From: Chloroflexota bacterium | GTDB lineage: Bacteria > Chloroflexota > Anaerolineae > B4-G1 | Direction of reading: 5' to 3' | DNA: 64,000 bases | Assembly (NCBI GenBank): GCA_012514315.1 | Contig: JAAZAN010000241.1 | Location: 1 to 64,000 of the forward strand | Part shown: piece after piece, positions 1-64,000 of the stretch | How positions within the stretch are numbered: position 1 is the first letter of the stretch | Layout of the letters: every line of letters begins with the position of its first letter | Program-made: the position numbers and the translations under genes | Notes under the pieces: generated by a model | The model's database searches: none | What the model was told of the DNA's origin: nothing | What the model saw: only the letters and a program-made list of their open reading frames with translations

Positions 1-83
1 ACGGTCAAAGAGCCATGGGCTTCAACAGTCAGCCGGGTAGGCTCCAGGACTCGGAGATGGTGTAAGTATTGGATTGTGCCCGT

Positions 84-111
84 ACTATAGCACGGCTTCT
101 GTCTTTGTCAA
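84..111 (-). promoter_or_regulatory. Leftward promoter for a gene outside the window
   Basis: The minus strand has a TTGACA box (111-106) and a TATAGT box (89-84) 16 bases apart, the latter preceded by TGC as an extended -10. It points to the window's left edge, so it serves a gene that is not visible. It is downstream of the TetR stop codon and may belong to a neighbour of that regulator. Confidence 0.5.
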
Positions 112-134
112 GAACCAACTCGGTCGGCCATCAC

Positions 135-740
135 TCACTCACCGGCTGGCTTGCAGAGCAGTCGACGCAGAGCAGCCAGAGTCAGATCGCGCCTGTGCGA
201 GAAGCCACTTCGATCGCACGTGATCGCCTGTCCGTTCAGGTATGAGAACATCAGAGAGCAGAGCAGGTGAGGGGGGAGGTCCAACAGAATGCCCGCGTCG
301 CGCCCGGCGGAGATGAGGGCGGTCAAGCCGGGGTGGTAACGGGCGCCGACCTGTGGGACATCAAGACCCAACCTATGGAACAGGGCAATCCCGTCGTGCG
401 CCAACAACGCGAGCGTGAGTTGGACGGAGTCCCAGTGTGTGCAGTAGTAATCCACGTACTCACAAAACAGCATGTCCACCCGGACGGCTACGGGATCGGT
501 TCGTGAGCAGATGCCGTGCACGAGGGCGTCCTGTTCTGCGAAGCTCTCGGCGAGGATATCGTGCAGCAGATCCTCTTTGCTGGCGAAGTGCCAGTAGACG
601 TTACCCGTGCTCATACCGGCTCCACGTGCGATGTCGGCGACGCGACAATTGTGGTAGCCGCGGTCCGCGAACAGACGGCGGCCAGTCTGGATGATCTGTG
701 TGCTGCGCTCGATACGCCGATCGTCAACCTTGCCATGCAT
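135..740 (-). CDS. TetR/AcrR family transcriptional regulator
   Basis: A 201-residue DNA-binding repressor. The N-terminal helix-turn-helix lies at about residues 10-60, with the typical sequence GAGMSTGNVYWHFASKEDLL in the recognition helix and following helix. The remaining 140 residues are a helical ligand-binding domain with no clear similarity to a named subfamily. Start ATG is preceded by GAGGTGGAG. A consensus promoter and a CTGAAT-n4-ATTCAG palindrome lie directly upstream, which suggests autorepression. The target genes are not evident; the leftward promoter at 84-111 and the divergent sulfatase region are candidates. Length is normal for the family. Confidence 0.9.
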   Translation of the reverse strand: MHGKVDDRRIERSTQIIQTGRRLFADRGYHNCRVADIARGAGMSTGNVYWHFASKEDLLHDILAESFAEQDALVHGICSRTDPVAVRVDMLFCEYVDYYCTHWDSVQLTLALLAHDGIALFHRLGLDVPQVGARYHPGLTALISAGRDAGILLDLPPHLLCSLMFSYLNGQAITCDRSGFSHRRDLTLAALRRLLCKPAGE

Positions 741-770
741 CGCTCCACCTCACATACCGCGTCTAGCAGA

Positions 771-786
771 CTGAATCCCTATTCAG
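771..786. promoter_or_regulatory. Palindromic operator candidate for the TetR gene
   Basis: A perfect inverted repeat, CTGAAT (771-776) and ATTCAG (781-786), with a 4-base centre. It covers the transcription start expected from the promoter at 792-819. A perfect palindrome at +1 of a TetR gene is a classic autoregulatory operator arrangement. Binding is inferred. Confidence 0.5.
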
Positions 787-791
787 CCCCA

Positions 792-819
792 ATTATAGGT
801 CCACTGAACGGCGAGTCAA
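792..819 (-). promoter_or_regulatory. Promoter of the TetR gene
   Basis: On the minus strand a TTGACT box (819-814) and a perfect TATAAT box (797-792) are 16 bases apart. The predicted start is near 785, giving a leader of about 45 bases. The rest of the 741-1044 intergenic stretch shows no gene; 820-1044 holds only the downstream end of the convergent-side maturase transcript and no clear terminator. Confidence 0.7.
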
Positions 820-1044
820 GAATCGATGGAAGACAGCAGTTCGAGCACATGCCCGGCTAGCCTAGTGGGATTTCGTGTAGTCATTATGTGATGACCTCGC
901 AGCACTCTTCGCTCCACTGCAATGAAAGTTGCTTAGATCATGAACGGTCTACACGAAACGTGGAATAGCGCGGCTCGCCTGTCACATTCTGGGTGCCGGG
1001 CAATTGACGGGCGGAGAGAGCTCAATCTGTGGCCCAGTCTAAGG

Positions 1045-2337
1045 TTACCGCTGGCCGTGGCAGTGTTTGTACTTGCGGCCACTGCCGCAGGGGCAGGGGT
1101 CGTTGCGTCTGGCGAGGCGGAAGCGCTGCTGGAGCACGGCATCCTCTTGCAGAAGGCGCGCCATGACGCCCGCAGGTGGTCGCTGCGCGCGCAGCTCCTC
1201 GACCATCAGGTCCATAGCATGACGGATGTGTGTGAAGAACTGCTGGTAGCCTTCGCACAGGATGTTGATGGGGTACTCTTCGCCGGGTGGGATCAGAATC
1301 CGATTCTTGGGGCAGCCACCGTGGCAGACGAACTGGACCTCGCAGTTTCGACACTGGCGCGGTAGGGTATCGCTTTTGGCCAGGCCGAACTGCCGTTGTC
1401 TGGGAGAGCCGACCAGTTCCAAGAGGGGCGTCTCCAGGATGTTCCCAATGAGGAAACGTGGTTCAACGAAATGGTCACACGCATAGAGGTCACCGTTGTG
1501 TTCCAGTACCATTGCGGTCCCGCACGTGGACTCGAACACGCAGAGGCCTGGACGGTGGCCTGCCCAGGCGGCGAGTGCAACATCAAAGATCTGCACAAAC
1601 ACACGACCTACATCGACTCGGACCCATTCATCAAACACCGTCGTGAGGAAGTCGCCGTACTGGCCAGCCGTTACTGAGGTGGAGGCGAGGGCGGTGCCCT
1701 GCTGGTTGCCAGATACATTGGCTCTCCTGACGATGGGGATGAACTGGATGAATGGTGCGTTGACCTCATCTCGCAGGAAGCGGTACACCTCGAGTGGGTG
1801 GTCGGCGTTGGCTGCGTGCACGGTAGTCAGGATGTTGTACTCGACGTGATGCCGCTGCAGCGCGGACAGTCCAGCCATAACACGGTCGAAGGATGGTCGG
1901 TCGGCCTGATCCCGGCGGTATGCGTCGTGGAGTGCACGAGGGCCGTCCAGACTGAGGCCAATGAGGAAACGATGCTTGCGGAAGAACTCCGCCCACTCGT
2001 CGTCGATCAGGACGCCGTTCGTCTGCAGCGCATTGAGTACGCGCATTCCCGGCGGTCGGTAGAGCTCCTGTAGCTCAACAGCTCGTCGGAAGAAGTCGAT
2101 TCCCATCAGTGTTGGCTCGCCGCCCTGCCAACCGAACGTGACCTCTGGCACTCTCTGAGCTTCGATGTACTGACGCGTGAAGGCCTCCAGCGTTCGATCA
2201 TCCATCTTGAACTGGGAATCAGGGTAGAGTCGAGACTTGGGGAGGTAGTAGCAGTAGGCGCAGGAGAGGTTGCAGATCGGACCTCTTGGTTTGACCATGA
2301 CGTGAAAGGCTGCGGGTGGGGTTGACTGAAGTGTCAC
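1045..2337 (-). CDS. Anaerobic sulfatase-maturating enzyme (radical SAM, SPASM, SEC-C tail)
   Basis: A 430-residue cytosolic enzyme of the anSME family, which oxidises a Cys or Ser in a nascent sulfatase to C-alpha-formylglycine using SAM and iron-sulfur clusters. The radical SAM motif CNLSCAYC has cysteines at about residues 22, 26 and 29, and a SPASM region rich in cysteines (CGTAMV, CDHF, CRNCEVQFVCHGGC) lies at 265-350. The C-terminus adds a SEC-C zinc motif (CPCGSGRKYKHCHG). I place the start at GTG 2337, which follows GAGGAGG at a good distance; an ATG 24 bases upstream lies before that site. It is divergent from the mannosidase, and a Cys-type sulfatase, its likely substrate, lies 3.3 kb away. 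Family assignment is firm; the pairing is inferred. Confidence 0.9.
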   Translation of the reverse strand: MTLQSTPPAAFHVMVKPRGPICNLSCAYCYYLPKSRLYPDSQFKMDDRTLEAFTRQYIEAQRVPEVTFGWQGGEPTLMGIDFFRRAVELQELYRPPGMRVLNALQTNGVLIDDEWAEFFRKHRFLIGLSLDGPRALHDAYRRDQADRPSFDRVMAGLSALQRHHVEYNILTTVHAANADHPLEVYRFLRDEVNAPFIQFIPIVRRANVSGNQQGTALASTSVTAGQYGDFLTTVFDEWVRVDVGRVFVQIFDVALAAWAGHRPGLCVFESTCGTAMVLEHNGDLYACDHFVEPRFLIGNILETPLLELVGSPRQRQFGLAKSDTLPRQCRNCEVQFVCHGGCPKNRILIPPGEEYPINILCEGYQQFFTHIRHAMDLMVEELRAQRPPAGVMARLLQEDAVLQQRFRLARRNDPCPCGSGRKYKHCHGQR

Positions 2338-2430
2338 TTCCTGGCGCCTCCTCTGATGCATGATTCGCAGAGCCTACCATAGAAGCGTGGAAAGCGGTAG
2401 TACGTGTGCAGGGCTGAATGATTTCCTAGC

Positions 2431-2459
2431 TTGTCCAGCCGATGTTACCGTGCTACAAT
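2431..2459 (+). promoter_or_regulatory. Promoter of the alpha-mannosidase gene
   Basis: TTGTCC (2431-2436) and TACAAT (2454-2459) are separated by 17 bases, and the -10 box is preceded by TGC. The transcript would start near 2466, leaving a leader of about 75 bases before the ATG at 2540. Confidence 0.55.
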
Positions 2460-2539
2460 CCGGCCGCGGCGTACGGCGTCGTCACCCGGGGGAAGGGGAA
2501 TGCTGCACGCTGACCTCACACGCAGAGCAGGAGTTAGCC

Positions 2540-5500
2540 ATGGACAGACGTATCATCACCGCGAAGCTCGCCCAGATTCGATCACGCTCTACACTCCGGC
2601 GTTGGATGGTGGAAGGCCTGGAGGGACGTACGGCCGAACACATCGCCCCCGATGTCTATGCCTACGACGGGGACTGGACCGAGATTCCGTCGGACAGCAC
2701 CTGGCCGGCGGGAAAGACGCTCTTCGTGCGGGGTCGCGTATTTGTACCCGAATCCGTAGTCTTGGATCGCCTTCGTCTTCGTTTCGATCACACCAATCTG
2801 GAAGGTCTGCTCACGATCAACGGGGGCCCCTATGCTGGAATCGATGTCAACCACACCCAGGTGATTCCGCCCTCCCACAGGTCCCTCCAGTTCGAAGCAG
2901 AGTTCATCTGTGTGGGTCGGTCGTTGTCAGAGCCACATCTTGCCAGCGAAAGAGCCAGGCTGCGACAGATCTGTCTGGCTGAGGTCGATCCCCAGGTTGA
3001 GCAAATCTACTACGACCTGTGGTTCGTGTGGGAAGCGTCCCAGCACACGCGCGATGAACGGCGTCGACGGCTGCTCGACGCTGCGCTCGAGGACGCGCTG
3101 CTAGCCATCGATTTGACGGCGCCACAGGAGGTCTTCGGATCGGAGGTACTCGTTGCCAAGACCATACTGGATGAGGCCGTGGGGGCGATCTGTCCGGACC
3201 CTGAAGCGGGCGCCGTATTCCTGACGGGGCATTCCCACATCGACACAGCCTGGCTGTGGCCGATTCGCGAGACCATCCGGAAGGTTGGACGGACGTTCTC
3301 GACGGCGTGCAGGCTACTCGAACGCTATCCCGACTATCACTTCTCGTGCAGTCAGCCGCAACTGTATGCATATGCACGGGCGTACTATCCCGAGATCTAC
3401 AAAGAAGTGTGTCACTGGGTTCGCGAGGGGCGGTGGGAGTGTACTGGTGGGATGTGGGTCGAGCCGGACTGCAACCTACCTTCAGGTGAGGCGCTGATCC
3501 GTCAGATTCTCTATGGGCGCTCGTTCTTCAAGGAGGAGTTCGGGACCAAACCGCGGACGTGCTGGCTTCCGGATGTGTTCGGCTATCCAGGGTCGCTCCC
3601 TGGCATTCTGAAGGGATGTGGCATTGACTACTTCATGACAAACAAGTTGCATTGGCAGGCCCGCAACCCGTTTCCAATGCATCTCTTCTGGTGGGAAGGG
3701 ATCGATGGTTCGCGGGTGCTCGCGCACATTGCCCGTCTGCAGGACTACTACACCGGGTGGCCGAATCCTGAGCAGATCCACTTCGCATGGGACAACTACC
3801 GTCAGAAGGCCGAGTATCCGGAGGTGCTGTTCCCGTTTGGGTTCGGAGATGGCGGCGGAGGACCGACCGAGGAGATGTTGGAGTTCGCGGTTCGTGCGGA
3901 GGGCTTCCCGGGTCTACCAGCGTGCCGACAGGGTGTCGAGGAGTCGTACTTCGACGACGTGGTGACGGCCGCGCCTCACCTGCCCACCTGGGTTGGCGAG
4001 CTCTATCTGGAGACGCATCGTGGCACGTACACGACGCAGGGTGAGATCAAGCGATCGAATCGGAAGAACGAGCTCTTGCTGCGTGAGGCGGAGCTCTATG
4101 GTGTGCTGGCCAACCTGAAGGGCACCGAGATCGACGTGGCGACATTGCGATCCGCCTGGCTTGATCTACTGCTACTGCAGTTCCACGATATCCTCCCGGG
4201 GAGTTCCATTGGAGCCGTGTACGAGGAGGCGGCAGTCGACCACGCCGGGATCAAGGCCACGGCATCAGGTGTGCGCCAGGCTGCCCTACGGGCACTGGCT
4301 CAGGAGGCCGGTCCTGATGAGCTCGTCGTTTTCAACAGCATGTCGTGGCCTCGTTCGGATCTGGTGCGTGCGGTGGTGCCGGTGGAGTTGGTTGGAGAGC
4401 GCGATCGACTTGCGTTACAGCAGTCAGACGGAACGATCATTCCCGTCCAGGAGCTTGGGCGCGACCCTGACGAGGTTGAACTGCTGTTCAACCCGAGTGG
4501 CGTGCCGGGTGTAGGCGTTGCGGGGCTCAAGTTGCTGGCCGCGGTCGACCCGATCGAGAGCAGTCTACGCGTCTCAACATCGGCGCTCGAGAATCGCTTC
4601 TTCCGGATGGAGCTTGATGGCAAGGGGGGCATCTCCCGATTGTTTGATAAGCGCTTCGGCCGGGAGGTTGTGCCTCCCGGCTGCACGGCCAACGATCTTC
4701 AGTTATTCCAGGATGGACCAGAACGCGAGGCTGCATGGAACGTTCACGCAACGTTCGACAAGCGTCGGTACGCGTGGGATGACGGGTTGACGGTACACGT
4801 CTTGGAGAAAGGACCTGTGCGAGCCTCAGTGAGGGTGGTGCGACGATACCGTGACAGCGTGCTCGCGCAAGACGTGATCCTCTATGATCAGGTGCCTCGT
4901 ATCGATTTCGTCACCCGTGTGGACTGGCGGGCCCGTCAGGTGATGCTCAAGGCTGCGTTTCCCGTCGCGATCCGGTCGCCACGCGCTACCTACGAGGTGC
5001 AGTTCGGCGCTGTTGAACGAGCGACTCACCGCAACACGTCTTGGGAAGAGGAGAAGTTCGAAGTGTGCGCACACCGCTGGGCGGACCTGTCGGAGGCGGG
5101 CTACGGTGTGAGTCTGCTGAACGACTGCAAGTACGGGTACGATGTGCTAGAGAATGTGATAAGGCTCACGCTTCTCCGTGGAGCGGAGTGGCCTGATCCT
5201 CTGGCCGACGTGGGCAAACACGAGTTTGTGTACTCGCTACTGCCGCATACCGGCGACTGGAGAGATGGAGGGACAGTGCAGTATGCCTGGGAACTCAACG
5301 CTCCCATGACGTGTGCCGTTGGGGCGGGTTCTGGATCGGGTGAGGCCTGGAATGAGTCGCTCCTGGCTGTGCGGGGCCCAGCTATTCTCGAGGCGCTCAA
5401 GCCCGCCGAGGATGGCGATGGCGTGATTGCGCGGCTGTATGAGCCCTACGGCGGGCGGGGCGCGGTCTGGGTCGCGACCCCGGCGGATCGAATCACCGTC

Positions 5501-5620
5501 GTGCCGTGTAACCATGTGGAGGAAGCGCAGAGTGATGTGGATGTCCGCGTCGAAGGCGGCGGCTTCGGCTTCTCGGTTACCCCATACCAGGTTCGCAGCT
5601 TCCGGCTTTGGTTCGAATGA
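2540..5620 (+). CDS. Alpha-mannosidase, glycoside hydrolase family 38
   Basis: A 1026-residue retaining alpha-mannosidase that removes alpha-linked mannose from oligosaccharides or N-glycans. The GH38 catalytic domain contains the zinc-site motif GHSHIDTAWLWP near residue 230 and LPDVFGYPGSLPG near 344, whose Asp is the nucleophile. The middle domain and beta-sandwich C-terminal domains follow. No signal peptide is visible, so it is probably cytosolic. I use ATG 2540, which has GGAG 8 bases upstream; the 60 codons before it carry the promoter and are not conserved-looking. The sulfatase follows after 28 bases, so the two probably share a transcript and act on the same sulfated glycan or its fragments; that link is inference. 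Confidence 0.93.
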   Translation: MDRRIITAKLAQIRSRSTLRRWMVEGLEGRTAEHIAPDVYAYDGDWTEIPSDSTWPAGKTLFVRGRVFVPESVVLDRLRLRFDHTNLEGLLTINGGPYAGIDVNHTQVIPPSHRSLQFEAEFICVGRSLSEPHLASERARLRQICLAEVDPQVEQIYYDLWFVWEASQHTRDERRRRLLDAALEDALLAIDLTAPQEVFGSEVLVAKTILDEAVGAICPDPEAGAVFLTGHSHIDTAWLWPIRETIRKVGRTFSTACRLLERYPDYHFSCSQPQLYAYARAYYPEIYKEVCHWVREGRWECTGGMWVEPDCNLPSGEALIRQILYGRSFFKEEFGTKPRTCWLPDVFGYPGSLPGILKGCGIDYFMTNKLHWQARNPFPMHLFWWEGIDGSRVLAHIARLQDYYTGWPNPEQIHFAWDNYRQKAEYPEVLFPFGFGDGGGGPTEEMLEFAVRAEGFPGLPACRQGVEESYFDDVVTAAPHLPTWVGELYLETHRGTYTTQGEIKRSNRKNELLLREAELYGVLANLKGTEIDVATLRSAWLDLLLLQFHDILPGSSIGAVYEEAAVDHAGIKATASGVRQAALRALAQEAGPDELVVFNSMSWPRSDLVRAVVPVELVGERDRLALQQSDGTIIPVQELGRDPDEVELLFNPSGVPGVGVAGLKLLAAVDPIESSLRVSTSALENRFFRMELDGKGGISRLFDKRFGREVVPPGCTANDLQLFQDGPEREAAWNVHATFDKRRYAWDDGLTVHVLEKGPVRASVRVVRRYRDSVLAQDVILYDQVPRIDFVTRVDWRARQVMLKAAFPVAIRSPRATYEVQFGAVERATHRNTSWEEEKFEVCAHRWADLSEAGYGVSLLNDCKYGYDVLENVIRLTLLRGAEWPDPLADVGKHEFVYSLLPHTGDWRDGGTVQYAWELNAPMTCAVGAGSGSGEAWNESLLAVRGPAILEALKPAEDGDGVIARLYEPYGGRGAVWVATPADRITVVPCNHVEEAQSDVDVRVEGGGFGFSVTPYQVRSFRLWFE

Positions 5621-5648
5621 GGCGTTTGCTCTGTGAGGTGATCTGCTG

Positions 5649-7130
5649 GTGAGCGCGACGAGAAGGCCCAATGTCCTGGTATTCATGGCAGACCATCAGC
5701 GTGCCGACACGGTGCTGTCTACGCATTCAGTGATCAAGCCCAACGTGGGACGACTGGCACGCGAAGGTGTTACCTTCACCAATGCGTTCTGCCCCGCGCC
5801 ACATTGTTGTCCGTCCCGGGCAACGTTCTTCACTGGACTCTACCCCTCCCGTCACGGGGTGTGGAACAACGTATGCAACGCACAGGCTCTGAGCCGTGGA
5901 CTGAGACCCGGGGTGAGGCTGTGGAGCGAGGATCTGGCGGCCGCCGGTTATGATCTGCGCTTCTGCGGCAAGTGGCACGTCAGTGCCGAGGAATCGCCGG
6001 CGGACCGGGGATGGACTGAGGAGTTCGTGTCGGCCGCTGCGGGGACCATCCACGGCGTAGACTGGGACTTCTATAGGCGGTTGGCGCAGGAGAATGATGT
6101 CGACCGGCGACGAGAGGGCGAGATACTTCGGCCTGGATATGGAACCTACCGCCTGTATGACGCCACTGAGCAGAGGGCGGATTCGCATGACGAATCTGTC
6201 GTGGCAAGGGCTGTCGACGTGCTCCATACGCTCCCCCACAACGATGCGCCCTGGGGGCTTTTCGTGGGAGCGATCGGCCCGCACGATCCGTACGAGGTGC
6301 CGCAGCGCTATCTCGATCTCTATGATGTAGATCTGATCGACCTGCCGGTGAGCTTCGGAGACGAGCTCACGGACAAGCCTGCGGTCTACGGACGCATGAG
6401 AGAGCAGATTTTCGGTCAGCTGACTCCTCGCGAGGTGCGTGAGGCGATCCGCCATTTCTGGGCATACTGCACGTATCTTGATGACCTGTTTGGCCAACTC
6501 ATGGATGCGCTCGATCGTTCAGGTCAGGCCGATAACACGCTGGTCGTCTATTGTAGCGACCATGGAGACTACTGCGGAGAGCACGGCCTCTTCTGCAAAG
6601 GTATTCCGTGCTTCCAGGGCGCCTATCGGGTCCCCGCGATCGTGCGATGGCCGGGCCGAGTGTCAGGTCCGGGTCGGCGTGTGGATGACTTCATATCGCT
6701 GGCTGACTTCGCGCCGACACTCATTGATGCAGCGGGTCTGCGGGCTGATCGGCATTTCGTCGGCATGAGCCTGATCCCACTGCTCGAGGGCAGGACGCCG
6801 CCCCATTGGCGGGATGAGATTCACACGCAGTGTAATGGGGTGGAGCTCTACTACACTCAGCGATCGGTAATGACACGGGACGTCAAGTACGTCTTCAACG
6901 GATTCGACCGTGATGAGCTGTACGATCTGCGCTCGGATCCGGATGAGATGCACAATGTCGCCCAGCTACCCGAGTACGAGCCGGTCAAGCGGGAGATGTG
7001 TCAGCGGATGTGGCGCTTTGCGTGGCGGGAGGCTGACACCGCAATCAACCCATATATCACCGTGGGTCTGGCGCCATACGGCCCTGCAGTGGCATTTGAG
7101 GCGAACCACGGAGCAACCGCTGATGAGTGA
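5649..7130 (+). CDS. Type I sulfatase, Cys-type
   Basis: A 493-residue arylsulfatase-family hydrolase that releases sulfate from a sulfate ester. The activation motif is C53-C-P-S-R57 (family consensus C/S-x-P-S-R), so residue 53 is the Cys converted to formylglycine. Metal ligands are visible in the N-terminal MADHQR segment and in CSDHGDYCGEHGLF near residue 303. The C-terminal DELYDLRSDPDEMHNVA is the usual end signature of this family. GTG start follows GAGGTGATC. No signal peptide is seen, so it likely works in the cytosol with the mannosidase just upstream. A matching maturase is encoded at 1045-2337. Substrate is not predictable. Confidence 0.92.
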   Translation: MSATRRPNVLVFMADHQRADTVLSTHSVIKPNVGRLAREGVTFTNAFCPAPHCCPSRATFFTGLYPSRHGVWNNVCNAQALSRGLRPGVRLWSEDLAAAGYDLRFCGKWHVSAEESPADRGWTEEFVSAAAGTIHGVDWDFYRRLAQENDVDRRREGEILRPGYGTYRLYDATEQRADSHDESVVARAVDVLHTLPHNDAPWGLFVGAIGPHDPYEVPQRYLDLYDVDLIDLPVSFGDELTDKPAVYGRMREQIFGQLTPREVREAIRHFWAYCTYLDDLFGQLMDALDRSGQADNTLVVYCSDHGDYCGEHGLFCKGIPCFQGAYRVPAIVRWPGRVSGPGRRVDDFISLADFAPTLIDAAGLRADRHFVGMSLIPLLEGRTPPHWRDEIHTQCNGVELYYTQRSVMTRDVKYVFNGFDRDELYDLRSDPDEMHNVAQLPEYEPVKREMCQRMWRFAWREADTAINPYITVGLAPYGPAVAFEANHGATADE

Positions 7131-7250
7131 CAGGCAGATCCTCAGCCATTTCCGGCTAAGGTCCGTCGATGATTCGGTTCCGGTAGCAAGGTGGGTGTCC
7201 GGGCTCTTCAAGAGCACTACCTGACGTGCATTGCAGTAGGGAGAGACACG

Positions 7251-7802
7251 ATGCGAGTGCTGGTTGATATGGATGGCGTTCTTGCGGATATGGATGCGGG
7301 ATTGGAACGAGATTGGCAAGCCCTGTATGGGGATGAGCCGCTGATCCCCACGGAGGACCGTATGGGAGCCCACTTCGCCGGCGGTCATCCTGCAGACAGG
7401 GTGAGGCGGTTACGGTCTGTGGCCGCTGCCCCTGGCTTTTTCCTGAGTCTGCCGCCTATCGCCGGATCCGTTGAGAGCGTGACAGCGATGCGCGAGATGG
7501 GGATTGACGTCTTCATCTGCAGCACGCCGCTTTCGGAGTACGAGCACTGTGTGACCGAGAAGTATCAGTGGGTTGAAGGGCACCTGGGACGGGAGTGGAC
7601 ACGGCGGCTCATTCTCACAAGCGACAAGACACTGGTGCGTGGGGATGTCCTTATTGATGACAAGCCGGAGGTAAAGGGACTGGATGTGCCGAGCTGGGAG
7701 CATGTCGTGTTCGATCAGCCGTACAATCGACACGTGACAGGAAAGCGACGACTGGATTGGATGAACTGGCGGTTCGTTCTACTCGGCAGTGATGAGAACT
7801 GA
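7251..7802 (+). CDS. 5'(3')-deoxyribonucleotidase-like HAD phosphatase
   Basis: A 183-residue HAD-superfamily protein of the NT5C type. The nucleophile motif DMDGVLADMD opens the protein (residues 6-15), CSTPLSEYE matches motif II, and DVLIDDKPEVK near residue 133 matches the acidic motif IV. Such enzymes dephosphorylate deoxynucleoside monophosphates and help balance nucleotide pools. Start ATG 7251 is chosen because the protein begins directly with the conserved strand; GGGAGAG lies 5 bases upstream. It follows the sulfatase by 120 bases and precedes the next gene by 64 bases. Function in this context is not tied to the sulfatase. Confidence 0.8.
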   Translation: MRVLVDMDGVLADMDAGLERDWQALYGDEPLIPTEDRMGAHFAGGHPADRVRRLRSVAAAPGFFLSLPPIAGSVESVTAMREMGIDVFICSTPLSEYEHCVTEKYQWVEGHLGREWTRRLILTSDKTLVRGDVLIDDKPEVKGLDVPSWEHVVFDQPYNRHVTGKRRLDWMNWRFVLLGSDEN

Positions 7803-7866
7803 TATGGAAAGGCTTTGCGAACTGGCGTGAGGCAGTGTCAAGCAGGACATTCTGGAGGAGGCGGCG

Positions 7867-8439
7867 ATGGAACTTCGTACGATGCTTTTCGAAGAGCAGG
7901 GCAAGCAGAACACTGATGCGACGCTTCAGATCGCGCACGAACGGGCCATTGCACTGGGAATCCAACAAGTGGTTGTCGCATCATCTCACGGATATACAGC
8001 CAAGAAGGCGTACAGTCTGTTCGCCCCCGACAAGACCGCTATCATCGCGGTGACGATCTGCCACAGTTTCGAGAAAGATGGGTGGACGATGGAGCCGCAG
8101 ACACGGGCTGAGCTTGAGGCCCTGGGTGTCAAGATATGTACCGGTGTCCACGCGCTGGGAGACGGAGTAGGAGCGTCCTTTTCGGAACGATGTGGAGGCC
8201 GGGCCCCGGAGGAGATTGTCCGGGAGACGCTGTATCGCTTCTGTCAGGGCATGAAGGTTGCGGTCGAGTGTGTCCTGATGGCGGCTGACGCAGGTTTGCT
8301 CGATATGGAGCGCGAGGTCATCTCGGTGGCAGGGACAAGTGAGGGAGCGGATACTGCCATCGTGTGCAAGCCGGCCTATCCGCGGACGTTCCACGAGTTT
8401 GAGATTCGGGAGGTGCTGGCGAAGCCGCGCATCGCGTAG
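7867..8439 (+). CDS. Stand-alone pyruvate kinase C-terminal (alpha/beta) domain protein
   Basis: A 190-residue protein that resembles only the regulatory C-terminal domain of pyruvate kinase: the N-terminal half has the QVVVASSHGYTAKKA segment typical of that fold, followed by a longer C-terminal part with CKPAYPRTFHEFEIREVLAKP at the end. No catalytic barrel is present, so it is not a pyruvate kinase. Proteins of this size and type occur in archaea and bacteria and have no established function. The domain in pyruvate kinase binds sugar-phosphate effectors, so a small-molecule binding role is possible. ATG follows GGAGGAGG closely, implying strong translation. Confidence 0.75.
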   Translation: MELRTMLFEEQGKQNTDATLQIAHERAIALGIQQVVVASSHGYTAKKAYSLFAPDKTAIIAVTICHSFEKDGWTMEPQTRAELEALGVKICTGVHALGDGVGASFSERCGGRAPEEIVRETLYRFCQGMKVAVECVLMAADAGLLDMEREVISVAGTSEGADTAIVCKPAYPRTFHEFEIREVLAKPRIA

Positions 8440-8482
8440 GCACCCGGTTGCGTTAGGATCGGCGCCAGATGGAGCTTGCGCT

Positions 8483-9334
8483 TTACCGCTGTGGCCGGGC
8501 CAGCTCCAACACCCCGTCCTCGCCCGCGCTGTAAGTGTGCTCACATGCGGCGCACTTGAGGCTGCGGTCCTGCCACTCCATACGGTGGGCGCAGACGGGG
8601 CAGCGGAGAAATTCCGGGAGCGGACGTATCCCACCTCCGCGTGGCGAGCCCGTCTTCACTGCCCAGGCCAGGTCGTATTCCACTTGCCACGGACGCACCT
8701 TGATAGACTCGAGAGGAAGGGCGGCGAGTACATCACCGAATGTGTCGCGGGGAAACGCGCGGGCCGGCAAGAGCCGGGCGTCTCGTCCGATGCGATTCGT
8801 AACGAGCAACACACCCCCCGGGCGCAGTACACGCACCAGTTCGTGCAGGACTTTCCGAGGGTTCGGCGTGAATTCCAGGGCCTCCAGACACGTGACAGCA
8901 TCGAACGTGCCATCATCGAACGGAAGCTCCTGGGCATCCTGCCAGATGTAGGTGATGCGGTCGCTGAACTGGGCCGTTTCGTGCGTTGCCTGATTGAGCA
9001 TCTTCCGGGACAGGTCAATCGCGATGACGCGTCCCTCGAATGCCGGCTGGCGGAGAAGCGCTCTCGGCAGGCGCCCCGTGCCCGTCGCCACGTCCAGGAC
9101 GAGAGGCGCTGGCACCCACTCCAGTGCCCGGGCGAGTGGAATGCCCAGAAACCACTGTTCATCGCCCGAATCATACTGCTTGATTCGCTCGTAGACGCGT
9201 GCCGACCAATCGTAGAGCAGCACAACGATCCGGGGGCCCAGGTATGTCCCCTCTGCGATGATAAGCTGCCAGTAGAGGAGTAGACCGAGGGCGAGTATAG
9301 TCACGAGCCCGGCTCCAAGCGCGATCCAGTTCAT
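8483..9334 (-). CDS. Membrane-anchored class I SAM methyltransferase with zinc ribbon
   Basis: A 283-residue protein. Residues 5-25 form one transmembrane helix. Residues 70-200 are a Rossmann-fold methyltransferase domain of the UbiE/Methyltransf_11 type with motif I LDVATGTGR and post-I AIDLS. The last 45 residues carry two CxxC pairs (CPVC and CAAC), a zinc-ribbon tail. The substrate is unknown. The gene starts 3 bases after the stop of the membrane-protein gene upstream and lacks a clear ribosome site, so it is probably translated by coupling from that gene. It ends convergently with the gene before it. Confidence 0.82.
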   Translation of the reverse strand: MNWIALGAGLVTILALGLLLYWQLIIAEGTYLGPRIVVLLYDWSARVYERIKQYDSGDEQWFLGIPLARALEWVPAPLVLDVATGTGRLPRALLRQPAFEGRVIAIDLSRKMLNQATHETAQFSDRITYIWQDAQELPFDDGTFDAVTCLEALEFTPNPRKVLHELVRVLRPGGVLLVTNRIGRDARLLPARAFPRDTFGDVLAALPLESIKVRPWQVEYDLAWAVKTGSPRGGGIRPLPEFLRCPVCAHRMEWQDRSLKCAACEHTYSAGEDGVLELARPQR

Positions 9335-9337
9335 AGG

Positions 9338-10237
9338 CTACAAGGCGAGCGCGATCGCCAACATCGAGGCCAGAAGCCAGCATCTGGAATGCCGGGTGTA
9401 CCACTCTGCAGAATGGTTGTGCCCCAACCACGGAAGCAGGCTGAACTGAGGCACCAAGAAGAGCACGAAAGCCAGCGCGGCGAACGGATGGCCCAGTGTA
9501 GTCAGCAGGAGGGCACAGGCGGTCTGTACGAGGATGTGCGCAATCCGGCCGCTGAGTGAGTTGGTCCGGCGCGACGTGCCATAGGCCAGAGCAAGCAGCA
9601 GGGCAAAGGCGGCTCCCCCGGGAGTCACACGCCCGAACGACGCCTGCCCGGCTATCCAGGGCAGCATGATGGTGACGAGCGCATCCCATTCGGGAACTGG
9701 TTCACCACGGCCCTGGTTCCAGGCAACCCCCAACTGCATGATGGCGATCGCCCCCAGACTGATCGCGATCAAGTCGGGACCCAGTAGGAGACCAAACAGC
9801 GCTATCACCGGGACAGAGACGACGATCGCCGAGATTGAGGGGCCACAGGCGGGCCAAAGGATGACGGCCCACCACGCGCGGAACTCGCCCAACCACGCCG
9901 AGACACGATCTCCCACGGTGCCGGGAAGCGTGTAGGGCAGCCGGGCTACTGGCTGACCGGCGTGCCATCGACGCCACTGCTGGAATGGAGTGGCCCAGTC
10001 TGTGCTCGACAAGGCGAACCAGAGAGTGCCCCAGCCGCCGTCCACCAGGAGCAGCAGTAGTGCCAGTCGAGTCCAGTCAATCGCCACCAGGCCAGCAGTC
10101 CCGATGGAGATGATGACGCCGCACGCGGCTGCCACCGCTGGCCCCAGCCATACTGACAGGCTGGTGAGACGCGCCTGAAGCTGGACGATCCCGCCTGCGG
10201 TGGATCGTTGTGAATTGACGGCGTGCTCTCGCTCCAT
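9338..10237 (-). CDS. Polytopic membrane protein, function unknown
   Basis: A 299-residue, very hydrophobic protein with about eight predicted transmembrane helices separated by short loops. I do not recognise a family with confidence. The start is placed at ATG 10237: a perfect TATAAT box lies only 7 bases upstream, so the mRNA is expected to begin at or next to the start codon. It forms a two-gene operon with the membrane-anchored methyltransferase, which starts 3 bases after its stop. That coupling suggests a shared role at the membrane, perhaps lipid or quinone modification, but the sequence does not show it. Confidence 0.7.
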   Translation of the reverse strand: MEREHAVNSQRSTAGGIVQLQARLTSLSVWLGPAVAAACGVIISIGTAGLVAIDWTRLALLLLLVDGGWGTLWFALSSTDWATPFQQWRRWHAGQPVARLPYTLPGTVGDRVSAWLGEFRAWWAVILWPACGPSISAIVVSVPVIALFGLLLGPDLIAISLGAIAIMQLGVAWNQGRGEPVPEWDALVTIMLPWIAGQASFGRVTPGGAAFALLLALAYGTSRRTNSLSGRIAHILVQTACALLLTTLGHPFAALAFVLFLVPQFSLLPWLGHNHSAEWYTRHSRCWLLASMLAIALAL

Positions 10238-10244
10238 AGAGCGG

Positions 10245-10273
10245 ATTATACCACGTCTAGTACACTTGTGGAA
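10245..10273 (-). promoter_or_regulatory. Leaderless promoter of the membrane protein gene
   Basis: A TATAAT box (10250-10245) lies exactly 7 bases before ATG 10237; TTCCAC (10273-10268) sits 17 bases upstream as a weak -35. Transcription should begin at the start codon itself. No ribosome-binding sequence precedes the gene, in agreement with a leaderless message. Confidence 0.6.
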
Positions 10274-10290
10274 CGGCGACAACATCTGGC

Positions 10291-10319
10291 TTGACGTCAC
10301 GATATCATCAACCTATAAT
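10291..10319 (+). promoter_or_regulatory. Promoter of the PhzF-like gene
   Basis: TTGACG (10291-10296) and TATAAT (10314-10319) are 17 bases apart. The box is close to consensus and is divergent from the leaderless promoter at 10245-10273. Predicted leader is about 70 bases. Confidence 0.7.
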
Positions 10320-10395
10320 CAGACTCAGTTCTGCGTACGCGTGCTCGAAACGGCTGGAGCCAGCTGACGTGTCGCCTGGCCCTTGGAGGAAGATA

Positions 10396-11199
10396 TTGTC
10401 ACTCGAGATCGTGCAAGTCGATGCGTTCACTAGCTCGCCGTTCCGGGGTAATCCGGCTGCAGTATGCGTTCTGAATGATCCGGCGTCTGACACGTGGATG
10501 CAGGCGGTGGCGGCCGAGATGAACCTCTCAGAGACTGCCTTTCTGCGGCGACGAGGAGGCGGTTTCTCCATCCGTTACTTCACGCCACGCGTGGAAGTGC
10601 CACTCTGTGGTCACGCGACGCTCGCGAGCGCACACGTGCTGTGGGAAGCGGGCGAAGTCCCGCCTAGTGAGACGATCCGTTTCCATACGCGGGACTCCGC
10701 CCTCTTTGCGTCTCGCGAAGCGTCTCGGGTCTGTCTGGACTTTCCGTCGTTTCCCGTTGTGCCAATCGCTGTGCCTGTGCAGCTTCCTGGCGTTCTGGGA
10801 ACGAGTGTGATGGGGGCATACCGTGGGGACACGGATTGGCTTCTGGTCGAGCTAGAGGACGAGTCTACATTGCGCGCGCTTCGGCCAGACCTGGGGAGGC
10901 TCGAGGCGGATGGCTACGGCTGCATCGCGGTGACTGCTGCGTGCGGTTCAGGCGCCTTCGATTTCGTCTCGCGTTGCTTCGCCCCTGGTGAAGGGATTCC
11001 GGAAGACCCAGTCACAGGATCAGCCCATTGCTGTCTGGGACCATTCTGGGCTGGACGGCTGGGAAGGACGGATCTCACTGGCTACCAGGCATCCTCGCGC
11101 GGCGGGACAGTGCATGTTCGGGTGCGCGGAAGCCGCGTGGATCTGCTGGGGCAGGCCGTCACAGTCATGCGCAGCCAACTGATGGTCGACCCCAACTAG
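10396..11199 (+). CDS. PhzF family isomerase/epimerase-like protein
   Basis: A 267-residue protein of the PhzF/diaminopimelate-epimerase fold. It opens with the family hallmark QVDAFTSSPFRGNPAAVCVL, contains NLSETAFL with the conserved catalytic Glu, a central PLCGHATLASA motif, and ends with the EDPVTGSAHCCLGPFW motif of the second lobe. PhzF itself isomerises a phenazine precursor; most relatives have unknown substrates. The start is TTG 10396, with GGAGGA upstream; the 35 codons before it overlap the promoter. It stands alone, 96 bases before the PHP gene. Confidence 0.85.
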   Translation: MSLEIVQVDAFTSSPFRGNPAAVCVLNDPASDTWMQAVAAEMNLSETAFLRRRGGGFSIRYFTPRVEVPLCGHATLASAHVLWEAGEVPPSETIRFHTRDSALFASREASRVCLDFPSFPVVPIAVPVQLPGVLGTSVMGAYRGDTDWLLVELEDESTLRALRPDLGRLEADGYGCIAVTAACGSGAFDFVSRCFAPGEGIPEDPVTGSAHCCLGPFWAGRLGRTDLTGYQASSRGGTVHVRVRGSRVDLLGQAVTVMRSQLMVDPN

Positions 11200-11229
11200 C
11201 CGGCACGTATCGTTGATCTGTCTCGATCG

Positions 11230-11238
11230 TGCTATATA
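11230..11238 (+). promoter_or_regulatory. Extended -10 promoter candidate before the PHP gene
   Basis: TGC followed by TATATA (11233-11238) matches the extended -10 pattern seen repeatedly in this window. No good -35 box is present. It would give a leader of about 50 bases to the ATG at 11296. Confidence 0.35.
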
Positions 11239-11295
11239 TCGGCAAGCGCTCGAGCATACCTCAAATCACTGCATCAAAGAGGGCCGTACAGTCAC

Positions 11296-12189
11296 ATGAA
11301 TCTCTTTCGATATGATGTGTCAGGTCGATGGTACAAGGGCAACACCCACATTCACAGCCTCGCGTCCGATGGCGGGAAGTCGTTCTCTGAACTGGCCGAA
11401 ATGTACGCGGCCGAAGGGTATGACTTCCTGTTCCGGACTGATCACTGGGTCGCATCGGATGCCGCTTCTGATCCGTGCGAGTATCCGTTGCTCTGGCTCG
11501 ATGGTATCGAGCTGAACGGGCGAGACTACGGGGGATCAGAGTATCACGTGAACTGCCTGGGGACGTTCTCCGACATATCCACAGAGATGGGGTTCATTCC
11601 TGCATTGGAGGCCGTTCGTGCTCAGGATGGTCTGCTGATCCTGGCTCATCCACACTGGATGGGCAACTCGCTCGAGGACGCGCGGCGCTACGGCTTCGAT
11701 GGGGTCGAAGTCTATAACAACGTGTGTAACTTCCTGAACGGAAAGGGCGATGCGGGTGTGTACTGGCACGCCATGCTGCGCCGGTTCCCGAACACGCTCG
11801 GCTTCGCTGTAGATGATGCGCACATACGACCGGACGAACCAGCGTGGAATGGTGGTTGGATTGTGGTCAACGCCCCTGAGCTCACCCCAAGCGCGATCAT
11901 CACAGCCATCAGGGCGGGGAACTTCTACTCCAGCCGCGGGCCTGACTTCCGCGGGATCGGTCTCGACGGGCGCGTCGTGCACGTCAAGGTGTCTCCAGTG
12001 AGTGTTGTGCGACTGATCGGGCCAGCATACTGGTCCAGACGCGTATGCGCCGGGGAAGGTCAGGTGCTTACTGAGGTCCAGATGGAGATCCCGGATGAGT
12101 GGCCCTATGCGCTGATTGAGATCGAAGATGGGGCTGGGCGGCGCGCCTGGACCAACACCCTGTTCTGTTCTGAAGGAGGACACGATTGA
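11296..12189 (+). CDS. PHP domain metal-dependent phosphoesterase
   Basis: A 297-residue protein of the PHP superfamily, CehA/McbA-like. Metal-binding signatures are NTHIHSLASDGG near residue 16, FRTDHW near 48, AHPHW near 116 and DDAH near 176, which together supply the His/Asp ligands of the trinuclear site. These enzymes hydrolyse phosphate esters or related bonds; the substrate is open. The C-terminal 80 residues form a beta-rich domain. The stop codon overlaps the ATG of the next gene (TGATG), so the two are translationally coupled with a dehydrogenase. Confidence 0.83.
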   Translation: MNLFRYDVSGRWYKGNTHIHSLASDGGKSFSELAEMYAAEGYDFLFRTDHWVASDAASDPCEYPLLWLDGIELNGRDYGGSEYHVNCLGTFSDISTEMGFIPALEAVRAQDGLLILAHPHWMGNSLEDARRYGFDGVEVYNNVCNFLNGKGDAGVYWHAMLRRFPNTLGFAVDDAHIRPDEPAWNGGWIVVNAPELTPSAIITAIRAGNFYSSRGPDFRGIGLDGRVVHVKVSPVSVVRLIGPAYWSRRVCAGEGQVLTEVQMEIPDEWPYALIEIEDGAGRRAWTNTLFCSEGGHD

Positions 12190-13235
12190 TGGCGCCGTCG
12201 GAGTTGCCGAGCATTTTAGTGCTTGTACCGGACCAGTTGTATCGTGAGCTCTTCACACCGGAGATGGACGCGCTACTGCGCTCGCTGGGCAATGTCGAGT
12301 TCGCTGATGAGGCGGGGATGTCCCACGGCGGGCTCGCCGCAAGGGTTTCCCAATTTGACTGCTGTGTGACCGGTTGGGGATCGCCGCACTTCTCTGACGA
12401 TGTCCTAGATGCTGCCGGAAGGTTGAGACTTGTGGCTCATTCGGCAGGCAGTGTGAAAGGACTGATCTCGCCGACGGCATTCGATAGAGGAATCGCGATT
12501 ACCCATGCGGCGAGTGCTATCGCGTACGCCGTCGCGGATATGTCGATGCTGTTAATGTGGCTTGCGTTGCGACAGGTGCATGCCTACGACCGCGCTCTGA
12601 AGGCCGGTGCATCATGGCAGGAGTGCCAGAGGAGTGGGTACCCGCAGCGGCGGGATCGGCGTGATGCTGGCCTGGGACGCGAGATGACGGGACAACGCGT
12701 GGGTGTAGTAGGCGCTGGATACACTGGGCGGTGTCTAATCGCGCTGCTCAAGCGCCTGGACTGCGATGTCTGGGTGTACGATCCCTACCTGAGCGACCAG
12801 CGAGCGGCGGAGATGGGCGTTCGGAAGGTCGGGTTGCATGAACTCCTCACTCAGTGTCGCCTCGTGTCGCTGCAGCTGCCGTCGACGGACGAAACGCGCC
12901 GGATGATCGGCGCACGGGAGCTCGCGCTACTTCCGGATGGCGCCATTCTTACGAACACGTCGCGATCGTGGGTGGTTGACGAATCTGCGCTCCTGGCGGA
13001 GTTGGCTACCGGCCGAATACAGGCGGCTCTCGATGTGTTCGATGAGGAACCTCTGCCGGAGGATAGTCCATTCCGTCTGTTGGATAACGTGATCCTGACT
13101 CCGCACGTCGCTGGGGCCACCACCGAGGCACGAGAGCGGCAGGGCTGCGTCATCGTCGAGGAGATCCAACGGTTCTTTGCTGGCGAACCGCTGCGATATG
13201 GTGTCACGGCGGAGATGTGGTCGATTATGGCCTGA
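12189..13235 (+). CDS. D-isomer 2-hydroxyacid dehydrogenase family protein
   Basis: A 348-residue NAD(P)-dependent oxidoreductase. The nucleotide-binding motif GVVGAGYTGRCL starts near residue 174, and the catalytic triad typical of the family is present: Arg in TSRSWVVDE, Glu in DVFDEEPLP and His in LTPHVAGATTEAR. It interconverts a 2-hydroxy and a 2-oxo acid. The ATG at 12189 overlaps the upstream stop and has GAAGGAGG 9 bases before it; a TTG one codon upstream is also possible. Coupling with the PHP gene suggests a shared, unidentified substrate pathway. Confidence 0.87.
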   Translation: MAPSELPSILVLVPDQLYRELFTPEMDALLRSLGNVEFADEAGMSHGGLAARVSQFDCCVTGWGSPHFSDDVLDAAGRLRLVAHSAGSVKGLISPTAFDRGIAITHAASAIAYAVADMSMLLMWLALRQVHAYDRALKAGASWQECQRSGYPQRRDRRDAGLGREMTGQRVGVVGAGYTGRCLIALLKRLDCDVWVYDPYLSDQRAAEMGVRKVGLHELLTQCRLVSLQLPSTDETRRMIGARELALLPDGAILTNTSRSWVVDESALLAELATGRIQAALDVFDEEPLPEDSPFRLLDNVILTPHVAGATTEARERQGCVIVEEIQRFFAGEPLRYGVTAEMWSIMA

Positions 13236-13277
13236 CTCTGGCGAGCACGTGCTTGATGCGTCACAGGCTAGCCGCGC

Positions 13278-14426
13278 TCACGAGACGGACGAGGGGCTGA
13301 GTGGTTTGCGGTAGACCCGGTATCGTTTGTATATTTGGGCGCCCATATGGTGTGCAAGTACTGGCGTGCGTGGGTTATCGTCGCTCGTGAGAGACAGGTC
13401 GAGCCAGGAGTATCCCTTAGCCCGTGCCCTCCGTACCATTTCGTCAAATAGCAGCACACTCACACCAGTATCCCAAAGATCAGGCTCCACGAGCACGCTC
13501 TTGATCGCCAGGCACCGCGGACGATGGCGCAGAGCCGCCCACAGACGCAGGAAATCCCATGGATGACGAAGGCCGTCGACTCGTATGAAGGCCTCGTTCA
13601 GATTAGGGATGCCCGGAAACCATCCCACGGTGCGCCCTCGAATCTCAGCGAAGAGGACCAGCTCCGGGTCTGCGATGTCGCGAAATGGTCGCAACATCGC
13701 GTCTAGTGCGTCGCGCTGCCATGGGATGAAATCAGGGAGATGGCGCAGCGCCGTGTTCAGGAGATGATGGATCCGATTGACCTCACTGTCCCATTGGCCA
13801 AGGTCTGCGTCGCGTACTAAGATGTCGGAGCGTTCACGTACACGGCGGGCCAGCCGAGTGAGGCGCCGCAATGCCGGCGTATCACGCGTCAGGTCGGCCG
13901 CAAACGCCAGGTTGTCGCCACGCGCCGGAACGAAGCCGTAGCCCTCGACCAGGTCCCGGTAGTATGGAGGCGTGTGGCCACAGAAGACAGCTGGCGGACG
14001 ATCACGCCCCTCTATGAGGACGCCGTATCCATCCTCATAATCCAGATTGAACGGACCGTAGAGCGCGTCCAAGTCGTGCTCGCGTGCCCATGCGGCTGCT
14101 GTGTCTATGAGGGCTCGTGCGACGGACTCATCCGGCACACACTCGAAGAACCCGAAGACGCAGTCGCGCCTCGACCTGGCCTGATTAGTGGTTGGGTCCT
14201 CGGCAGCGCAGATGGTGCCAACAGGTGTGTGGTGGTCCCACGCAACAAAGAGCTCCGCGCTGCCGCGTCGGAACCACACGCCACGCTGCGGGTCTATCAC
14301 CTTCGCCCGCTCGGGGATCAGCGGTGGAACCCAGATTGGATCATCCCGGTACACGTGCCACGGGAATGTCAGGAAGACCCTGCGTTCGTGACGGGAAGAG
14401 ACGGGACGGACCTCAATGGCAGGCAT
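13278..14426 (-). CDS. GNAT-fold protein, YghO-like
   Basis: A 382-residue protein resembling the E. coli YghO family, a two-lobed GNAT-type acyltransferase fold of unknown activity. The N-terminal FPWHVYRDDPIWVPPLIPE segment and the GPFNLDYEDGYGVLIEG block are typical of this family. The C-terminal lobe includes SLTSDDNPRTPVLAHHMGAQ, a pattern close to the acetyl-CoA-binding end of GNAT domains. I prefer the second in-frame ATG (14426) because GAAGG lies well placed before it; ATG 14432 is 3 bases after the stop of the transporter gene. It therefore sits in one operon with that symporter. Confidence 0.72.
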   Translation of the reverse strand: MPAIEVRPVSSRHERRVFLTFPWHVYRDDPIWVPPLIPERAKVIDPQRGVWFRRGSAELFVAWDHHTPVGTICAAEDPTTNQARSRRDCVFGFFECVPDESVARALIDTAAAWAREHDLDALYGPFNLDYEDGYGVLIEGRDRPPAVFCGHTPPYYRDLVEGYGFVPARGDNLAFAADLTRDTPALRRLTRLARRVRERSDILVRDADLGQWDSEVNRIHHLLNTALRHLPDFIPWQRDALDAMLRPFRDIADPELVLFAEIRGRTVGWFPGIPNLNEAFIRVDGLRHPWDFLRLWAALRHRPRCLAIKSVLVEPDLWDTGVSVLLFDEMVRRARAKGYSWLDLSLTSDDNPRTPVLAHHMGAQIYKRYRVYRKPLSPSSVS

Positions 14427-14435
14427 GCTCATCCT

Positions 14436-15788
14436 TCAGGGAGTGATTGACCGGCGGCCTTCCAGTTCCTGACGCATTTTGGTGTGAACCTCGCGATCAA
14501 GCGGGTACGTGATGGCAAACACAATTCCGACACACAACAGCACGGCGGGGACTGGTCCTGCCAGGATGCGTATGCTTCGAATTGCGCTGGCTGACTGCTG
14601 CACGGCATTGGGCACGTAGCCGCCGATATCCAGGAGTAGCAGAGCGAGCGGGATTGCCACAGACGATGCGATCTTCTGTGCAAGTGTGATGAGGCTGTAA
14701 AACATCCCCTCGTGTCGCTCCCCAGTCTGAACCTCATCCCACTCAACCGCATCAGGCAGAATGGACCAGGGAAGTACGTGGGCTGCTCCGACGCCGATGC
14801 CTGCACACACGCACAAAGACATGATCACGAGCATACCTATGCCACTGCCCAAAGCCACGAGCGTGATCTGGACGACGGCCCAGAATGCGATACCAAGAAC
14901 GTAGGCCCAGCGCTTGTTCCAGCGGCGGGAGAGCCAGCTCCACAAGGGCAACGCGATGATCGCTGTGATGAAGATGGCGCCCATAATCAGATCGCTCTGG
15001 GCTTCACGTCCGAAGTAGTACTTGATGAAGTACAGGAGGACGGCCTGCAGCAGGTCAATCGAAACCCACGTAACCAGGAATATGGCCAACCCGAATACGA
15101 ACGGACGGTTCCTCAGAGCCGCCCGAAACGAGCTGCCCAGCGCGGGCTTCCTCTTGATCATGTAGTCATCCCGTTCACGGGTACCGAGGAATGCAATGAA
15201 CAGGGGGCTTGCGCTGGCGATTGCGAAAGTCACAGCCATCATGAAGATGCGGCGCTCGCTACCCGGTGAGAACGAGCCTACCATCGCCAAGGGGAGGGTG
15301 AAGGCCACGAGGCTAGCGGCTATGGAGAAGAACATGCGGTAGGTGGTCAGCGAAGTCCGCTCGTCGTAATCTGCAGTCAGCTCGGGTGTAAGCGCGAAGT
15401 AGGGCATGTAGGCGAAAGTTGCCGCGGCGTCGAATAGCACGTAAGCAACTGAGTAGTAGGCGGCCAGTGCAATCTGACGGGTGAACGACGGGCGCCACCA
15501 CATCAGCGTGAAGGTCAGGGCGAATGGAAGCGCGCCGAAGAGCAGAAACGGCCGCCGTCGTCCCCATCGGGTCCGAGTACGATCTGAGATGTGCCCAATG
15601 AGTGGATCATTGATGTAATCCCAGCTTCGTCCGATGAAGATCGCGGCCGCAGCAATCGAAGGGGCAAGCCCAACCACATCGGTGAGGAAGATGGCGAAGT
15701 AGGCGCCAATGATCGTAGTGGTCAGACTGAACCCTGTGTCGCCGCAGCCATACAGGAGTTTGGTCCTGCGTGAGAGGCGTTCTGACAT
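14436..15788 (-). CDS. GPH family glycoside/pentoside/hexuronide:cation symporter
   Basis: A 450-residue, 12-helix inner-membrane transporter of the major facilitator superfamily. The N-terminal LLYGCGDTGFSLTTTIIGAY and the loop motif DPLIGHISDRTRTRWGRRRPFLL are diagnostic of the GPH (MelB/XylP) family, which couples uptake of sugars or uronides to Na+ or H+. ATG 15788 follows AAAGGG; the ATG two codons upstream is too close. It lies 57 bases after the dehydrogenase gene and just before the GNAT-like gene, all minus strand. It would supply a carbohydrate substrate; which one cannot be told. Confidence 0.9.
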   Translation of the reverse strand: MSERLSRRTKLLYGCGDTGFSLTTTIIGAYFAIFLTDVVGLAPSIAAAAIFIGRSWDYINDPLIGHISDRTRTRWGRRRPFLLFGALPFALTFTLMWWRPSFTRQIALAAYYSVAYVLFDAAATFAYMPYFALTPELTADYDERTSLTTYRMFFSIAASLVAFTLPLAMVGSFSPGSERRIFMMAVTFAIASASPLFIAFLGTRERDDYMIKRKPALGSSFRAALRNRPFVFGLAIFLVTWVSIDLLQAVLLYFIKYYFGREAQSDLIMGAIFITAIIALPLWSWLSRRWNKRWAYVLGIAFWAVVQITLVALGSGIGMLVIMSLCVCAGIGVGAAHVLPWSILPDAVEWDEVQTGERHEGMFYSLITLAQKIASSVAIPLALLLLDIGGYVPNAVQQSASAIRSIRILAGPVPAVLLCVGIVFAITYPLDREVHTKMRQELEGRRSITP

Positions 15789-15845
15789 TGGCATCCCTTT
15801 CGCTGCTGTCCGGCACTGACCTGGACCAAGCCGAAATCAGGAATC

Positions 15846-16937
15846 CTAGACACGTTCAGCGACCGCCCGAGCAATATCGAGAGTGCTCGCTTTGCCGCCC
15901 ATGTCGTAGGTTCGGATACTGCCCTCGGCGATCACCTCCGCCACGGCGCGTTCCAGATGCTCCGCCATCTGACGTTCGCCTAGCCACTCGAGCATCATTC
16001 GGACCGCCAGGATCGTCGCGATAGGATTAGCGCGGTACTGCCCGGCATACTTTGGCGCCGACCCGTGGGTTGGCTCGAACACGGCATAGTTGTCGCCGAT
16101 GTTGCCGCTGCACGCGAACCCAAGTCCGCCCACCATCTGAGCACACAGGTCGGACATGATGTCTCCGAACAGGTTTGTTGTGACGACCACGTCGTAATCG
16201 AGCGGGTTCTTGAGCAGCCACATTCCCATCGCGTCGATGTTGGCCTCGTCATAGGCGATTCCGGGAAACTCCGCCGCCACAGTCCTCGCGGCCTTGAGGA
16301 AAACACTGTCAGTGTGTCGCAGAACATTGGCCTTGTGCACCGCGGTGACGCGTCGCCTGCTGTGCTGGCGGGCGTACTCGAATGCGCGTCGCACGATTCG
16401 CTCCGATGCGCGATGCGTGATAGCGCGCAAGGAGATCGAAGCATCTCGAGGAATGCGCTCCATACCGGGGACATCGTAGAACAGCTCTGGAACCTGGGAA
16501 TACTCGACCCCGATGTACATCCCTTCCGTGTTCTCCCGGAACACGACTATGTCAATATCCTCACGGTAATTGAGCGGGTTGCCGGCAAACGCTCGGCACG
16601 GGCGCAGACACGTGTAGAGGTCCAGCTCCTGGCGCATTCGGACGATGGGACTGCGGTATACGCGCCCCTGACCGCGCAACCCAGGCGCGAGTTCTGCTTC
16701 TGCGGCATCCCGGGGTTTGGATGTGATTGCGCCGAAGAGCGCGCAGTCTGTGCTGCCCAGTGTATCGAGGGTCCGCTGTGGCAACGGGTCGCCCTCCTGA
16801 CACCAGAACTCCCATCCGATGTCGGCAGTCACGTACTCAGCGTCCAGTGCGAGGCAATCCAGCACGATCTCGGCTGCCTCTAGAACGTCGCGGCCGATTC
16901 CGTCACCAGGCATCCATGCGATGTGGTACTTCGTCAT
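15846..16937 (-). CDS. Isocitrate/isopropylmalate dehydrogenase family, NAD-type beta-decarboxylating
   Basis: A 363-residue enzyme that oxidises and decarboxylates a 3-substituted malate. Family motifs are MPGDGIGRDVLEAAE at the N-terminus, RQELDLYTCLRP near 105, RENTEGMYIGVEY near 134 and the metal-binding Asp residues in TTNLFGDIMSDL. The motif set fits isocitrate/homoisocitrate-type as well as isopropylmalate-type enzymes, so the natural substrate is open. ATG follows AGAGGAG. It is the fourth gene of a run with LeuC-like, LeuD-like and AbrB-type genes, and no LeuA-type synthase is near, which argues against ordinary leucine synthesis. Confidence 0.85.
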   Translation of the reverse strand: MTKYHIAWMPGDGIGRDVLEAAEIVLDCLALDAEYVTADIGWEFWCQEGDPLPQRTLDTLGSTDCALFGAITSKPRDAAEAELAPGLRGQGRVYRSPIVRMRQELDLYTCLRPCRAFAGNPLNYREDIDIVVFRENTEGMYIGVEYSQVPELFYDVPGMERIPRDASISLRAITHRASERIVRRAFEYARQHSRRRVTAVHKANVLRHTDSVFLKAARTVAAEFPGIAYDEANIDAMGMWLLKNPLDYDVVVTTNLFGDIMSDLCAQMVGGLGFACSGNIGDNYAVFEPTHGSAPKYAGQYRANPIATILAVRMMLEWLGERQMAEHLERAVAEVIAEGSIRTYDMGGKASTLDIARAVAERV

Positions 16938-17001
16938 AGCGGTCTCCTCTCAGTTCCCCGGCTCATGGGAGTCATTTCGCTGAACTCAGGACTGCACAGT
17001 G

Positions 17002-18105
17002 CTATCCGGTCACCTCACGCTGGGGCACCGAAGAAGGCGCATATCTGGATCGTCGCAGGATCAGGGATAGAACTGGCGGCAGTATGATGAAGATGACGAT
17101 CTGGCGAGTCAGATGTAGCGCTGCGACCAGACGGATGTCGCCGCCAAGGTGGTGTGCAATGACGGGCATTGTTGCAGCGCCTCCCGGGACAGCGCTTAGC
17201 AGTGCCGTGGCCAGATCGAGCGGCGTTGTCAGGTACAGGAGCCATCCCAACAGTAGTCCGAGCGTCAGCATAGCCACGATGTTCACTGCCGCGTTGAGGA
17301 CAACCCGCCTCAGAGTGTGCAAGCTGTCGCGCGAGAGCTCCGTCCCGATCGCCACGCCAGTTAGCAGCATAGCGACCTCGCGCAGGCCAGGGTGGAGTGG
17401 GCCCAAAGACAGTCCAGCCAGGTTCAGACCTGCTACGGTGACAATCCCGCCGATCAAGTCACCAGTCGGGATGCGGGCTCGATTGGCCAGCCATCCACCG
17501 ACACAAGCCATTCCCAGGGCGGCGACGGTCGTGGGGATGCCAACTGGCGCGACTGTTTCGCGCAGCGCCGCCGCGCTGTCGGACTGTGCGATCAACAGCG
17601 GCACGAGTACCGGTACGAGCAGCAGAATGGAGAGGAGACGAAAGAAGTGGATCGTGGCAACCACCGTCGCGTCTGCATCCAGTTCATCGGCGACGGCTGC
17701 CATCGCTGGCAGCCCTCCGGGCAGGCTGCTCAGCAGTCCAGTTGGCAAATTGACACCCGGCGTGCGGCAGAGGGCCCAACCCAGCCCCAATCCCGCCGCG
17801 ACCATCGCAGTGATCAGAACCGTCATCGGAAGTATGGCGGACTTCAGCGGGTCGATCACATCCGGGCCGAACGAGGCGCCGATGTAGGCGCCCAGTATGA
17901 GCCTCCCCACGAAGCCCAACGGCTGGCGCCAGCCTCCTGGATCGCCTCCAGCCAGGCGATAGACCCCGCTGGCGAGAAGCGCACCGATTATCATCCCGGC
18001 GGGTATGTCGAGGGCCGTGGCTCCCAGCCCTCCCACCGCTCCAATAGTGAGTAGGAGGACACCGCGGGACAGCTGGTCGATTCGGTGGCTGCAGTGCACT
18101 CTCAC
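17002..18105 (-). CDS. AbrB family integral membrane protein (possible transporter)
   Basis: A 367-residue protein with about ten hydrophobic segments arranged as two repeats, each with a Pro/Gly-rich motif (SSLPGGLPAMAAVADEL near 125 and SAVPGGAATMPVIAHHLG near 305). This is the AbrB/ammonia monooxygenase-like membrane family, related to no AbrB DNA-binding protein despite the name; its function is unproven but transport is suspected. The GTG start overlaps the stop of the LeuD-like gene by 4 bases, so translation is coupled. Its place between dehydratase and dehydrogenase genes suggests it moves the acid that those enzymes handle. Confidence 0.8.
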   Translation of the reverse strand: MRVHCSHRIDQLSRGVLLLTIGAVGGLGATALDIPAGMIIGALLASGVYRLAGGDPGGWRQPLGFVGRLILGAYIGASFGPDVIDPLKSAILPMTVLITAMVAAGLGLGWALCRTPGVNLPTGLLSSLPGGLPAMAAVADELDADATVVATIHFFRLLSILLLVPVLVPLLIAQSDSAAALRETVAPVGIPTTVAALGMACVGGWLANRARIPTGDLIGGIVTVAGLNLAGLSLGPLHPGLREVAMLLTGVAIGTELSRDSLHTLRRVVLNAAVNIVAMLTLGLLLGWLLYLTTPLDLATALLSAVPGGAATMPVIAHHLGGDIRLVAALHLTRQIVIFIILPPVLSLILRRSRYAPSSVPQREVTG

Positions 18106-18599
18106 ACAATCCCCAGTTGGCGGCGGATATGACCGATCAGACCGCCCGACTCTATGATCTCCAACACGTCCGGAGGCAGTGGATCGAACTCGTAGGTGCC
18201 GTCAGGCACGATCACGGTACCGGCAACGAAATCGATCGTGATCTCTTCACCCGCCTCAACGCCGTTGACCGCGTCACAGGTCACTATTGGAAGGGCCTGG
18301 TTAATCGCGTTGCGGTAGTAGATGCGGCCGAAACTGCGGGCCACGATGGCTGACACGCCCGCTTGCTTCAGACACGTCACGGCCTGCTCTCGAGATGAGC
18401 CGCATCCCCAGTTGCGTCCAGCCACGATGATGTCGCCAGGAGAAACCCCAGCCGCGAATGTCGGATCGAGGTCCTCCAGCGCGTGCCGGGCCATTTCATC
18501 AGCGTCAGAGATGCTGTAAGTGTACCGGCCCGGGAATATCACATCCGTGTTGACGTCGTCCCCATATTTCCAGACACGTCCTACGATCCGAGTCTGCAT
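18102..18599 (-). CDS. Aconitase-family small subunit (LeuD-like)
   Basis: A 165-residue swivelling-domain subunit of the 3-isopropylmalate dehydratase/homoaconitase family. The GDDVNTDVIFPGRY start, the VAGRNWGCGSSREQA motif and the SFGRIYYRNAINQALP block are all present. The loop that follows GDDVNTD, which reads YLRT or YLV-type in homoaconitases and isopropylmalate isomerases that have been characterised, reads YTYS here. That points to a different substrate. It lies 80 bases downstream of the large subunit and overlaps the AbrB gene by 4 bases. Confidence 0.88.
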   Translation of the reverse strand: MQTRIVGRVWKYGDDVNTDVIFPGRYTYSISDADEMARHALEDLDPTFAAGVSPGDIIVAGRNWGCGSSREQAVTCLKQAGVSAIVARSFGRIYYRNAINQALPIVTCDAVNGVEAGEEITIDFVAGTVIVPDGTYEFDPLPPDVLEIIESGGLIGHIRRQLGIV

Positions 18600-18679
18600 C
18601 TAGCTCAGCCTCCGTCTCTTCAAACATCGTGCTGAGGATCGGCTTCCGAAGCCCCCTCCACTCCCCTGTCCTTGCCTGA

Positions 18680-19936
18680 TCAAGTCACGGACCGGGGATC
18701 GACAATGGTACCCATCAGGGCTGAGGCCGCCACGGTAGCCGGGCTGGCCAGGTAGATCTCAGATTCCTTGGAACCCATTCTGCCCCGGAAATTGCGGTTG
18801 CCTGTCGAGATGGAAACCTCACCGGGTGCGAGACAACCCTCGTGAGCTCCGAGGCAGGGGCCGCATCCCGGATTGAGAAGCGTGGCGCCTGCGGCGACCA
18901 GATCCGCGATGAAGCCCAAAGCCATCGCTTCCAGCAACACACTGCGCGAGGCCGGCAGAACGAGCAGTCGAACTCCGGGTGCGATTTGTCTCCCACGCAA
19001 TATGTCCGCGGCGGCCTCTAGATCGGGCAGGCGCCCGTTCGTGCACGTACCGATGAGTGCTTGGTCGATGCGAGCTCCAGAGACATGTCCCACCGGTACC
19101 ACGTTGTCGACACGGTGAGGGCACGCGACCTGGGGGACCAACCCTGCCACATCGAACCCGAGTGTGCGCTCATATGGTGCGTCCGGATCGGCGTGAACCT
19201 CCTCGTAACGAGTCGAGACACGCCCGCTCAGCCAATCTCGCGTGACATCATCCGGTTCGATGACCGCATTCTTGGCTCCCATCTCCGCAGCCATATTGGT
19301 GATCACCATGCGACCAGACATATCCATCTGGCGGATTGCCTCGCCAGCGAACTCGACAGACCGATAGTCGGCTCCGTCCGCGCCGAGAGCTCCGATGATG
19401 TGGAGAATCACGTCCTTTGCTGTGACGAGCGGCGGCAGCTCACCCCGGATCTCGATTCGAATGGTCTCGGGCACACGCAGCCAGATTCTGCCCGTCGCCA
19501 AGACCGCTGCGGTTTCAGTGCGCCCGATCCCGGTGGCAAACGCTCCGAACGCACCGTGAGTTGGCGTGTGGGAGTCGCTGCCGACGATAAGTGCTCCTGG
19601 CCAGGCATGGCCGTATTCGGGAAGTACCTGATGGCATATACCCTCGCCAATGTCGTAGAAGGCGGCGATGCTGTGCCGCTTCACGAACCGCCTGGTGTCC
19701 TGATGGCTGACTGCATATGTCACGTCTGCCGCCGGCGTCACGTGGTCAAGTACCACCACGCTGGCCGCCGGATCGAAAACACGGTCCACGCCGATCTGTG
19801 CGAACTGCCGGGCTATGGCCGATGTGTTGTCGTGGGTCAGCACTCGGTCCGGTCTGACCGTTACGATCTGACCGGGTTGCACATACTCGAGGCCTGCCTT
19901 ACGTGCGAGTAGCTTCTGTGCAAACGTCTCGGGCAT
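18680..19936 (-). CDS. Aconitase-family large subunit (LeuC-like, archaeal-type length)
   Basis: A 418-residue [4Fe-4S] hydro-lyase subunit. HDNTSAIA, GSDSHTPTHGAFGAFATGIGRTE, the cluster cysteines in GTCTNGR and NPGCGPCLG, and the closing STGNRNFRGRMG are all conserved. The short length fits the LeuC2/HacA/2,3-dimethylmalate dehydratase group rather than the 470-residue bacterial LeuC. It isomerises or dehydrates a malate derivative together with the small subunit downstream. ATG 19936 has GGAGG upstream. A promoter at 20012-20040 precedes it, making it first in the four-gene operon. Confidence 0.88.
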   Translation of the reverse strand: MPETFAQKLLARKAGLEYVQPGQIVTVRPDRVLTHDNTSAIARQFAQIGVDRVFDPAASVVVLDHVTPAADVTYAVSHQDTRRFVKRHSIAAFYDIGEGICHQVLPEYGHAWPGALIVGSDSHTPTHGAFGAFATGIGRTETAAVLATGRIWLRVPETIRIEIRGELPPLVTAKDVILHIIGALGADGADYRSVEFAGEAIRQMDMSGRMVITNMAAEMGAKNAVIEPDDVTRDWLSGRVSTRYEEVHADPDAPYERTLGFDVAGLVPQVACPHRVDNVVPVGHVSGARIDQALIGTCTNGRLPDLEAAADILRGRQIAPGVRLLVLPASRSVLLEAMALGFIADLVAAGATLLNPGCGPCLGAHEGCLAPGEVSISTGNRNFRGRMGSKESEIYLASPATVAASALMGTIVDPRSVT

Positions 19937-20011
19937 ATTGCGCCGCCTCCTGCCGGGTGGGGTGAAGGCCCAGGACGGACGAGAGCACATTCACACCAAA
20001 CGTAGACCGGC

Positions 20012-20040
20012 ATGATACACGAACCCATCTGATCTGGCAA
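20012..20040 (-). promoter_or_regulatory. Promoter of the LeuC-like operon
   Basis: TTGCCA (20040-20035) and TATCAT (20017-20012) on the minus strand are 17 bases apart, with TG before the -10 box. The predicted leader is about 70 bases, so this operon can be transcribed independently of the SDR gene upstream. Confidence 0.5.
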
Positions 20041-20081
20041 CCTATCTGATGACCAACCCGGCGTGTCTTCGGAGGACGGGC

Positions 20082-20100
20082 CCAGGGCACACGGCCCTGG
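20082..20100 (-). terminator. Hairpin after the SDR gene
   Basis: CCAGGGC and GCCCTGG form a perfect 7-bp stem with a 5-base loop, 14 bases after the SDR stop. No run of T follows, so it is at best a weak terminator or an mRNA-end stabiliser. Confidence 0.35.
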
Positions 20101-20113
20101 TTGGCCATAGTGT

Positions 20114-20830
20114 CTAGCCAGTGCCGTAGACAGGAACGGAAGCGCCCACGACCCCGCTTGCTGCTTCCGAGATCAGGAAGATCGCGACGTCGGCCACCTG
20201 TTCGGGTCGGACCCATCGACTCGTGTCGGCCTTGGGCATGCCGTCCCGATTCTGGGGTGTGTCGATGGTTCCTGGCAGCACGCAGTTCACCGTGATGCCT
20301 TCACGCTTGAGTTCGGCGGCCATACTCTCAGTCATCCTGACGAGGGCGGCTTTCGCCGCCGAGTATGCGCCTGACCTGGGCGTGCCCCTATCAGCCGAGC
20401 GTGATGCCACGTTGACGATGCTGCCGGCTTGCTGGGACAGCATCTGAGGGACCACGGCGCGGCACGCGTTGAGAACAGTAATCACGTTGAGTTTGAACAG
20501 ACGTTCCCAATCCTCCGGAGGCGTCTCGTGCACCGGTGTGCCCCCGTCGTAGCCACCTACCGTATTGATCAGTGCATCTATCCGGCCGAAGCGTGCGACG
20601 CACTCTGCAACCATCGCTCTGAGAGCCTCGATGTCTGTCAGATCGACCCCAGTGGCAAGGTAGTGCTCAGCGGATCCAACCACTGAGGGAAACAACTCGG
20701 GCAGACGATGAGGCGCGCGATCAACGAGCGCTGTGTTTGCTCCCGCCTTCTGACACGCTCGTGCGATGGCCTGCCCCAGATTCCCCGCAGCACCAGTGAC
20801 AACCACGATGCGTCCCGTCATCTCAACCAT
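20114..20830 (-). CDS. Short-chain dehydrogenase/reductase
   Basis: A 238-residue NAD(P)-dependent SDR. The cofactor motif TGAAGNLGQAIA is at residues 12-23, NTVGG near 88 is the structural motif, and the catalytic Ser, Tyr and Lys are in NVASRS and YSAAKAAL. The C-terminus VVGASVPVYGTG is typical of FabG-like members. The start is ATG 20830, with AAGGAGG 7 bases before it; earlier in-frame codons lie upstream of that site. It could reduce or oxidise a hydroxyacid or sugar acid for the operon that follows, but this is a guess from position only. Confidence 0.87.
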   Translation of the reverse strand: MVEMTGRIVVVTGAAGNLGQAIARACQKAGANTALVDRAPHRLPELFPSVVGSAEHYLATGVDLTDIEALRAMVAECVARFGRIDALINTVGGYDGGTPVHETPPEDWERLFKLNVITVLNACRAVVPQMLSQQAGSIVNVASRSADRGTPRSGAYSAAKAALVRMTESMAAELKREGITVNCVLPGTIDTPQNRDGMPKADTSRWVRPEQVADVAIFLISEAASGVVGASVPVYGTG

Positions 20831-20926
20831 AGTAGCCTCCTTCGGCGGTTTACTGTGTGGGGAGTGTATCACGTCAGGGAGTCTGTGGCAATCTGCGTCG
20901 GCAATCGGCGATCGATCGTGTGCCCA

Positions 20927-20955
20927 TTGGTGACTGATGCCGATTGTGCTATAAT
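20927..20955 (+). promoter_or_regulatory. Promoter of the partner-switching operon
   Basis: TTGGTG (20927-20932) and a perfect TATAAT (20950-20955), 17 bases apart, with TGC before the -10 box. The leader before the STAS gene is about 60 bases. Confidence 0.65.
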
Positions 20956-21023
20956 GTGCGCCTGATAAGCGACACTGCTGGAGTGATGAGCACACCCGAT
21001 CAGTACAGCACTGGGAGGAAGGT

Positions 21024-21359
21024 ATGGAGGTCTACACCAAAGAGTACAAACGTTGCGATCTTGTACAGCCCTCGGGGCGTATCGACAGCCAGTCGGCGCC
21101 TCAGTTGGCAGACGCCCTGCGTGCGATTACTGATGCGGGTCGTTTCCGGATTGTGCTGGATCTGGACAGAGTGGATTTCGTGTCGAGCGCCGGGCTGCGA
21201 GTGTTCCTGGATGTACAGAAGACGTGCAGGCGATGGAATCGAGGGGAACTCGTGCTGGCCAGTGTCCCGCCGCAAATCTACAATGCACTAGATCTCGTGG
21301 GCTTCCTACCGCTGTTCAAGATCTACAAGGACGCAACGGAGGCTGTCGGCAGCTTCTAG
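21024..21359 (+). CDS. STAS-domain anti-sigma factor antagonist
   Basis: A 111-residue protein of the SpoIIAA/RsbV family. It binds a partner anti-sigma kinase when unphosphorylated and so releases a sigma factor or other target. The phosphorylation site is in DFVSSAGLRVFL (about residues 51-62). The protein is the normal size and has no added domain. GGGAGGAAGG precedes the ATG. The kinase-type and phosphatase-type genes follow on the same strand, so all three parts of a partner-switching module are present. Confidence 0.9.
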   Translation: MEVYTKEYKRCDLVQPSGRIDSQSAPQLADALRAITDAGRFRIVLDLDRVDFVSSAGLRVFLDVQKTCRRWNRGELVLASVPPQIYNALDLVGFLPLFKIYKDATEAVGSF

Positions 21360-21486
21360 TGAGTCATTGCCAGCCACCGTGCGTCCTCGCGGGCTACAGT
21401 GGAGAAGCGTGTGCTCTGACCGATTCCTTCGCTGGTCGCCCAGCGCCACATGGCGCCGTTACAGATCGAATCGCAGATCATCGCCC

Positions 21487-21522
21487 GATGCCGGGCAACC
21501 CCGCACGGCGCTGCCCGGCATC
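21487..21522 (+). other. 11-bp inverted repeat between STAS and anti-sigma genes
   Basis: GATGCCGGGCA (21487-21497) and TGCCCGGCATC (21512-21522) form a perfect 11-bp stem with a 14-base loop. It ends 4 bases before the GGGAGGGAG ribosome site of the anti-sigma gene. There is no T run, so it is not a standard terminator; it may affect mRNA processing or translation of the downstream gene. Confidence 0.6.
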
Positions 21523-21537
21523 ACTGGGAGGGAGCGA

Positions 21538-21966
21538 TTGCCGAGCACGAGGCGGTTAAGGTTCTCCGGTCGGTTCGAAAACCTGGCCCTGCTAGCCGAG
21601 TTTGTGGTGACAGCCGCGCGTGAGGCCGGCTTGAGCGACGCAGATGTCTACAGTGTGCAATTGGCGGTCGATGAGGCGTGCGCCAATATCATCGAGCACG
21701 CGTATGGTGGCGAGGGCAATGGCGACATTGAGTGCACATGCTCCGTGCGCGATGACCGGCTGATCGTTCTTCTCAGTGACACAGGATGCCCCTTTGATCC
21801 CCGCGGCGTGCCTTCGCCCAATCTGACCGCTGAGCTGGAGAACCGTGAGACGGGTGGGTTGGGGGTCTACTTGATGACCCGGATGATGGACGAAGTCCAC
21901 TTTGAACGAGACGGCGTGACGAATACCCTGACGATGGTGAAGCGCGTGAGCGAGGTGCGACCTTGA
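21538..21966 (+). CDS. Anti-sigma regulatory factor, RsbW/SpoIIAB-type ATPase
   Basis: A 142-residue GHKL ATPase domain. The N box is VDEACANIIEHAYGG near residue 42, and the G boxes are DTGCPFDP and GGLGVYLM. It would phosphorylate the STAS antagonist and hold its target inactive. I place the start at TTG 21538, directly after GGGAGGGAG; the upstream in-frame stretch crosses the hairpin and has a different residue mix. Its stop overlaps the TTG start of the phosphatase gene. No sigma factor of the SigB/SigF type is adjacent, so the final target is unknown. Confidence 0.87.
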   Translation: MPSTRRLRFSGRFENLALLAEFVVTAAREAGLSDADVYSVQLAVDEACANIIEHAYGGEGNGDIECTCSVRDDRLIVLLSDTGCPFDPRGVPSPNLTAELENRETGGLGVYLMTRMMDEVHFERDGVTNTLTMVKRVSEVRP

Positions 21967-24900
21967 GTACAGCGTTGGTCGAGCCGGTAGGGTGGCGCGA
22001 GCTGCTCGATCTGGGAGAACATATCCTGGTACAGCCTACAATGGCCGATCAGCGTGCGCTCATAACCGGTACGACATCGCGGTTGGTCGGAGGAGAGGCG
22101 AAGCTCTGGCTCGTCCGAGAATTTGCGGGTATTTCGGTGAAGGGCCGCCCGCAGGGCGCCCTCCATAGCCCGCCATCTGAGCTGATGGAGCAGGCATTGC
22201 AGGCCGCGGGGACGCCTGTTGTCTCGGATGGAGGCGGAATCGAGAGCGGCTCGGAAGTGGAAGCTGGCGCCCAATTGGGGTCGAGTCCCAGAGTTAGGAC
22301 GGGCTACGTGTCCGCGGCCGCTGCACTGATGACGGGTGATGTGATCGTTGGAGCGTTACAGGTCACCCGGCAATCGTCCGATCCGTTCAATCCTCGTGAC
22401 CTGGATATGTTGGCCGGTGTGGCTTCGCATTCGGCCATTGGACTGATCATCGCTCGCCGCCTGGCCGTTGAGCGCTGGCGTCTTGCCCAGCTCTCACTGG
22501 TGCGCACAGTCAGCGCTCAGGTGGCCAGTGTGATGGACTTCGATGAGCTCTGCACTCGTGTTGTCGACCTGATACTGAACACCTTCGGCTACTACTATGT
22601 CGCGCTGTTCATTGTCGAGGAGGCCAGTGGGGTATTATCCTGTAGGGCCGCTGCAGGTCCGGCTGAGGCTAATGCCGGCGATAATGACAACTGCCCGATC
22701 CCTGAGGTTGTGGTGGGGGAGGGTATCATCGGACAGGCTGCCTCTCATCACAGTGAGATTGTCGTCGGCGATGTACACCGTGATGAACGATACCTAGCGG
22801 TCAGTGCGCTCCCGCGTACCCATTCGGAGATGGCACTGCCCTTGCTCGTTGGAGAACGGCTGTTGGGTGTGCTGGACGTGCAGAGTGACATCACCGACGG
22901 GTTCGATGAGACGGATGTCCTGGTGATACGGGCGCTCGCCGACAATGTGGCGATCGCATTGGAGGATAGGAGGCTCTACAACGATCTGGAGCGTCGAGCG
23001 GGTCATCTGCGAACTGTAGCTGAAGTTGGGGCGGCCGTTGCCTCTATCCTGGACCTTGATATGCTCCTCGAAGAGGTTGTGCGGCTGGTTCACAAGCGCT
23101 TCGGGTACCCGTATGTCTATCTACTGACCGTGGATTACTCGCGGCGATGGGTCGTGTTCCGAGCCGGGATTCCTCCGGAAGTTGCCCAGTCGGAGATTGG
23201 CTGCAGCCTCGATGATGAGAAGGGAATCATACCCTGGGTCGCCCGCCATGGTGAGAGAATCGTAGCGAATGATGTGCGGAGGGATCCGCGGTTTCGACCC
23301 AGTCAGTTCGCCCCCGCCACCACGCAGTCCGAGCTGGCGGTACCGCTTGTCTTCGGTGACAGTGTCCTGGGTGTTGTGGATGTACAGAGTGACCGTGTGG
23401 ATGCATTCTCTGCCGATGACGTGTTTCTGTTCGAAGCCCTGGCCGACAGTATCGCCATTGCAGTTCGAAATGCCAATCTGTATCAGTCCGAACGATGGAG
23501 GAGGCAGGTCACCGAGGGGCTCCAGCAAGTCGCGGGTCTATTGAGCTCGAACGTGGGTGTTGATGCAGTCATCGAGGCCATCCTCAACGAACTGGAGCGT
23601 ACGCTTCCGAGCGACGTCGCGGCTGTGTGGCTCTTGAGCGAGGACAGACTCTGCCTGTCAGCGGCTCACGGCTATTCGTCAGTGCTCTGCACCGTCAGCC
23701 TATCGGACGAGCCTGAGGGTTGGCTGCAGAAGGCTCTCGATGCCGAAGAACCGACAGTGCGCAGTCCCACGGCGTCTCCTGATGCGCTTGCGGAGGCGCT
23801 AGCGTTTCCATCGGACTATTCAGCCATTGCTGCACCGCTGAAGGCCGGCGAGCGTCGGCTGGGCCTGTTGATGATCGCGCACAGGGAGCCGGGAAGATAC
23901 GGCAGTGCATCTCGGCTGATGGTGGCTGCGTTCGCAAGCTATGCTGCGGTGGCCATCGAGAACGCCAGGCTGTACCAGGCAGCACAGGAGCAGGCCTGGA
24001 TCTCGACGGTCATGTTCCAGGTGGCAGAGGCTACGCAGTCTCTCGATTCGGTGGAGCAGGTCATTGAGACGGTGGTGCGGTTGGTACCCATGCTTGTGGG
24101 TGTCACGCGCTGCGCCGTGTTCCTGCAGGATGCCGAAGGAGGGGACTTGGTCCCAAGCGCAGTATACGGTCTGGCTCCGAGTCAGGAGTCATTGTTCAGG
24201 CATGCCGCGCTGGGTGCGCAGGACGCGCTGGCTGCACGGCTTCTGGCTGAGGCGGAGACGCCAACGGTCCTCCAAGATTCGTCGAGCGGCCCAGGGTTCG
24301 CCGCCAAGCTACTGGCGGAACTCGGCTTCCAGAGAGCAGTGCTGCTACCTCTCGTCTCCCACAGCGAGCTACTGGGCGTTATGGTGGTCGACACGGCCGA
24401 TCCCGTGGCGTCGGAAGGGTCGACCGGCGTGAGCCAGACACTGAGTGACGAGTGGCTTGCGATCGTTCAGGGGATCGGCTATCAGACGGCCAGCGCTGTG
24501 GTCAGCATCCGACTTCGTGAGGCTCAACAGCAAGAGGCGTACGTCACTGCAGCGCTGCTACAGGTGGCGCAGATGGTTGTCAGCTTGACGGATCTCTCGG
24601 AGATACTGTCCGCGGTTGCGCGGCTCACGCCGCTATTGGTCGGCGTTGATTGGTGTGTACTGCTGGTATGGGATGATGGCGAGGGTGCTTTTGCTGGCGC
24701 ATCTGCATATGGACTCCACAGGGATGTTACAGACTGGCTGAGGGAGCGGCGGTTCAGTCCTGGGGAGTCGCCATTGCTTGACCGTGTGCGAGAGTCCGGT
24801 GGCAGGGCTGCTCTGACGAATGGTGTGGCTGTGCGGGAGTCAGATGAAAGTGAGCTCCTTCGGAGAATACGGGCGAACTCCAGGGATCGGGAGGGCGACG

Positions 24901-25844
24901 ACCGGGTCGTGCTGGGCGTGCCCTTGGCGGTTAAGGGCGAAGTCCTCGGAGCGATGCTAATTGAGGCGGAAGACAAGGTGTCGCGTGGTCAGGACAAGCG
25001 CGTGGACATCATCACAGGAATAGCGCACCAAACGGCTCTGGCGATCCAGAACGATCGCCTTCAGCAGGAGATGGCGAAGAATCAAAACATGGAGCGCGAC
25101 ATCCGGCTGGCACGTGAGATTCAGCAGGGCTTGCTTCCCAGTGCGATGCCGAACCTGCCTGGCTGGGAAATCGCTGTAACGTACCGAGCCGCCCGCGAAG
25201 TCGGTGGTGACTTCTACGACTTCGTGGAGTTGCCGGGCGACCGGTTGGGCTTGGTCATTGCCGATGTGGCGGACAAAGGGTTGCCCGCCGCGATATTCAT
25301 GGTGCTGACGCGAGCTCTCGTCCACGCAACTTCGCAGGGTAGCCTTTCGCCTGGTGCAACACTCACGCGGGTCAATGACCTCCTGGTTCCCGACGCACGC
25401 AATGGTATGTTCGTGACTGCAGCGTATGCCATTGTCTCCTGGCGGACCGGTGAAGTCACCTACGCAAGTGCCGGACATAACCCACCCCTCGTCCGACGCG
25501 TCGAAACGAATGAAGTGGAGCGCCTTGACGGGCGTCATGGAATCGCGCTCGGTGCGTTGGAGGATGTGATCCTGCACGATGCTCGCGCTTCGATAGGGTA
25601 CGGGGACTACCTGGTACTGTACACCGATGGGGTGACGGAGGCGTATTCCACCTCACAGGATGCCTTTTTCGGTGAGACGAGATTCCTGGAGGCGGTTCGG
25701 TCTGCGCCTGCCGAAAGCGCTCGTATGATGTTGGAGAGCGTCATGTGCGCCATCGATCAGTTTGTCGGGGATATGCCGCCGTCTGATGACCTTACACTTC
25801 TTGTGTTGCACAGAGTCGATCAGGGACCGGCCGAAGAAGAATGA
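21963..25844 (+). CDS. Multi-GAF SpoIIE/RsbU-type serine phosphatase
   Basis: A 1293-residue cytosolic sensor phosphatase. About six GAF or GAF-like modules occupy roughly residues 15-170, 190-345, 365-505, 530-675, 690-850 and 875-1030, followed by a short coiled segment and a PP2C-type SpoIIE domain from about 1041 to 1287. Metal-site motifs are seen in AAREVGGDFYDF, VIADVADKGLPAA and PPSDDLTLLVLH. It would dephosphorylate the STAS antagonist in response to small molecules or redox state sensed by the GAF modules. The TTG start overlaps the anti-sigma stop by 4 bases. Six GAF modules in one phosphatase is a large number, but similar proteins occur in Chloroflexota. Confidence 0.9.
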   Translation: MSTALVEPVGWRELLDLGEHILVQPTMADQRALITGTTSRLVGGEAKLWLVREFAGISVKGRPQGALHSPPSELMEQALQAAGTPVVSDGGGIESGSEVEAGAQLGSSPRVRTGYVSAAAALMTGDVIVGALQVTRQSSDPFNPRDLDMLAGVASHSAIGLIIARRLAVERWRLAQLSLVRTVSAQVASVMDFDELCTRVVDLILNTFGYYYVALFIVEEASGVLSCRAAAGPAEANAGDNDNCPIPEVVVGEGIIGQAASHHSEIVVGDVHRDERYLAVSALPRTHSEMALPLLVGERLLGVLDVQSDITDGFDETDVLVIRALADNVAIALEDRRLYNDLERRAGHLRTVAEVGAAVASILDLDMLLEEVVRLVHKRFGYPYVYLLTVDYSRRWVVFRAGIPPEVAQSEIGCSLDDEKGIIPWVARHGERIVANDVRRDPRFRPSQFAPATTQSELAVPLVFGDSVLGVVDVQSDRVDAFSADDVFLFEALADSIAIAVRNANLYQSERWRRQVTEGLQQVAGLLSSNVGVDAVIEAILNELERTLPSDVAAVWLLSEDRLCLSAAHGYSSVLCTVSLSDEPEGWLQKALDAEEPTVRSPTASPDALAEALAFPSDYSAIAAPLKAGERRLGLLMIAHREPGRYGSASRLMVAAFASYAAVAIENARLYQAAQEQAWISTVMFQVAEATQSLDSVEQVIETVVRLVPMLVGVTRCAVFLQDAEGGDLVPSAVYGLAPSQESLFRHAALGAQDALAARLLAEAETPTVLQDSSSGPGFAAKLLAELGFQRAVLLPLVSHSELLGVMVVDTADPVASEGSTGVSQTLSDEWLAIVQGIGYQTASAVVSIRLREAQQQEAYVTAALLQVAQMVVSLTDLSEILSAVARLTPLLVGVDWCVLLVWDDGEGAFAGASAYGLHRDVTDWLRERRFSPGESPLLDRVRESGGRAALTNGVAVRESDESELLRRIRANSRDREGDDRVVLGVPLAVKGEVLGAMLIEAEDKVSRGQDKRVDIITGIAHQTALAIQNDRLQQEMAKNQNMERDIRLAREIQQGLLPSAMPNLPGWEIAVTYRAAREVGGDFYDFVELPGDRLGLVIADVADKGLPAAIFMVLTRALVHATSQGSLSPGATLTRVNDLLVPDARNGMFVTAAYAIVSWRTGEVTYASAGHNPPLVRRVETNEVERLDGRHGIALGALEDVILHDARASIGYGDYLVLYTDGVTEAYSTSQDAFFGETRFLEAVRSAPAESARMMLESVMCAIDQFVGDMPPSDDLTLLVLHRVDQGPAEEE

Positions 25845-25853
25845 GGACGGCGC

Positions 25854-26231
25854 TCACTCTACGAATATCTCGACGTGTTCCCCCTCCTCTTCGTCGATAA
25901 CATCCATCACTTTGCCCGGAGCGCTCGGGTCGACAGAGCCAATGATCTGCTCCAAATCGATGTTACCGGGGGCAAACTTCGCTCCCATATTCATTCCGAC
26001 ACTCACCAGGCTCCAGGGCAGGTTGATGTCAACCTTGGACTGACCCGTGGCGATGTCGGTGATGCGGACGTGGAACCGACGAGGTGATTGTTGGTAGCCC
26101 TGGGACCTGGCGCCCGGAGGCACAGAATCCTGGTCACGCAGAGCCTCAAGCAGACGGGCGCCTTCTTCCGCGGTGATCTGACCCGTCTCGATCATCTGCA
26201 GGACCCTCATTCGCTCTTCCGATATCGCCAT
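25854..26231 (-). CDS. YvlB/LiaX N-terminal domain protein
   Basis: A 125-residue cytosolic protein. The first 35 residues, ending ITAEEGARLLEAL, match the SHOCT-like N-terminal domain of YvlB and LiaX. The rest carries RFHVRITDIATGQSKVDINLPWSL, a segment typical of short YvlB-type proteins in Chloroflexota and Firmicutes, and an acidic C-terminus. Relatives are tied to the cell-envelope stress response, where LiaX is involved in daptomycin resistance. It ends 9 bases from the phosphatase gene (convergent) and is divergent from the LiaF-like gene, a pairing that supports an envelope-stress role. Confidence 0.75.
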   Translation of the reverse strand: MAISEERMRVLQMIETGQITAEEGARLLEALRDQDSVPPGARSQGYQQSPRRFHVRITDIATGQSKVDINLPWSLVSVGMNMGAKFAPGNIDLEQIIGSVDPSAPGKVMDVIDEEEGEHVEIFVE

Positions 26232-26268
26232 GCCGACTCCCTATCCGAGTATCATCGCGCCGAATATG

Positions 26269-26297
26269 ATTATAGCACGAGTAATGCTGGGGGACAA
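26269..26297 (-). promoter_or_regulatory. Promoter of the YvlB-like gene
   Basis: TTGTCC (26297-26292) and TATAAT (26274-26269) on the minus strand, 17 bases apart, with TGC before the -10. Leader of about 30 bases with GGGAG ahead of the start codon. Confidence 0.65.
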
Positions 26298-26405
26298 CAG
26301 TCCAGCCGATTGTGGAAGTGGCGTGCTCAATGATTGGACTGCGCGGACCCCTTCGCGTACGAGTTCATCGCCCGGCCAATATCGCTATGCTTGCGACAGG
26401 ATCAG

Positions 26406-26414
26406 TGATAGAAT
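26406..26414 (+). promoter_or_regulatory. Extended -10 candidate for the LiaF-like gene
   Basis: TGA followed by TAGAAT (26409-26414), 36 bases before the ATG. No clear -35 box is seen. Confidence 0.35.
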
Positions 26415-26450
26415 ACGTGTGCCATGGCCTAGACGATAGGGGGTTGAGAT

Positions 26451-26885
26451 ATGTCAGAGGATCCACGAGACTACGACCGAATGGAAAAGCAGGATGAGAA
26501 GCAGTACGAGAAGGCCGAGAAACACGAGAAGAGCTGGGACGAGAAGTGGGAGCGGGATCCTGTCAGCGCTGCGGTGTGGGCGGTGATTCTCATCTGGGCT
26601 GGTGTGGCATTGCTCGTAGAGAATCTGGGGCTGTTGACGCGCTTTGGTTCGCCCCGTGCCTGGACGCTCATTCTCGTTGGGGCCGGCGCCATCTTGATCC
26701 TGGAGTCTGTCTATCGCTTGCTGGTTCCTGCCCATCGCCGCCCAGTAGGTGGAAGCCTGGTGGTCGGTGCGATCCTCCTCGGAATCGGGCTCGGGCAGTG
26801 GTTGGAGACGAACCTCGTGTGGGCGGTCGTGCTGATCGGCGTCGGTGTGGTGGCCCTTCTCCGGGGTATCGTCGGGTGGGACTGA
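26451..26885 (+). CDS. LiaF/LiaI-type small membrane protein
   Basis: A 144-residue protein. The first 40 residues are highly charged (Lys/Glu-rich, YEKAEKHEKSWDEKWERDP), likely a short coiled or disordered cytosolic tail. Four hydrophobic helices follow at about 44-62, 70-90, 98-115 and 120-138, with the WAVILIWAGVALLVENLG pattern of the LiaF transmembrane region. It lacks the C-terminal LiaF domain. It is divergent from the YvlB/LiaX-like gene and probably acts with it at the membrane. Start ATG lies after GGGGG at a usable distance. Confidence 0.7.
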   Translation: MSEDPRDYDRMEKQDEKQYEKAEKHEKSWDEKWERDPVSAAVWAVILIWAGVALLVENLGLLTRFGSPRAWTLILVGAGAILILESVYRLLVPAHRRPVGGSLVVGAILLGIGLGQWLETNLVWAVVLIGVGVVALLRGIVGWD

Positions 26886-26899
26886 GGTTCGGGTTCATT

Positions 26900-26924
26900 T
26901 CTAGGATAGGGTTCTGATCCTAGA
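26900..26924. terminator. Hairpin between convergent genes
   Basis: TCTAGGAT and ATCCTAGA form an 8-bp stem with a 9-base loop in the 34-base gap between the LiaF-like and GH3 genes, and it overlaps the GH3 stop codon. No T run on either side, so termination is uncertain. Confidence 0.3.
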
Positions 26925-28068
26925 GCTGGCCCAGGTTAAGCGTCAGGAACTCGTCCCAGGCGTATCGCAGCGGGGTGTACCAGCGGTCCCTGCCGATGCA
27001 GCGAAAGCACGGTGGAGCGACGGCAAGTATCCTGTCTCCGATCTTGTAGCGGGGCAGGGCGGGTGTCGACACGATCAAACTGCCCATCTCACCACGTCGC
27101 ATCTCATACAACATCTTGACGCCGGCCACCGTCCCGACCTCGAAGAAGTAGAGATCGTAGTTGGGCAGCCAGGCGCGACGCTCGTCCATCTGCTGTCCGA
27201 AAATTCCCTCGGTCGTTCCGTATATCTCACGGATCGCTAACTGAGACCCGTATAGGGCATGCAGGATCGGCCGATACCGGGTGTTGATGCCGGGCACGCT
27301 GCCCAGAGTTGCCACGAGAGGGCGCCAGATGTCCTTCGGGTACCTCCTATGGCGGCGGTAGAGGTACTGTGCGAAGGAGACAGCCGTCGGTGCTACCCCG
27401 CCGACCAGAGTCACGTTCTCATCGAGACACTCCTGGTAGGCGAGTTCAAAGCGCGCTTCCCAAGCGCTGATCGTCTTGCCTCCTCCGAGTTCGTCAATCT
27501 GTTCCTGCGTCGGAGTTGAGCGGAGGGGCGTCAGGCGGGTGACGTACCTTGCGTAGATGCCGGAGCTATACCCGTAGTCTACCTTCCGATCTTTCACGTC
27601 AAGGGTACCTACGACGGACGGGAAGTTGAGGTTCAGATTGACGCCGTCGAACAGATCGAAGCGGTCCTCAGCAACAACGTACTGCATCATGGCTCTGCCT
27701 GCGCTGATTCGCAGAGCAATGTCCGTCGGTGTCATTGGGATGAACTTGGGTTCGTCACTCGTGGTACCGCGTGTGATGGCCCAGCCGGCTGGCTGCTCTG
27801 CCAAGAGCGCGTTGTGGTTGCCTTCCATAGTTTCTCTGATAAGGGGTAGGTAATCACTGTATGTCGCGATTGGGAATCGGTCCCGATACTCAGCGATGGT
27901 CTGGATTCCGGCTGCCCCATGTCGAGCGCCGTACTCAGTCTGGGCGTAGTCACGCAGGAACCTGCGCAAGACCTGCTGCTGCGCAGCACCAGGGTCGCTC
28001 AGCGCCTCATACCATGGGTGGAGGACTGCCTCGAACATTGCGCGTTCCGACGAGTGGTCAACGGCCAT
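26920..28068 (-). CDS. GH3 family acyl-adenylating enzyme
   Basis: A 382-residue protein related to the plant GH3 auxin-conjugating enzymes and to bacterial GH3 proteins, members of the ANL adenylate-forming superfamily. The ATP-binding TRGTTSDEPKFIPMT near residue 100 and the REIYGTTEGIFGQQ motif near 270 are characteristic. It is shorter than plant GH3 proteins (about 600), lacking most of the C-terminal lobe. The family joins an acid to an amino acid or amine through an acyl-adenylate; the substrate here is unknown. The ATG follows GGAGTGAG. Confidence 0.8.
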   Translation of the reverse strand: MAVDHSSERAMFEAVLHPWYEALSDPGAAQQQVLRRFLRDYAQTEYGARHGAAGIQTIAEYRDRFPIATYSDYLPLIRETMEGNHNALLAEQPAGWAITRGTTSDEPKFIPMTPTDIALRISAGRAMMQYVVAEDRFDLFDGVNLNLNFPSVVGTLDVKDRKVDYGYSSGIYARYVTRLTPLRSTPTQEQIDELGGGKTISAWEARFELAYQECLDENVTLVGGVAPTAVSFAQYLYRRHRRYPKDIWRPLVATLGSVPGINTRYRPILHALYGSQLAIREIYGTTEGIFGQQMDERRAWLPNYDLYFFEVGTVAGVKMLYEMRRGEMGSLIVSTPALPRYKIGDRILAVAPPCFRCIGRDRWYTPLRYAWDEFLTLNLGQL

Positions 28069-28503
28069 AGGTACTCACTCCGATTCGAGCAGGCATAATT
28101 GATGAAGCTGCTGGGTTGTGTGGCTGGCAGTCTTGCTGGGCTACGAGCCTCCCACGTGGCAGGGTGGTTTGCCAGAGATGAGTGTACCATCGCGAACCAG
28201 TCCAGGCAACCACGAGGAGAGTGTGGCAAAACGAGTCGAAATGAGACATCACGGCTGACGTCCCACTTTCTGCCCGGAACAGCCCTGCACTAGGGATGAT
28301 GGCTACGAATTGTGCCAATCCTTAGTGGATTCGCCCCACCAACTGACCTGGCGATGGGTTTCCCAACACTCTCCCACGAGGCCTTCACAGCAGGCCCTAA
28401 AGCTAGCTCAGTATTGCCAGTGATGCCGAAGGGGTGTATATTGGCGTTGTTGCAGCGACAGCGCTCTCGGCAGTGGATAACGGGCGTGTTGGAGGAGGTA
28501 GGC
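28069..28503. other. 435-base divergent intergenic region
   Basis: No gene or RNA is recognisable. The right part holds the promoter at 28414-28442. The left 350 bases carry only the GH3 ribosome site and a short AATCC/GGATT repeat near 28317. An in-frame extension of the LysM gene into it crosses the promoter and looks non-coding. Confidence 0.4.
28414..28442 (+). promoter_or_regulatory. Promoter of the LysM-YkuD gene
   Basis: TTGCCA (28414-28419) and TATATT (28437-28442), 17 bases apart, about 60 bases before the start codon. Confidence 0.5.
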
Positions 28504-29526
28504 ATGAAGACCTGGTGGCGTGCTGCGATAGTCACTCTGGTCCTGCTCATCACCAGTACGACGGCCGTGCATGCGGGGTCTGACGCGCGCTTGCTTGACC
28601 AGGCGCAAACGGTGCATGTTGTTCAGCCGGGAGAGAACCTCTTCCGCATCGCGCTGAAGTACGGGACGAACGTCAACGCGATCATATCGGTCAACGGCCT
28701 GTCGTCGAATGTGATCTATGTGGGGCAGCGGCTTACGATCCCGCAGACTGGTAGCGGGAGCCCGGCGACTGTGGTGACCAACCCGTCGGCCCCATCGGGA
28801 ACATATGTGGTTCAGCCAGGCGACACGTTGAGCCGAATTGCGCTCAACTACGGTGTGAGTCTGTGGTCGCTGATGCAGGCGAACGGGCTGAATGGGTCCT
28901 CGGTCATCTATCCGGGTCAGAGACTCAGTCTGCCAGCGGCTGGCGGCGCACCAGACGCTCCGGCAGTCCCATCGGGCACGAGCTACACCGTTCAACGCGG
29001 CGACACGCTAAGCTCTATTGCCGCCCGCTATGGTACGACTGCGGCCGCCCTCGCTGTGCTGAACGGGATCTCCAATCCGTCACGAATCGTGGTGGGTCAG
29101 ACACTGCGGATCTCTGGTCACACCCAGGCAGCTCCGTCGTACGGAGGCGCCAAGCGCCTCCTGATTAACCTGTCGCAGCAGCATCTCTATGCCTATCAGG
29201 GCGACTCGCTCGTCTACTCGTTCGTCATATCGAGTGGCGCTGCTCCCTACTACACTCGAACAGGCAGTTTTCGGATCCAGAGCAAGTTCCCGAATGCGTA
29301 TGGCTCAACGTGGAATATCTGGATGCCTTACTGGATGGGCATCTATTGGGCCGGGCCGACAGAGAACGGCATACACGCGCTTCCGGTGATGTCCAGCGGC
29401 CAAACGCTATGGGCCGGTCACCTCGGTAGGCCAGTCTCGTATGGGTGTATTGTGGTGGGAACATACGAGGCCAGACTACTCTACGAGTGGGCGGAAATCG
29501 GGACTCCTGTGTCGATAACCTACTGA
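28504..29526 (+). CDS. Secreted L,D-transpeptidase with three LysM domains
   Basis: A 340-residue exported protein. Residues 1-24 form a signal peptide (KTWWRAAIVTLVLLIT, then AVHAG). Three LysM modules at about 34-82, 98-143 and 158-203 bind peptidoglycan, and a YkuD domain fills the C-terminus. The YkuD motif is present as NGIHALP plus VSYGCIVV, with the catalytic Cys kept but the usual His before Gly-Cys replaced by Tyr and the usual Arg/Asn after it by Val. It would cross-link or anchor wall components. ATG 28504 has GGAGGAGG upstream. The gene is convergent with a membrane-protein gene. Confidence 0.88.
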   Translation: MKTWWRAAIVTLVLLITSTTAVHAGSDARLLDQAQTVHVVQPGENLFRIALKYGTNVNAIISVNGLSSNVIYVGQRLTIPQTGSGSPATVVTNPSAPSGTYVVQPGDTLSRIALNYGVSLWSLMQANGLNGSSVIYPGQRLSLPAAGGAPDAPAVPSGTSYTVQRGDTLSSIAARYGTTAAALAVLNGISNPSRIVVGQTLRISGHTQAAPSYGGAKRLLINLSQQHLYAYQGDSLVYSFVISSGAAPYYTRTGSFRIQSKFPNAYGSTWNIWMPYWMGIYWAGPTENGIHALPVMSSGQTLWAGHLGRPVSYGCIVVGTYEARLLYEWAEIGTPVSITY

Positions 29527-29600
29527 CAGTGGTTGGTCAGGGAGGCGGTTTCAGGATCGTGGTGGTCCGTCAGCCGAACCTGGTGCGGCGATGCGAGGGG

Positions 29601-30665
29601 CTACGCAATCCACATGCCGACCGTGAATCCCAGGTCCCGCAAGCGGTCGGCACACTCGGCCTGCGCGATAGCGTTGTCAAATGCCAGGAGCAGCACCTCG
29701 GGTCTGGCACGTCCCACGGAATAGCGGAAACGAAGTGACCAATGATCCTGCCAGGCATAGAGCATGCCCGGTTCGATGTCGATGAAATTGGTCTCATCGA
29801 TCACAATGCCCCACAGCTTTTTTCGACGGCGTCTCTTTCGGTCACCCTGACCTGACCGGACCGCCTCGGACCAGGCTCTGGCGTCCTGGAGTGGGTAGAC
29901 CAGAAGCCGACCGTCGCCGACAGGCTTGATGTTGACGGGTGTGAAGTTCGCCCGGCGAGTACGGCCCCGCAATTCAGGCATGGGATTCCGGGGGTCCAGG
30001 CGGAAGAAGCGTCCGTAAGCCCGTACAGCGTGGCTGACATTCTTGTCCTGTTCCCGATGCCAGATGGTATCCACTGGCATCGGAACGAACACGAGGCTGG
30101 GGAACAGGAAGACCGTCAAGAACGGAATCATGCAGAGCAGCAGAACCACGGCTGTGGAGAAGGTGGCGAACGAGTCAGGTGGTCGGGCCCCTTCCTCGAG
30201 GAATATCGCGGAGGTCGTCTGGTACCCAGATGCGCGAATGGCGGGCAGATCGGCTTCAATCAGCTCACGCAAGCGCGGAGATGCCTCTCGTATCATGCCG
30301 AACACTGTCGTATTCTGTGGAAGACGGTCACGAAAGGTGTCCGTGCTGGTTCGTACAACAATCAGGTGCCGGGTCTCGTCATCCAGTATGAAGTAGTAGG
30401 TTGCCTGGACCCTGCCATTCATGTAGACAGGGTAGCCACGGTCATATTTCGCATAGCCACTGACCGACACGAATCTGCCGACTTCCACTTCTTCCAAGGC
30501 AACACTGTGAAGCGGGACATGCTCAGGATCACCCGGATTGCTGAGCGCCGACGCGAGGAGGCGCAGGTCAAAGACCAGCGCAACGCTTAGGATGACCAGC
30601 GTGATAATCGCGACACCCTTCAGGCTGCCTATGCGCGCCTTCAAACGATGTAGCGTCTCGCTCAA
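29601..30665 (-). CDS. Membrane protein with large extracytoplasmic domain, unknown
   Basis: A 354-residue protein that I do not recognise. One transmembrane helix at about 18-40, then about 130 residues outside including FVSVSGYAKYDRGYPVYMNG, then two close hydrophobic segments near 180-215, and a C-terminal domain of about 140 residues with a basic RKRRRRKKLW stretch. The start is taken at TTG 30665, which follows GAGGAGG; in-frame codons further up cross a good promoter and are excluded. A consensus promoter lies at 30778-30806. Its neighbours are LysM proteins, so an envelope role is plausible but unproven. Confidence 0.6.
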   Translation of the reverse strand: MSETLHRLKARIGSLKGVAIITLVILSVALVFDLRLLASALSNPGDPEHVPLHSVALEEVEVGRFVSVSGYAKYDRGYPVYMNGRVQATYYFILDDETRHLIVVRTSTDTFRDRLPQNTTVFGMIREASPRLRELIEADLPAIRASGYQTTSAIFLEEGARPPDSFATFSTAVVLLLCMIPFLTVFLFPSLVFVPMPVDTIWHREQDKNVSHAVRAYGRFFRLDPRNPMPELRGRTRRANFTPVNIKPVGDGRLLVYPLQDARAWSEAVRSGQGDRKRRRRKKLWGIVIDETNFIDIEPGMLYAWQDHWSLRFRYSVGRARPEVLLLAFDNAIAQAECADRLRDLGFTVGMWIA

Positions 30666-30777
30666 CAGCGTGCCTCCTCGCAGCGATGTCGGACAGATAG
30701 GGGCGACCACCGGCCGAAGCCGACGTTCGGGTAGGTGCGGATGTCCATACTCATGACTGACTCCGTAGGACGCCTGT

Positions 30778-30806
30778 ACTATAGTGGAATTCAAAGGGCG
30801 GGTCAA
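30778..30806 (-). promoter_or_regulatory. Promoter of the unknown membrane protein gene
   Basis: TTGACC (30806-30801) and TATAGT (30783-30778) on the minus strand, 17 bases apart. Leader of about 105 bases. Confidence 0.6.
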
Positions 30807-30827
30807 GCCTTCGATAGTCACCCAGCG

Positions 30828-30847
30828 TTAAAACTTCCGGGTTTTAA
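30828..30847. promoter_or_regulatory. Palindrome between divergent envelope-gene promoters
   Basis: TTAAAAC (30828-30834) and GTTTTAA (30841-30847) make a perfect AT-rich inverted repeat around a TTCCGG centre. It sits 20 bases behind the leftward -35 box and about 90 bases before the rightward one, a position suited to a shared regulator. The 30666-31015 region has no gene. Confidence 0.45.
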
Positions 30848-30934
30848 GAAAGTGAGGACGTTGTCGCGGGCGCACAATGTGGGCGCGGGGCGCCACGGGG
30901 TTAGATCTGCAAGAAAAGTGGAGCACATTGGGTA

Positions 30935-30963
30935 TTGATTTCCACGAAGAATTGCCGTATAAT
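30935..30963 (+). promoter_or_regulatory. Promoter of the two-LysM gene
   Basis: TTGATT (30935-30940) and TATAAT (30958-30963), 17 bases apart; start near 30970 and a leader of about 45 bases with GGGAGG. Confidence 0.65.
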
Positions 30964-31015
30964 GATGTAGGTATCGCCTTACGTGAGTTGCGAAATCTGC
31001 ACAGGGAGGTCTGCG

Positions 31016-31477
31016 ATGAGAAGGATGGTCTTGATAAGTGTAATCGTCTTGAGCTTGTTGCTCCTCGCCTTTGCGCCGGCGTACGCCAAGCCTGCAACGT
31101 GGTCAACCTTGGGCTACCATACGGTGAAGGCCGGTGAGACGATTTGGTGCATTGGACGAGCGTACGGTGTAAGTCCGGCGGCGATCATTTCATACAATGG
31201 CATCGTCAACCCTGCTCTGATTCACCCGGGGCTCGTGTTGGCCATTCCGAACGCGTATGCCACCATCGCGCCTGGTCCGACGTGCGCGCGGCAATTCGGT
31301 GGGACCCCACCGAGTGAGTGTACCTGTGCGAGCTACCATACGGTAGTCGCTGGCGAGAATCTGTATCGCATCTCGCTGCACTACGGTGTCAGCATGTGGC
31401 GGATTGCGGAGTGCAACCATATTCTGAATCTGAACTACATTCGCGCAGGTGCGTCCCTCTGTATTCCCGCTTCATAG
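31016..31477 (+). CDS. Secreted protein with two LysM domains
   Basis: A 153-residue exported protein. Residues 1-24 are a signal peptide (MRRMVLISVIVLSLLLLAFA, cleavage after AYA). Two LysM modules at about 34-80 and 107-152 are separated by a short Pro/Thr-rich linker, and each carries paired cysteines that may form disulfides. There is no catalytic domain, so it probably only binds peptidoglycan. ATG 31016 follows GGGAGG; the upstream in-frame ATG leaves a signal peptide badly positioned. It is 350 bases from a divergent membrane-protein gene and shares the regulatory region with it. Confidence 0.8.
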   Translation: MRRMVLISVIVLSLLLLAFAPAYAKPATWSTLGYHTVKAGETIWCIGRAYGVSPAAIISYNGIVNPALIHPGLVLAIPNAYATIAPGPTCARQFGGTPPSECTCASYHTVVAGENLYRISLHYGVSMWRIAECNHILNLNYIRAGASLCIPAS

Positions 31478-31489
31478 ATCACGATAGAC

Positions 31490-31528
31490 CAGAAAACAGG
31501 CTCGGCTGCTGCAGGCGGCCGAGCCTGT
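31490..31528 (-). terminator. Terminator of the DUF4345 gene (may act both ways)
   Basis: ACAGGCTCGGC (31496-31506) and GCCGAGCCTGT (31518-31528) form a perfect 11-bp stem with an 11-base loop. On the minus strand it is followed by TTTTCT, so it should end leftward transcripts. On the plus strand only CTATGTC follows, so the effect on the LysM gene is weaker. Confidence 0.6.
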
Positions 31529-31629
31529 CTATGTCACAGTCTGTTCGTTGTGGGCAAGGCATGCCGCGGGCGCTCTCTCACCAGGTGCAGCAAGCCTCTC
31601 ACACCGGGCGCAGCGCGTCGAGCGCTCGA

Positions 31630-31971
31630 TTAGACCATCAGAATGATTCCGAACACGATCTCGACCAGGGCGCTCAAGACGTTGGACGTGACGACCGACC
31701 GATCCAGGAACATTGAGAAGCATCGAATCAGTGCGACGACTAAGTAAGTGATGCCCAGCATCTGATAGGCTGGCGGAGCGTCGAGCAGCAGAGCCGCTCC
31801 ACCCAGGCCGATGAAGACTCCACCCAGTACAGCGCGAATTTCGGTGATTCCCCTCGGTCCTGTCGCCTCGAGACCTGTGAACCCGCGGATGTTGTCTGGC
31901 CGTACGAGAGAGTATACGCCAACAGCGATTGTGCCCAGTGCCGCAACGAACCTCAGGATGTCGATGACCAT
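31630..31971 (-). CDS. DUF4345-type small membrane protein
   Basis: A 113-residue protein with about four transmembrane helices. The RAVLGGVFIGLGGAALLL and LVVALIRCFSMFLD segments match the DUF4345 pattern. No catalytic residue stands out and the role is unknown. ATG 31971 follows AGGAGG at 6 bases; the longer in-frame extension upstream crosses the promoter and is excluded. A hairpin with a T run ends the transcript downstream. Confidence 0.7.
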   Translation of the reverse strand: MVIDILRFVAALGTIAVGVYSLVRPDNIRGFTGLEATGPRGITEIRAVLGGVFIGLGGAALLLDAPPAYQMLGITYLVVALIRCFSMFLDRSVVTSNVLSALVEIVFGIILMV

Positions 31972-32043
31972 GCCCTTCCTCCTGTCACTATCTACTGGGG
32001 GCCTGCCCCGACTGGGTGGCAGGCCGTGCCTGTGTAATTGCGG

Positions 32044-32052
32044 ATTATAGCA
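32044..32052 (-). promoter_or_regulatory. Extended -10 promoter of the DUF4345 gene
   Basis: TGC followed by TATAAT (32049-32044) on the minus strand. The -35 region is poor, so the TG extension probably compensates. Leader of about 65 bases. Confidence 0.55.
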
Positions 32053-32090
32053 CGATGAGATCGTGGCGCGAGAACGCTGACTGCGCATCG

Positions 32091-32118
32091 TTGACATTTG
32101 AACAGCGTTGTATAGACT
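32091..32118 (+). promoter_or_regulatory. Promoter of the ECF transporter operon
   Basis: TTGACA (32091-32096) and TAGACT (32113-32118), 16 bases apart. The leader of about 85 bases contains an imperfect hairpin (CCATCG with CGATGG, 32123-32144) but no riboswitch that I can match. Confidence 0.55.
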
Positions 32119-32211
32119 TGCACCATCGTGTGGTGCACCGATGGGCACGGAAACGACGAGTGTTGGCTGTGAGATCTGTGAACTGCGCATTTCGAGGCAG
32201 GAGGATGGGGA

Positions 32212-33000
32212 ATGGTCGAGAAACCGAAGGGTGAGGAGCGAGACGTCAGACTGATCGGCGGGCCGGCGATTGACGGCGCTCCAATCGCGTACGTGGTGGT
32301 GCTGGCTGCCGTCGTGACAGCTCTGGGATTCGTGCCCTTCTCAGTGATGCTTAGCTTGGGCGGGAGTTTCCCCCTGAGCCAGACGATCTTCGCGCTCGTC
32401 GGTTGGATACTCGGGCCGATTGCGGGCGCTGTCGCGACAGGTGTGGGTCGACTGCTCGGCGTCTTTATGGCACCCTATACGGCAGGATCGGCGTGGCCCG
32501 CCTCAGTCTGGGCGGCTACCGTGGCGAGTTTCGCTGCTGGGGCGATGGGTCGCCCAGTCGGAGGACGCAAGTGGTGGTGGACCATCCTTACGGTTATCTT
32601 CGTGGCCGAACTGTTGTTATTTGTCGGCCGGGCAGTGTATGTCAACGGGGTCGGGCTGCGTGTCGCTGTGCTCAACTCGTTCGTCAATTGGTCATCAATC
32701 CTTCTGTTTGCGTTGCCCACGCGACGACTGTTCGCCCGATGGATCGGGAATCGGAACGTACTGTGCGTCTCGGCGGGGCTCTTCTTCGGCACATGGATCA
32801 TCGCCGGGCTGTCGCACCTGAGCGCGACGTCGATACTGTATACGATCCAGAACTGGCCAGAGGAAGTCTGGATTGCACTGATACCAATCATCCCTGTCGA
32901 AAACCTCTTCCGTGCGCTCGTAGGTACTGTGATTGGTACTGGTGTTATCACAGGGCTGAGAGCCGTCGGACTGGTGAAGCCAGCCCACGGGCTGTATTAG
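32212..33000 (+). CDS. ECF transporter S-component-like membrane protein
   Basis: A 262-residue integral membrane protein with about six helices. The segments FPLSQTIFALVGWILGPIAG and VATGVGRLLGVF resemble the substrate-binding S subunits of energy-coupling-factor importers, and the next two genes encode the fused ATPases and the T subunit. It is longer than the usual 180-200 residues. S subunits bind a vitamin, metal or nucleobase with high affinity; no specificity motif such as a vitamin-binding signature is recognisable. ATG 32212 follows GGAGGATGGGG. Confidence 0.75.
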   Translation: MVEKPKGEERDVRLIGGPAIDGAPIAYVVVLAAVVTALGFVPFSVMLSLGGSFPLSQTIFALVGWILGPIAGAVATGVGRLLGVFMAPYTAGSAWPASVWAATVASFAAGAMGRPVGGRKWWWTILTVIFVAELLLFVGRAVYVNGVGLRVAVLNSFVNWSSILLFALPTRRLFARWIGNRNVLCVSAGLFFGTWIIAGLSHLSATSILYTIQNWPEEVWIALIPIIPVENLFRALVGTVIGTGVITGLRAVGLVKPAHGLY

Positions 33001-33046
33001 CTGGAGCGTTAGTGGCTGGGTCCCGCTGTCTCACAAGAGAGATCCC

Positions 33047-34792
33047 GTGAGCGACCCCATCGCGGTCCTGGATGCGGTGTCATATGCTTACCCGCGATCA
33101 CCCGGATTGGTCCTGCGCGATGTATCGCTCGAGATTGGAGAGGGTGAGTTCATCGGAGTGATCGGACCGACTGGGGCGGGCAAGACCACCCTGTGTCTCT
33201 CGCTGAACGGAATCGTTCCTCAGTTCCACGGTGGACGGTTCTTTGGCCGAATCACCGTGGCCGATTTGGATACGCTGACTAACCCGGTGGCGACGCTGGC
33301 CCGACACGTGGGGCAGGTATTCGAGGACCCTGAGACACAGCTCGTTGCTACATCCGTCGAGAACGAGGTCGCGTTTGCCCTCGAGAACACGTGTGTGCCG
33401 CGTGAGGAGATCCTGCGACGGATACCCGTGGTCCTGGACGCGACTCGGCTCTCCGGCGCCGAGAAGCGTCACCCTCAGGAGCTATCCGGTGGTCAGAAGC
33501 AGCGGTTGGCGATCGCTGCTGCGCTGGCTCTGCAACCCCAGCTCCTGGTGCTGGACGAGCCGACCTCACAGCTCGACCCGGTGGGTGAACAGGACGTCTT
33601 CGCCACGGTCAGTGCGCTCAATCGGTCATACGGCGTGGCTGTGCTGCTGGTCAGCCATGCGTCCGAGCAGTTGGCTGAGTACGCTGATCGAATCCTGCTG
33701 TTGGCTGAGGGACAGGTCATTGCGATTGGCACGCCGGGCGAGATATTCTCCCGCGTCGATCTTCTGGATCAGTACCATGTGCGTCCGCCTCAGGTGACCA
33801 GAATACTACACATTCTGCGACAACGTGGAGTGGAGCAGCAAGCACTGCCGGTCAGCTATGAGGAAGGGAGGGCGACACTGGTTCGACTTGGTCACCAGTG
33901 TGGAGTGGCTGTGCCGGCCATACCCTCTTCATCGCCTGACGTGAGCCGTCCAACCATCATCTCTGTCCGGGACGTGCACTTCGATTATGCGGATGGTACA
34001 CCTGCACTCAGGGGGGTCTCGCTCGATATCCGCAAGGGCGAGTACGTGTTGATCGCCGGGCAGAACGGCGCCGGAAAGACCACTCTGGTCAAGCACTTGG
34101 TTGGCCTGCTACAGCCCAAACAGGGGACTGTGATTGCGGATGGCCGGGATACACGCGCGACTCGCGTGAGCGCCCTGGCGAGACGGATCGGCTATGTTGC
34201 CCAGAACCCAGATACGCAGATCTTCAGCTCGACAATCGGTGATGAGGTAGGGTTTGCGCTGCGCCATACTGGCTACCGCGATGAGGAAGTTGAGGTCCGT
34301 GTTACCGAGAGCCTGGAGACGATGGGACTGCTGGATCGACGAGACGCCCATCCCCTGTCATTGCCCCGTGGCGACCGGGCAGCGGTGGTTATCGCCGCGG
34401 TGCTCGCGCTGCGACCTGAGGTGATCATTCTAGATGAACCGACGACTGGCCAGGACTACCAGGGGGCGTTGACCGTACTCGAGATGACCCGAAGGCTTCA
34501 CCGCGCTGGCAAGACCGTCATCGTCATCACTCACCATCTTTACTTAATGCCCGAGTACGCAGAGCGAGTGGTTGTCCTAAGTGAAGGGAAGGTGCTGCTA
34601 GACGCACCGATAAGGGAGGCCTTTCACGCCATAGACCTGCTGCGGAGTACATATCTAGTGCCACCCCAGGCTGTCTTGCTGGCCCGATCCCTTGAGGAGC
34701 TCGTTGCGGAGAAGTTGCCGCTGATTACGCCCGAAGAGGTCGCTGCCTCCTTGAGATGTGCACCGAAAGGCGGTGTACCATCGGACTTCTGA
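33047..34792 (+). CDS. ECF transporter fused duplicate ATPase (EcfA-EcfA')
   Basis: A 581-residue protein with two ABC ATPase domains, about 5-245 and 295-540, powering the ECF importer. Domain 1 is canonical: Walker A GPTGAGKTT, signature ELSGGQKQR, Walker B LLVLDEPTS and an H-loop His. Domain 2 has Walker A GQNGAGKTT, Walker B VIILDEPTT and H-loop THH, but its signature reads LPRGD where LSGGQ or LSKGE is expected, so the Ser that contacts ATP is a Pro. One of the two ATP sites may be weak. GTG start; it lies 46 bases after the S gene and overlaps the T gene by 37 bases. Confidence 0.88.
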   Translation: MSDPIAVLDAVSYAYPRSPGLVLRDVSLEIGEGEFIGVIGPTGAGKTTLCLSLNGIVPQFHGGRFFGRITVADLDTLTNPVATLARHVGQVFEDPETQLVATSVENEVAFALENTCVPREEILRRIPVVLDATRLSGAEKRHPQELSGGQKQRLAIAAALALQPQLLVLDEPTSQLDPVGEQDVFATVSALNRSYGVAVLLVSHASEQLAEYADRILLLAEGQVIAIGTPGEIFSRVDLLDQYHVRPPQVTRILHILRQRGVEQQALPVSYEEGRATLVRLGHQCGVAVPAIPSSSPDVSRPTIISVRDVHFDYADGTPALRGVSLDIRKGEYVLIAGQNGAGKTTLVKHLVGLLQPKQGTVIADGRDTRATRVSALARRIGYVAQNPDTQIFSSTIGDEVGFALRHTGYRDEEVEVRVTESLETMGLLDRRDAHPLSLPRGDRAAVVIAAVLALRPEVIILDEPTTGQDYQGALTVLEMTRRLHRAGKTVIVITHHLYLMPEYAERVVVLSEGKVLLDAPIREAFHAIDLLRSTYLVPPQAVLLARSLEELVAEKLPLITPEEVAASLRCAPKGGVPSDF

Positions 34793-35631
34793 AGTTTCAG
34801 ACGGTTGAGCGTGACTCAGTATTCACGCGGCTCGACTTCCGATCCAAAATGGTGCTAATGGGCGCGCTAACCGTTATCGCGTTCCTGTGGGAGAGCCCGC
34901 TCTTGGGAGGGTGTCTAGCAGCATCTGTTGTCTTCGCCTGCCTACTTGCCGGGGTTAAGATCGCATTTATCCGGCGTGTTCTGCAGACACTGGCGCCATT
35001 CTGTGTACTGATTCTGCTGATGCACGGGTTCTTCAACACAACCCAGGTCAAGCGACTTCTCGGCACGGCTCAGTTGACACGGCTGGTGACGTTCCCGCAA
35101 TCCTGGTGGCTGATAGGAGGCGGCGGACTGAACCTGGAAGGCCTCCTCTATGGGCTCAATGTCGTGTTCAAGACTGTATCACTGATGCTGGTGATTCCTC
35201 TTGGGGTGTTCACGACGGATGTGGATAGCATGGTGGCAGGAATGGTCCGTGCGCGGATACCCTATAAGCTGGCCTTCGTGTTCTCCACCACGCTGCGGTT
35301 CGTGCCGCTGCTTTTTGCGGAGCTGCAGTCCGTCATTGAGGCGCAGCGGCTGCGCGGCCTCGCATTCGAGGAGATGGGACCGCTGAGGCGATTGCGCGTG
35401 TATGCCAGGATAGCGATCCCACTGATCTTGGGCGCATTGGTGAAGTCGCAACAACTTGAGATCGTGCTGCAGTCAAAGGCGTTTTCCGGCAGCCCACGTC
35501 GCACCTACCTTCACGAGCAGACGATGGGATGGATCGACTATGCGGCTGTCGGGCTATTCGCGGCATTTGTCGTGCTAGTCTTGGTTGCGTACGTTGTCTG
35601 GGGTGTAGGTCGGTTTGGAGGGCCGATCTAG
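34756..35631 (+). CDS. ECF transporter T component
   Basis: A 291-residue membrane protein of the EcfT/CbiQ family, the scaffold that couples the ATPases to the S subunit. It has five or six helices and the coupling motifs RLRGLAFEEMGPLRRLRVYAR, which bear the Ala-Arg-Gly-type signature, near residues 196-216, and KAFSGSPRRTYLHE near 238. The start at ATG 34756 makes a 37-base overlap with the ATPase gene; a later start inside the overlap cannot be ruled out. With the two genes upstream it forms a complete ECF system. Confidence 0.85.
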   Translation: MCTERRCTIGLLKFQTVERDSVFTRLDFRSKMVLMGALTVIAFLWESPLLGGCLAASVVFACLLAGVKIAFIRRVLQTLAPFCVLILLMHGFFNTTQVKRLLGTAQLTRLVTFPQSWWLIGGGGLNLEGLLYGLNVVFKTVSLMLVIPLGVFTTDVDSMVAGMVRARIPYKLAFVFSTTLRFVPLLFAELQSVIEAQRLRGLAFEEMGPLRRLRVYARIAIPLILGALVKSQQLEIVLQSKAFSGSPRRTYLHEQTMGWIDYAAVGLFAAFVVLVLVAYVVWGVGRFGGPI

Positions 35632-35740
35632 CACGGTACACGACTATCCTCAGATCGGGGCAGGGAGCACTATCTGTGGTGGTTGGCCGCGAACGGCCGA
35701 GAGACCGCTCCACGCTGGAACTAGCCGGGGATGCTTCGGG

Positions 35741-36811
35741 TCACCGCGGCGGTTCGGCAGCGGCAGCCCTGGGCGTCCTGGCCACGTATTCCAGAGCCCG
35801 CATCTCCCGGTAGGCGAGGGTCCAGGTTGTGGACTTGTAGGTCTCGAAGATTCCACTGAGGAATACGAACGGCGCCCCGATGATGAGGATCGCGACGGGG
35901 ATACCAATCGCGGCCCCGACCACCCACGGCCACGGTCCCTTCAGAAACAGGCTGCTGATGGCGCCTACGACCAGGCCGGGTAGGCCGCCGAGGACAGCGC
36001 CGACCAGGAGAAACGGCACGAGCAGCAGCAGGGACACTGGGATCATCAGGATAGTCCATCCGATCCGGATCCCGACCATCAGCAGCCACATCACGACCGT
36101 ATCGCGCAAGTGGCCCCGGACGAATGCCACACCCTGACGGATGCCGTCAATTGCGCTGACGTTCTCGAGGGCGCATCGTCTCCAGAAGAACTCCTTGAGT
36201 GTGTTGACAACGACACCCACGATGATGGCAAGGATCACGACGAGCACGAGCAAGCCGATCGCAGCCACCGTCCCTACAATCCCAAGCACGTTGGATCGCG
36301 TGATCCACAGCAATAGGGGCAGCGCCGCCAACGTGAAGCACATCAGGAAAAGCAGCGTCAGTGGCAGATCGAGTACCAGGTTGGCCAGGTAGATGCGCCA
36401 CGCGGCGCGCGACCAGCCCATCCGGAACCCCTCTCTTACCGATCGTATCTGTGCCGTCTCTTCGTGGTCGTCTACCATACAAATCAGAGACGCCCGTGCC
36501 ACGTTGCGGGCGATGGTCGTCGCGACGGCCGCCACCAGGATCGCGCCCACGATCAGTAATCCGATGGCTACTAGCAGCCACGGTAGCCATTGAGGCATCG
36601 TCGCTCCGGGGAGTGGAATCCAGCCCGGCTGGATGCCCTGCCCGTTGCCGGATCCGCCTCCATTTCCCCCGCCTCCTCCTCCGCCGCCGCTAACCGTGGC
36701 ATTGGAGCCTGTACCGCTCGCGGTGATGGCCAATATCATACCGAACACCCAAAGCGCCCGGTACTGCCAGAGCGTCCGCCACGCCCGTTTCAGCACCTGA
36801 ATATGATCCAT
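35741..36811 (-). CDS. Polytopic membrane protein in a sigma/anti-sigma operon
   Basis: A 356-residue protein. It starts with a short cytosolic part with WRTLWQYRALWVFGMIL, then a Gly-rich loop (GGGGGGGGNGGGSGNG, about 48-63), then several long helices from about 80 to 320. The overall layout resembles DUF7544/GlpF-independent 'glycerophosphodiester phosphodiesterase membrane domain' proteins, but I would not fix the family. The start at ATG 36811 has AAGGAGG upstream. It follows the anti-sigma factor gene by 14 bases and is likely its partner or target. Confidence 0.62.
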   Translation of the reverse strand: MDHIQVLKRAWRTLWQYRALWVFGMILAITASGTGSNATVSGGGGGGGGNGGGSGNGQGIQPGWIPLPGATMPQWLPWLLVAIGLLIVGAILVAAVATTIARNVARASLICMVDDHEETAQIRSVREGFRMGWSRAAWRIYLANLVLDLPLTLLFLMCFTLAALPLLLWITRSNVLGIVGTVAAIGLLVLVVILAIIVGVVVNTLKEFFWRRCALENVSAIDGIRQGVAFVRGHLRDTVVMWLLMVGIRIGWTILMIPVSLLLLVPFLLVGAVLGGLPGLVVGAISSLFLKGPWPWVVGAAIGIPVAILIIGAPFVFLSGIFETYKSTTWTLAYREMRALEYVARTPRAAAAEPPR

Positions 36812-36825
36812 CGCCTCAACCTCCT

Positions 36826-37449
36826 TCACGTCCGATCTTCGGCCTGCATCTGGAGGTGTTGACGTCGCGCCCACCACGATGCTATCCAACTCCACCAAAG
36901 CAACCCGACGCTCACCAAGAGCCCTATCTCGAACGCGGCTGTCAGCACCAGCGGGCTCAGTTTCGACAAGCCCCCCCAGACCACATGCACGACACCGTCC
37001 AGTATTCGGATGGCGCCGAAGCTCTGGAGGATGTTGCCCGCCGCGGGACCGTCATAGCTGAGCGGTGCCAGCACAGCCCCAGCAACGGGGAACGCGCGCT
37101 GGGCATACAGAAGTCCACTCGTGACCAGCAAGACGGACTGGCCGAATGCCCACAATGCACCCAGGGCAAAGGGGAACACCCTCCAGCCCAGTTTGATGAA
37201 CTCCATCCCGCCCGCTGGTCCAGTCGACTTGTTCAGACGGGCCCGAACCCGCAGCACAAAATCATCCTCGCTGACGACGGGCACCGGTGGGCGGGCATCT
37301 TGCAGGACAGAGTACAGTGCGTCCAGCAGGTCCAGTTCGCGTCGGCATTCCGCACACTCGGCCAGATGCGCCTCAACGGTCTCCAGGAGAGTGCCGCTCA
37401 ACTCTCCGTCACGGTATGCATCGAGCCAGTATGAGATGTGATCGCTCAT
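36826..37449 (-). CDS. Zinc-finger anti-sigma factor, membrane-anchored
   Basis: A 207-residue protein. The N-terminus carries the zf-HC2 motif HLAECAEC (about residues 28-35), the zinc-binding element of anti-sigma domains that hold ECF sigma factors. Several hydrophobic segments follow at about 90-110, 115-135, 145-165 and 170-195, so the protein is held in the inner membrane. Its ATG overlaps the sigma gene stop by 4 bases, giving coupled translation in a fixed ratio. The signal that releases the sigma factor is unknown. Confidence 0.85.
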   Translation of the reverse strand: MSDHISYWLDAYRDGELSGTLLETVEAHLAECAECRRELDLLDALYSVLQDARPPVPVVSEDDFVLRVRARLNKSTGPAGGMEFIKLGWRVFPFALGALWAFGQSVLLVTSGLLYAQRAFPVAGAVLAPLSYDGPAAGNILQSFGAIRILDGVVHVVWGGLSKLSPLVLTAAFEIGLLVSVGLLWWSWIASWWARRQHLQMQAEDRT

Positions 37450-38000
37450 TGGGTCTCCAGAAACTCAGCAAGGTTTTCGCGTAGTGATTGACGGGCGGTA
37501 TGCAGGCGAGACATCACTGTCCCAATCGGAATATCCAGCACCCGAGCGATATCCCGGTACGACAGGTCCTCGTACTCGCGTAAGATGAGGACCTCGCGGC
37601 TGCCAACGGGCAGCGCCCGTATCGCCTGCCGCACGCGGTGAATCCGCTGGGAATGTATCATAGCTGCTGCCGGGTCCAGTCCAGACGCTGGTAGAGGCAG
37701 CTCCTCGATGTCGACCGTTTTATGTTCGCGCCGCAAGGAATCGCGAGCGGCATTAATCGCGATGCGATACAGCCAGTTGCGGATCGGCGCAACGGGGCGG
37801 TAGCTATCGAGTCGCCGCCAGGCTCTGATGAACGCCTCCTGCGCTGCGTCCTCGGCCAAAGCCGCATCACCAAACATCCGATAGACCATGCCCACTACCC
37901 CCGCCCGGTACGAACGTACAATCTCCTCGAACGCGTCCATGTCGCCACGCTGCGCTCGCAAGATCGTTTCCAGCTCCTGGGGCGATGTGGCAGCCTTCAC
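37446..38000 (-). CDS. ECF family RNA polymerase sigma factor
   Basis: A 184-residue group IV sigma factor. Region 2 is at about 22-90 with DAAQEAFIRAWRRLD and the -10 recognition helix, and region 4 is at about 120-178 with LSYRDIARVLDIPIGTVMSRLHTAR. Both domains are full length. The GTG start lacks a strong ribosome site. It is first in a three-gene operon with a zinc-finger anti-sigma factor and a polytopic membrane protein, and the 4-base overlap with the anti-sigma gene is typical. Its regulon is not visible in the window. Confidence 0.92.
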   Translation of the reverse strand: MKAATSPQELETILRAQRGDMDAFEEIVRSYRAGVVGMVYRMFGDAALAEDAAQEAFIRAWRRLDSYRPVAPIRNWLYRIAINAARDSLRREHKTVDIEELPLPASGLDPAAAMIHSQRIHRVRQAIRALPVGSREVLILREYEDLSYRDIARVLDIPIGTVMSRLHTARQSLRENLAEFLETQ

Positions 38001-38018
38001 CGTTCTGTTCCAGTCACT

Positions 38019-38027
38019 TCTATATCA
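38019..38027 (-). promoter_or_regulatory. Extended -10 candidate of the sigma operon
   Basis: TGA followed by TATAGA (38024-38019) on the minus strand, 18 bases before the GTG start. No -35 box is clear, so this is tentative. Confidence 0.3.
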
Positions 38028-38096
38028 TGAACGCATCTCATGCGACAGTTATTCGATTGGTGCGGCGGTATCGGTGCTTTGATGACGAAGGCTTGC

Positions 38097-38750
38097 CTAT
38101 TCTCTGGCGCCGTCAGGTAGAAGTGGAACGATGGCGTCACGCGTATCCACGATCTCCCCCTGGAGAGTCCCGCGCGAGAGCTCGTTGAGCGCAGACTGGA
38201 AGTCGTCGATTCTGCCAACAGGGAAGGTAGCGGTAATCGTCACGTCGGCCGCGAACTCCGCGTCGAGAAGAACGCCGCGATGCGACTCGATCGCCAGACG
38301 TACGAGCTCGTAAAGAGAGTACGGCACGGCAATCAGGACGACATGTGTGGGAACGCGTTCCGCCCGGGGCAGTGCGGCCAGGACCTCACGTACAGCGTCC
38401 CCATATGCCCTCACGAGTCCGCCGGTGCCCAGCTTCGTGCCCCCAAAGTACCTGGTCACAACCACGGCGGCGTCCCCCAGCCCGCTGCCTCGCAACACGG
38501 CCAGGGCGGGTCGACCGGCGGTTCCTGATGGTTCCCCGCCATCAGAACAGTGAGCGGTCACGGTAGCGCCGTGCCCGATGATGTAAGCGGGTACATTGTG
38601 GCTGGCGTCGGCGAATTCCTCGCGCACTCGCCCAATGAATGCCTTTGCCTCATCGACTGAAAAGACGGGGGCCACGGTTGCGATGAACCGTGAATTCACC
38701 ACGCGCATCTCAATGCGCGTCTCGCGGAGTGGAACTGGATAGGATTCCAC
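38097..38750 (-). CDS. YigZ/IMPACT family protein
   Basis: A 217-residue protein of the YigZ/IMPACT family. The N-terminal UPF0029 domain has the typical NSRFIATVAPV start, HCSDGGEPSGTAGRPALAVL near residue 67 and YFGGTKLGTGGLVRAYGDAV near 101. The C-terminal DUF1949 domain follows. IMPACT relatives bind ribosome-associated factors in eukaryotes; the bacterial role is unsettled. GTG start follows GGGGAGG. It is separated from the sigma gene by 96 bases on the same strand. Confidence 0.88.
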   Translation of the reverse strand: MESYPVPLRETRIEMRVVNSRFIATVAPVFSVDEAKAFIGRVREEFADASHNVPAYIIGHGATVTAHCSDGGEPSGTAGRPALAVLRGSGLGDAAVVVTRYFGGTKLGTGGLVRAYGDAVREVLAALPRAERVPTHVVLIAVPYSLYELVRLAIESHRGVLLDAEFAADVTITATFPVGRIDDFQSALNELSRGTLQGEIVDTRDAIVPLLPDGARE

Positions 38751-38823
38751 AGATGAACCTCCCCATCGGCGTGGCCCGGGGTCGTGTGGCGCAGGGATGT
38801 CGATCGCTCGTCGATCCCATCTA

Positions 38824-39975
38824 TTAGTAGGTGCAGGATTGGGCTTCGTCCGCGAAGGCCTGGATGAGTCTCACGTCGGCGTCGAAGAAGTGATCCGACG
38901 GCGCCAGAATGAAGCCGCCTCCGGATCCGGCAGCCTCGAAGCAGCGGCGCACCTCTCTGCGTGTCGCATCCGGTGTGCATCCCAGGAAGTAGTGGAACTG
39001 ATCGAATCCTCCGATGAGGCAAACCCGATCGCCAATGCGACGCTTCACTTCGGACAGATCGACGTCGCCGCCCATAGCAGGCGGCGTGAGTGTCTCCATA
39101 GCATCAGGCCGCATATCGGCGATCCGTTCGAGCAATGGCATCATACCCCCACACGTATGGTAGACGATGCGCTGACCGGCCGCGTGAGATCGCTCGATCA
39201 ATGGTGCGTCGTAGGGGGCGACGAATCGGTCGAAAATCCGCGGTGATATGACAGTGCTTGACGCAGCGCCACCGCCCAACTCAAGTAGATCGTATGGCGC
39301 ACCAGCCAGTGAGTCGACGAATGTGAGCTTCATCCCCTGGAGAATGTGCAGCAGCTCGTGGACCCACATAGCGTCATCGAAGGTGGCAAGTATCAACTCC
39401 TCTGTGCCGACGAGGCACGTGGCGTCCTGCCAGCATCCTGGTTGACCCCAGAAGTCGAACCCCGGGATATGACCGCGTACCAATCCCCTATCGCCGAATG
39501 TCTCCGCAGACGCCATGACGGCCGAAACATCACATTTCGGTGAAGGACAGTAGCGAGCGATGATCTCGATGTCTTCCTTCCGCTTGACCAGGTGTTCTGT
39601 GACCCACGTTGTATGTTGATTGCTCTGAAGAACCATAGAGAGGGTGCCTACTGGCGTCGCGAAGCTGACACGCTCGGTGTTGTACCGGTCATGAGGCAAT
39701 CTGTCTATCTGGACACGCCACTCGTCGGTCATGAGATGCACACTGCCCAGGAAGCCCGCCGGGAGGTCGACACTGGACTGGCCGCGCTCAGGATCGGGCG
39801 CCAGAGGAAGGGTCCACAGGACCGGATCCAGTCCGAACATGTCGAAGAACTCCTGGCAGCTCACCCCATTGAGATATGTATCCAGGAAGTAGTCCATGAC
39901 GTGATGGGTGGTAGCCGGCAGACGATCAGGCTCGCATCGGTCAAGCGCCGCCAGCATTCGATCCTTGGGTCGCAT
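38824..39975 (-). CDS. Uroporphyrinogen decarboxylase-like methyltransferase protein
   Basis: A 383-residue TIM-barrel protein of the UroD family. The sequence YHTCGGMMPLLERI near residue 270 fits the zinc-binding His-x-Cys of UroD-like cobamide methyltransferases rather than true haem-biosynthetic UroD, as no haem genes are nearby. It would move a methyl group between a substrate and a corrinoid protein. No corrinoid protein gene is adjacent. ATG follows GGGAGG; a promoter is at 40013-40041. Divergent from the acetamidase. Confidence 0.78.
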   Translation of the reverse strand: MRPKDRMLAALDRCEPDRLPATTHHVMDYFLDTYLNGVSCQEFFDMFGLDPVLWTLPLAPDPERGQSSVDLPAGFLGSVHLMTDEWRVQIDRLPHDRYNTERVSFATPVGTLSMVLQSNQHTTWVTEHLVKRKEDIEIIARYCPSPKCDVSAVMASAETFGDRGLVRGHIPGFDFWGQPGCWQDATCLVGTEELILATFDDAMWVHELLHILQGMKLTFVDSLAGAPYDLLELGGGAASSTVISPRIFDRFVAPYDAPLIERSHAAGQRIVYHTCGGMMPLLERIADMRPDAMETLTPPAMGGDVDLSEVKRRIGDRVCLIGGFDQFHYFLGCTPDATRREVRRCFEAAGSGGGFILAPSDHFFDADVRLIQAFADEAQSCTY

Positions 39976-40012
39976 AGTCCTCCCTCATCACCTCACGTAC
40001 AATCTGGACGTG

Positions 40013-40041
40013 AGTATATCTCGATTTGACGCTCCTGTCCA
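40013..40041 (-). promoter_or_regulatory. Promoter of the UroD-like gene
   Basis: TGGACA (40041-40036) and TATACT (40018-40013) on the minus strand, 17 bases apart; leader of about 30 bases with two ribosome-site-like stretches (GAGGTGATG and GGGAGG). Confidence 0.55.
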
Positions 40042-40111
40042 TCGTCAGAGACTCACCAACCCTGTCAGAAGAGCATGTGTGTGAATGCGCTGCCCCATTC
40101 CCGCCGCACGA

Positions 40112-40139
40112 TTGACTAACGGGCATTTCGGCATATACT
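40112..40139 (+). promoter_or_regulatory. Promoter of the acetamidase gene
   Basis: TTGACT (40112-40117) and TATACT (40134-40139), 16 bases apart, divergent from the UroD-like promoter. Leader of about 60 bases. Confidence 0.6.
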
Positions 40140-40208
40140 GAACACGATCTACTGCATCGGAACTCGATGTACCGACGCCGGCGACCACTCACTGGAGGTG
40201 ATGCTGCT

Positions 40209-41171
40209 ATGGCAACCTATCGCCTGGAGCCTGATCTGTACTACTACACGTTTGGCCCGAACGAACCAGCCCTGCACATTCAAAGCGGCGACACAGTCAT
40301 TGCGGAGACACTGGATGCATTTGGCCTGAACGCGGAAGGCGAGGATCTGCCCGACCATAAGAAGCAGCGGGTTCCCGGTACATCGCTCAGGGAATCGAAT
40401 CCTGTGGTCGGACCGATCTATGTGGATGGCGCGGAAGAGGGCGACCTTCTCTCGGTACACATCCGCCGCATTCGCATCACGCGAGAGTTGGGCATCAGCA
40501 AACAGTCACCCCATTTTGGATCGTTGACCGGAGAGGGGCCCGGGCATATGTTGCTCTACAATGCGCCGATCGAGGGTGTCTGGTACGAGTGGCGTATCGA
40601 CCTAGAGCGGGGTGTGGCCATACTGGAGTTGCCTGACAGCCAGATTGGGCGAGTTGAGGTTCCTGTGGCTCCCTTCATCGGCTCAATCGGTGTCGCTCCT
40701 CGCTTCGGGCGGGTGCTTCCCACGTTGACACCGGGCGAGTACGGTGGGAATCTGGACTGCGTGGAGACCAAGGAAGGCACAACGCTCCATCTGCCTGTCT
40801 GGGCCAGGGGTGCTTACCTGGCCTTTGGAGACGTCCACGCTTTGCAGGGCGATGGAGAGTTGAACGGCACCGCGGTGGAGGCGCCTGCCGAAGTCACACT
40901 GGACATTGAGGTGCTCAAAGGGCGCAAGGCGGAGTGGCCGCGGCTTGAGGATGCGACGCACATCATGGTGGCTGGGAGCACGCGACCGCTGATGGATTGC
41001 GTCCGTCTGTCTCAAATCGAACTGCTCAACTGGCTGACGTCCGAGTACGGGTTCCGGCGAGAGGATGCGTGGCAGCTGAATGCGCAGGTGGGAACTATGC
41101 GGATCGGCAACGTGGTCGATCCGTGCTACACCGTCGTTGCCAAATTCCCCAAAGTGTACCTGCCCTGGTGA
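40209..41171 (+). CDS. Acetamidase/formamidase family hydrolase
   Basis: A 320-residue enzyme that hydrolyses formamide, acetamide or related short amides to ammonia and an acid. Characteristic segments are SGDTVIAETLDAFG near residue 25, NPVVGPIYVDGAEEGDLL near 62, GNLDCVETKEGTTLHLPVW near 180 and FGDVHALQGDGE near 206. ATG 40209 has GGAGGTGAT upstream. The gene is followed by a 165-base gap and the first of two tandem paralogs. A nitrogen-scavenging role is likely, but no regulatory signal for nitrogen was seen. Confidence 0.87.
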   Translation: MATYRLEPDLYYYTFGPNEPALHIQSGDTVIAETLDAFGLNAEGEDLPDHKKQRVPGTSLRESNPVVGPIYVDGAEEGDLLSVHIRRIRITRELGISKQSPHFGSLTGEGPGHMLLYNAPIEGVWYEWRIDLERGVAILELPDSQIGRVEVPVAPFIGSIGVAPRFGRVLPTLTPGEYGGNLDCVETKEGTTLHLPVWARGAYLAFGDVHALQGDGELNGTAVEAPAEVTLDIEVLKGRKAEWPRLEDATHIMVAGSTRPLMDCVRLSQIELLNWLTSEYGFRREDAWQLNAQVGTMRIGNVVDPCYTVVAKFPKVYLPW

Positions 41172-41336
41172 TATGAAGCTAGAACCCGGAGGCGCCTCGG
41201 GTGCCGGTTAGGCTCAGGACGTTCGTGATCTATACACCCCATTCGGCGTGACGGTCACCATACGGCCGCAGAACTCGCAGGCATGCGTCGTGTAGGCCAG
41301 ACGGCGCCGCCCAAACCATGAGTGGCAGGTAGAGTG

Positions 41337-42260
41337 ATGACTGACATTGACGGGTCACAACGCGCTGGTGAATCAGGTAAGTCGGAGGCGCAAGAAGGAA
41401 AGGATAGGTCGAATGCAGTGCGTCTGGCCATTATCGGGCTGCTGGGTACGTTGCTGACCGTATGTGGTGGTGTTGGCGGCGCTCTTATCAGTGGCGCGGT
41501 GACCGTGTACCAGCTCGAGCGCAAGATGCAGCAGGTGAGTGTCGACTCGGCCGAAAGTGAAGAGGCCCTGAGCATCGATACCGGCGGGATCTTCATTACG
41601 CGACAGGAAGCCGCGGCTCTCGATCCAGCAGCCTACTATGTGGACCTGGACAGGGGGCTTGCCTTGTACCGTCCGCTGAGGGGGTGGGGAGATCTTGAGC
41701 AGCTGACCCTCGCGGATCAGCTTGCCGAGACGGGCAATGTTGTGTCAGATGATGAGCTAGGCGGTCAAGTGGTCTACAGGATGCGCTATGGAGACCCGAT
41801 CGAGGTGGAACTTGATCGTCAGAGCACGATCAACGGACATCCGATGGGCGAGGATATGGTGCTAGCGCTCGATGCTCTGTACGGGAGTGCGCCCTGGACC
41901 GTGCCGTATCACACTCAGATCATCGTCAACGTGTTCGATCGCGATGTCGAGTCACAGCTCGGGATCCATAACCTGCCTCAGGCTATGCTGTGGACGATGC
42001 GTTACAGCAGCAGCCGCTTGCACCGATTGATCGCCCCGGCTGCGAGTGACTTCATCGTCGTTCAGGGAGCGTCTACGTTTGGCGATGTCCGGATTGATGG
42101 CCGAACCAGGACGATCGCTGTGGAGGATTGGTTTCTGTTTGCGGAGACGGACGAGTCATACTTCGTCGTCGAGATTGTATATACCCCGCAGAGTGGACAG
42201 TCCCTGCAGGTGTGGGATGACCTGCAAGCGTACATGGATTCGTTTCGTGTCATCCGCTGA
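41337..42260 (+). CDS. Membrane-anchored protein of unknown function, tandem paralog 1
   Basis: A 307-residue protein with a charged cytosolic N-terminus, one transmembrane helix at about 28-56 (AIIGLLGTLLTVCGGVGGAL) and a folded outer domain with YFVVEIVYTPQSGQSLQVWDD near the C-terminus. It closely resembles the next gene, so the pair arose by duplication. No known domain was recognised. The start is ambiguous: ATG 41337 is chosen; an ATG five codons upstream is possible. It precedes paralog 2 by 35 bases. Confidence 0.7.
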   Translation: MTDIDGSQRAGESGKSEAQEGKDRSNAVRLAIIGLLGTLLTVCGGVGGALISGAVTVYQLERKMQQVSVDSAESEEALSIDTGGIFITRQEAAALDPAAYYVDLDRGLALYRPLRGWGDLEQLTLADQLAETGNVVSDDELGGQVVYRMRYGDPIEVELDRQSTINGHPMGEDMVLALDALYGSAPWTVPYHTQIIVNVFDRDVESQLGIHNLPQAMLWTMRYSSSRLHRLIAPAASDFIVVQGASTFGDVRIDGRTRTIAVEDWFLFAETDESYFVVEIVYTPQSGQSLQVWDDLQAYMDSFRVIR

Positions 42261-42295
42261 GGATGGTGCGCGATGCGGCCTGCTGGAGGTTGTGG

Positions 42296-43141
42296 ATGGC
42301 GGAAGGCAAGAAGCCTCAAGTCGCAGTGCGAGCGGCGCTGATTGGTCTTCTGGGCACGATGCTGACCGTGTGTGGAGGGTTGGCCGGGGCAGTGATCAGC
42401 GGGGCCGTCACCATTTACAGGGCCGACCGGGAAAACCAACGAGTGGCTCTGGCTGCAGCGAGCAGCGGAGATACCCTCAGCATAGACACACGCGAGATTG
42501 CCCTATCCGCAGATGAAGCTTATGGACTTGACGCCGACTCATTTGGGGTCTTCCGTGATGACGGGTTTGTCATCGCACGACCTCGCCGTGGGTGGGAAGG
42601 GATCGAGAAGATGACCTATCGTGATCTCTTTATCGAACGCGGCGGCTACAGAGGATCTGCGTGGGACACCCAGCCAGTCTACCGCATTCGATACGGTCAG
42701 CCGGTGAGACTGGAGTACATCGCCGGCACTCGCGAGAACGGGCAGGAGATCGACCTGGATGCGCTCGAAGCCACCTTGGGGACTATGGTGTTCCATCGGT
42801 ACAATGAGATTACTGTTCTGGCTGTCGACAAGGCTGTGGCGCCCAACTACACGCTTGCCGGTGTTGCAATGGAGTGGGGACAGATCCAGATCAATGGCGT
42901 GAACCGGGTTGTTGCCAATGATGCGAGTGCGTATGTGCTGATGCAGGTGAGCTGGCAGATGGAGGATGCGCTGGTGGACGGCGCAGAGGGAAATGTGTCG
43001 ATCGAGCGCTGGGCGCTGTTTGCGGAAGGCGACAACCACTACTACGTGGTTGAGGTGGACTACATACCCAGAGCGGGAGAGTCGCTTGCCGTGTGGGATG
43101 ACCTTCAGTTCTACATGGACTCATTCCGAGTCATCAATTGA
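42296..43141 (+). CDS. Membrane-anchored protein of unknown function, tandem paralog 2
   Basis: A 281-residue protein with the same layout as its upstream neighbour: transmembrane helix at about 13-40 (ALIGLLGTMLTVCGGLAGAV), an outer domain with an RPRRGWEGIEKMTY segment, and the closing YYVVEVDYIPRAGESLAVWDD. The ATG at 42296 follows GGAGG at 8 bases; the longer version at 42263 lacks a site. The two proteins may form a hetero-complex on the outer face of the membrane. The C1 peptidase gene follows after 55 bases, which hints at a shared role in peptide handling. Confidence 0.72.
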   Translation: MAEGKKPQVAVRAALIGLLGTMLTVCGGLAGAVISGAVTIYRADRENQRVALAAASSGDTLSIDTREIALSADEAYGLDADSFGVFRDDGFVIARPRRGWEGIEKMTYRDLFIERGGYRGSAWDTQPVYRIRYGQPVRLEYIAGTRENGQEIDLDALEATLGTMVFHRYNEITVLAVDKAVAPNYTLAGVAMEWGQIQINGVNRVVANDASAYVLMQVSWQMEDALVDGAEGNVSIERWALFAEGDNHYYVVEVDYIPRAGESLAVWDDLQFYMDSFRVIN

Positions 43142-43196
43142 CCAATATGGGTGATGGCTTCTACGAGAGGGCTGGTTTGCACAAGGAGGCAACGTC

Positions 43197-44549
43197 GTGA
43201 AAGACCAGATCGAGGTAGATGATGTGCGCAGCTTCGCCGTGCGGTTCTCCGCAGAGCCGAAGAATCGACTGGCGCTCAATGCAGTAGTCAAGAACGGAGT
43301 GGCCTCCGTCGCGCTCAATCAGCATGCAGTGAGCAACCTGAGCCACACATACTCGCATCTCATTGAGACACCTGAGGCGACGAATCAGAATTCGAGTGGG
43401 CGGTGTTGGTTGTTCGCTGGCCTCAACACGCTGCGACTGCTGGCGATGAAGAGCCTCAATCTGGAGCAGTTCGAGCTCTCCCAGACCTATCTGATGTTCT
43501 GGGACAAGTTGGAGAAAGCCAACTACTTCCTCGAGGGTATCATCAGTACGATCAACGAGCCCCTTGATGGACGACTGGTCATGTGGTTGTTGGCCGATCC
43601 CATCAGTGATGCTGGGCAGTGGGACATGTTCGTGAATCTGGTGGAGAAGTACGGCGTTGTCCCCAAGTCAGTGATGCCTGAGACTGCCAGCAGCGGGCGT
43701 ACCCGGGATATGAACGAGGTCCTGGCAGCGAAGCTGAGGGAATGGGCGTGGGTGCTCCGTGAACAAGCAGCATCTGGCGCGCGGGTCGATGACATGCGCT
43801 CTGCCAAAGACGACATGCTGGCTGAATTCTACAGGATGTTGGCCATTCATCTGGGGCAACCGCCAGTGAGTTTCCTCTGGGAGTGGCGCGATAAGGATAA
43901 GGCTTTCCATCGATATGGCAGGATCACGCCCCTGCACTTCTTTCGAGAGTATATCGCGGCGACGCTGGATGACATGGTCTGCCTGATCAATGCGCCCACA
44001 GGGAACAAGGAGTACAATCGGCTGTACACCGTCCAGCACCTGGGCAATGTTGTCGGCGGCCGCGGAGTGCGCTACCTGAACGTGGACATTGAGGTGATGA
44101 AGCAGGCCGCCGTCCAGATGATAGTCGATGGTACGCCTGTCTGGTTTGGCTGTGATGTTGGAAAATGGCTGGAGCACGATCTGGGCGTCATGGATTTGGA
44201 TGTCTACGACTACGAGCTGGTCTATGGAACCAATCTTGGCCTTGACAAGGCACGACGACTGGACTATGGCCACAGTCGGATGACTCACGCTATGGTTCTG
44301 ACAGGAGTGGACCTGGATGATGGGGGCCGTCCGATGAAGTGGCGCGTCGAGAACAGCTGGGGAACCGATCTTGGCGACAAGGGTTACATGATCATGACCG
44401 ATCGTTGGTTCAGTGAGTATCTGTATGAGCTGACAGTGAGTAGACGGTATCTGTCCCCGGAGCTTCTCGAGGTACTCGAGACGGATCCTGTTGCACTACC
44501 CCCGTGGGATCCTATGGGCTCGCTGGCCAGGGGCGACGCCCTGCTGTAG
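43197..44549 (+). CDS. C1 family aminopeptidase, PepC/bleomycin hydrolase type
   Basis: A 450-residue cytosolic cysteine peptidase. The catalytic Cys lies in NQNSSGRCWLFAGLNTLR near residue 70, the His in GHSRMTHAMVLTG near 365 and the Asn in WRVENSWGTDLGDKGY near 385. Members form hexamers with the C-terminus inside the active site and act as aminopeptidases; they also inactivate bleomycin. GTG start follows AAGGAGG. It is the third gene after two paralogous membrane proteins on the same strand. Length matches the family. Confidence 0.92.
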   Translation: MKDQIEVDDVRSFAVRFSAEPKNRLALNAVVKNGVASVALNQHAVSNLSHTYSHLIETPEATNQNSSGRCWLFAGLNTLRLLAMKSLNLEQFELSQTYLMFWDKLEKANYFLEGIISTINEPLDGRLVMWLLADPISDAGQWDMFVNLVEKYGVVPKSVMPETASSGRTRDMNEVLAAKLREWAWVLREQAASGARVDDMRSAKDDMLAEFYRMLAIHLGQPPVSFLWEWRDKDKAFHRYGRITPLHFFREYIAATLDDMVCLINAPTGNKEYNRLYTVQHLGNVVGGRGVRYLNVDIEVMKQAAVQMIVDGTPVWFGCDVGKWLEHDLGVMDLDVYDYELVYGTNLGLDKARRLDYGHSRMTHAMVLTGVDLDDGGRPMKWRVENSWGTDLGDKGYMIMTDRWFSEYLYELTVSRRYLSPELLEVLETDPVALPPWDPMGSLARGDALL

Positions 44550-44714
44550 AATCCGAACCAGTCCGTCAGTTGTCCGCCGGGGGAACCGACGATGGTCCGC
44601 GGTCCTCCGGCGTGCTATGAGATGGCGTTGCACGTGGCCCGGAGCGTTCGAGCTTCGGCGCCTGCTAACCTGGTTTGGACGGAGGAATATCATCTTTGAG
44701 GAGACGGAATCTGG

Positions 44715-45917
44715 ATGGCTGAGTTGGGGGCCGATGTGGCAGCTACGACTGCCAGTACCGGCGTGACAGAGAACCGAGCAGCAAGAGCGCTCTTCGTCGG
44801 TGCATGCTTTCTGTACTGGATGGCGCTCTATCTCTACGTTCCTACGCTGTCCACATACGCGGAAAGCAAGAGTCCGGACAATCTTGAGCTAGTGGGCATT
44901 GTGATTGCGCAGTACGGCCTCTGGCAGACGTTGATTCGCATCCCGCTGGGCATTGTTGCTGACTGGGTTGGTCGACGGAAGCCGTTCATTCTGGCTGGTA
45001 TCGCGATGGCGGGTCTGGGCGCCTTCGTGATGGGTAGTTCTGGGCACATCAACGGACTGATCGCGGGCCGAGCGATCACGGGGCTGGCGGCTGGAGTCTG
45101 GGTATTGCTCGTAGTTGGATTCAGCAGTCTATTCCCGCCCGATCTTGCGGTACAGGCAAGCGCCACACTCAATCTGGCGTCATCTGCGGGGAGGGTACTG
45201 GCCACTGGCGCCAATGGCTGGCTCAATGCCGCAGGCGGTTACTCGCTCGCCTTCACGATTGCCACGGTTAGCGCCGGGCTCGCCTTGTTGACGATACTGC
45301 CCTTCAAAGAGCAAGCCCGTGAGGGGAGGCGTCCCTCGCTTCACGGTTTTGTGCGCCTCTCGATGCGACGCGACGTCATCACGCCGACACTTCTCTCAAC
45401 GGTCGCACAGTATGCATCGTGGGCGACGACGCTGGGATTCACCCCGATCCTGGCTAAAAGACTTGGGGCGACCGATGTCGCTCTCAGCCTGCTGGTGAGC
45501 GGCAACATGGTTGTCGGCATCCTGGGCAATCTGGTCACTGCAGCCGCGATCAGAAGGATCGGTGCGCGACGCATGGTTGTCGTGTGCTTCGTGATGATGT
45601 GTCTGGGAATCGCAGGTGTTGCAGTCGCGCCGACGCTGGGCCTGTTGTTTGTGGCGCAGGGTGTACAGGGTCTGTTCCAGGGCGCCGTGTACCCGGTGCT
45701 GCTGGGCATGTCGATCGAGCATGTTGATGAGCGTGAGCGCAGTACGGCGATGGGCGTTCACCAGGCGATCTACGGGATTGGGATGACAGCCGGCCCGGCG
45801 CTGGGTGGCGTCATTGCCGAGGCGGTTGGCATCGCCCCTATGTTTCTGATCACGGCGGCTGCCTGCCTGATTGCTGGGGTCCTGGGAGCCCGTCAGCTTG
45901 CCGTGAGCGACAGGTGA
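44715..45917 (+). CDS. MFS transporter
   Basis: A 400-residue, 12-helix major facilitator superfamily protein. Motif A is visible in GIVADWVGRRKPFILAG near residue 78. The two halves are separated by a charged loop near 200. The substrate is unknown; the length and short loops fit a drug/metabolite efflux type. ATG follows GAGGAG. The 165-base gap upstream shows no terminator that I would trust. It precedes a histidine-phosphatase gene by 62 bases. Confidence 0.85.
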   Translation: MAELGADVAATTASTGVTENRAARALFVGACFLYWMALYLYVPTLSTYAESKSPDNLELVGIVIAQYGLWQTLIRIPLGIVADWVGRRKPFILAGIAMAGLGAFVMGSSGHINGLIAGRAITGLAAGVWVLLVVGFSSLFPPDLAVQASATLNLASSAGRVLATGANGWLNAAGGYSLAFTIATVSAGLALLTILPFKEQAREGRRPSLHGFVRLSMRRDVITPTLLSTVAQYASWATTLGFTPILAKRLGATDVALSLLVSGNMVVGILGNLVTAAAIRRIGARRMVVVCFVMMCLGIAGVAVAPTLGLLFVAQGVQGLFQGAVYPVLLGMSIEHVDERERSTAMGVHQAIYGIGMTAGPALGGVIAEAVGIAPMFLITAAACLIAGVLGARQLAVSDR

Positions 45918-45978
45918 ACCGTACTGCGCGACACTCTTTGCACGGCATACTGCGGTGGTGAGATCAGGGAATGTGCTG

Positions 45979-46590
45979 ATGGAAGTGTACTTCGTTAGGC
46001 ACGGTGCTACGCAATGGAACCGAGAGCATCGTCACCAGGGGCGACTGTCTGGAATCGGCCTGGACGCGCAGGGCCGAGAGCAGGTGACTGACCAGGCCCG
46101 CGCGCTTCCGCGCAGGCCGTACGTGGCCGTGGTTAGTAGCCCGCTGCAGCGCGCCGTGGAGACAGCCGAGATTCTGCGGATGGCCAGCGGACTGGACGCG
46201 CCATTGGTGCGGGACAGTCACTTCGATGAGTGGGCCATCCCGCCCTGGGACCGTCTGACCTTTGGCGAGATTGCGATCCGTTTTCCGGATGCCTATGAGA
46301 CATACATCAGGAATCCCGATGTCTTCTCAATGCCCTCCGCTGAGAGACTAGCTGACGTGAGGGATCGGGCGCTGGAGGGTCTCCATCTCCTGGAGGTGAC
46401 TCACGGTGCTTCAGCGTGTGTACTCATCGTCACACATGCGGCGGTTATCGCCGCAGCGGTGATCGGTGTGCTGGGCGCGCCGCTGGCGCTATACCGCAAG
46501 CTCCCCGTGTCGAATGCGTCACTGACCGTGATCAGGACGGGCTGTGAACCGACGCTGGAGCTCTTCAACTGGTACCCCAATCGGCTCTGA
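45979..46590 (+). CDS. Histidine phosphatase family protein
   Basis: A 203-residue phosphoglycerate-mutase-like phosphatase. The catalytic RHG is in VYFVRHGATQWNREHRHQGRL at residues 4-23, Arg and Glu follow in SSPLQRAVETAEIL and FDEWAIPPWD, and the second His is in VTHAAVIAAAV near 156. Close relatives dephosphorylate varied sugar or nucleotide phosphates. ATG 45979 has AGGGA 9 bases before it; upstream GTG codons are weaker choices. Convergent with the following oxidoreductase gene. Confidence 0.83.
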   Translation: MEVYFVRHGATQWNREHRHQGRLSGIGLDAQGREQVTDQARALPRRPYVAVVSSPLQRAVETAEILRMASGLDAPLVRDSHFDEWAIPPWDRLTFGEIAIRFPDAYETYIRNPDVFSMPSAERLADVRDRALEGLHLLEVTHGASACVLIVTHAAVIAAAVIGVLGAPLALYRKLPVSNASLTVIRTGCEPTLELFNWYPNRL

Positions 46591-46630
46591 CTACAGCGAC
46601 TCGCCCGCTGAGAACGTGCCACGAAGGGGC

Positions 46631-48073
46631 TCAACGTCCCGTGAGTGCTCGCTTGGCCTCGACCAGGCGCGCCTTTTCGGGCCGCTCACGGTAGAAACCG
46701 TCGAGCGGGTAGCAGCCCGAGACCAAGCCATGGCGCGGAGCAGTTGTGCAGTCGCTGAAGGTCCGACAGATGCGTCGGCTATCAAGCGGTTTGCCGGATA
46801 GCACGTCAGTTGGCATCTCTGGATAGGACAGGACCATCCGTCCGAGGCCAACGAAGTCAGTCGCTCCAGCGCGAATGGCCCTCTGTGCCACGTGAGGCAA
46901 CCACTCCTGCAGATAGGTGTAGGCAGATCCGACGACGAGGAGTCGGGGAAAGGCTGCCTTAAGTTCTGTGCAGACCTGGATGTGTCGGGCCACGCCCGCG
47001 AGCGGATCCTCTGGGGGTTTGTAGCCGTCCGAAGGCGGGAAGAGCGCCGGCCTTTGGATGTGTGGGTTGTAGTATGGACTTCCGCCTGTGATGTTGACCA
47101 GTTCGATCTGGAGATCCTCGAGCAGTCTCAGAAACTGTATGGGCTCGTGAAGATCAAGCTGGAGGGGGTTCGATGCATCAGCGCCGAAGGCGAAGTGATA
47201 GGGAAGCGGCGTCTGGATTGGTACGCCTATCCCTTCAGGGCCGGGCGAAAATGGTACTGTGTCGAAGGCACTCAGCCGAACGCCGATCCTCAGATCTGGT
47301 GAGTGACGACGGATCCCCAAGACGATCTCGCGCAGGAACCGGGTGCGGTTCTCGAAGCTGCCGCCGAAAGAACCCGGGCGTTCGACAGCGGTGAGGAACT
47401 CGTGGCCCAAGTAGCCGTGGCAGTGCTTGATGTCGACGAACTCAAAGCCCGCTCTGTAAGCCAGCTCTGCCGCCCGGACGAAGCTAGCGATGATCTCGGA
47501 GATCTCTCCGTCCGTCAACGTAGGATAGTCCGGTGGAATCCCGAACTTTGGGTCCAGGATGGGGTGATGATAGAGGATGCGGGGTTCAAGTTCGGGTCCA
47601 TTCGGACGCGCGAAACGGCCCGAATGAGTGAGTTGGAGTCCTACCAACAGGTCATCGCACTGTCCGAAGCGCTGGGTGTGTTCTTCGACAAGAGCCTGGC
47701 GGAGTCGGGTCAGTTCCTCCAAATTGGGCTCGCTGATAAGCAGTTGTCGGGCGTTGGCGCGTCCTTCATGTAGGACAGAGACTGCCTCCCCGCCCCATAT
47801 TAACTTGGCGCCGCTCTGCCCAAAGTGCTGCCAGCGCCGGAGGGTGAGAGCAGAGGGTTTGCCGTCTCTGGTACCGTCCCATCCCTCCATAGGTTGTATA
47901 CAGAACCGGTTCCCGATCACGCGTCCATCAGCAAGCCGGTAGGGCCGTGCTAGTGGGGAGTCGTCCCCGATCTCCATCGTTTCGTCGAAGGAAAGCAGAA
48001 TGCTCTCTTGGACAAGGTGGGCGCGGAACTGATCCGCGGTTCTGAGCGAGGCAATTCGTCGATAGTCGGCCAA
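46631..48073 (-). CDS. Old yellow enzyme-like NADH:flavin oxidoreductase
   Basis: A 480-residue FMN-dependent oxidoreductase with a TIM barrel at about 45-430. [13 protein letters not shown] carries the active-site substrate loop, [13 protein letters not shown] supplies the catalytic pair, and [30 protein letters not shown] is the FMN phosphate site. The C-terminal [19 protein letters not shown] has three cysteines but does not follow the classical [4Fe-4S] spacing of 2,4-dienoyl-CoA reductase, and the following NAD(P) domain is missing. TTG 48073 after GGGAGG is the likely start; a GTG at 48112 is an alternative. It probably reduces an activated alkene. Confidence 0.82.
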
Positions 48074-48236
48074 GGCGATCCTCCCAATCCAGTGTCCGTG
48101 TGATTCTAACACCGACTACACGTGCTCGCAATCCGGAGAGTGTTGGTGGTTGCAGGCGTTTGCGTGTGTGGGATATCCGACTATGATGAGGCACACACCT
48201 ATTCGCGGCAGAATCTCGACCTGGAGGCGGGTGGTA

Positions 48237-48779
48237 ATGGAACAATGGAAGACGCTGGCAAGCCGTACAATTCTCGATCGAGGTAAGTATCTGCGGGTCG
48301 AGGAGCGGACCCTGGAGCTCCCAGGTGGCCGCTTGATTGACGCTTGGCCATGGGTTGTCACCCCGGACTACGCGAATGTCGTGGCGGTCACTCCCCAGGG
48401 GCTCTTCGTGTGCTTCCGCCAGGTGAAGTACGGCGTCGAGGGTACGTCCCTGGCGCCGGTAGGGGGATACCTGGAGCCTGACGAGGAGCCGTTGGCAGCT
48501 GCCAGACGTGAATTGCTGGAGGAGACAGGGTATAGGGCGCCAACGTGGCATCGCCTGGGGAGCTACCAGGTGGATGGCAATCGCGGAATGGGGATGGCGC
48601 ATATGTTCCTGGCCCTCGATGCAGTACACGTAACGTCGATTCAGCCGGATGACCTGGAGGAGCAGGAGCTGGTTCTACTGACGCTTGGCGAGGTCAGCGA
48701 TGCCCTGGTCTCCAATGAGTTCAAGGTGCTCCCGTGGGCGACAGCGATGGCGCTTGCCCTGTTGATGCTCGACCGATGA
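48237..48779 (+). CDS. NUDIX hydrolase
   Basis: A 180-residue hydrolase of nucleoside diphosphate-linked compounds. The complete NUDIX box GYLEPDEEPLAAARREL followed by LEETGY is at about residues 80-102. The N-terminal beta-grasp segment (RTILDRGKYLRVEERTLEL) is typical of ADP-ribose pyrophosphatase-type members. ATG 48237 follows GGAGGCGGG; the upstream in-frame extension lacks conservation. Divergent from the flavin oxidoreductase; no promoter box close to consensus was seen in the gap. Confidence 0.88.
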   Translation: MEQWKTLASRTILDRGKYLRVEERTLELPGGRLIDAWPWVVTPDYANVVAVTPQGLFVCFRQVKYGVEGTSLAPVGGYLEPDEEPLAAARRELLEETGYRAPTWHRLGSYQVDGNRGMGMAHMFLALDAVHVTSIQPDDLEEQELVLLTLGEVSDALVSNEFKVLPWATAMALALLMLDR

Positions 48780-48820
48780 GGAGGATCACCGTGTTGGTCG
48801 GTTTGGCTTCGTGTGGAATA

Positions 48821-48829
48821 TGCTATAAT
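48821..48829 (+). promoter_or_regulatory. Extended -10 promoter of the ABC/amino sugar gene cluster
   Basis: TGC followed by a perfect TATAAT (48824-48829). The -35 region is poor. Leader of about 40 bases with GGGAGG before the ATG. Confidence 0.6.
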
Positions 48830-48876
48830 CCTGGCTGGTCGATCAGAGATAGAGGCGGTGTTCCGGGAGGCCACAT

Positions 48877-50043
48877 ATGATCACAGCATGGCACCTGGCA
48901 TTCAAGGAGATCTGGCGGAACCGGGGCAGATTCCTCCTATTTGCGCTTGTGATCGCGCTGATCGCACTGCTGGTCCTCTTCATTGCCGCTCTGGGCGAAG
49001 GGCTGGGATCTGGCAACAGGGAGTACCTCGAGAAGGTCGATGCGGATCTGATCGTATACCAGGCTGTGGCCCGACTGTCGATCGGCGCAAGTCGCGTTGA
49101 TCTCGATACGCGGCGAGCCATCCGCGCTCTGGAGGGTGTCAACGCCGTGGCTCCCGTGGGATTCGGGAGTGCCGCGGTTCCTGAACCGGGTGGCAGTGAG
49201 TTCCTGGACGTCGCTTTGATTGGTGTGGAACCTGGGATGCCTGGCGAGCCGCCTGTCGTGGCGGGGGAGGGCTTCATACGGGACAACGTGAACGAGGCGA
49301 TCATCGACCGCACGGTGGCCCTTGTGACGGGCCTTGGGGCAGGCGACGATCTCGTTGTGCGGACGGTCAAGGGCAACGAGGACGAGTTCTATACGGTGAG
49401 AATCGTCGGTGTGAGCAGCAGCCAGAAGTATGGCCTGCGTCCGTCGGTGTTTCTGCCCAAGAGAACCTGGGACAAGATCAGGCCCGATCCTATGGTGATG
49501 GGAGCGAATGGGTTGGTTCAGCCGATGTATAACGTGCTCTTTGTGAGCCTTGCGGATCCCTCGCAAGCTGAGGTAGTGACGGATCGGATCAAATCCCGGC
49601 TCGACCGGGTTGAGGTTGTGGACCCCCGGACGGCCTACGAGAATACCCCCGGCTACCGTGAGCAGCAGTCGACTCTGGCTACCCAGAATGCCTTCGCCCT
49701 TCTGATCGGAGTGCTTGTCATCGGTGGATTCTTCCAGATCCAGACATTGCAGAAGGTACCCCAGATCGGCATGCTGAAGGCGATCGGAACGCCTAACGGA
49801 ATCATTGGGGCGGCCGCCCTGCTGCAGATCGTGATCACAAACCTGGTCGGGATCGCGCTGGGTGCGCTGGTGGCCTATGTCGTCTCCCTGGTCTTTCCCC
49901 CTAACATCCCAATCGTCTTTGAGCCACAGTCCAGCGCGATTGCTCTGGCATCGATTCTGCTGATGGGGCCGCTCGGTGGGCTGGTCTCGGTTCGCTACTC
50001 ATTGAGGATCGAGCCGCTGACTGCGCTTGGGCTGGGCAAGTGA
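48877..50043 (+). CDS. FtsX-like ABC transporter permease
   Basis: A 388-residue MacB/DevC-type permease with four transmembrane helices: one near residues 15-45 and three in the C-terminal third from about 265 to 380. The large outer domain lies between them. ATG 48877 follows GGGAGG. Such permeases move lipoproteins, peptides or lipids outward using the cognate ATPase, which is encoded next (GTG start 11 bases after this stop). No outer-membrane partner gene is adjacent, as expected in a monoderm. The cluster continues into sugar and peptide catabolic genes. Confidence 0.87.
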   Translation: MITAWHLAFKEIWRNRGRFLLFALVIALIALLVLFIAALGEGLGSGNREYLEKVDADLIVYQAVARLSIGASRVDLDTRRAIRALEGVNAVAPVGFGSAAVPEPGGSEFLDVALIGVEPGMPGEPPVVAGEGFIRDNVNEAIIDRTVALVTGLGAGDDLVVRTVKGNEDEFYTVRIVGVSSSQKYGLRPSVFLPKRTWDKIRPDPMVMGANGLVQPMYNVLFVSLADPSQAEVVTDRIKSRLDRVEVVDPRTAYENTPGYREQQSTLATQNAFALLIGVLVIGGFFQIQTLQKVPQIGMLKAIGTPNGIIGAAALLQIVITNLVGIALGALVAYVVSLVFPPNIPIVFEPQSSAIALASILLMGPLGGLVSVRYSLRIEPLTALGLGK

Positions 50044-50054
50044 GGAGGGGCGCC

Positions 50055-50855
50055 GTGACGGTTGCAGTCGAAGTGCACTCGATCACCAAGACCTACTCGG
50101 TCGGAAGCAACACAGTCCGCGCTGTGGATGATGTGTCGTTCAGTGTCATGTCGGGTGAGTTCGTGGCGCTGGTGGGTCCCAGCGGTTCAGGAAAGACGAC
50201 GATGCTGGCGATCCTGGCCGGGCTGCTGCAGCCATCCAGCGGCGAAGTAATTATCGGTGGGGTGTCGCTTACCTCGCTGCGTGAGTCGGAGCGGACGCGT
50301 TTTCGGCGGAGTAAGATAGGTTTCGCATTTCAGGCCAACAATCTTGTCTCCTACCTCACCGCGCTGGAGAATGTCGAGCTGATGCTGAGGTTGAACGGTG
50401 ATTACGACACAGCCGGCCGAAGACGAGCGAGGGATCTATTGGTTCGGCTCGGGCTTGATGACAGAATGAACTCGCTCCCTCGGCAGCTCTCCGGAGGCCA
50501 ACAACAGCGCGTCGCAATCGCTCGATCGCTGATCAATCATCCGACACTCGTGCTGGCCGATGAGCCAACGGCCAGCCTCGATACGGAGCGTGCGCATCAG
50601 GTGGTGCATACGCTGGCCGATCTGGTGCACGATCAGGACCGAGCCGGCATCATCGTTACCCACGATCTGAGGATGGTGGAGTACGCTGATCGGATAGTGC
50701 AGATGGTGGACGGTCGCATCGCCCGGATCGTCAGCCCGAGCGATGATCTGACATGCCTGGCTGATCCTGAGGCTGACTCCTGTACTGAGATCCCCCCGGA
50801 GGTGCTGGGTATCGAAGGAACGGATCCCTGGGAGGCGGGTCGGAATGATCATTGA
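50055..50855 (+). CDS. ABC transporter ATP-binding protein, LolD/MacB-type
   Basis: A 266-residue ABC ATPase. Walker A GPSGSGKTT near residue 42, Q-loop with FAFQANNLVSYLTALENVELML, signature QLSGGQQQRVAIARSL near 148, Walker B VLADEPTASLD and H-loop THD near 205 are all intact. GTG start lies 7 bases after GGAGGGG. The C-terminal 40 residues extend past the usual end. It overlaps the ATG of the amidohydrolase gene by 11 bases, which ties the transporter to the enzymes downstream. Confidence 0.9.
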   Translation: MTVAVEVHSITKTYSVGSNTVRAVDDVSFSVMSGEFVALVGPSGSGKTTMLAILAGLLQPSSGEVIIGGVSLTSLRESERTRFRRSKIGFAFQANNLVSYLTALENVELMLRLNGDYDTAGRRRARDLLVRLGLDDRMNSLPRQLSGGQQQRVAIARSLINHPTLVLADEPTASLDTERAHQVVHTLADLVHDQDRAGIIVTHDLRMVEYADRIVQMVDGRIARIVSPSDDLTCLADPEADSCTEIPPEVLGIEGTDPWEAGRNDH

Positions 50856-51732
50856 CGCTCACAATCATCCCGACTGGCACGGGCATGGGCTGCGCCAGTT
50901 TCTTGAGAACATGTCCGCGTACGACATTGACAAGACCTGGCTCTTGAGTTGGGAAGCGCCAACGGACGAGTACGATCCGGAGTACAACCGCATCATGCTG
51001 ACCGGTCCGGGAGGTCCGATCCCATTTGACCGGTGCCTTAGATATGTGGAACAGGCTCCCAATCGGTTCGTACTGGGGTTTGCACCGGACCCACGGGCGC
51101 CCGACGCGATCGACCGTCTCGAGGCTGCGATTGAGGTATGCGGTGTACGCGTCTGTGGGGAGCTTAAGCTGCGTATGATGTACGATAATCCGGATGCCCT
51201 CCGGATGTTCCGATTCTGTGGCGAGCGAGGGCTTCCCGTCATAGTCCACATCGACTACGAGTTCGACACCGGCCGTCGATACCCACGGCCGAACTGGTGG
51301 TATGGAGGCGGCATCGCCGCGTTGGAGAGAGCACTGGCCGCGTGCCCGGATACCCATTTCATCGGGCACGCGCCTGGATTCTGGGCGCACATCTCGGGCG
51401 ACGGAGCGTTCGAGCAGGAGGAATATCCGTCAGGGCGCGTTACGCCAGGGGGAGTGGTAGTTCGCCTACTTCGGCAGTACCCCAATCTTCACGCGGATCT
51501 ATCGGCCGGTTCCGCGTTCAATGCGCTGACGCGTGATCCTGAGTTTGGCCGGGATTTCGTTCTCGAATTCCACAGTCGGCTGTTATTTGGACGGGATAGT
51601 TTCGACAACAAGATGCAGCAACTCCTATCGCGCATGGAGCTCGCCGTCGAAGTACTGGACCAGGTCATGGCGGGCAATGCGATGCGCTTGATCGGAGATA
51701 ATGATGGTCTTGCAGGACCTTGCGCCGGCTAG
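50845..51732 (+). CDS. Amidohydrolase family protein (metal-dependent TIM barrel)
   Basis: A 295-residue protein of the Amidohydro_2 type. The metal-binding DAHNHP is at residues 4-9, a second His in VIVHIDYEFD near 135, HAPGFW near 175 and the terminal Asp in FGRDSFDN near 250. The family includes decarboxylases, lactonases and C-C hydrolases, so the activity is undetermined. The start overlaps the ATPase gene; GGGAGG precedes the ATG. It begins the enzyme part of a cluster that ends with NagB. Confidence 0.82.
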   Translation: MIIDAHNHPDWHGHGLRQFLENMSAYDIDKTWLLSWEAPTDEYDPEYNRIMLTGPGGPIPFDRCLRYVEQAPNRFVLGFAPDPRAPDAIDRLEAAIEVCGVRVCGELKLRMMYDNPDALRMFRFCGERGLPVIVHIDYEFDTGRRYPRPNWWYGGGIAALERALAACPDTHFIGHAPGFWAHISGDGAFEQEEYPSGRVTPGGVVVRLLRQYPNLHADLSAGSAFNALTRDPEFGRDFVLEFHSRLLFGRDSFDNKMQQLLSRMELAVEVLDQVMAGNAMRLIGDNDGLAGPCAG

Positions 51733-51774
51733 TGCCGGTAGGATTGGGCCAGAATCAAGTTGAGGGGGATGGCT

Positions 51775-52668
51775 ATGAAAGTGGGTATGGTCGGTCTGGA
51801 CACGTCGCATTGCGTTGCTTTCGCGAAGCTTCTGAGCGGCAGTGGCAGCGATTACTCGATCCCAGGCGTCGATCTGGTGGCGGCATATCCAGGTGGATCG
51901 GAGCTCTTCTCACTGAGCCGGGATCGAGTCAAGGGATACACTGATGAGCTCAGGACGACCTATGGTGTCACGATCTGCGATTCGATTGAGGATGTCGTTA
52001 CGGATGTGGATGCTGTGTTGCTTGAGAGCGTGGATGGCCGCCAACACCTGGAGCAGTTTAGGAAGCTGGCTGTGGGCAAGCCGGTCTACATCGATAAGCC
52101 GATAACGGTGACAACGGCAGAGACTCGCGAGCTGATGCGGCTCGCCGAATCAACTGGCACGCCCGTGATGTCCTGCTCGTCACTTCGTTTTGCCGCAGGT
52201 ATCACCGATCTGGTGCACGAGGGCGAGCTTGTCGTCTCTTGTGAAGCGTTTGGTCCCGCGGCTGTTCTGCCAGACTATCCAGGGCTGTTCTGGTATGGCA
52301 TCCACAGCGCCGAGATGCTGTTCGCGTTGATGGGGACGGGGTGCCGGTCGGTCCAGGGTCTGCCGTATGACACGTGCGACGTACTAGTCAGTGAGTGGTC
52401 GGATGGGCGGATCGGGGTGATGCGAGGTACGCGGTTTGGGGAGAATGCGTTTGGTTGCGTTGTCCACAGCACTGGTGGCGTCCGCGTGGGATTGGCCGCC
52501 GACACACCGCCGTTCTACTATCTTCTTCTGAAAGAGATCGTCCGATTCTTTGAGACTGGGATCTCACCGGTCAAGCTGGAGGAAACCTACGAGATCATCG
52601 CGTTCCTCCAGGCGGCGGATCAAAGCAAGTCTCACGGTGGCGCGATCGCGTACCTGGACCCGCTGTAG
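51775..52668 (+). CDS. Gfo/Idh/MocA family oxidoreductase (1)
   Basis: A 297-residue NAD(P)-dependent oxidoreductase. The Rossmann start is VGMVGLDTSHC (residues 3-13) and the family's Lys-Pro motif appears as YIDKPITV near 104. The GLDTSH start marks an uncommon subgroup. ATG 51775 is chosen because GAGGGGG sits 7 bases upstream; ATG 51769 is too close to it. Substrate unknown but usually a sugar or inositol. The cluster has two more members of this family. Confidence 0.8.
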   Translation: MKVGMVGLDTSHCVAFAKLLSGSGSDYSIPGVDLVAAYPGGSELFSLSRDRVKGYTDELRTTYGVTICDSIEDVVTDVDAVLLESVDGRQHLEQFRKLAVGKPVYIDKPITVTTAETRELMRLAESTGTPVMSCSSLRFAAGITDLVHEGELVVSCEAFGPAAVLPDYPGLFWYGIHSAEMLFALMGTGCRSVQGLPYDTCDVLVSEWSDGRIGVMRGTRFGENAFGCVVHSTGGVRVGLAADTPPFYYLLLKEIVRFFETGISPVKLEETYEIIAFLQAADQSKSHGGAIAYLDPL

Positions 52669-52708
52669 AACGCACACCTTTGCCTTGCGTGGAGGGGGAG
52701 GAGGCAAG

Positions 52709-53509
52709 ATGGTCAAACGTGTAGCAATCCTGACTGATCTCGAGGGTGTGGCCGGTGTTGTGTCTTTCCTGGATCAGACCTTTCCGGACGCCCGGTACTT
52801 CGATGACGCTAAGCGTCTGCTTACGAAAGAGGTGAATGCCGTCGTTGACGGACTGCTCAGCGCAGGAGTATCCGACGTGCTCGTGATGGACTTCCACGGG
52901 CCGGGCGGTATCTGGTTCGAGGACCTGCACCCACGGGCTAGACTGCTGCATGGACGGCCTTTGGCTCCGTGGCCGAGGCTTGCGTCCGTGATAGCCGAGT
53001 ATGACGCTGCAGCGATCGTTGGTCAACACGCGATGGCTGGTGTGTTGACCGGCAATCTCAGTCACACCCAGAGCAGTCGCACAATTGACTCCTATGTGCT
53101 CAATGGACGCCCCATCGGCGAGACGGCGCAGTTTGCCCTCTATTGCGGGGAATTGGGCGTGCCCGTGATCTTTCTCAGCGGCGACACGGACGCCTGTCAC
53201 GAGGCGGATGAACTCATTCCGGGGATCACGACCGTGGCTGTCAAGCAAGGGTTAGGCCGAGGATGTGCCATCTCGCTCTCAGCTGAGAGTGCGCGTTCAG
53301 CGCTTCGGGAAGGATCGGCTGCAGCGGTGGAACGACATCGGATTCGCCCCATCGATCCGCTGCGATGGGATGGGCCTTACGTGCTCGAGAAGCGCTTCTA
53401 CTTCGTGGAAGATGCGGACAACGCGACTCGCGCAGCTGGGGTTGAGCGCGTCGATGCACGGACGGTGCTCCTGAGAGGCGAGAGTATTCAAGATGTCATC
53501 TACCGTTAG
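52709..53509 (+). CDS. M55 family D-aminopeptidase (DppA-like)
   Basis: A 266-residue zinc peptidase. The N-terminal TDLEGVAGV carries the Asp-x-Glu metal ligands, VMDFHGPG and VGQHAMAG supply metal or catalytic His residues, and FLSGDTDACHEADEL gives the conserved Glu. B. subtilis DppA cleaves D-Ala-D-Ala and releases D-amino acids from wall peptides. ATG 52709 follows GGAGGAGG. Its stop overlaps the next oxidoreductase gene by 17 bases. D-amino acid release next to an amino sugar deaminase suggests use of peptidoglycan fragments; this link is inference. Confidence 0.88.
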   Translation: MVKRVAILTDLEGVAGVVSFLDQTFPDARYFDDAKRLLTKEVNAVVDGLLSAGVSDVLVMDFHGPGGIWFEDLHPRARLLHGRPLAPWPRLASVIAEYDAAAIVGQHAMAGVLTGNLSHTQSSRTIDSYVLNGRPIGETAQFALYCGELGVPVIFLSGDTDACHEADELIPGITTVAVKQGLGRGCAISLSAESARSALREGSAAAVERHRIRPIDPLRWDGPYVLEKRFYFVEDADNATRAAGVERVDARTVLLRGESIQDVIYR

Positions 53510-54548
53510 CTTGCAGGCAACGGTCGGCAGACGGTTGCGGGTAGCATTCGCTGGCTTTCGACACGGACATATCCTGGATCTGTACCGGCGTGTGCTGACG
53601 TCGGAAGAGATCGAGGTGGTGGCTGCATGCGAGGAGGACTGGGGCACACGAGAGCAGCTCGCGGCTCAGGGACACGTGGCCATCACGCACAGCGACTTCC
53701 GCGCGATGCTTGCGTCCGTTGACTGCGACGCTGTCGCCGTCGGCGATTACTACGCGCGGCGAGGTTCCCTTGCTCTGGAGGCGCTAAGGTACGGCAAGCA
53801 TGTGATCAGTGACAAGCCTGTCTGCACGGAACTCGCTGAGCTGGAAGCGATTGAGCGGTTGACGGCGGAGACGGGGCTCAGAATGGGGTGTATGCTGGAC
53901 ATGCGCGATGCGCCGCAATTCCGTGGGCTGAGGGAGGTTGTGCAATCTGGTGCACTCGGGGAGCCCAAGGCCATACATTTCGGTGGTCAGCATCCGCTCC
54001 TGGTTGGTACTAGACCCGCCTGGTACTTCGAGGTTGGCAAGCACGGTGGCACCATCAATGACATCGCGGTACATATGATGGACGCGATTCCCTGGATAAC
54101 AGGATGTGCCCTAGATCGTGTCCTGGCTGCTCGATGCTGGAATGCACGGGCCGATGCGTACCCGCACTTTCGCGATGCGGGACAGATGATGCTGACGCTT
54201 GACAACGGATGCGGGGTCATCGGCGACGTGTCGTATTTGGTGCCGGATTCCTTGGGATACCGTTCATCCTTGTATTGGCGGACAACGATCTGGGGAACAG
54301 AGGGGGTTGCAGAGAGCTCAATGGTTGCGCAGGCCGTGCACGTGGGATGCGCTGGTGACGACAATATGGAGGCCAGGCGGCTGCCATCTGCCGACCCCGG
54401 TGGCTACCTTCGTGCGTTCCTACACGATGTGCGCGGTCAGTCGGAGGCGGACGAACTGCGGACGGCCGATGTGTTGCGTGCCACTCGGTGTGCGTTGGTC
54501 ACGCAGGCTGTCGCAGATGAGGCGCGGCCCTTCAACATAGAGGTATGA
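53493..54548 (+). CDS. Gfo/Idh/MocA family oxidoreductase (2)
   Basis: A 351-residue NAD(P)-binding protein. RVAFAGFRHGHILDLYRR is the dinucleotide-binding start near residue 16, the Lys-Pro motif is VISDKPVC near 109, and the C-terminal half has HFGGQHPLLVGTRPAWYF plus GGTINDIAVHMMDAI, typical of the substrate-binding sheet. Start ATG 53493 overlaps the M55 gene; no strong ribosome site, so translation is probably coupled. It differs markedly from members (1) and (3), so each likely acts on a different sugar. Confidence 0.83.
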   Translation: MSSTVSLQATVGRRLRVAFAGFRHGHILDLYRRVLTSEEIEVVAACEEDWGTREQLAAQGHVAITHSDFRAMLASVDCDAVAVGDYYARRGSLALEALRYGKHVISDKPVCTELAELEAIERLTAETGLRMGCMLDMRDAPQFRGLREVVQSGALGEPKAIHFGGQHPLLVGTRPAWYFEVGKHGGTINDIAVHMMDAIPWITGCALDRVLAARCWNARADAYPHFRDAGQMMLTLDNGCGVIGDVSYLVPDSLGYRSSLYWRTTIWGTEGVAESSMVAQAVHVGCAGDDNMEARRLPSADPGGYLRAFLHDVRGQSEADELRTADVLRATRCALVTQAVADEARPFNIEV

Positions 54549-54570
54549 CATCGTGAAAGGAGATGTGGAC

Positions 54571-55605
54571 GTGGGTCAAGATAGGATTCGAGTCGGAATC
54601 GGTGGACTAGGACGGAGTGGATGGGGAATCCACAGTCGAATACTGGGTGAGCTGCCCGAGTACTACGACGTCGTCGCGGTGACTGACGATGACTCCGGAC
54701 GGTGCGCTGAGGCCAGGGAACGATTCGGGTGCCGTACGTACTCCAGCTATGAGGCGATGCTGGAGGATGACGAGATCGAGATGATCGTAGTGGCGCTCCC
54801 CAGCTTCCTCCATGCTGATGCCAGTATTGCGGCGCTGAAGGCAGGGAAGTGCGTAGTCTGCGAGAAGCCGATGGCGACCAACCTCGCGGATGCGGATCGG
54901 ATGATCGCTGCAGCCGAGCAGACTGGGCAGATCCTGACCGTGTTCCAGAACCGGCGGTACGATCCGGACTATCTGACAGTGCGCGAGGTCATCGAGTCCG
55001 GACGTATCGGCCGGGTGGTCCAGATCAACATGACAGGGTCTGGGTTCAGTCGAAGGTGGGACTGGCAGACGCTACAGAAGTTCGGGGGCGGTAGCCTGAA
55101 CAACACGGCAGTTCACTACCTGGACCAAGCCGTTCAGTTGTTCGGCGAGGCGCAACCTCGGGTTATGTGTCATATGGAGCGTGCGTTGACGCTGGGAGAT
55201 GCAGAGGATCATGTCAAGGTGATTCTTCACGGCGAAGGGCCACTGATCGATGTTGAGGTGACCAGTGCCTGTGCCTATCCTACCCCAACGTGGCGGGTAT
55301 TCGCCACTCTGGGTGGGTTAGTGGGTACGACGAAGGAGCTGCAGTGGAAGTGGGTTGATCCGGCCGCGTTGCCGGAGCGGACCGTAGACACGAGGCCCAC
55401 GCCTGATCGTAGCTACAATCGTGAGGACTACGAGTGGCACGAGGCGAGCTGGACGGTCGATGACTATGACGGACCTGGTCAGAACGGATATTACATTGAC
55501 TTGTTCAGGACGGTGCGTGAGGGGGCGCCGTTGGCGGTGACGCCGGCCAGCGTCCGACGCGTTATGTGGGTGATTGAGGAATGCCATTGTCAGTCGCCGG
55601 TCTAG
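54571..55605 (+). CDS. Gfo/Idh/MocA family oxidoreductase (3)
   Basis: A 344-residue NAD(P)-dependent enzyme. VGIGGLGRSGWGIHSR opens the Rossmann fold, the classical VCEKPMATN is at about 94, and the C-terminal half contains GGGSLNNTAVHYLDQAVQLFG. I place the start at GTG 54571 with AAAGGAG 8 bases before it; GTG 54553 is upstream of that site. It resembles YdgJ/scyllo-inositol-type dehydrogenases. It is 22 bases after member (2) and 93 bases before NagB. Confidence 0.84.
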   Translation: MGQDRIRVGIGGLGRSGWGIHSRILGELPEYYDVVAVTDDDSGRCAEARERFGCRTYSSYEAMLEDDEIEMIVVALPSFLHADASIAALKAGKCVVCEKPMATNLADADRMIAAAEQTGQILTVFQNRRYDPDYLTVREVIESGRIGRVVQINMTGSGFSRRWDWQTLQKFGGGSLNNTAVHYLDQAVQLFGEAQPRVMCHMERALTLGDAEDHVKVILHGEGPLIDVEVTSACAYPTPTWRVFATLGGLVGTTKELQWKWVDPAALPERTVDTRPTPDRSYNREDYEWHEASWTVDDYDGPGQNGYYIDLFRTVREGAPLAVTPASVRRVMWVIEECHCQSPV

Positions 55606-55698
55606 TGCGCCTGTATCCCGTGCGTGAGGTCCGGTTCGGAGTAGCGGAGTTCTGACGACCGGGGACGTATCCACCCATTACGAAAGGAGTGAACCACC

Positions 55699-56475
55699 GT
55701 GACAACTTTGCCCATTCGGGAGATGACGTACGACCAGTTGACGGTCATGGTTTATGCAGACAGTGAGACGATGGGACGGGCGGCTGCGGAGGCTGCGGCA
55801 GCGACCATTCAGGAAGCCATTGACCAGCGCGGTACCGCCAACGTGATTCTGGCCACCGGAAACTCTCAGCTCACTTTTCTGGCAGCATTGCGCGAGAACC
55901 GCGAGATCGACTGGACGGCGGTTACCATCTTCCACATGGACGAGTACCTGAACCTGAGGCCTGGACACCCTGCCGGATTCTCGCAGTATCTGCACCGGAA
56001 TCTGCTGGATCACGTTCCGGTTGAGCGATTCTACCCGGTCCCCGGCCATCCTGCAGACACCGAGCTGGCCTGCCGGGGCTACGAGACGCTTCTGAAGGCG
56101 CACCCGCCTGATCTTTGTTGCCTCGGAATCGGCGAAAATGGTCATATCGCGTTCAATGACCCGCACGTCGCCGATTTCGGCGATCCGGTGTGGATGAAGG
56201 TGGTCGAGATGGATGAGGTCAGCCGACGTCAGCAGGTGGGTGAGGGGCACTATGGGAGTCTCAGCGAGGTGCCCACTTACGCATTGACGCTAACGATTCC
56301 CGCACTGCGGGCGGCGTCGCGGCTGCTGTGCATCGTACCCGAGAGCCGCAAGGCCAGAGCTGTCCGCGACGCGCTGCTGGGTCCAATCAGCACGGACTGC
56401 CCTGCCTCTATCCTGCGGCTGACGCCCCATACCTCTCTGCTTCTGGATCCGGACGCAGCAGCACAGATCGTCTAG
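55699..56475 (+). CDS. nagB: Glucosamine-6-phosphate deaminase
   Basis: A 258-residue enzyme converting glucosamine 6-phosphate to fructose 6-phosphate and ammonia. Motifs are LATGNSQLTFLAALRE near residue 52, IFHMDEYLNL near 77 and CLGIGENGHIAFNDPHVADFGD near 140, the last being the NagB signature. GTG start follows AAAGGAGTGA. It links the upstream amino sugar or oxidoreductase reactions to glycolysis. Length is normal for the short NagB group. Confidence 0.9.
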   Translation: MTTLPIREMTYDQLTVMVYADSETMGRAAAEAAAATIQEAIDQRGTANVILATGNSQLTFLAALRENREIDWTAVTIFHMDEYLNLRPGHPAGFSQYLHRNLLDHVPVERFYPVPGHPADTELACRGYETLLKAHPPDLCCLGIGENGHIAFNDPHVADFGDPVWMKVVEMDEVSRRQQVGEGHYGSLSEVPTYALTLTIPALRAASRLLCIVPESRKARAVRDALLGPISTDCPASILRLTPHTSLLLDPDAAAQIV

Positions 56476-56609
56476 GTGAGGCGCCTGTACATCGAGTTCT
56501 GATTCCCGCGATCCACCACGGCTTCCCGGCCGGCTAGCTCCATCGCGATGATCACGTTGTGCAGAGTGGAAGAAGGGCTGGGAGTGCGTGGTGTGATCTG
56601 GAAGCCTTT

Positions 56610-56630
56610 GACCCGCGGCGGATGCGGGTC
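56610..56630 (+). other. 7-bp inverted repeat downstream of nagB
   Basis: GACCCGC (56610-56616) and GCGGGTC (56624-56630) form a stem with a 7-base loop. No T run; a weak or Rho-type end structure is possible. Confidence 0.3.
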
Positions 56631-56662
56631 TCGATTGTGCCAACGTCGAACGCTTCTTGTCG

Positions 56663-56689
56663 CCGCCCGGATGGAACAAATCCGGGCGG
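56663..56689 (+). other. 10-bp perfect hairpin between nagB and the SIMPL gene
   Basis: CCGCCCGGAT (56663-56672) and ATCCGGGCGG (56680-56689) form a perfect 10-bp stem with a GGAACAA loop. It lacks a T run. It may stabilise or end the nagB transcript, or control the next gene 70 bases downstream. Confidence 0.45.
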
Positions 56690-56757
56690 TCCTGCGTCAA
56701 GTATGCTGAAGGGTGCAGAGTATGCACCCGAAGTATGCGAGATCAGGAGGTATGACG

Positions 56758-57546
56758 ATGAATCACAAGGTTTGGCGTATAGTAGCTGTGTCTGCGGTGG
56801 CTGTCATTCTGACGGCTTGTGGGTCTCTGGGTGCGGCTCCAACTCTGGCGACTTCATCGGAAAGAGCGCTTCTGGGCGGAGGGGGTATCGCTACAGCGCC
56901 CGTATCGGACCAGGTGGCGCAGGGACTGGTGGTTGGCGGCATTGGCAGGGCCAGTTCAGAGCCGGAAGTCGCACAGATTACATTCGGTGTGGAGCTGAGG
57001 GGCGATGACCCCGCTGCCCTGGTTGATGAGGGTAGTCAGAAGATCAATCGGGCGATAGAGGCAGTCAAGAGCCTGGGTGTTGCCGAAGAGGATATCAAGA
57101 CAGTCGGCTACAATCTCTGGGTGGAGAACATCTACGATCCAGAGAGGGGAGTCCCGACGGGCGAGGTTGTGTATCATCTGTCGCACACGATTCAAGCCAG
57201 GCTGACTGACATGTTGAAGGTAGGTGATTTGTTGGCGGCTGCCGTGAATGCAGGGGCGAATACGATCTCGGGCGTTAGCTTCACTGTAGAAGAGCCCGGT
57301 GCACTGACCGAGGAAGCCCGCCGGTTGGCCCTCCGGGACGCCGCGGCGCAGGCAGCATCGATGGCGGATGAGTTGGGAATCACGCTGGGGAAGCCAATTC
57401 TCGTGATGGAGACGAGCGGTGATTACCCTGTTCAGTTGGACCGTGGTCTGGGCGGTGGCGGCGCGGTCGAGGCGGCCGCACCCTCTATCTCCCCTGGATC
57501 ATTTTCCGTCTCGGTGAGCGTGCGAGTCGTCTACGAGATCAACTAG
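56758..57546 (+). CDS. SIMPL-domain (DUF541) lipoprotein
   Basis: A 262-residue exported lipoprotein. The signal peptide ends in the lipobox VILTACGS, with the Cys at about residue 22. The SIMPL domain covers about 60-255, with GRASSEPEVAQITFGVEL at its start and YNLWVENIYDPE near 122. The function of SIMPL proteins is unsettled; some affect stress survival. ATG 56758 follows AGGAGG at 7 bases; the ATG two codons earlier is too close. The Ser/Ala/Gly-rich stretch after the Cys is a flexible linker. Confidence 0.8.
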   Translation: MNHKVWRIVAVSAVAVILTACGSLGAAPTLATSSERALLGGGGIATAPVSDQVAQGLVVGGIGRASSEPEVAQITFGVELRGDDPAALVDEGSQKINRAIEAVKSLGVAEEDIKTVGYNLWVENIYDPERGVPTGEVVYHLSHTIQARLTDMLKVGDLLAAAVNAGANTISGVSFTVEEPGALTEEARRLALRDAAAQAASMADELGITLGKPILVMETSGDYPVQLDRGLGGGGAVEAAAPSISPGSFSVSVSVRVVYEIN

Positions 57547-57583
57547 GCGCAGCACGACCAGCTCGTGCTCATGGCGCGCTTGG

Positions 57584-57629
57584 GGCCGCTCCGTCTGATC
57601 GCTTCAGACGGGGCGGCCGTCTTCGTTTG
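57584..57629 (+). terminator. Terminator of the SIMPL gene
   Basis: A 15-bp stem (57584-57598 with 57604-57618, one T-G wobble) around a TCGCT loop, followed by GTCTTCGTTTG. The stem is strong but the T tract is broken. The rest of the 57547-57853 gap holds the Csp promoter and leader, no gene. Confidence 0.6.
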
Positions 57630-57676
57630 TAGCCCGCGCGGTTCCGGCCGATCGATGGTGATGAAGGCGACACTGT

Positions 57677-57705
57677 TTGACATATCTTCACAATCGTAGT
57701 ATATT
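57677..57705 (+). promoter_or_regulatory. Promoter of the cold-shock gene
   Basis: A perfect TTGACA (57677-57682) and TATATT (57700-57705), 17 bases apart. Transcription from about 57712 gives an untranslated leader of about 140 bases, long for this window and typical of cold-shock messages. Confidence 0.75.
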
Positions 57706-57853
57706 CCTTGCGTACCTAGGTGAACGCAAGCTCTGACCTGACGCACGAACTGCGATGTCGTCGTGGCTTGCTGGTCGTGCGGAGACGTGGCGGCAGCATG
57801 GCGTCCCTATATTCATCGGCACGGTTCTAGTTCAAGCTGCAAGGAGAGACGGG

Positions 57854-58066
57854 GTGAGTGGTATGCGAGAGACAGGGACTGTCAAGTGGTTCAATGCGGG
57901 CAAGGGATATGGGTTCATCGCTCGAGACGGGCAGGACGACGTGTTCGTTCATTACTCGGCCATTGAGGGTGCGGGCTATCGTTCGCTGAACGAGGGTCAG
58001 GCGGTCGAGTTCGAGGTCGAGCAGGGACCCAAAGGTCTGCAGGCAGCCCGCGTCAGGGTAATGTAG
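57854..58066 (+). CDS. Cold-shock domain protein
   Basis: A 70-residue single-stranded nucleic-acid-binding protein of the CspA family. RNP1 is GKGYGFI and RNP2 is DVFVHYSAI, both intact. GTG 57854 is chosen as start because AAGGAG lies 7 bases upstream; an ATG three codons later is also possible. Csp proteins melt RNA structure and help translation in the cold. It is followed 42 bases later by an RRM protein gene, probably in one transcript ended by the terminator at 58451-58490. Confidence 0.93.
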
Positions 58067-58108
58067 CCGCCGGTAGAATTCATTGCGTACATCTAGCAAG
58101 GGAGAGAA

Positions 58109-58417
58109 ATGGGTAAGAAACTGTACGTCGGGAATCTGAGTTACTCGACTACTGAGGGGAGCCTGACGGAACTCTTCGAGGGCATCGGTGAGGTCGCCTC
58201 TGTGAACATCATTATGGACCGTGCGACGGGCCGATCCAAGGGATTCGCGTTTGTGGAGATGGTCAGTGAGAGTGACGTCCGGGAAGCCATCGACCAACTG
58301 AACGGGCAGTCCCTTGACGGGCGTACGATTCGGGTCGATGAAGCCCGTCCGCAGGAGAGGCGCGAGAGTGCGTACGGTGGTGGCGGTGGCGGGAACCGTC
58401 AGCGCAGCCGCTACTAG
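58109..58417 (+). CDS. RRM-domain RNA-binding protein
   Basis: A 102-residue protein with one RNA-recognition motif at residues 3-80. RNP2 is LYVGNL and RNP1 is KGFAFVEM; the aromatic RNA-contact positions are kept. A short tail of Arg and Gly (ESAYGGGGGGNRQRSRY) follows. These single-RRM proteins are common in Cyanobacteria and Chloroflexota and are thought to be cold-inducible RNA chaperones. GGGAGAG precedes the ATG. Confidence 0.93.
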   Translation: MGKKLYVGNLSYSTTEGSLTELFEGIGEVASVNIIMDRATGRSKGFAFVEMVSESDVREAIDQLNGQSLDGRTIRVDEARPQERRESAYGGGGGGNRQRSRY

Positions 58418-58450
58418 GTGCCACATCCCGGACTGAGTTTAGCCGACAAC

Positions 58451-58490
58451 AGCCGCACGGTTCCAAGTGAACCGTGCGGCTTCTTCATTG
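58451..58490 (+). terminator. Terminator of the Csp-RRM operon
   Basis: AGCCGCACGGTTC and GAACCGTGCGGCT form a perfect 13-bp stem around CAAGT, followed by TCTTCATT. This is a clear intrinsic terminator 34 bases after the RRM stop. Confidence 0.82.
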
Positions 58491-58618
58491 GACCCAGAGA
58501 TGGTATGTTACTGGAAGGCGCGCATCGGGCGCCTTGGTGGCCCTGAGCACTCCGTCGGACCGCTCGTTGGAGTAGACGGCCCTGGCCTCCGATTGACGGG
58601 GACACGGGTGGGTGCGCC

Positions 58619-59149
58619 GTGAAGGCCGATCGAGTGGACGCGCGGTCTGCGGGTAACGAGCAGCACGTTAGGCCGACGGTGCGGCGTCTGACGATGGCCG
58701 ATCGTCACCGCGCAACTTCGTTCATCTTCGACCGCTGGGGTGCTGACGTGGTGGTAGTCCACGGGGAGGTCTACCAGCCTGCTCAGCTGCCGGGATTCGT
58801 GGCTGAATGGGAGGGTCGCTGGTGCGGACTGGTAACCTATCGCATCGAGGAAGCCGAGTGCGAGATTGTTACACTTGATAGTGCAGAGCCCAGGCAGGGG
58901 ATCGGAACCGCGCTCCTGGCAGCGGTGGAGGGGGCTGCACGAATGACAGGCTGTCTGCGGCTATGGTTGATGACAACGAATGACAATCTGGGGGCGCTTC
59001 GCTTCTACCAGCGGCGCGGTTTCGCGCTCGTGGCGGTGCACCGCAATGCAGTGGGGCGAGCGAGAAGGCTCAAGCCCGCGATTCCCCACATTGGCGATTA
59101 CGGGATCCCACTGCGCGACGAGATCGAGCTTGAGAAGCTGCTGACCTGA
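58619..59149 (+). CDS. GNAT family N-acetyltransferase
   Basis: A 176-residue acetyltransferase. The acetyl-CoA motif A is PRQGIGTALLAAVEGAAR near residue 90 and motif B follows with NLGALRFYQRRGFALVAVH near 120. Substrate unknown; small GNAT proteins act on amines, ribosomal proteins or drugs. GTG 58619 gives the longest reading; the strong part of the domain begins near residue 20, so a shorter start cannot be excluded and no clear ribosome site precedes it. Confidence 0.8.
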   Translation: MKADRVDARSAGNEQHVRPTVRRLTMADRHRATSFIFDRWGADVVVVHGEVYQPAQLPGFVAEWEGRWCGLVTYRIEEAECEIVTLDSAEPRQGIGTALLAAVEGAARMTGCLRLWLMTTNDNLGALRFYQRRGFALVAVHRNAVGRARRLKPAIPHIGDYGIPLRDEIELEKLLT

Positions 59150-59189
59150 CAGCCACCATACTTGCTGGCAAAGCTCGCTGACTCTGTGC

Positions 59190-59218
59190 TTGCGTTGCTT
59201 CGGCCAATGCACTACAAT
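59190..59218 (+). promoter_or_regulatory. Leaderless promoter of the DUF692-like gene
   Basis: TTGCGT (59190-59195) and TACAAT (59213-59218), 17 bases apart. The ATG at 59226 starts after exactly 7 more bases, so transcription should begin at the start codon. No ribosome site is present. The distance equals that seen at 10237. Confidence 0.6.
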
Positions 59219-59225
59219 TGCCCAC

Positions 59226-60155
59226 ATGAAACTCAACCTGGCAGCCAACTACTCAGAAGCACTGGTAGATCTCCTCAGTGATGGTGCGGTGGCCGTGGAC
59301 CGTCTCAAATGCCCGGCGTGGCCCGATACTATCGCTAGGGCTCAGCGTGTCCATCCAGTCTACGTGCATTTCCCGCTCAGAGTTGGAGTTGGTATCGGCG
59401 ACGCTATAGATAGTGAGACTGGCGAGCGTGCGGACTGGCGCCGAGTGGAAGGCATTCTGGCGCGGACCGCTACACCGGTGATCAACCTTCATCTCGAGGT
59501 GACGAGACGCGATCTTCCGCATATTGGGCCTGACTCGGTCGATCCGACGCACGTTGCCGAGATCTGTGATAGATCCATCAGAGATGTCGAGTCCGTGGTA
59601 CGGCGCTTCGGAGCTGACCGCGTGATCGTCGAGAACAACTACGGCGACGGTGGGAACTGTCTGAGGCCCATCCTGCTGTCGGAAACGATCAACGCGATCG
59701 TAGATGCGACGGACTGTGGCTTCCTTCTGGACCTGGCCCACGCGTCCATCGCGGCGTGCGAGCTTGGCCTGGGGATACGGGAGTATGTGGAGTCGTTACC
59801 TGTGCGGCGTCTCGGTGAGCTGCACGTGAGCGGCATCCGCGTCTTCGATGGGCGCTGGATTGATGCGGCACGCGCTGCGGGGGTCGACCACGATGTGATC
59901 GAGGGATTGGCTGGTCGCTGTGTGGACCATCTCCCGATGACAGAAGATGATTGGATGATCACAGAGTGGGCGCTGAAGCAGGTGGGACACCGTGGATGGC
60001 GGGCCCCCTGGACAGTGACGCTCGAGTATGGCGGCGTGGGACCGTTGTTCAGCGCCACAACCGACCGAGATGTCCTGGCGAAGGATGTGCCGCGCCTGCG
60101 CAGGATGACACAATACAGGGGGGCCGACTCGGTGCAGTCCGAACTCGAGAGTTAG
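59226..60155 (+). CDS. DUF692/MNIO-like TIM-barrel protein
   Basis: A 309-residue TIM-barrel protein with the layout of the DUF692 family, now called multinuclear non-haem iron oxidases (MbnB, TglH, ChrH), which modify Cys residues in peptides. Segments in order: VYVHFPL, NLHLEV, RVIVENNYGDG, GFLLDLAHAS, LGELHVSGI, the DHLPMTEDDW block and TLEYGG, matching the positions of metal ligands in that family. The second His of the family's EIHLAGH motif is Ile here, so activity may differ. A general sugar-epimerase-type barrel is the alternative reading. The start is leaderless. No peptide precursor gene was found next to it; a radical SAM gene follows after 51 bases. Confidence 0.6.
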   Translation: MKLNLAANYSEALVDLLSDGAVAVDRLKCPAWPDTIARAQRVHPVYVHFPLRVGVGIGDAIDSETGERADWRRVEGILARTATPVINLHLEVTRRDLPHIGPDSVDPTHVAEICDRSIRDVESVVRRFGADRVIVENNYGDGGNCLRPILLSETINAIVDATDCGFLLDLAHASIAACELGLGIREYVESLPVRRLGELHVSGIRVFDGRWIDAARAAGVDHDVIEGLAGRCVDHLPMTEDDWMITEWALKQVGHRGWRAPWTVTLEYGGVGPLFSATTDRDVLAKDVPRLRRMTQYRGADSVQSELES

Positions 60156-60206
60156 TCGGGAATCCCTGAGTTGTAGCCAGCGCGCTGTGAAGGTTGGAGG
60201 CGTGCA

Positions 60207-61079
60207 GTGGCTGTGCGTGAGATCGAGGCAATAGCTCTACTCTCCCCGGTCAAACAGCCCGACCGGTGGTTTGGGCTGCGATACTCGATGAACCTGTACC
60301 GGGGATGCCAGCATCGCTGCATCTACTGCGACTCTCGAAGCTTATGCTATCAGATTGAGGACTTCGACGAAGTCCAGGTCAAAGCGAATGCGATTGATCT
60401 GCTGAGGCGCGAGCTGGCGGCAAAGCGGTCGAAGGGTACCATCGGGACGGGCTCGATGAGTGATCCGTACATGCCAGTCGAGCGCGATCTGATGCTGACC
60501 CAACGCGCGCTGCAGCTGATCGCGGAGTTTGGTTTCCCGCTGCACGTGATGACCAAGAGTGACCTGGTACTGCGGGATCTCGATCTCTTGCGCACGATTG
60601 GGCGAGTCTTCTCATCGGTCACATTCACAATAACTACCGTCGACGATCAACTTGGTAGTGAAGTGGAACCCGGTGCGCCCCTTGTGTCGACACGGTTTGC
60701 GGCGATGGGTAGACTGGCGGCTCACGGGGTCCAAACGGGCGTGGCGATTATGCCGATCTTGCCTTTGCTGGAGGACACGCTGGAGAACGTGGAGGCGATT
60801 CTGCGCACGGCCAGGGATTTCGGCGCAACGTACGCAACCGCTTCATTTGGTGTGACTCTCCGCGATCGCCAGCGCGCGTACTTCCTGGAGCAGCTTGACC
60901 GGTTGTACCCCGGCATGCGAGCAGAGTATGAACGCCGGTATGGCGACCAGTACTTCTGTCCAGCGCGTGGACACCGCTATCTCGAACAGGAGTTTGACGG
61001 TCTCTGCGAGAGCAGAGGTCTGAAGACTGGTGTACCCCATTACCGACCCGAGCGAGCACAACAGCTTCGCCTCCTGTGA
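60207..61079 (+). CDS. Radical SAM protein, SPL/Rv2578c-like
   Basis: A 290-residue radical SAM enzyme. The cluster motif CQHRCIYC has cysteines at residues 34, 38 and 41 in the YRGCQHRCIYCDSR context typical of the spore photoproduct lyase-like/Rv2578c group. GTGSMSDPYMPVE is the SAM-binding Gly-rich segment. The reaction is not known; no DNA-repair partner is nearby. GTG start; the gene lies 51 bases after the DUF692-like gene, so the pair may be a small operon. The C-terminal 60 residues carry a conserved CPARGHRYLEQEF block. Confidence 0.82.
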   Translation: MAVREIEAIALLSPVKQPDRWFGLRYSMNLYRGCQHRCIYCDSRSLCYQIEDFDEVQVKANAIDLLRRELAAKRSKGTIGTGSMSDPYMPVERDLMLTQRALQLIAEFGFPLHVMTKSDLVLRDLDLLRTIGRVFSSVTFTITTVDDQLGSEVEPGAPLVSTRFAAMGRLAAHGVQTGVAIMPILPLLEDTLENVEAILRTARDFGATYATASFGVTLRDRQRAYFLEQLDRLYPGMRAEYERRYGDQYFCPARGHRYLEQEFDGLCESRGLKTGVPHYRPERAQQLRLL

Positions 61080-61118
61080 TGGGTGAAGCACGTACTACCT
61101 AGTGACGAGATATGGACG

Positions 61119-61146
61119 TTGACACGTCGTCCGGTGCTGGTATAAT
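61119..61146 (+). promoter_or_regulatory. Consensus promoter of the ABC exporter leader
   Basis: Perfect TTGACA (61119-61124) and perfect TATAAT (61141-61146), 16 bases apart, the only full-consensus pair in this window. Transcription should start near 61153, about 195 bases before the first exporter gene. Confidence 0.85.
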
Positions 61147-61178
61147 GGCGGCCTATCAATGATTTGTGGGGTGAGCAT

Positions 61179-61235
61179 ATGAGCAGCGTGCGCTTGTTGT
61201 GTGAGACGGAGTTGGGGGGGATGACCTTGTCGTAA
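61179..61235 (+). CDS. Putative 18-residue leader peptide
   Basis: ATG-to-TAA open frame with translation MSSVRLLCETELGGMTLS. GGGGTGAG lies just upstream as a ribosome site. It stands between a consensus promoter and an intrinsic terminator and is placed so that its stop codon abuts the antiterminator strand. Its composition suggests no amino-acid-specific stalling run, so general translation status or a drug is a likelier signal than an amino acid. Too short to be judged by composition alone. Confidence 0.5.
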   Translation: MSSVRLLCETELGGMTLS

Positions 61236-61270
61236 TGCGCCTGCTCTAAGGTGTTCTCAGATATCCCTTG

Positions 61271-61302
61271 GCCGTGGGCGCAAGCCCACGGCTTTCTTTT
61301 TC
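61271..61302 (+). terminator. Intrinsic terminator inside the exporter leader
   Basis: GCCGTGGGC (61271-61279) and GCCCACGGC (61284-61292) form a perfect 9-bp stem with a GCAA tetraloop, followed by TTTCTTTTTC. It lies 46 bases before the exporter start codon, so it acts on the operon's own transcript. Confidence 0.88.
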
Positions 61303-61347
61303 ATCGGCCGGTGTGTTCTGCGGGTCACTCCGGCTCCGGGAGTGATG

Positions 61348-63228
61348 ATGAAGACAACTGTGCTCACTCGTTACTTCGGACTGCTGGCCAACTACCTTAG
61401 GCCTGAACGGTCTGCGACTGTTCTCCTCGGCATTCTAGTTGCCGGCGGCATTGTTACGCAACTGGCTGCGCCTCAGTTGATGGGCCGCTTCATTGACCTG
61501 ATCCAGACGGGCGCCAGTTCATCCGGCCTGATCAGAGTCGCAGTTCTGTTTGTTGTGGCTGCGCTTGCTCGCCAGGCTCTTGCCGCTCTGGCGAACTACG
61601 TGGGGGCGGGAGTGGGGTGGCGTGCAACCAACGCACTGCGGGTGGATCTCCTACACCATTGCCTTAACCTGGATATGGCGTTTCACGCCGCGCATCCCCC
61701 AGGCGAGATGGTGGAACGGATCGACAGCGATGTCAGCCAGCTGGCACAGTTCTTCTCGCAATTCGTCATCCAGGTGCTGGCCAATATGCTTCTCGTGGTA
61801 GGCGTGCTCGGAGTCCTGATCAAGACTGACTGGCGTGCGGGCGCAGCCGTTGCTGTGTTCACGCTGGCCTCGGCGGTTGCAGTAGGTCCGCTCACCCGGG
61901 CCAACGCAACTCTGTGGGCGGATCATCGGGAACGGGTTGCGGATCTGTATGCCTTCCTCCAGGAGAGAATGGCAGGCACGGAGGATATCCAGGCTTGCGG
62001 CGCCAAGGGATACGTCATGCGTCAGTTCCACCGGGTGAACCGTGCTGAGATGAGGCAGCGAGTCAAGGCTGGGGCCATCGGAGCGGCCACGACGCATAAC
62101 GTCACGGAGCTTCTGTTCGCGTTGGGCGTGGCCGGCGCTCTGGCTGCGGGTGCTGCGCTGTACTCGGCAGGTTCGGTGACCATTGGCACCGTGTACATCA
62201 TCTACAGCTACAGTGCGATGCTGGCTGCTCCGATCCGACACCTTACGCGACAGATCCGCGATCTGCAGCGCGCAGGCGGGAGCATCGAGCGCATCCGTGA
62301 GCTGATGCTGAATGATACGCATCTGGAACAGGCGACGGTGGATGATCTACCGGTTCCAGTCTCTGGTCTCATTGGGGTTCCGGAAGGCGAACCACTGAGT
62401 GTGGAGTTCCAGGCTGTATCCTTCCGCTACCCGGATGACGCCCGCGGCATCTTGCCCGACGCTGGCACCGAAGAACACCGCCCTACTCCTGACGGTGGGA
62501 TCGGCCAGCGTGACACTGAGGCTGTGCTCAAGGGCCTCAGCTTTCGTCTGGAGCCGGGCCAGATTCTGGGTTTGCTCGGCAGAACAGGCAGTGGCAAGAC
62601 GACCATCGCGCGCTTGCTCCTCAGACTCTATTCCCCTGACACCGGCGCCATCAGTATATGCGGGCGTGGAGGCCACCCTTCGATGGACATACAAGACATC
62701 CCCCTGGGTGTGCTCAGGTCTAGAATTGGGCTCGTCACTCAGGATGTGCAGGTCTTCCGGGCTACTGTTCGCGACAACCTTACCCTGTTTGATCCGACGG
62801 TGGCCGACGATCGGCTACTCGAAGAGATTGACCAGTTAGGTTTGTGGAGTTGGTACTCATCGTTACCCCAAGGTCTCGACACGCGACTGGAGCCGGGCGG
62901 TCGAGGTCTCTCGGCCGGTGAGGCGCAACTGCTTGCCTTTCTCCGGATTCTGCTACGGGATCCTGGGCTCGTCATCCTTGACGAGGCATCGTCGCGACTC
63001 GACCCGGCGACCGAGCGCCTGATCGAGCGTGCTGTCGATCGGCTGGTTGCCGATCGAACTGCCATCATCATCGCGCACCGACTGAGCACTGTTGCACGTG
63101 CCGATGTCATCATGATTCTTGACGGTGGCATTGTGGTAGAGCAGGGACTCAGAGAGAGGCTGGCCGCGGAGCCTACCTCGCATTTTCGACGCCTGTTGGA
63201 GACCGGTATGGAGGAGGTGCTCCGATGA
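61348..63228 (+). CDS. ABC exporter half-transporter, permease-ATPase fusion (subunit 1)
   Basis: A 626-residue membrane protein of the type I exporter family. Six helices lie at about 15-310, and the ATPase domain is at about 345-620. Walker A GRTGSGKTT near 415, signature LSAGEAQ near 520, Walker B LVILDEASSRLD with the catalytic Glu, and H-loop AHRLST are all intact. An insertion of about 25 residues (DARGILPDAGTEEHRPTP) precedes Walker A. ATG 61348 follows GGGAG; GTG 61342 and ATG 61345 are alternatives. Its stop overlaps the start of a second half-transporter (ATGA), so the two probably form a heterodimer like BmrCD or LmrCD and pump drugs or lipids out. Confidence 0.9.
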   Translation: MKTTVLTRYFGLLANYLRPERSATVLLGILVAGGIVTQLAAPQLMGRFIDLIQTGASSSGLIRVAVLFVVAALARQALAALANYVGAGVGWRATNALRVDLLHHCLNLDMAFHAAHPPGEMVERIDSDVSQLAQFFSQFVIQVLANMLLVVGVLGVLIKTDWRAGAAVAVFTLASAVAVGPLTRANATLWADHRERVADLYAFLQERMAGTEDIQACGAKGYVMRQFHRVNRAEMRQRVKAGAIGAATTHNVTELLFALGVAGALAAGAALYSAGSVTIGTVYIIYSYSAMLAAPIRHLTRQIRDLQRAGGSIERIRELMLNDTHLEQATVDDLPVPVSGLIGVPEGEPLSVEFQAVSFRYPDDARGILPDAGTEEHRPTPDGGIGQRDTEAVLKGLSFRLEPGQILGLLGRTGSGKTTIARLLLRLYSPDTGAISICGRGGHPSMDIQDIPLGVLRSRIGLVTQDVQVFRATVRDNLTLFDPTVADDRLLEEIDQLGLWSWYSSLPQGLDTRLEPGGRGLSAGEAQLLAFLRILLRDPGLVILDEASSRLDPATERLIERAVDRLVADRTAIIIAHRLSTVARADVIMILDGGIVVEQGLRERLAAEPTSHFRRLLETGMEEVLR

Positions 63229-64000
63229 GTGAGCGTGAGCACGCATCGTGTAGTAGACCTCTGCGCAGGAGCGTCTGGTTCTATGTATGGCGTGTCGTGC
63301 GGATGCAGGGCGGGCTGTATGCTCTTATGTTGGCGCTCGAAACACTCATATTCAGTGGGATGCCGCTGGTAACCGGTCTAGCTGTGAGCTGGTTCTTTGA
63401 TGCGCTCAGTGGGTCTGCCCCCGTTGGGGTCAACGTGTGGACGGCCGTTGGACTGATCGCAGCCATCGCTGTTGTGCAGGCCATCATCTTCGCGTGCGAC
63501 TTCGGAGTCTACTTCCTCCATCAGAGCACGGTGACCGGCTTGCTGGCGAGGAACCTCTTCGAGGCCATTCTGGACCAACCTGGAGCGCGAGCGTTGTCCA
63601 TCTCCCCGGGTGACGCGATCAACAGGTTTGAGGTCGACATCTACAAGATCCTGGAGTTTGTAGCAGACGCCCTCAATTTTGTCGTGGAGTTTGGCGTCTT
63701 CGCGGTAGTGTCGGTGGTCCTGATGGTCAGGATCCAGCCCCTGGCCACTGCGGTTGCGTTAGTTCCGCTCGTCTTTATTGTTGTCGCGGTGAACCTGGTT
63801 CGGAGGACCATTCGCGCGTATCAGGAGTCGGCGCGCGGCGCCTCCGGCGCGGTTGCTGGCTTCATCGGCGAGGCCTTCGGGGCGATTCTGGCTGTCAAGG
63901 TGGGCGTTGCGGAAACCCGCGTAGTGCAGAGGTTCCGAGAGCTTGGTGATGCGCGGTGCGCGTATGAACTGCGCGTTGTGCTACTGCGCCAGATCCTTGA
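63225..64000 (+). CDS. ABC exporter half-transporter, subunit 2 (cut by window end)
   Basis: An open frame with ATG 63225, overlapping the previous stop by 4 bases, that runs past the window end. The visible 258 residues are a type I exporter membrane domain with about five helices; segments include WFYVWRVVRMQGGLYALM at the start and the SPGDAINRFEVDIYKILEF coupling-helix region, similar in position to SPGD/E motifs of half-transporters. The ATPase domain is outside the window. It is clearly paralogous in layout to subunit 1 and would be its partner. Confidence 0.88.
   Translation, partial: MSEREHASCSRPLRRSVWFYVWRVVRMQGGLYALMLALETLIFSGMPLVTGLAVSWFFDALSGSAPVGVNVWTAVGLIAAIAVVQAIIFACDFGVYFLHQSTVTGLLARNLFEAILDQPGARALSISPGDAINRFEVDIYKILEFVADALNFVVEFGVFAVVSVVLMVRIQPLATAVALVPLVFIVVAVNLVRRTIRAYQESARGASGAVAGFIGEAFGAILAVKVGVAETRVVQRFRELGDARCAYELRVVLLRQIL

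Follow-up and report, generated by a model that had tools for sequence, protein, structure and literature searches.

The segment at positions 61119 to 61345 of the 64,000-nucleotide window (the whole stretch of Chloroflexota DNA that was analyzed) is very probably a ribosome-mediated transcription attenuator. It is not an isolated case: switches of the same family, which seems not to have been described before, are numerous in this class of Chloroflexota and precede many kinds of antibiotic-resistance-type genes. The 97 leaders analyzed, nearly all from the window's class, have in common, in the main, a promoter, an open reading frame (ORF) led by a Shine-Dalgarno sequence, a conserved motif (motif M), and an intrinsic terminator (T1). 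A first-pass annotation had suggested ribosome-mediated attenuation from the sequence, a reading that is supported by covariation across the 97 leaders, by the match of a covariance model from which the window was left out, and by folds of the nascent RNA.

Anatomy and folding of the window leader

The features of the leader and of the genes behind it are as follows.

61119..61146, plus strand: sigma-70-type promoter, TTGACA (61119), 16 nt, TATAAT (61146), with TG upstream of the -10 box
61169..61235, plus strand: Shine-Dalgarno sequence GGGGTGAG and leader ORF, ATG at 61179, 18 codons, MSSVRLLCETELGGMTLS and stop
61181-61186 and 61190-61193, plus strand: region 1, overlapping the first codons, able to pair with 61237-61246; candidate anti-antiterminator
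61225..61244, plus strand: motif M (region 2), the conserved family signature, CCTTGTCGTAATGCGCCTGC; antiterminator strand at 61236-61244
61246-61251 (CUAAGG) with 61266-61271 (CCUUGG), plus strand: inner helix of the antiterminator in the nascent-RNA fold
61270..61301, plus strand: intrinsic terminator T1, arms 61271-61279 and 61284-61292, loop GCAA, T tract
61274-61282, plus strand: region 3 (T1 5' arm and loop), antiterminator partner of motif M
61342..63228, plus strand: first ABC exporter gene, 628 amino acids, start GTG 61342 or ATG 61345, ABC_membrane and ATPase domains
63225..64000, plus strand: second ABC exporter gene (membrane part), overlapping the first by ATGA

The individual elements named in the first-pass annotation are all present. 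The promoter, described there as full consensus, matches TTGACA/TATAAT at 12 of 12 positions, with 0.3 promoter-like sites expected in the 1 kb scanned. The 18-codon ORF runs from ATG 61179, behind its Shine-Dalgarno sequence, to TAA at 61233-61235, and this stop lies within motif M, which makes the leader "type A"; the bases around the stop read CCTTGTCGTAATGCGCCTG. The 9-bp terminator with GCAA loop and T tract sits between the promoter and the exporter gene; its stem is lengthened by one G-U pair (61270/61293), its tail is TTCTTTTT, and the window leader carries no second terminator. Region 1, GAGCAG-CGU-GCGC (61181-61193), is complementary to GCGCCUGCUC (61237-61246). Two overlapping ABC exporter genes lie 3' of the terminator, the second of which runs past the window end, with the contig stopping 27 nt beyond. 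A hairpin over the exporter's ribosome-binding site, the kind of structure on which erm-type translation attenuation depends, exists at GGGAGTGATG, but it does not stand out from shuffles, 37% of which fold equally well or better. Directly 5' of the attenuator (60207-61079) lies a gene for an Rv2578c-like radical SAM protein, which scores below the curated NCBIfam cut-off, and genes for a cold-shock-like protein and for an RRM-type RNA-binding protein, recognized by eye, stand next to each other at 57755-58417.

The competing helix predicted in the first pass, 61236-61244 with 61274-61282 (UGCGCCUGC with GUGGGCGCA; 9 bp, two of them G-U), was found exactly in the sequence. In RNA ending at 61283, the antiterminator has a probability of 0.78 with no ribosome present, 0.97 with the ORF start region covered, and 0.00 with the stop region covered. 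Once the RNA is complete, folding invariably gives the terminator (P = 1.00), so that the choice between the two must be kinetic, as in known attenuators. The mutual exclusivity of terminator and antiterminator, likewise claimed at first pass, is borne out by the nascent fold in the window and by covariation in 76 non-redundant leaders. Pairing of region 1 with M has a probability of 0.10 in nascent RNA without a ribosome and 0.60 in the full-length fold; the former value, set against the 0.78 of the antiterminator, makes control by region 1 uncertain in the window. Among the 97 leaders the window has the 14th weakest M:T1 helix, and the z-score of the whole-leader fold (-1.48) is uninformative and would have overlooked the switch.

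A family of leaders sharing motif M

The search for relatives started from homologs of the exporter, with about 66 upstream regions checked for a promoter and a terminator. Both were present in only three of these besides the window (G044 and G016:C197, from the same order as the window, and the more distant G404), a count on which conservation at orthologous exporters only was rejected. That so few exporter orthologs have a leader indicates that leaders travel with gene type and not with orthology. An exporter scan of genome contigs returned one useful relative, in which the leader is absent. An exporter homolog (L125/L165, G404:C940) has its own promoter and a strong terminator in its leader, where motif M was not seen; this is possibly an unrelated attenuator.

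When the DNA of relatives in the order was searched with the window leader, the exact 18-mer CTTGTCGTAATGCGCCTG turned up before two ABC-F genes. The pattern TGTCGYARTGCGYCTS gave 36 matches in 396 genomes of the class versus about 15 for the reversed control; within the order of the window the counts were 15 versus 1. Leaders built in the same way account for most of the order's matches and for some of the others, the remainder being chance or coding matches. A first covariance model built from 27 leaders found many more in the class, gene identity not being used in the family search. A second model, built from 70 leaders with the window excluded, recognizes the window leader (61225-61301) with a score of 58.5 bits (E = 5e-14 in 64 kb). 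Its other match in the window, at 31490-31585 on the minus strand, is weak (21 bits) and was rejected as a family leader, being an ordinary terminator between genes. In a sample of 400 genomes from the phylum, 36 matched at E <= 1e-6, 31 of them from the same class; of the other five, the two that were inspected are complete leaders. L322 and L323 (G407 and G419) are complete M leaders in genomes from another class of the phylum.

A promoter matching at least 10 of 12 positions lies upstream of 74% of the family leaders, compared with 0.8% in shuffles. A second terminator (T2) is present in 79 of the 97, and its 5' arm is complementary to the 3' arm of T1. Generic genome terminators were ruled out as the origin of the similarity between T1 and T2 by the rarity of the pattern GGCCGTGGG-N3-14-CCCACGGCC, which has 4 sites in six genomes: three known leaders and a fourth site at G039:C151. 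Nothing in Rfam reaches its gathering score for the window leader, nor for 10 family loci. The first-pass statement that no such case is known in Chloroflexota agrees with the literature searched, which held no paper on such leaders in this phylum; subscription journals fell mostly outside that coverage, and absence from it is not proof.

The pairing of M with T1 covaries. In 76 non-redundant leaders (grouped by shared words, not by a tree), the M:T1 duplex has an energy of -19.5 kcal/mol with its own partner versus -17.4 kcal/mol with swapped partners (z = -7.7; 0 of 5,000 permutations). With T2 of these leaders as the control partner the effect disappears (z = -1.3), and in 55 of 62 leaders M pairs better with T1 than with T2. 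Position 9 of M, a pyrimidine, tracks T1, with C accompanying TGCG in 17 leaders, T accompanying TAC in 13, and two exceptions (Fisher p = 3e-7, from counts without phylogenetic correction). Compensatory changes are seen between GTCGCAG/CTGCGAC (G093) and GTCGTAG/CTACGAC (G054), and further examples are ATTGC with GCAAT (G266 and G336) and GTAGTG.GTCTG with CAGAC.CACTAC (G330). Family-wide, M also pairs better with the ribosome-binding and start segment of its own leader than with those of other leaders (z = -5.2; 0 of 5,000), the pairing segment of region 1 lying at a median of -11 to +17 around the start codon; this pairing is only modestly above dinucleotide shuffles (mean z = -0.85).

Reading frames, proposed mechanism, and rival explanations

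An ORF led by a Shine-Dalgarno sequence runs into M in 50 of 74 leaders, versus 3.6% with shuffled upstream DNA, and the stops favor two places. In 64 of the 97 leaders M is read in the RSAP frame (...RSAPxxR and stop), with the stop mostly 21 nt past the M core; 20 others, the window among them, have their stop codon inside M, with the same frame and stop position; 8 use the third frame or are ambiguous. Third codon positions of M are almost as fixed as first and second ones, and the peptides upstream of M vary widely. Since the nucleotides of M stay constant across frames, M is kept mainly as RNA. Read from the sequences, the family has in common that a ribosome finishing the ORF would come to sit over M, and the leader peptide is probably not the sensor. 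The covariation test that the first-pass annotation had proposed for the ORF, its stop position, and the two helices gave a positive answer across the 97 leaders, with M read in other frames elsewhere. An overlapping mini-ORF, MRLL and stop (TAATG, 61235-61249), was rejected as a macrolide-sensing MRL peptide because its ATG occurs only in a few TAAT variants. L164, L163, and L160 (G016:C197, G044:C171, and G016:C34) carry an extra, well-started short ORF far upstream (e.g., M..DS.SRH and stop); this subgroup has M in the third frame, and one of its leaders precedes a SpoU/TrmH-type rRNA methylase. In L258, L269, and L314 the leader ORF begins right after the -10 box and may be translated leaderless.

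Upon the anatomy, the family, the pairings and their covariation, the frame behavior, and the gene association rests a model in which we infer leader translation, stalling, the direction of the response, and a drug as the signal. Three RNA segments would compete, namely, region 1 (the leader ribosome-binding site and first codons), region 2 (M), and region 3 (the T1 5' arm and loop). During normal translation a ribosome at the stop within M would cover M, T1 would form, and the exporter would be off. If, instead, an initiating or early-elongating ribosome were held at the ORF start, as an antibiotic might do, it would cover region 1, leaving M free to pair with region 3 before T1 folds, and RNA polymerase would continue through to the exporter genes. 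When no ribosome is present, M may be held by region 1, which would favor termination.

The preservation of M as RNA across frames is also what a binding site would display, and a trans-acting RNA-binding protein or small RNA that binds M and controls antitermination, with the leader ORF secondary, would account for it. Such a factor is improbable, given that M covaries with its T1 partner and is not fixed in sequence at every position, that ORFs led by a Shine-Dalgarno sequence enter M much more often than chance predicts and end at favored places, and that M has a pairing partner in region 1 at the ORF start. A conserved RNA motif preceding a terminator might equally suggest a small-molecule riboswitch with a ligand-binding aptamer folded in the leader, but this is extremely unlikely: there is no conserved aptamer fold beyond T1 and no Rfam match, M coincides in part with the ORF and is single-stranded in the OFF state, and the genes are too varied for any single metabolite.

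The prevalence of the RSAP frame and its preferred stop would fit a leader peptide that is itself the sensor, with a nascent chain such as ...RSAPxxR arresting a drug-bound ribosome in the manner of ErmCL or MsrDL. However, the window and 19 other leaders stop within M and never encode RSAP, the near fixation of third codon positions in M and the high variability of the upstream peptides speak for RNA, and a ribosome arrested on M would mask the antiterminator, all of which makes peptide sensing quite improbable.

In a tentative reading, which we consider rather less than even in its chances, a portable RNA module without a dedicated protein regulator would join ABC-F, exporter, acetyltransferase, HAD hydrolase, and rRNA methylase genes in a class-wide translation-stress regulon; in the usual form of the module, with two terminators, M would open T1 and the freed 3' arm of T1 would then open T2. 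Matched pairing of the T1 3' arm with the T2 5' arm has a z-score of -9.2, but the arms paired reciprocally do just as well (p = 0.19), so this domino pairing is not distinguished from two similar hairpins.

Downstream genes and known attenuators

The first downstream ORFs of 91 leaders were typed, some of them picked automatically and a few possibly wrong. An ABC ATPase domain (DrrA-like or ABC-F) occurs in 35 and an ABC exporter membrane domain in 15, and GNAT acetyltransferases account for at least 24; there are also seven HAD hydrolases, two MFS pumps, one SpoU rRNA methylase, and one RIO kinase. The downstream types are mostly transport, ribosome-protection, or acetyltransferase genes.

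The mechanism class is known; novelty, as far as checked, lies in the motif family, in its use in several frames, and in the variety of the genes. The parallel drawn at first pass to bmrB-bmrCD of Bacillus subtilis holds for the mechanism class, with a leader peptide, a terminator, an antiterminator, and an anti-antiterminator (a candidate one in the window) before a two-gene ABC exporter (PMC4191407). In bmrB, however, the terminator lies within a 53-codon ORF (PMC4191407), whereas in the window it lies past the stop codon, and the M family has a motif common to almost 100 leaders. Mechanistically closer is vmlR, an ABC-F gene of B. subtilis, where antibiotic-held ribosomes at the upstream ORF (uORF) prevent the anti-antiterminator (PMC9226507). 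The antiterminator and the intrinsic terminator are shared, and its anti-antiterminator at the uORF has a candidate counterpart in the window; vmlR is induced by antibiotics that hold initiating ribosomes and tolerates changes in its uORF peptide (PMC9226507). Peculiar to vmlR are a tripeptide uORF, a single gene, a hairpin sequestering the ribosome-binding site, and NusG pausing (PMC9226507), whereas in M leaders the ORFs mostly have 13 to 35 codons and finish in the common motif, the genes come from many families, and there are usually two tandem terminators. The toiL-topAI uORF of Escherichia coli responds in a general way to ribosome-targeting antibiotics of several classes, as the M leaders may do, but it controls translation with Rho (PMC12121999), in contrast to the intrinsic terminators that would be controlled in the M family. 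With trp-type amino acid attenuators the leaders share the proposed competition of regions 1:2, 2:3, and 3:4, which ribosome position would decide; unlike these, the window ORF MSSVRLLCETELGGMTLS lacks a run of regulatory codons, and the M-family genes are not biosynthetic.

Anaerolineae-type Chloroflexota are mostly known from metagenomes, and no described regulator of this kind was found for their drug responses in the literature searched. A motif before almost 100 genes provides a direct list of candidate translation-stress genes, with possible resistance factors among the uncharacterized acetyltransferases and HAD proteins that it includes. As the same nucleotides are read in different frames, conservation at the RNA level is separated unusually cleanly from that at the peptide level, which makes the family a good test case for the evolution of generic antibiotic sensing by ribosome position. 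Family-level covariation can also resolve an ordinary-looking terminator and short ORF in a metagenome contig. The window's genome contains a second family leader (L254; G000:C100:15846-17924, minus strand), with the ORF MRMMLAVVFANRLSDPDMAGSLSSRSAHGMR and stop, before a HAD-hydrolase gene.
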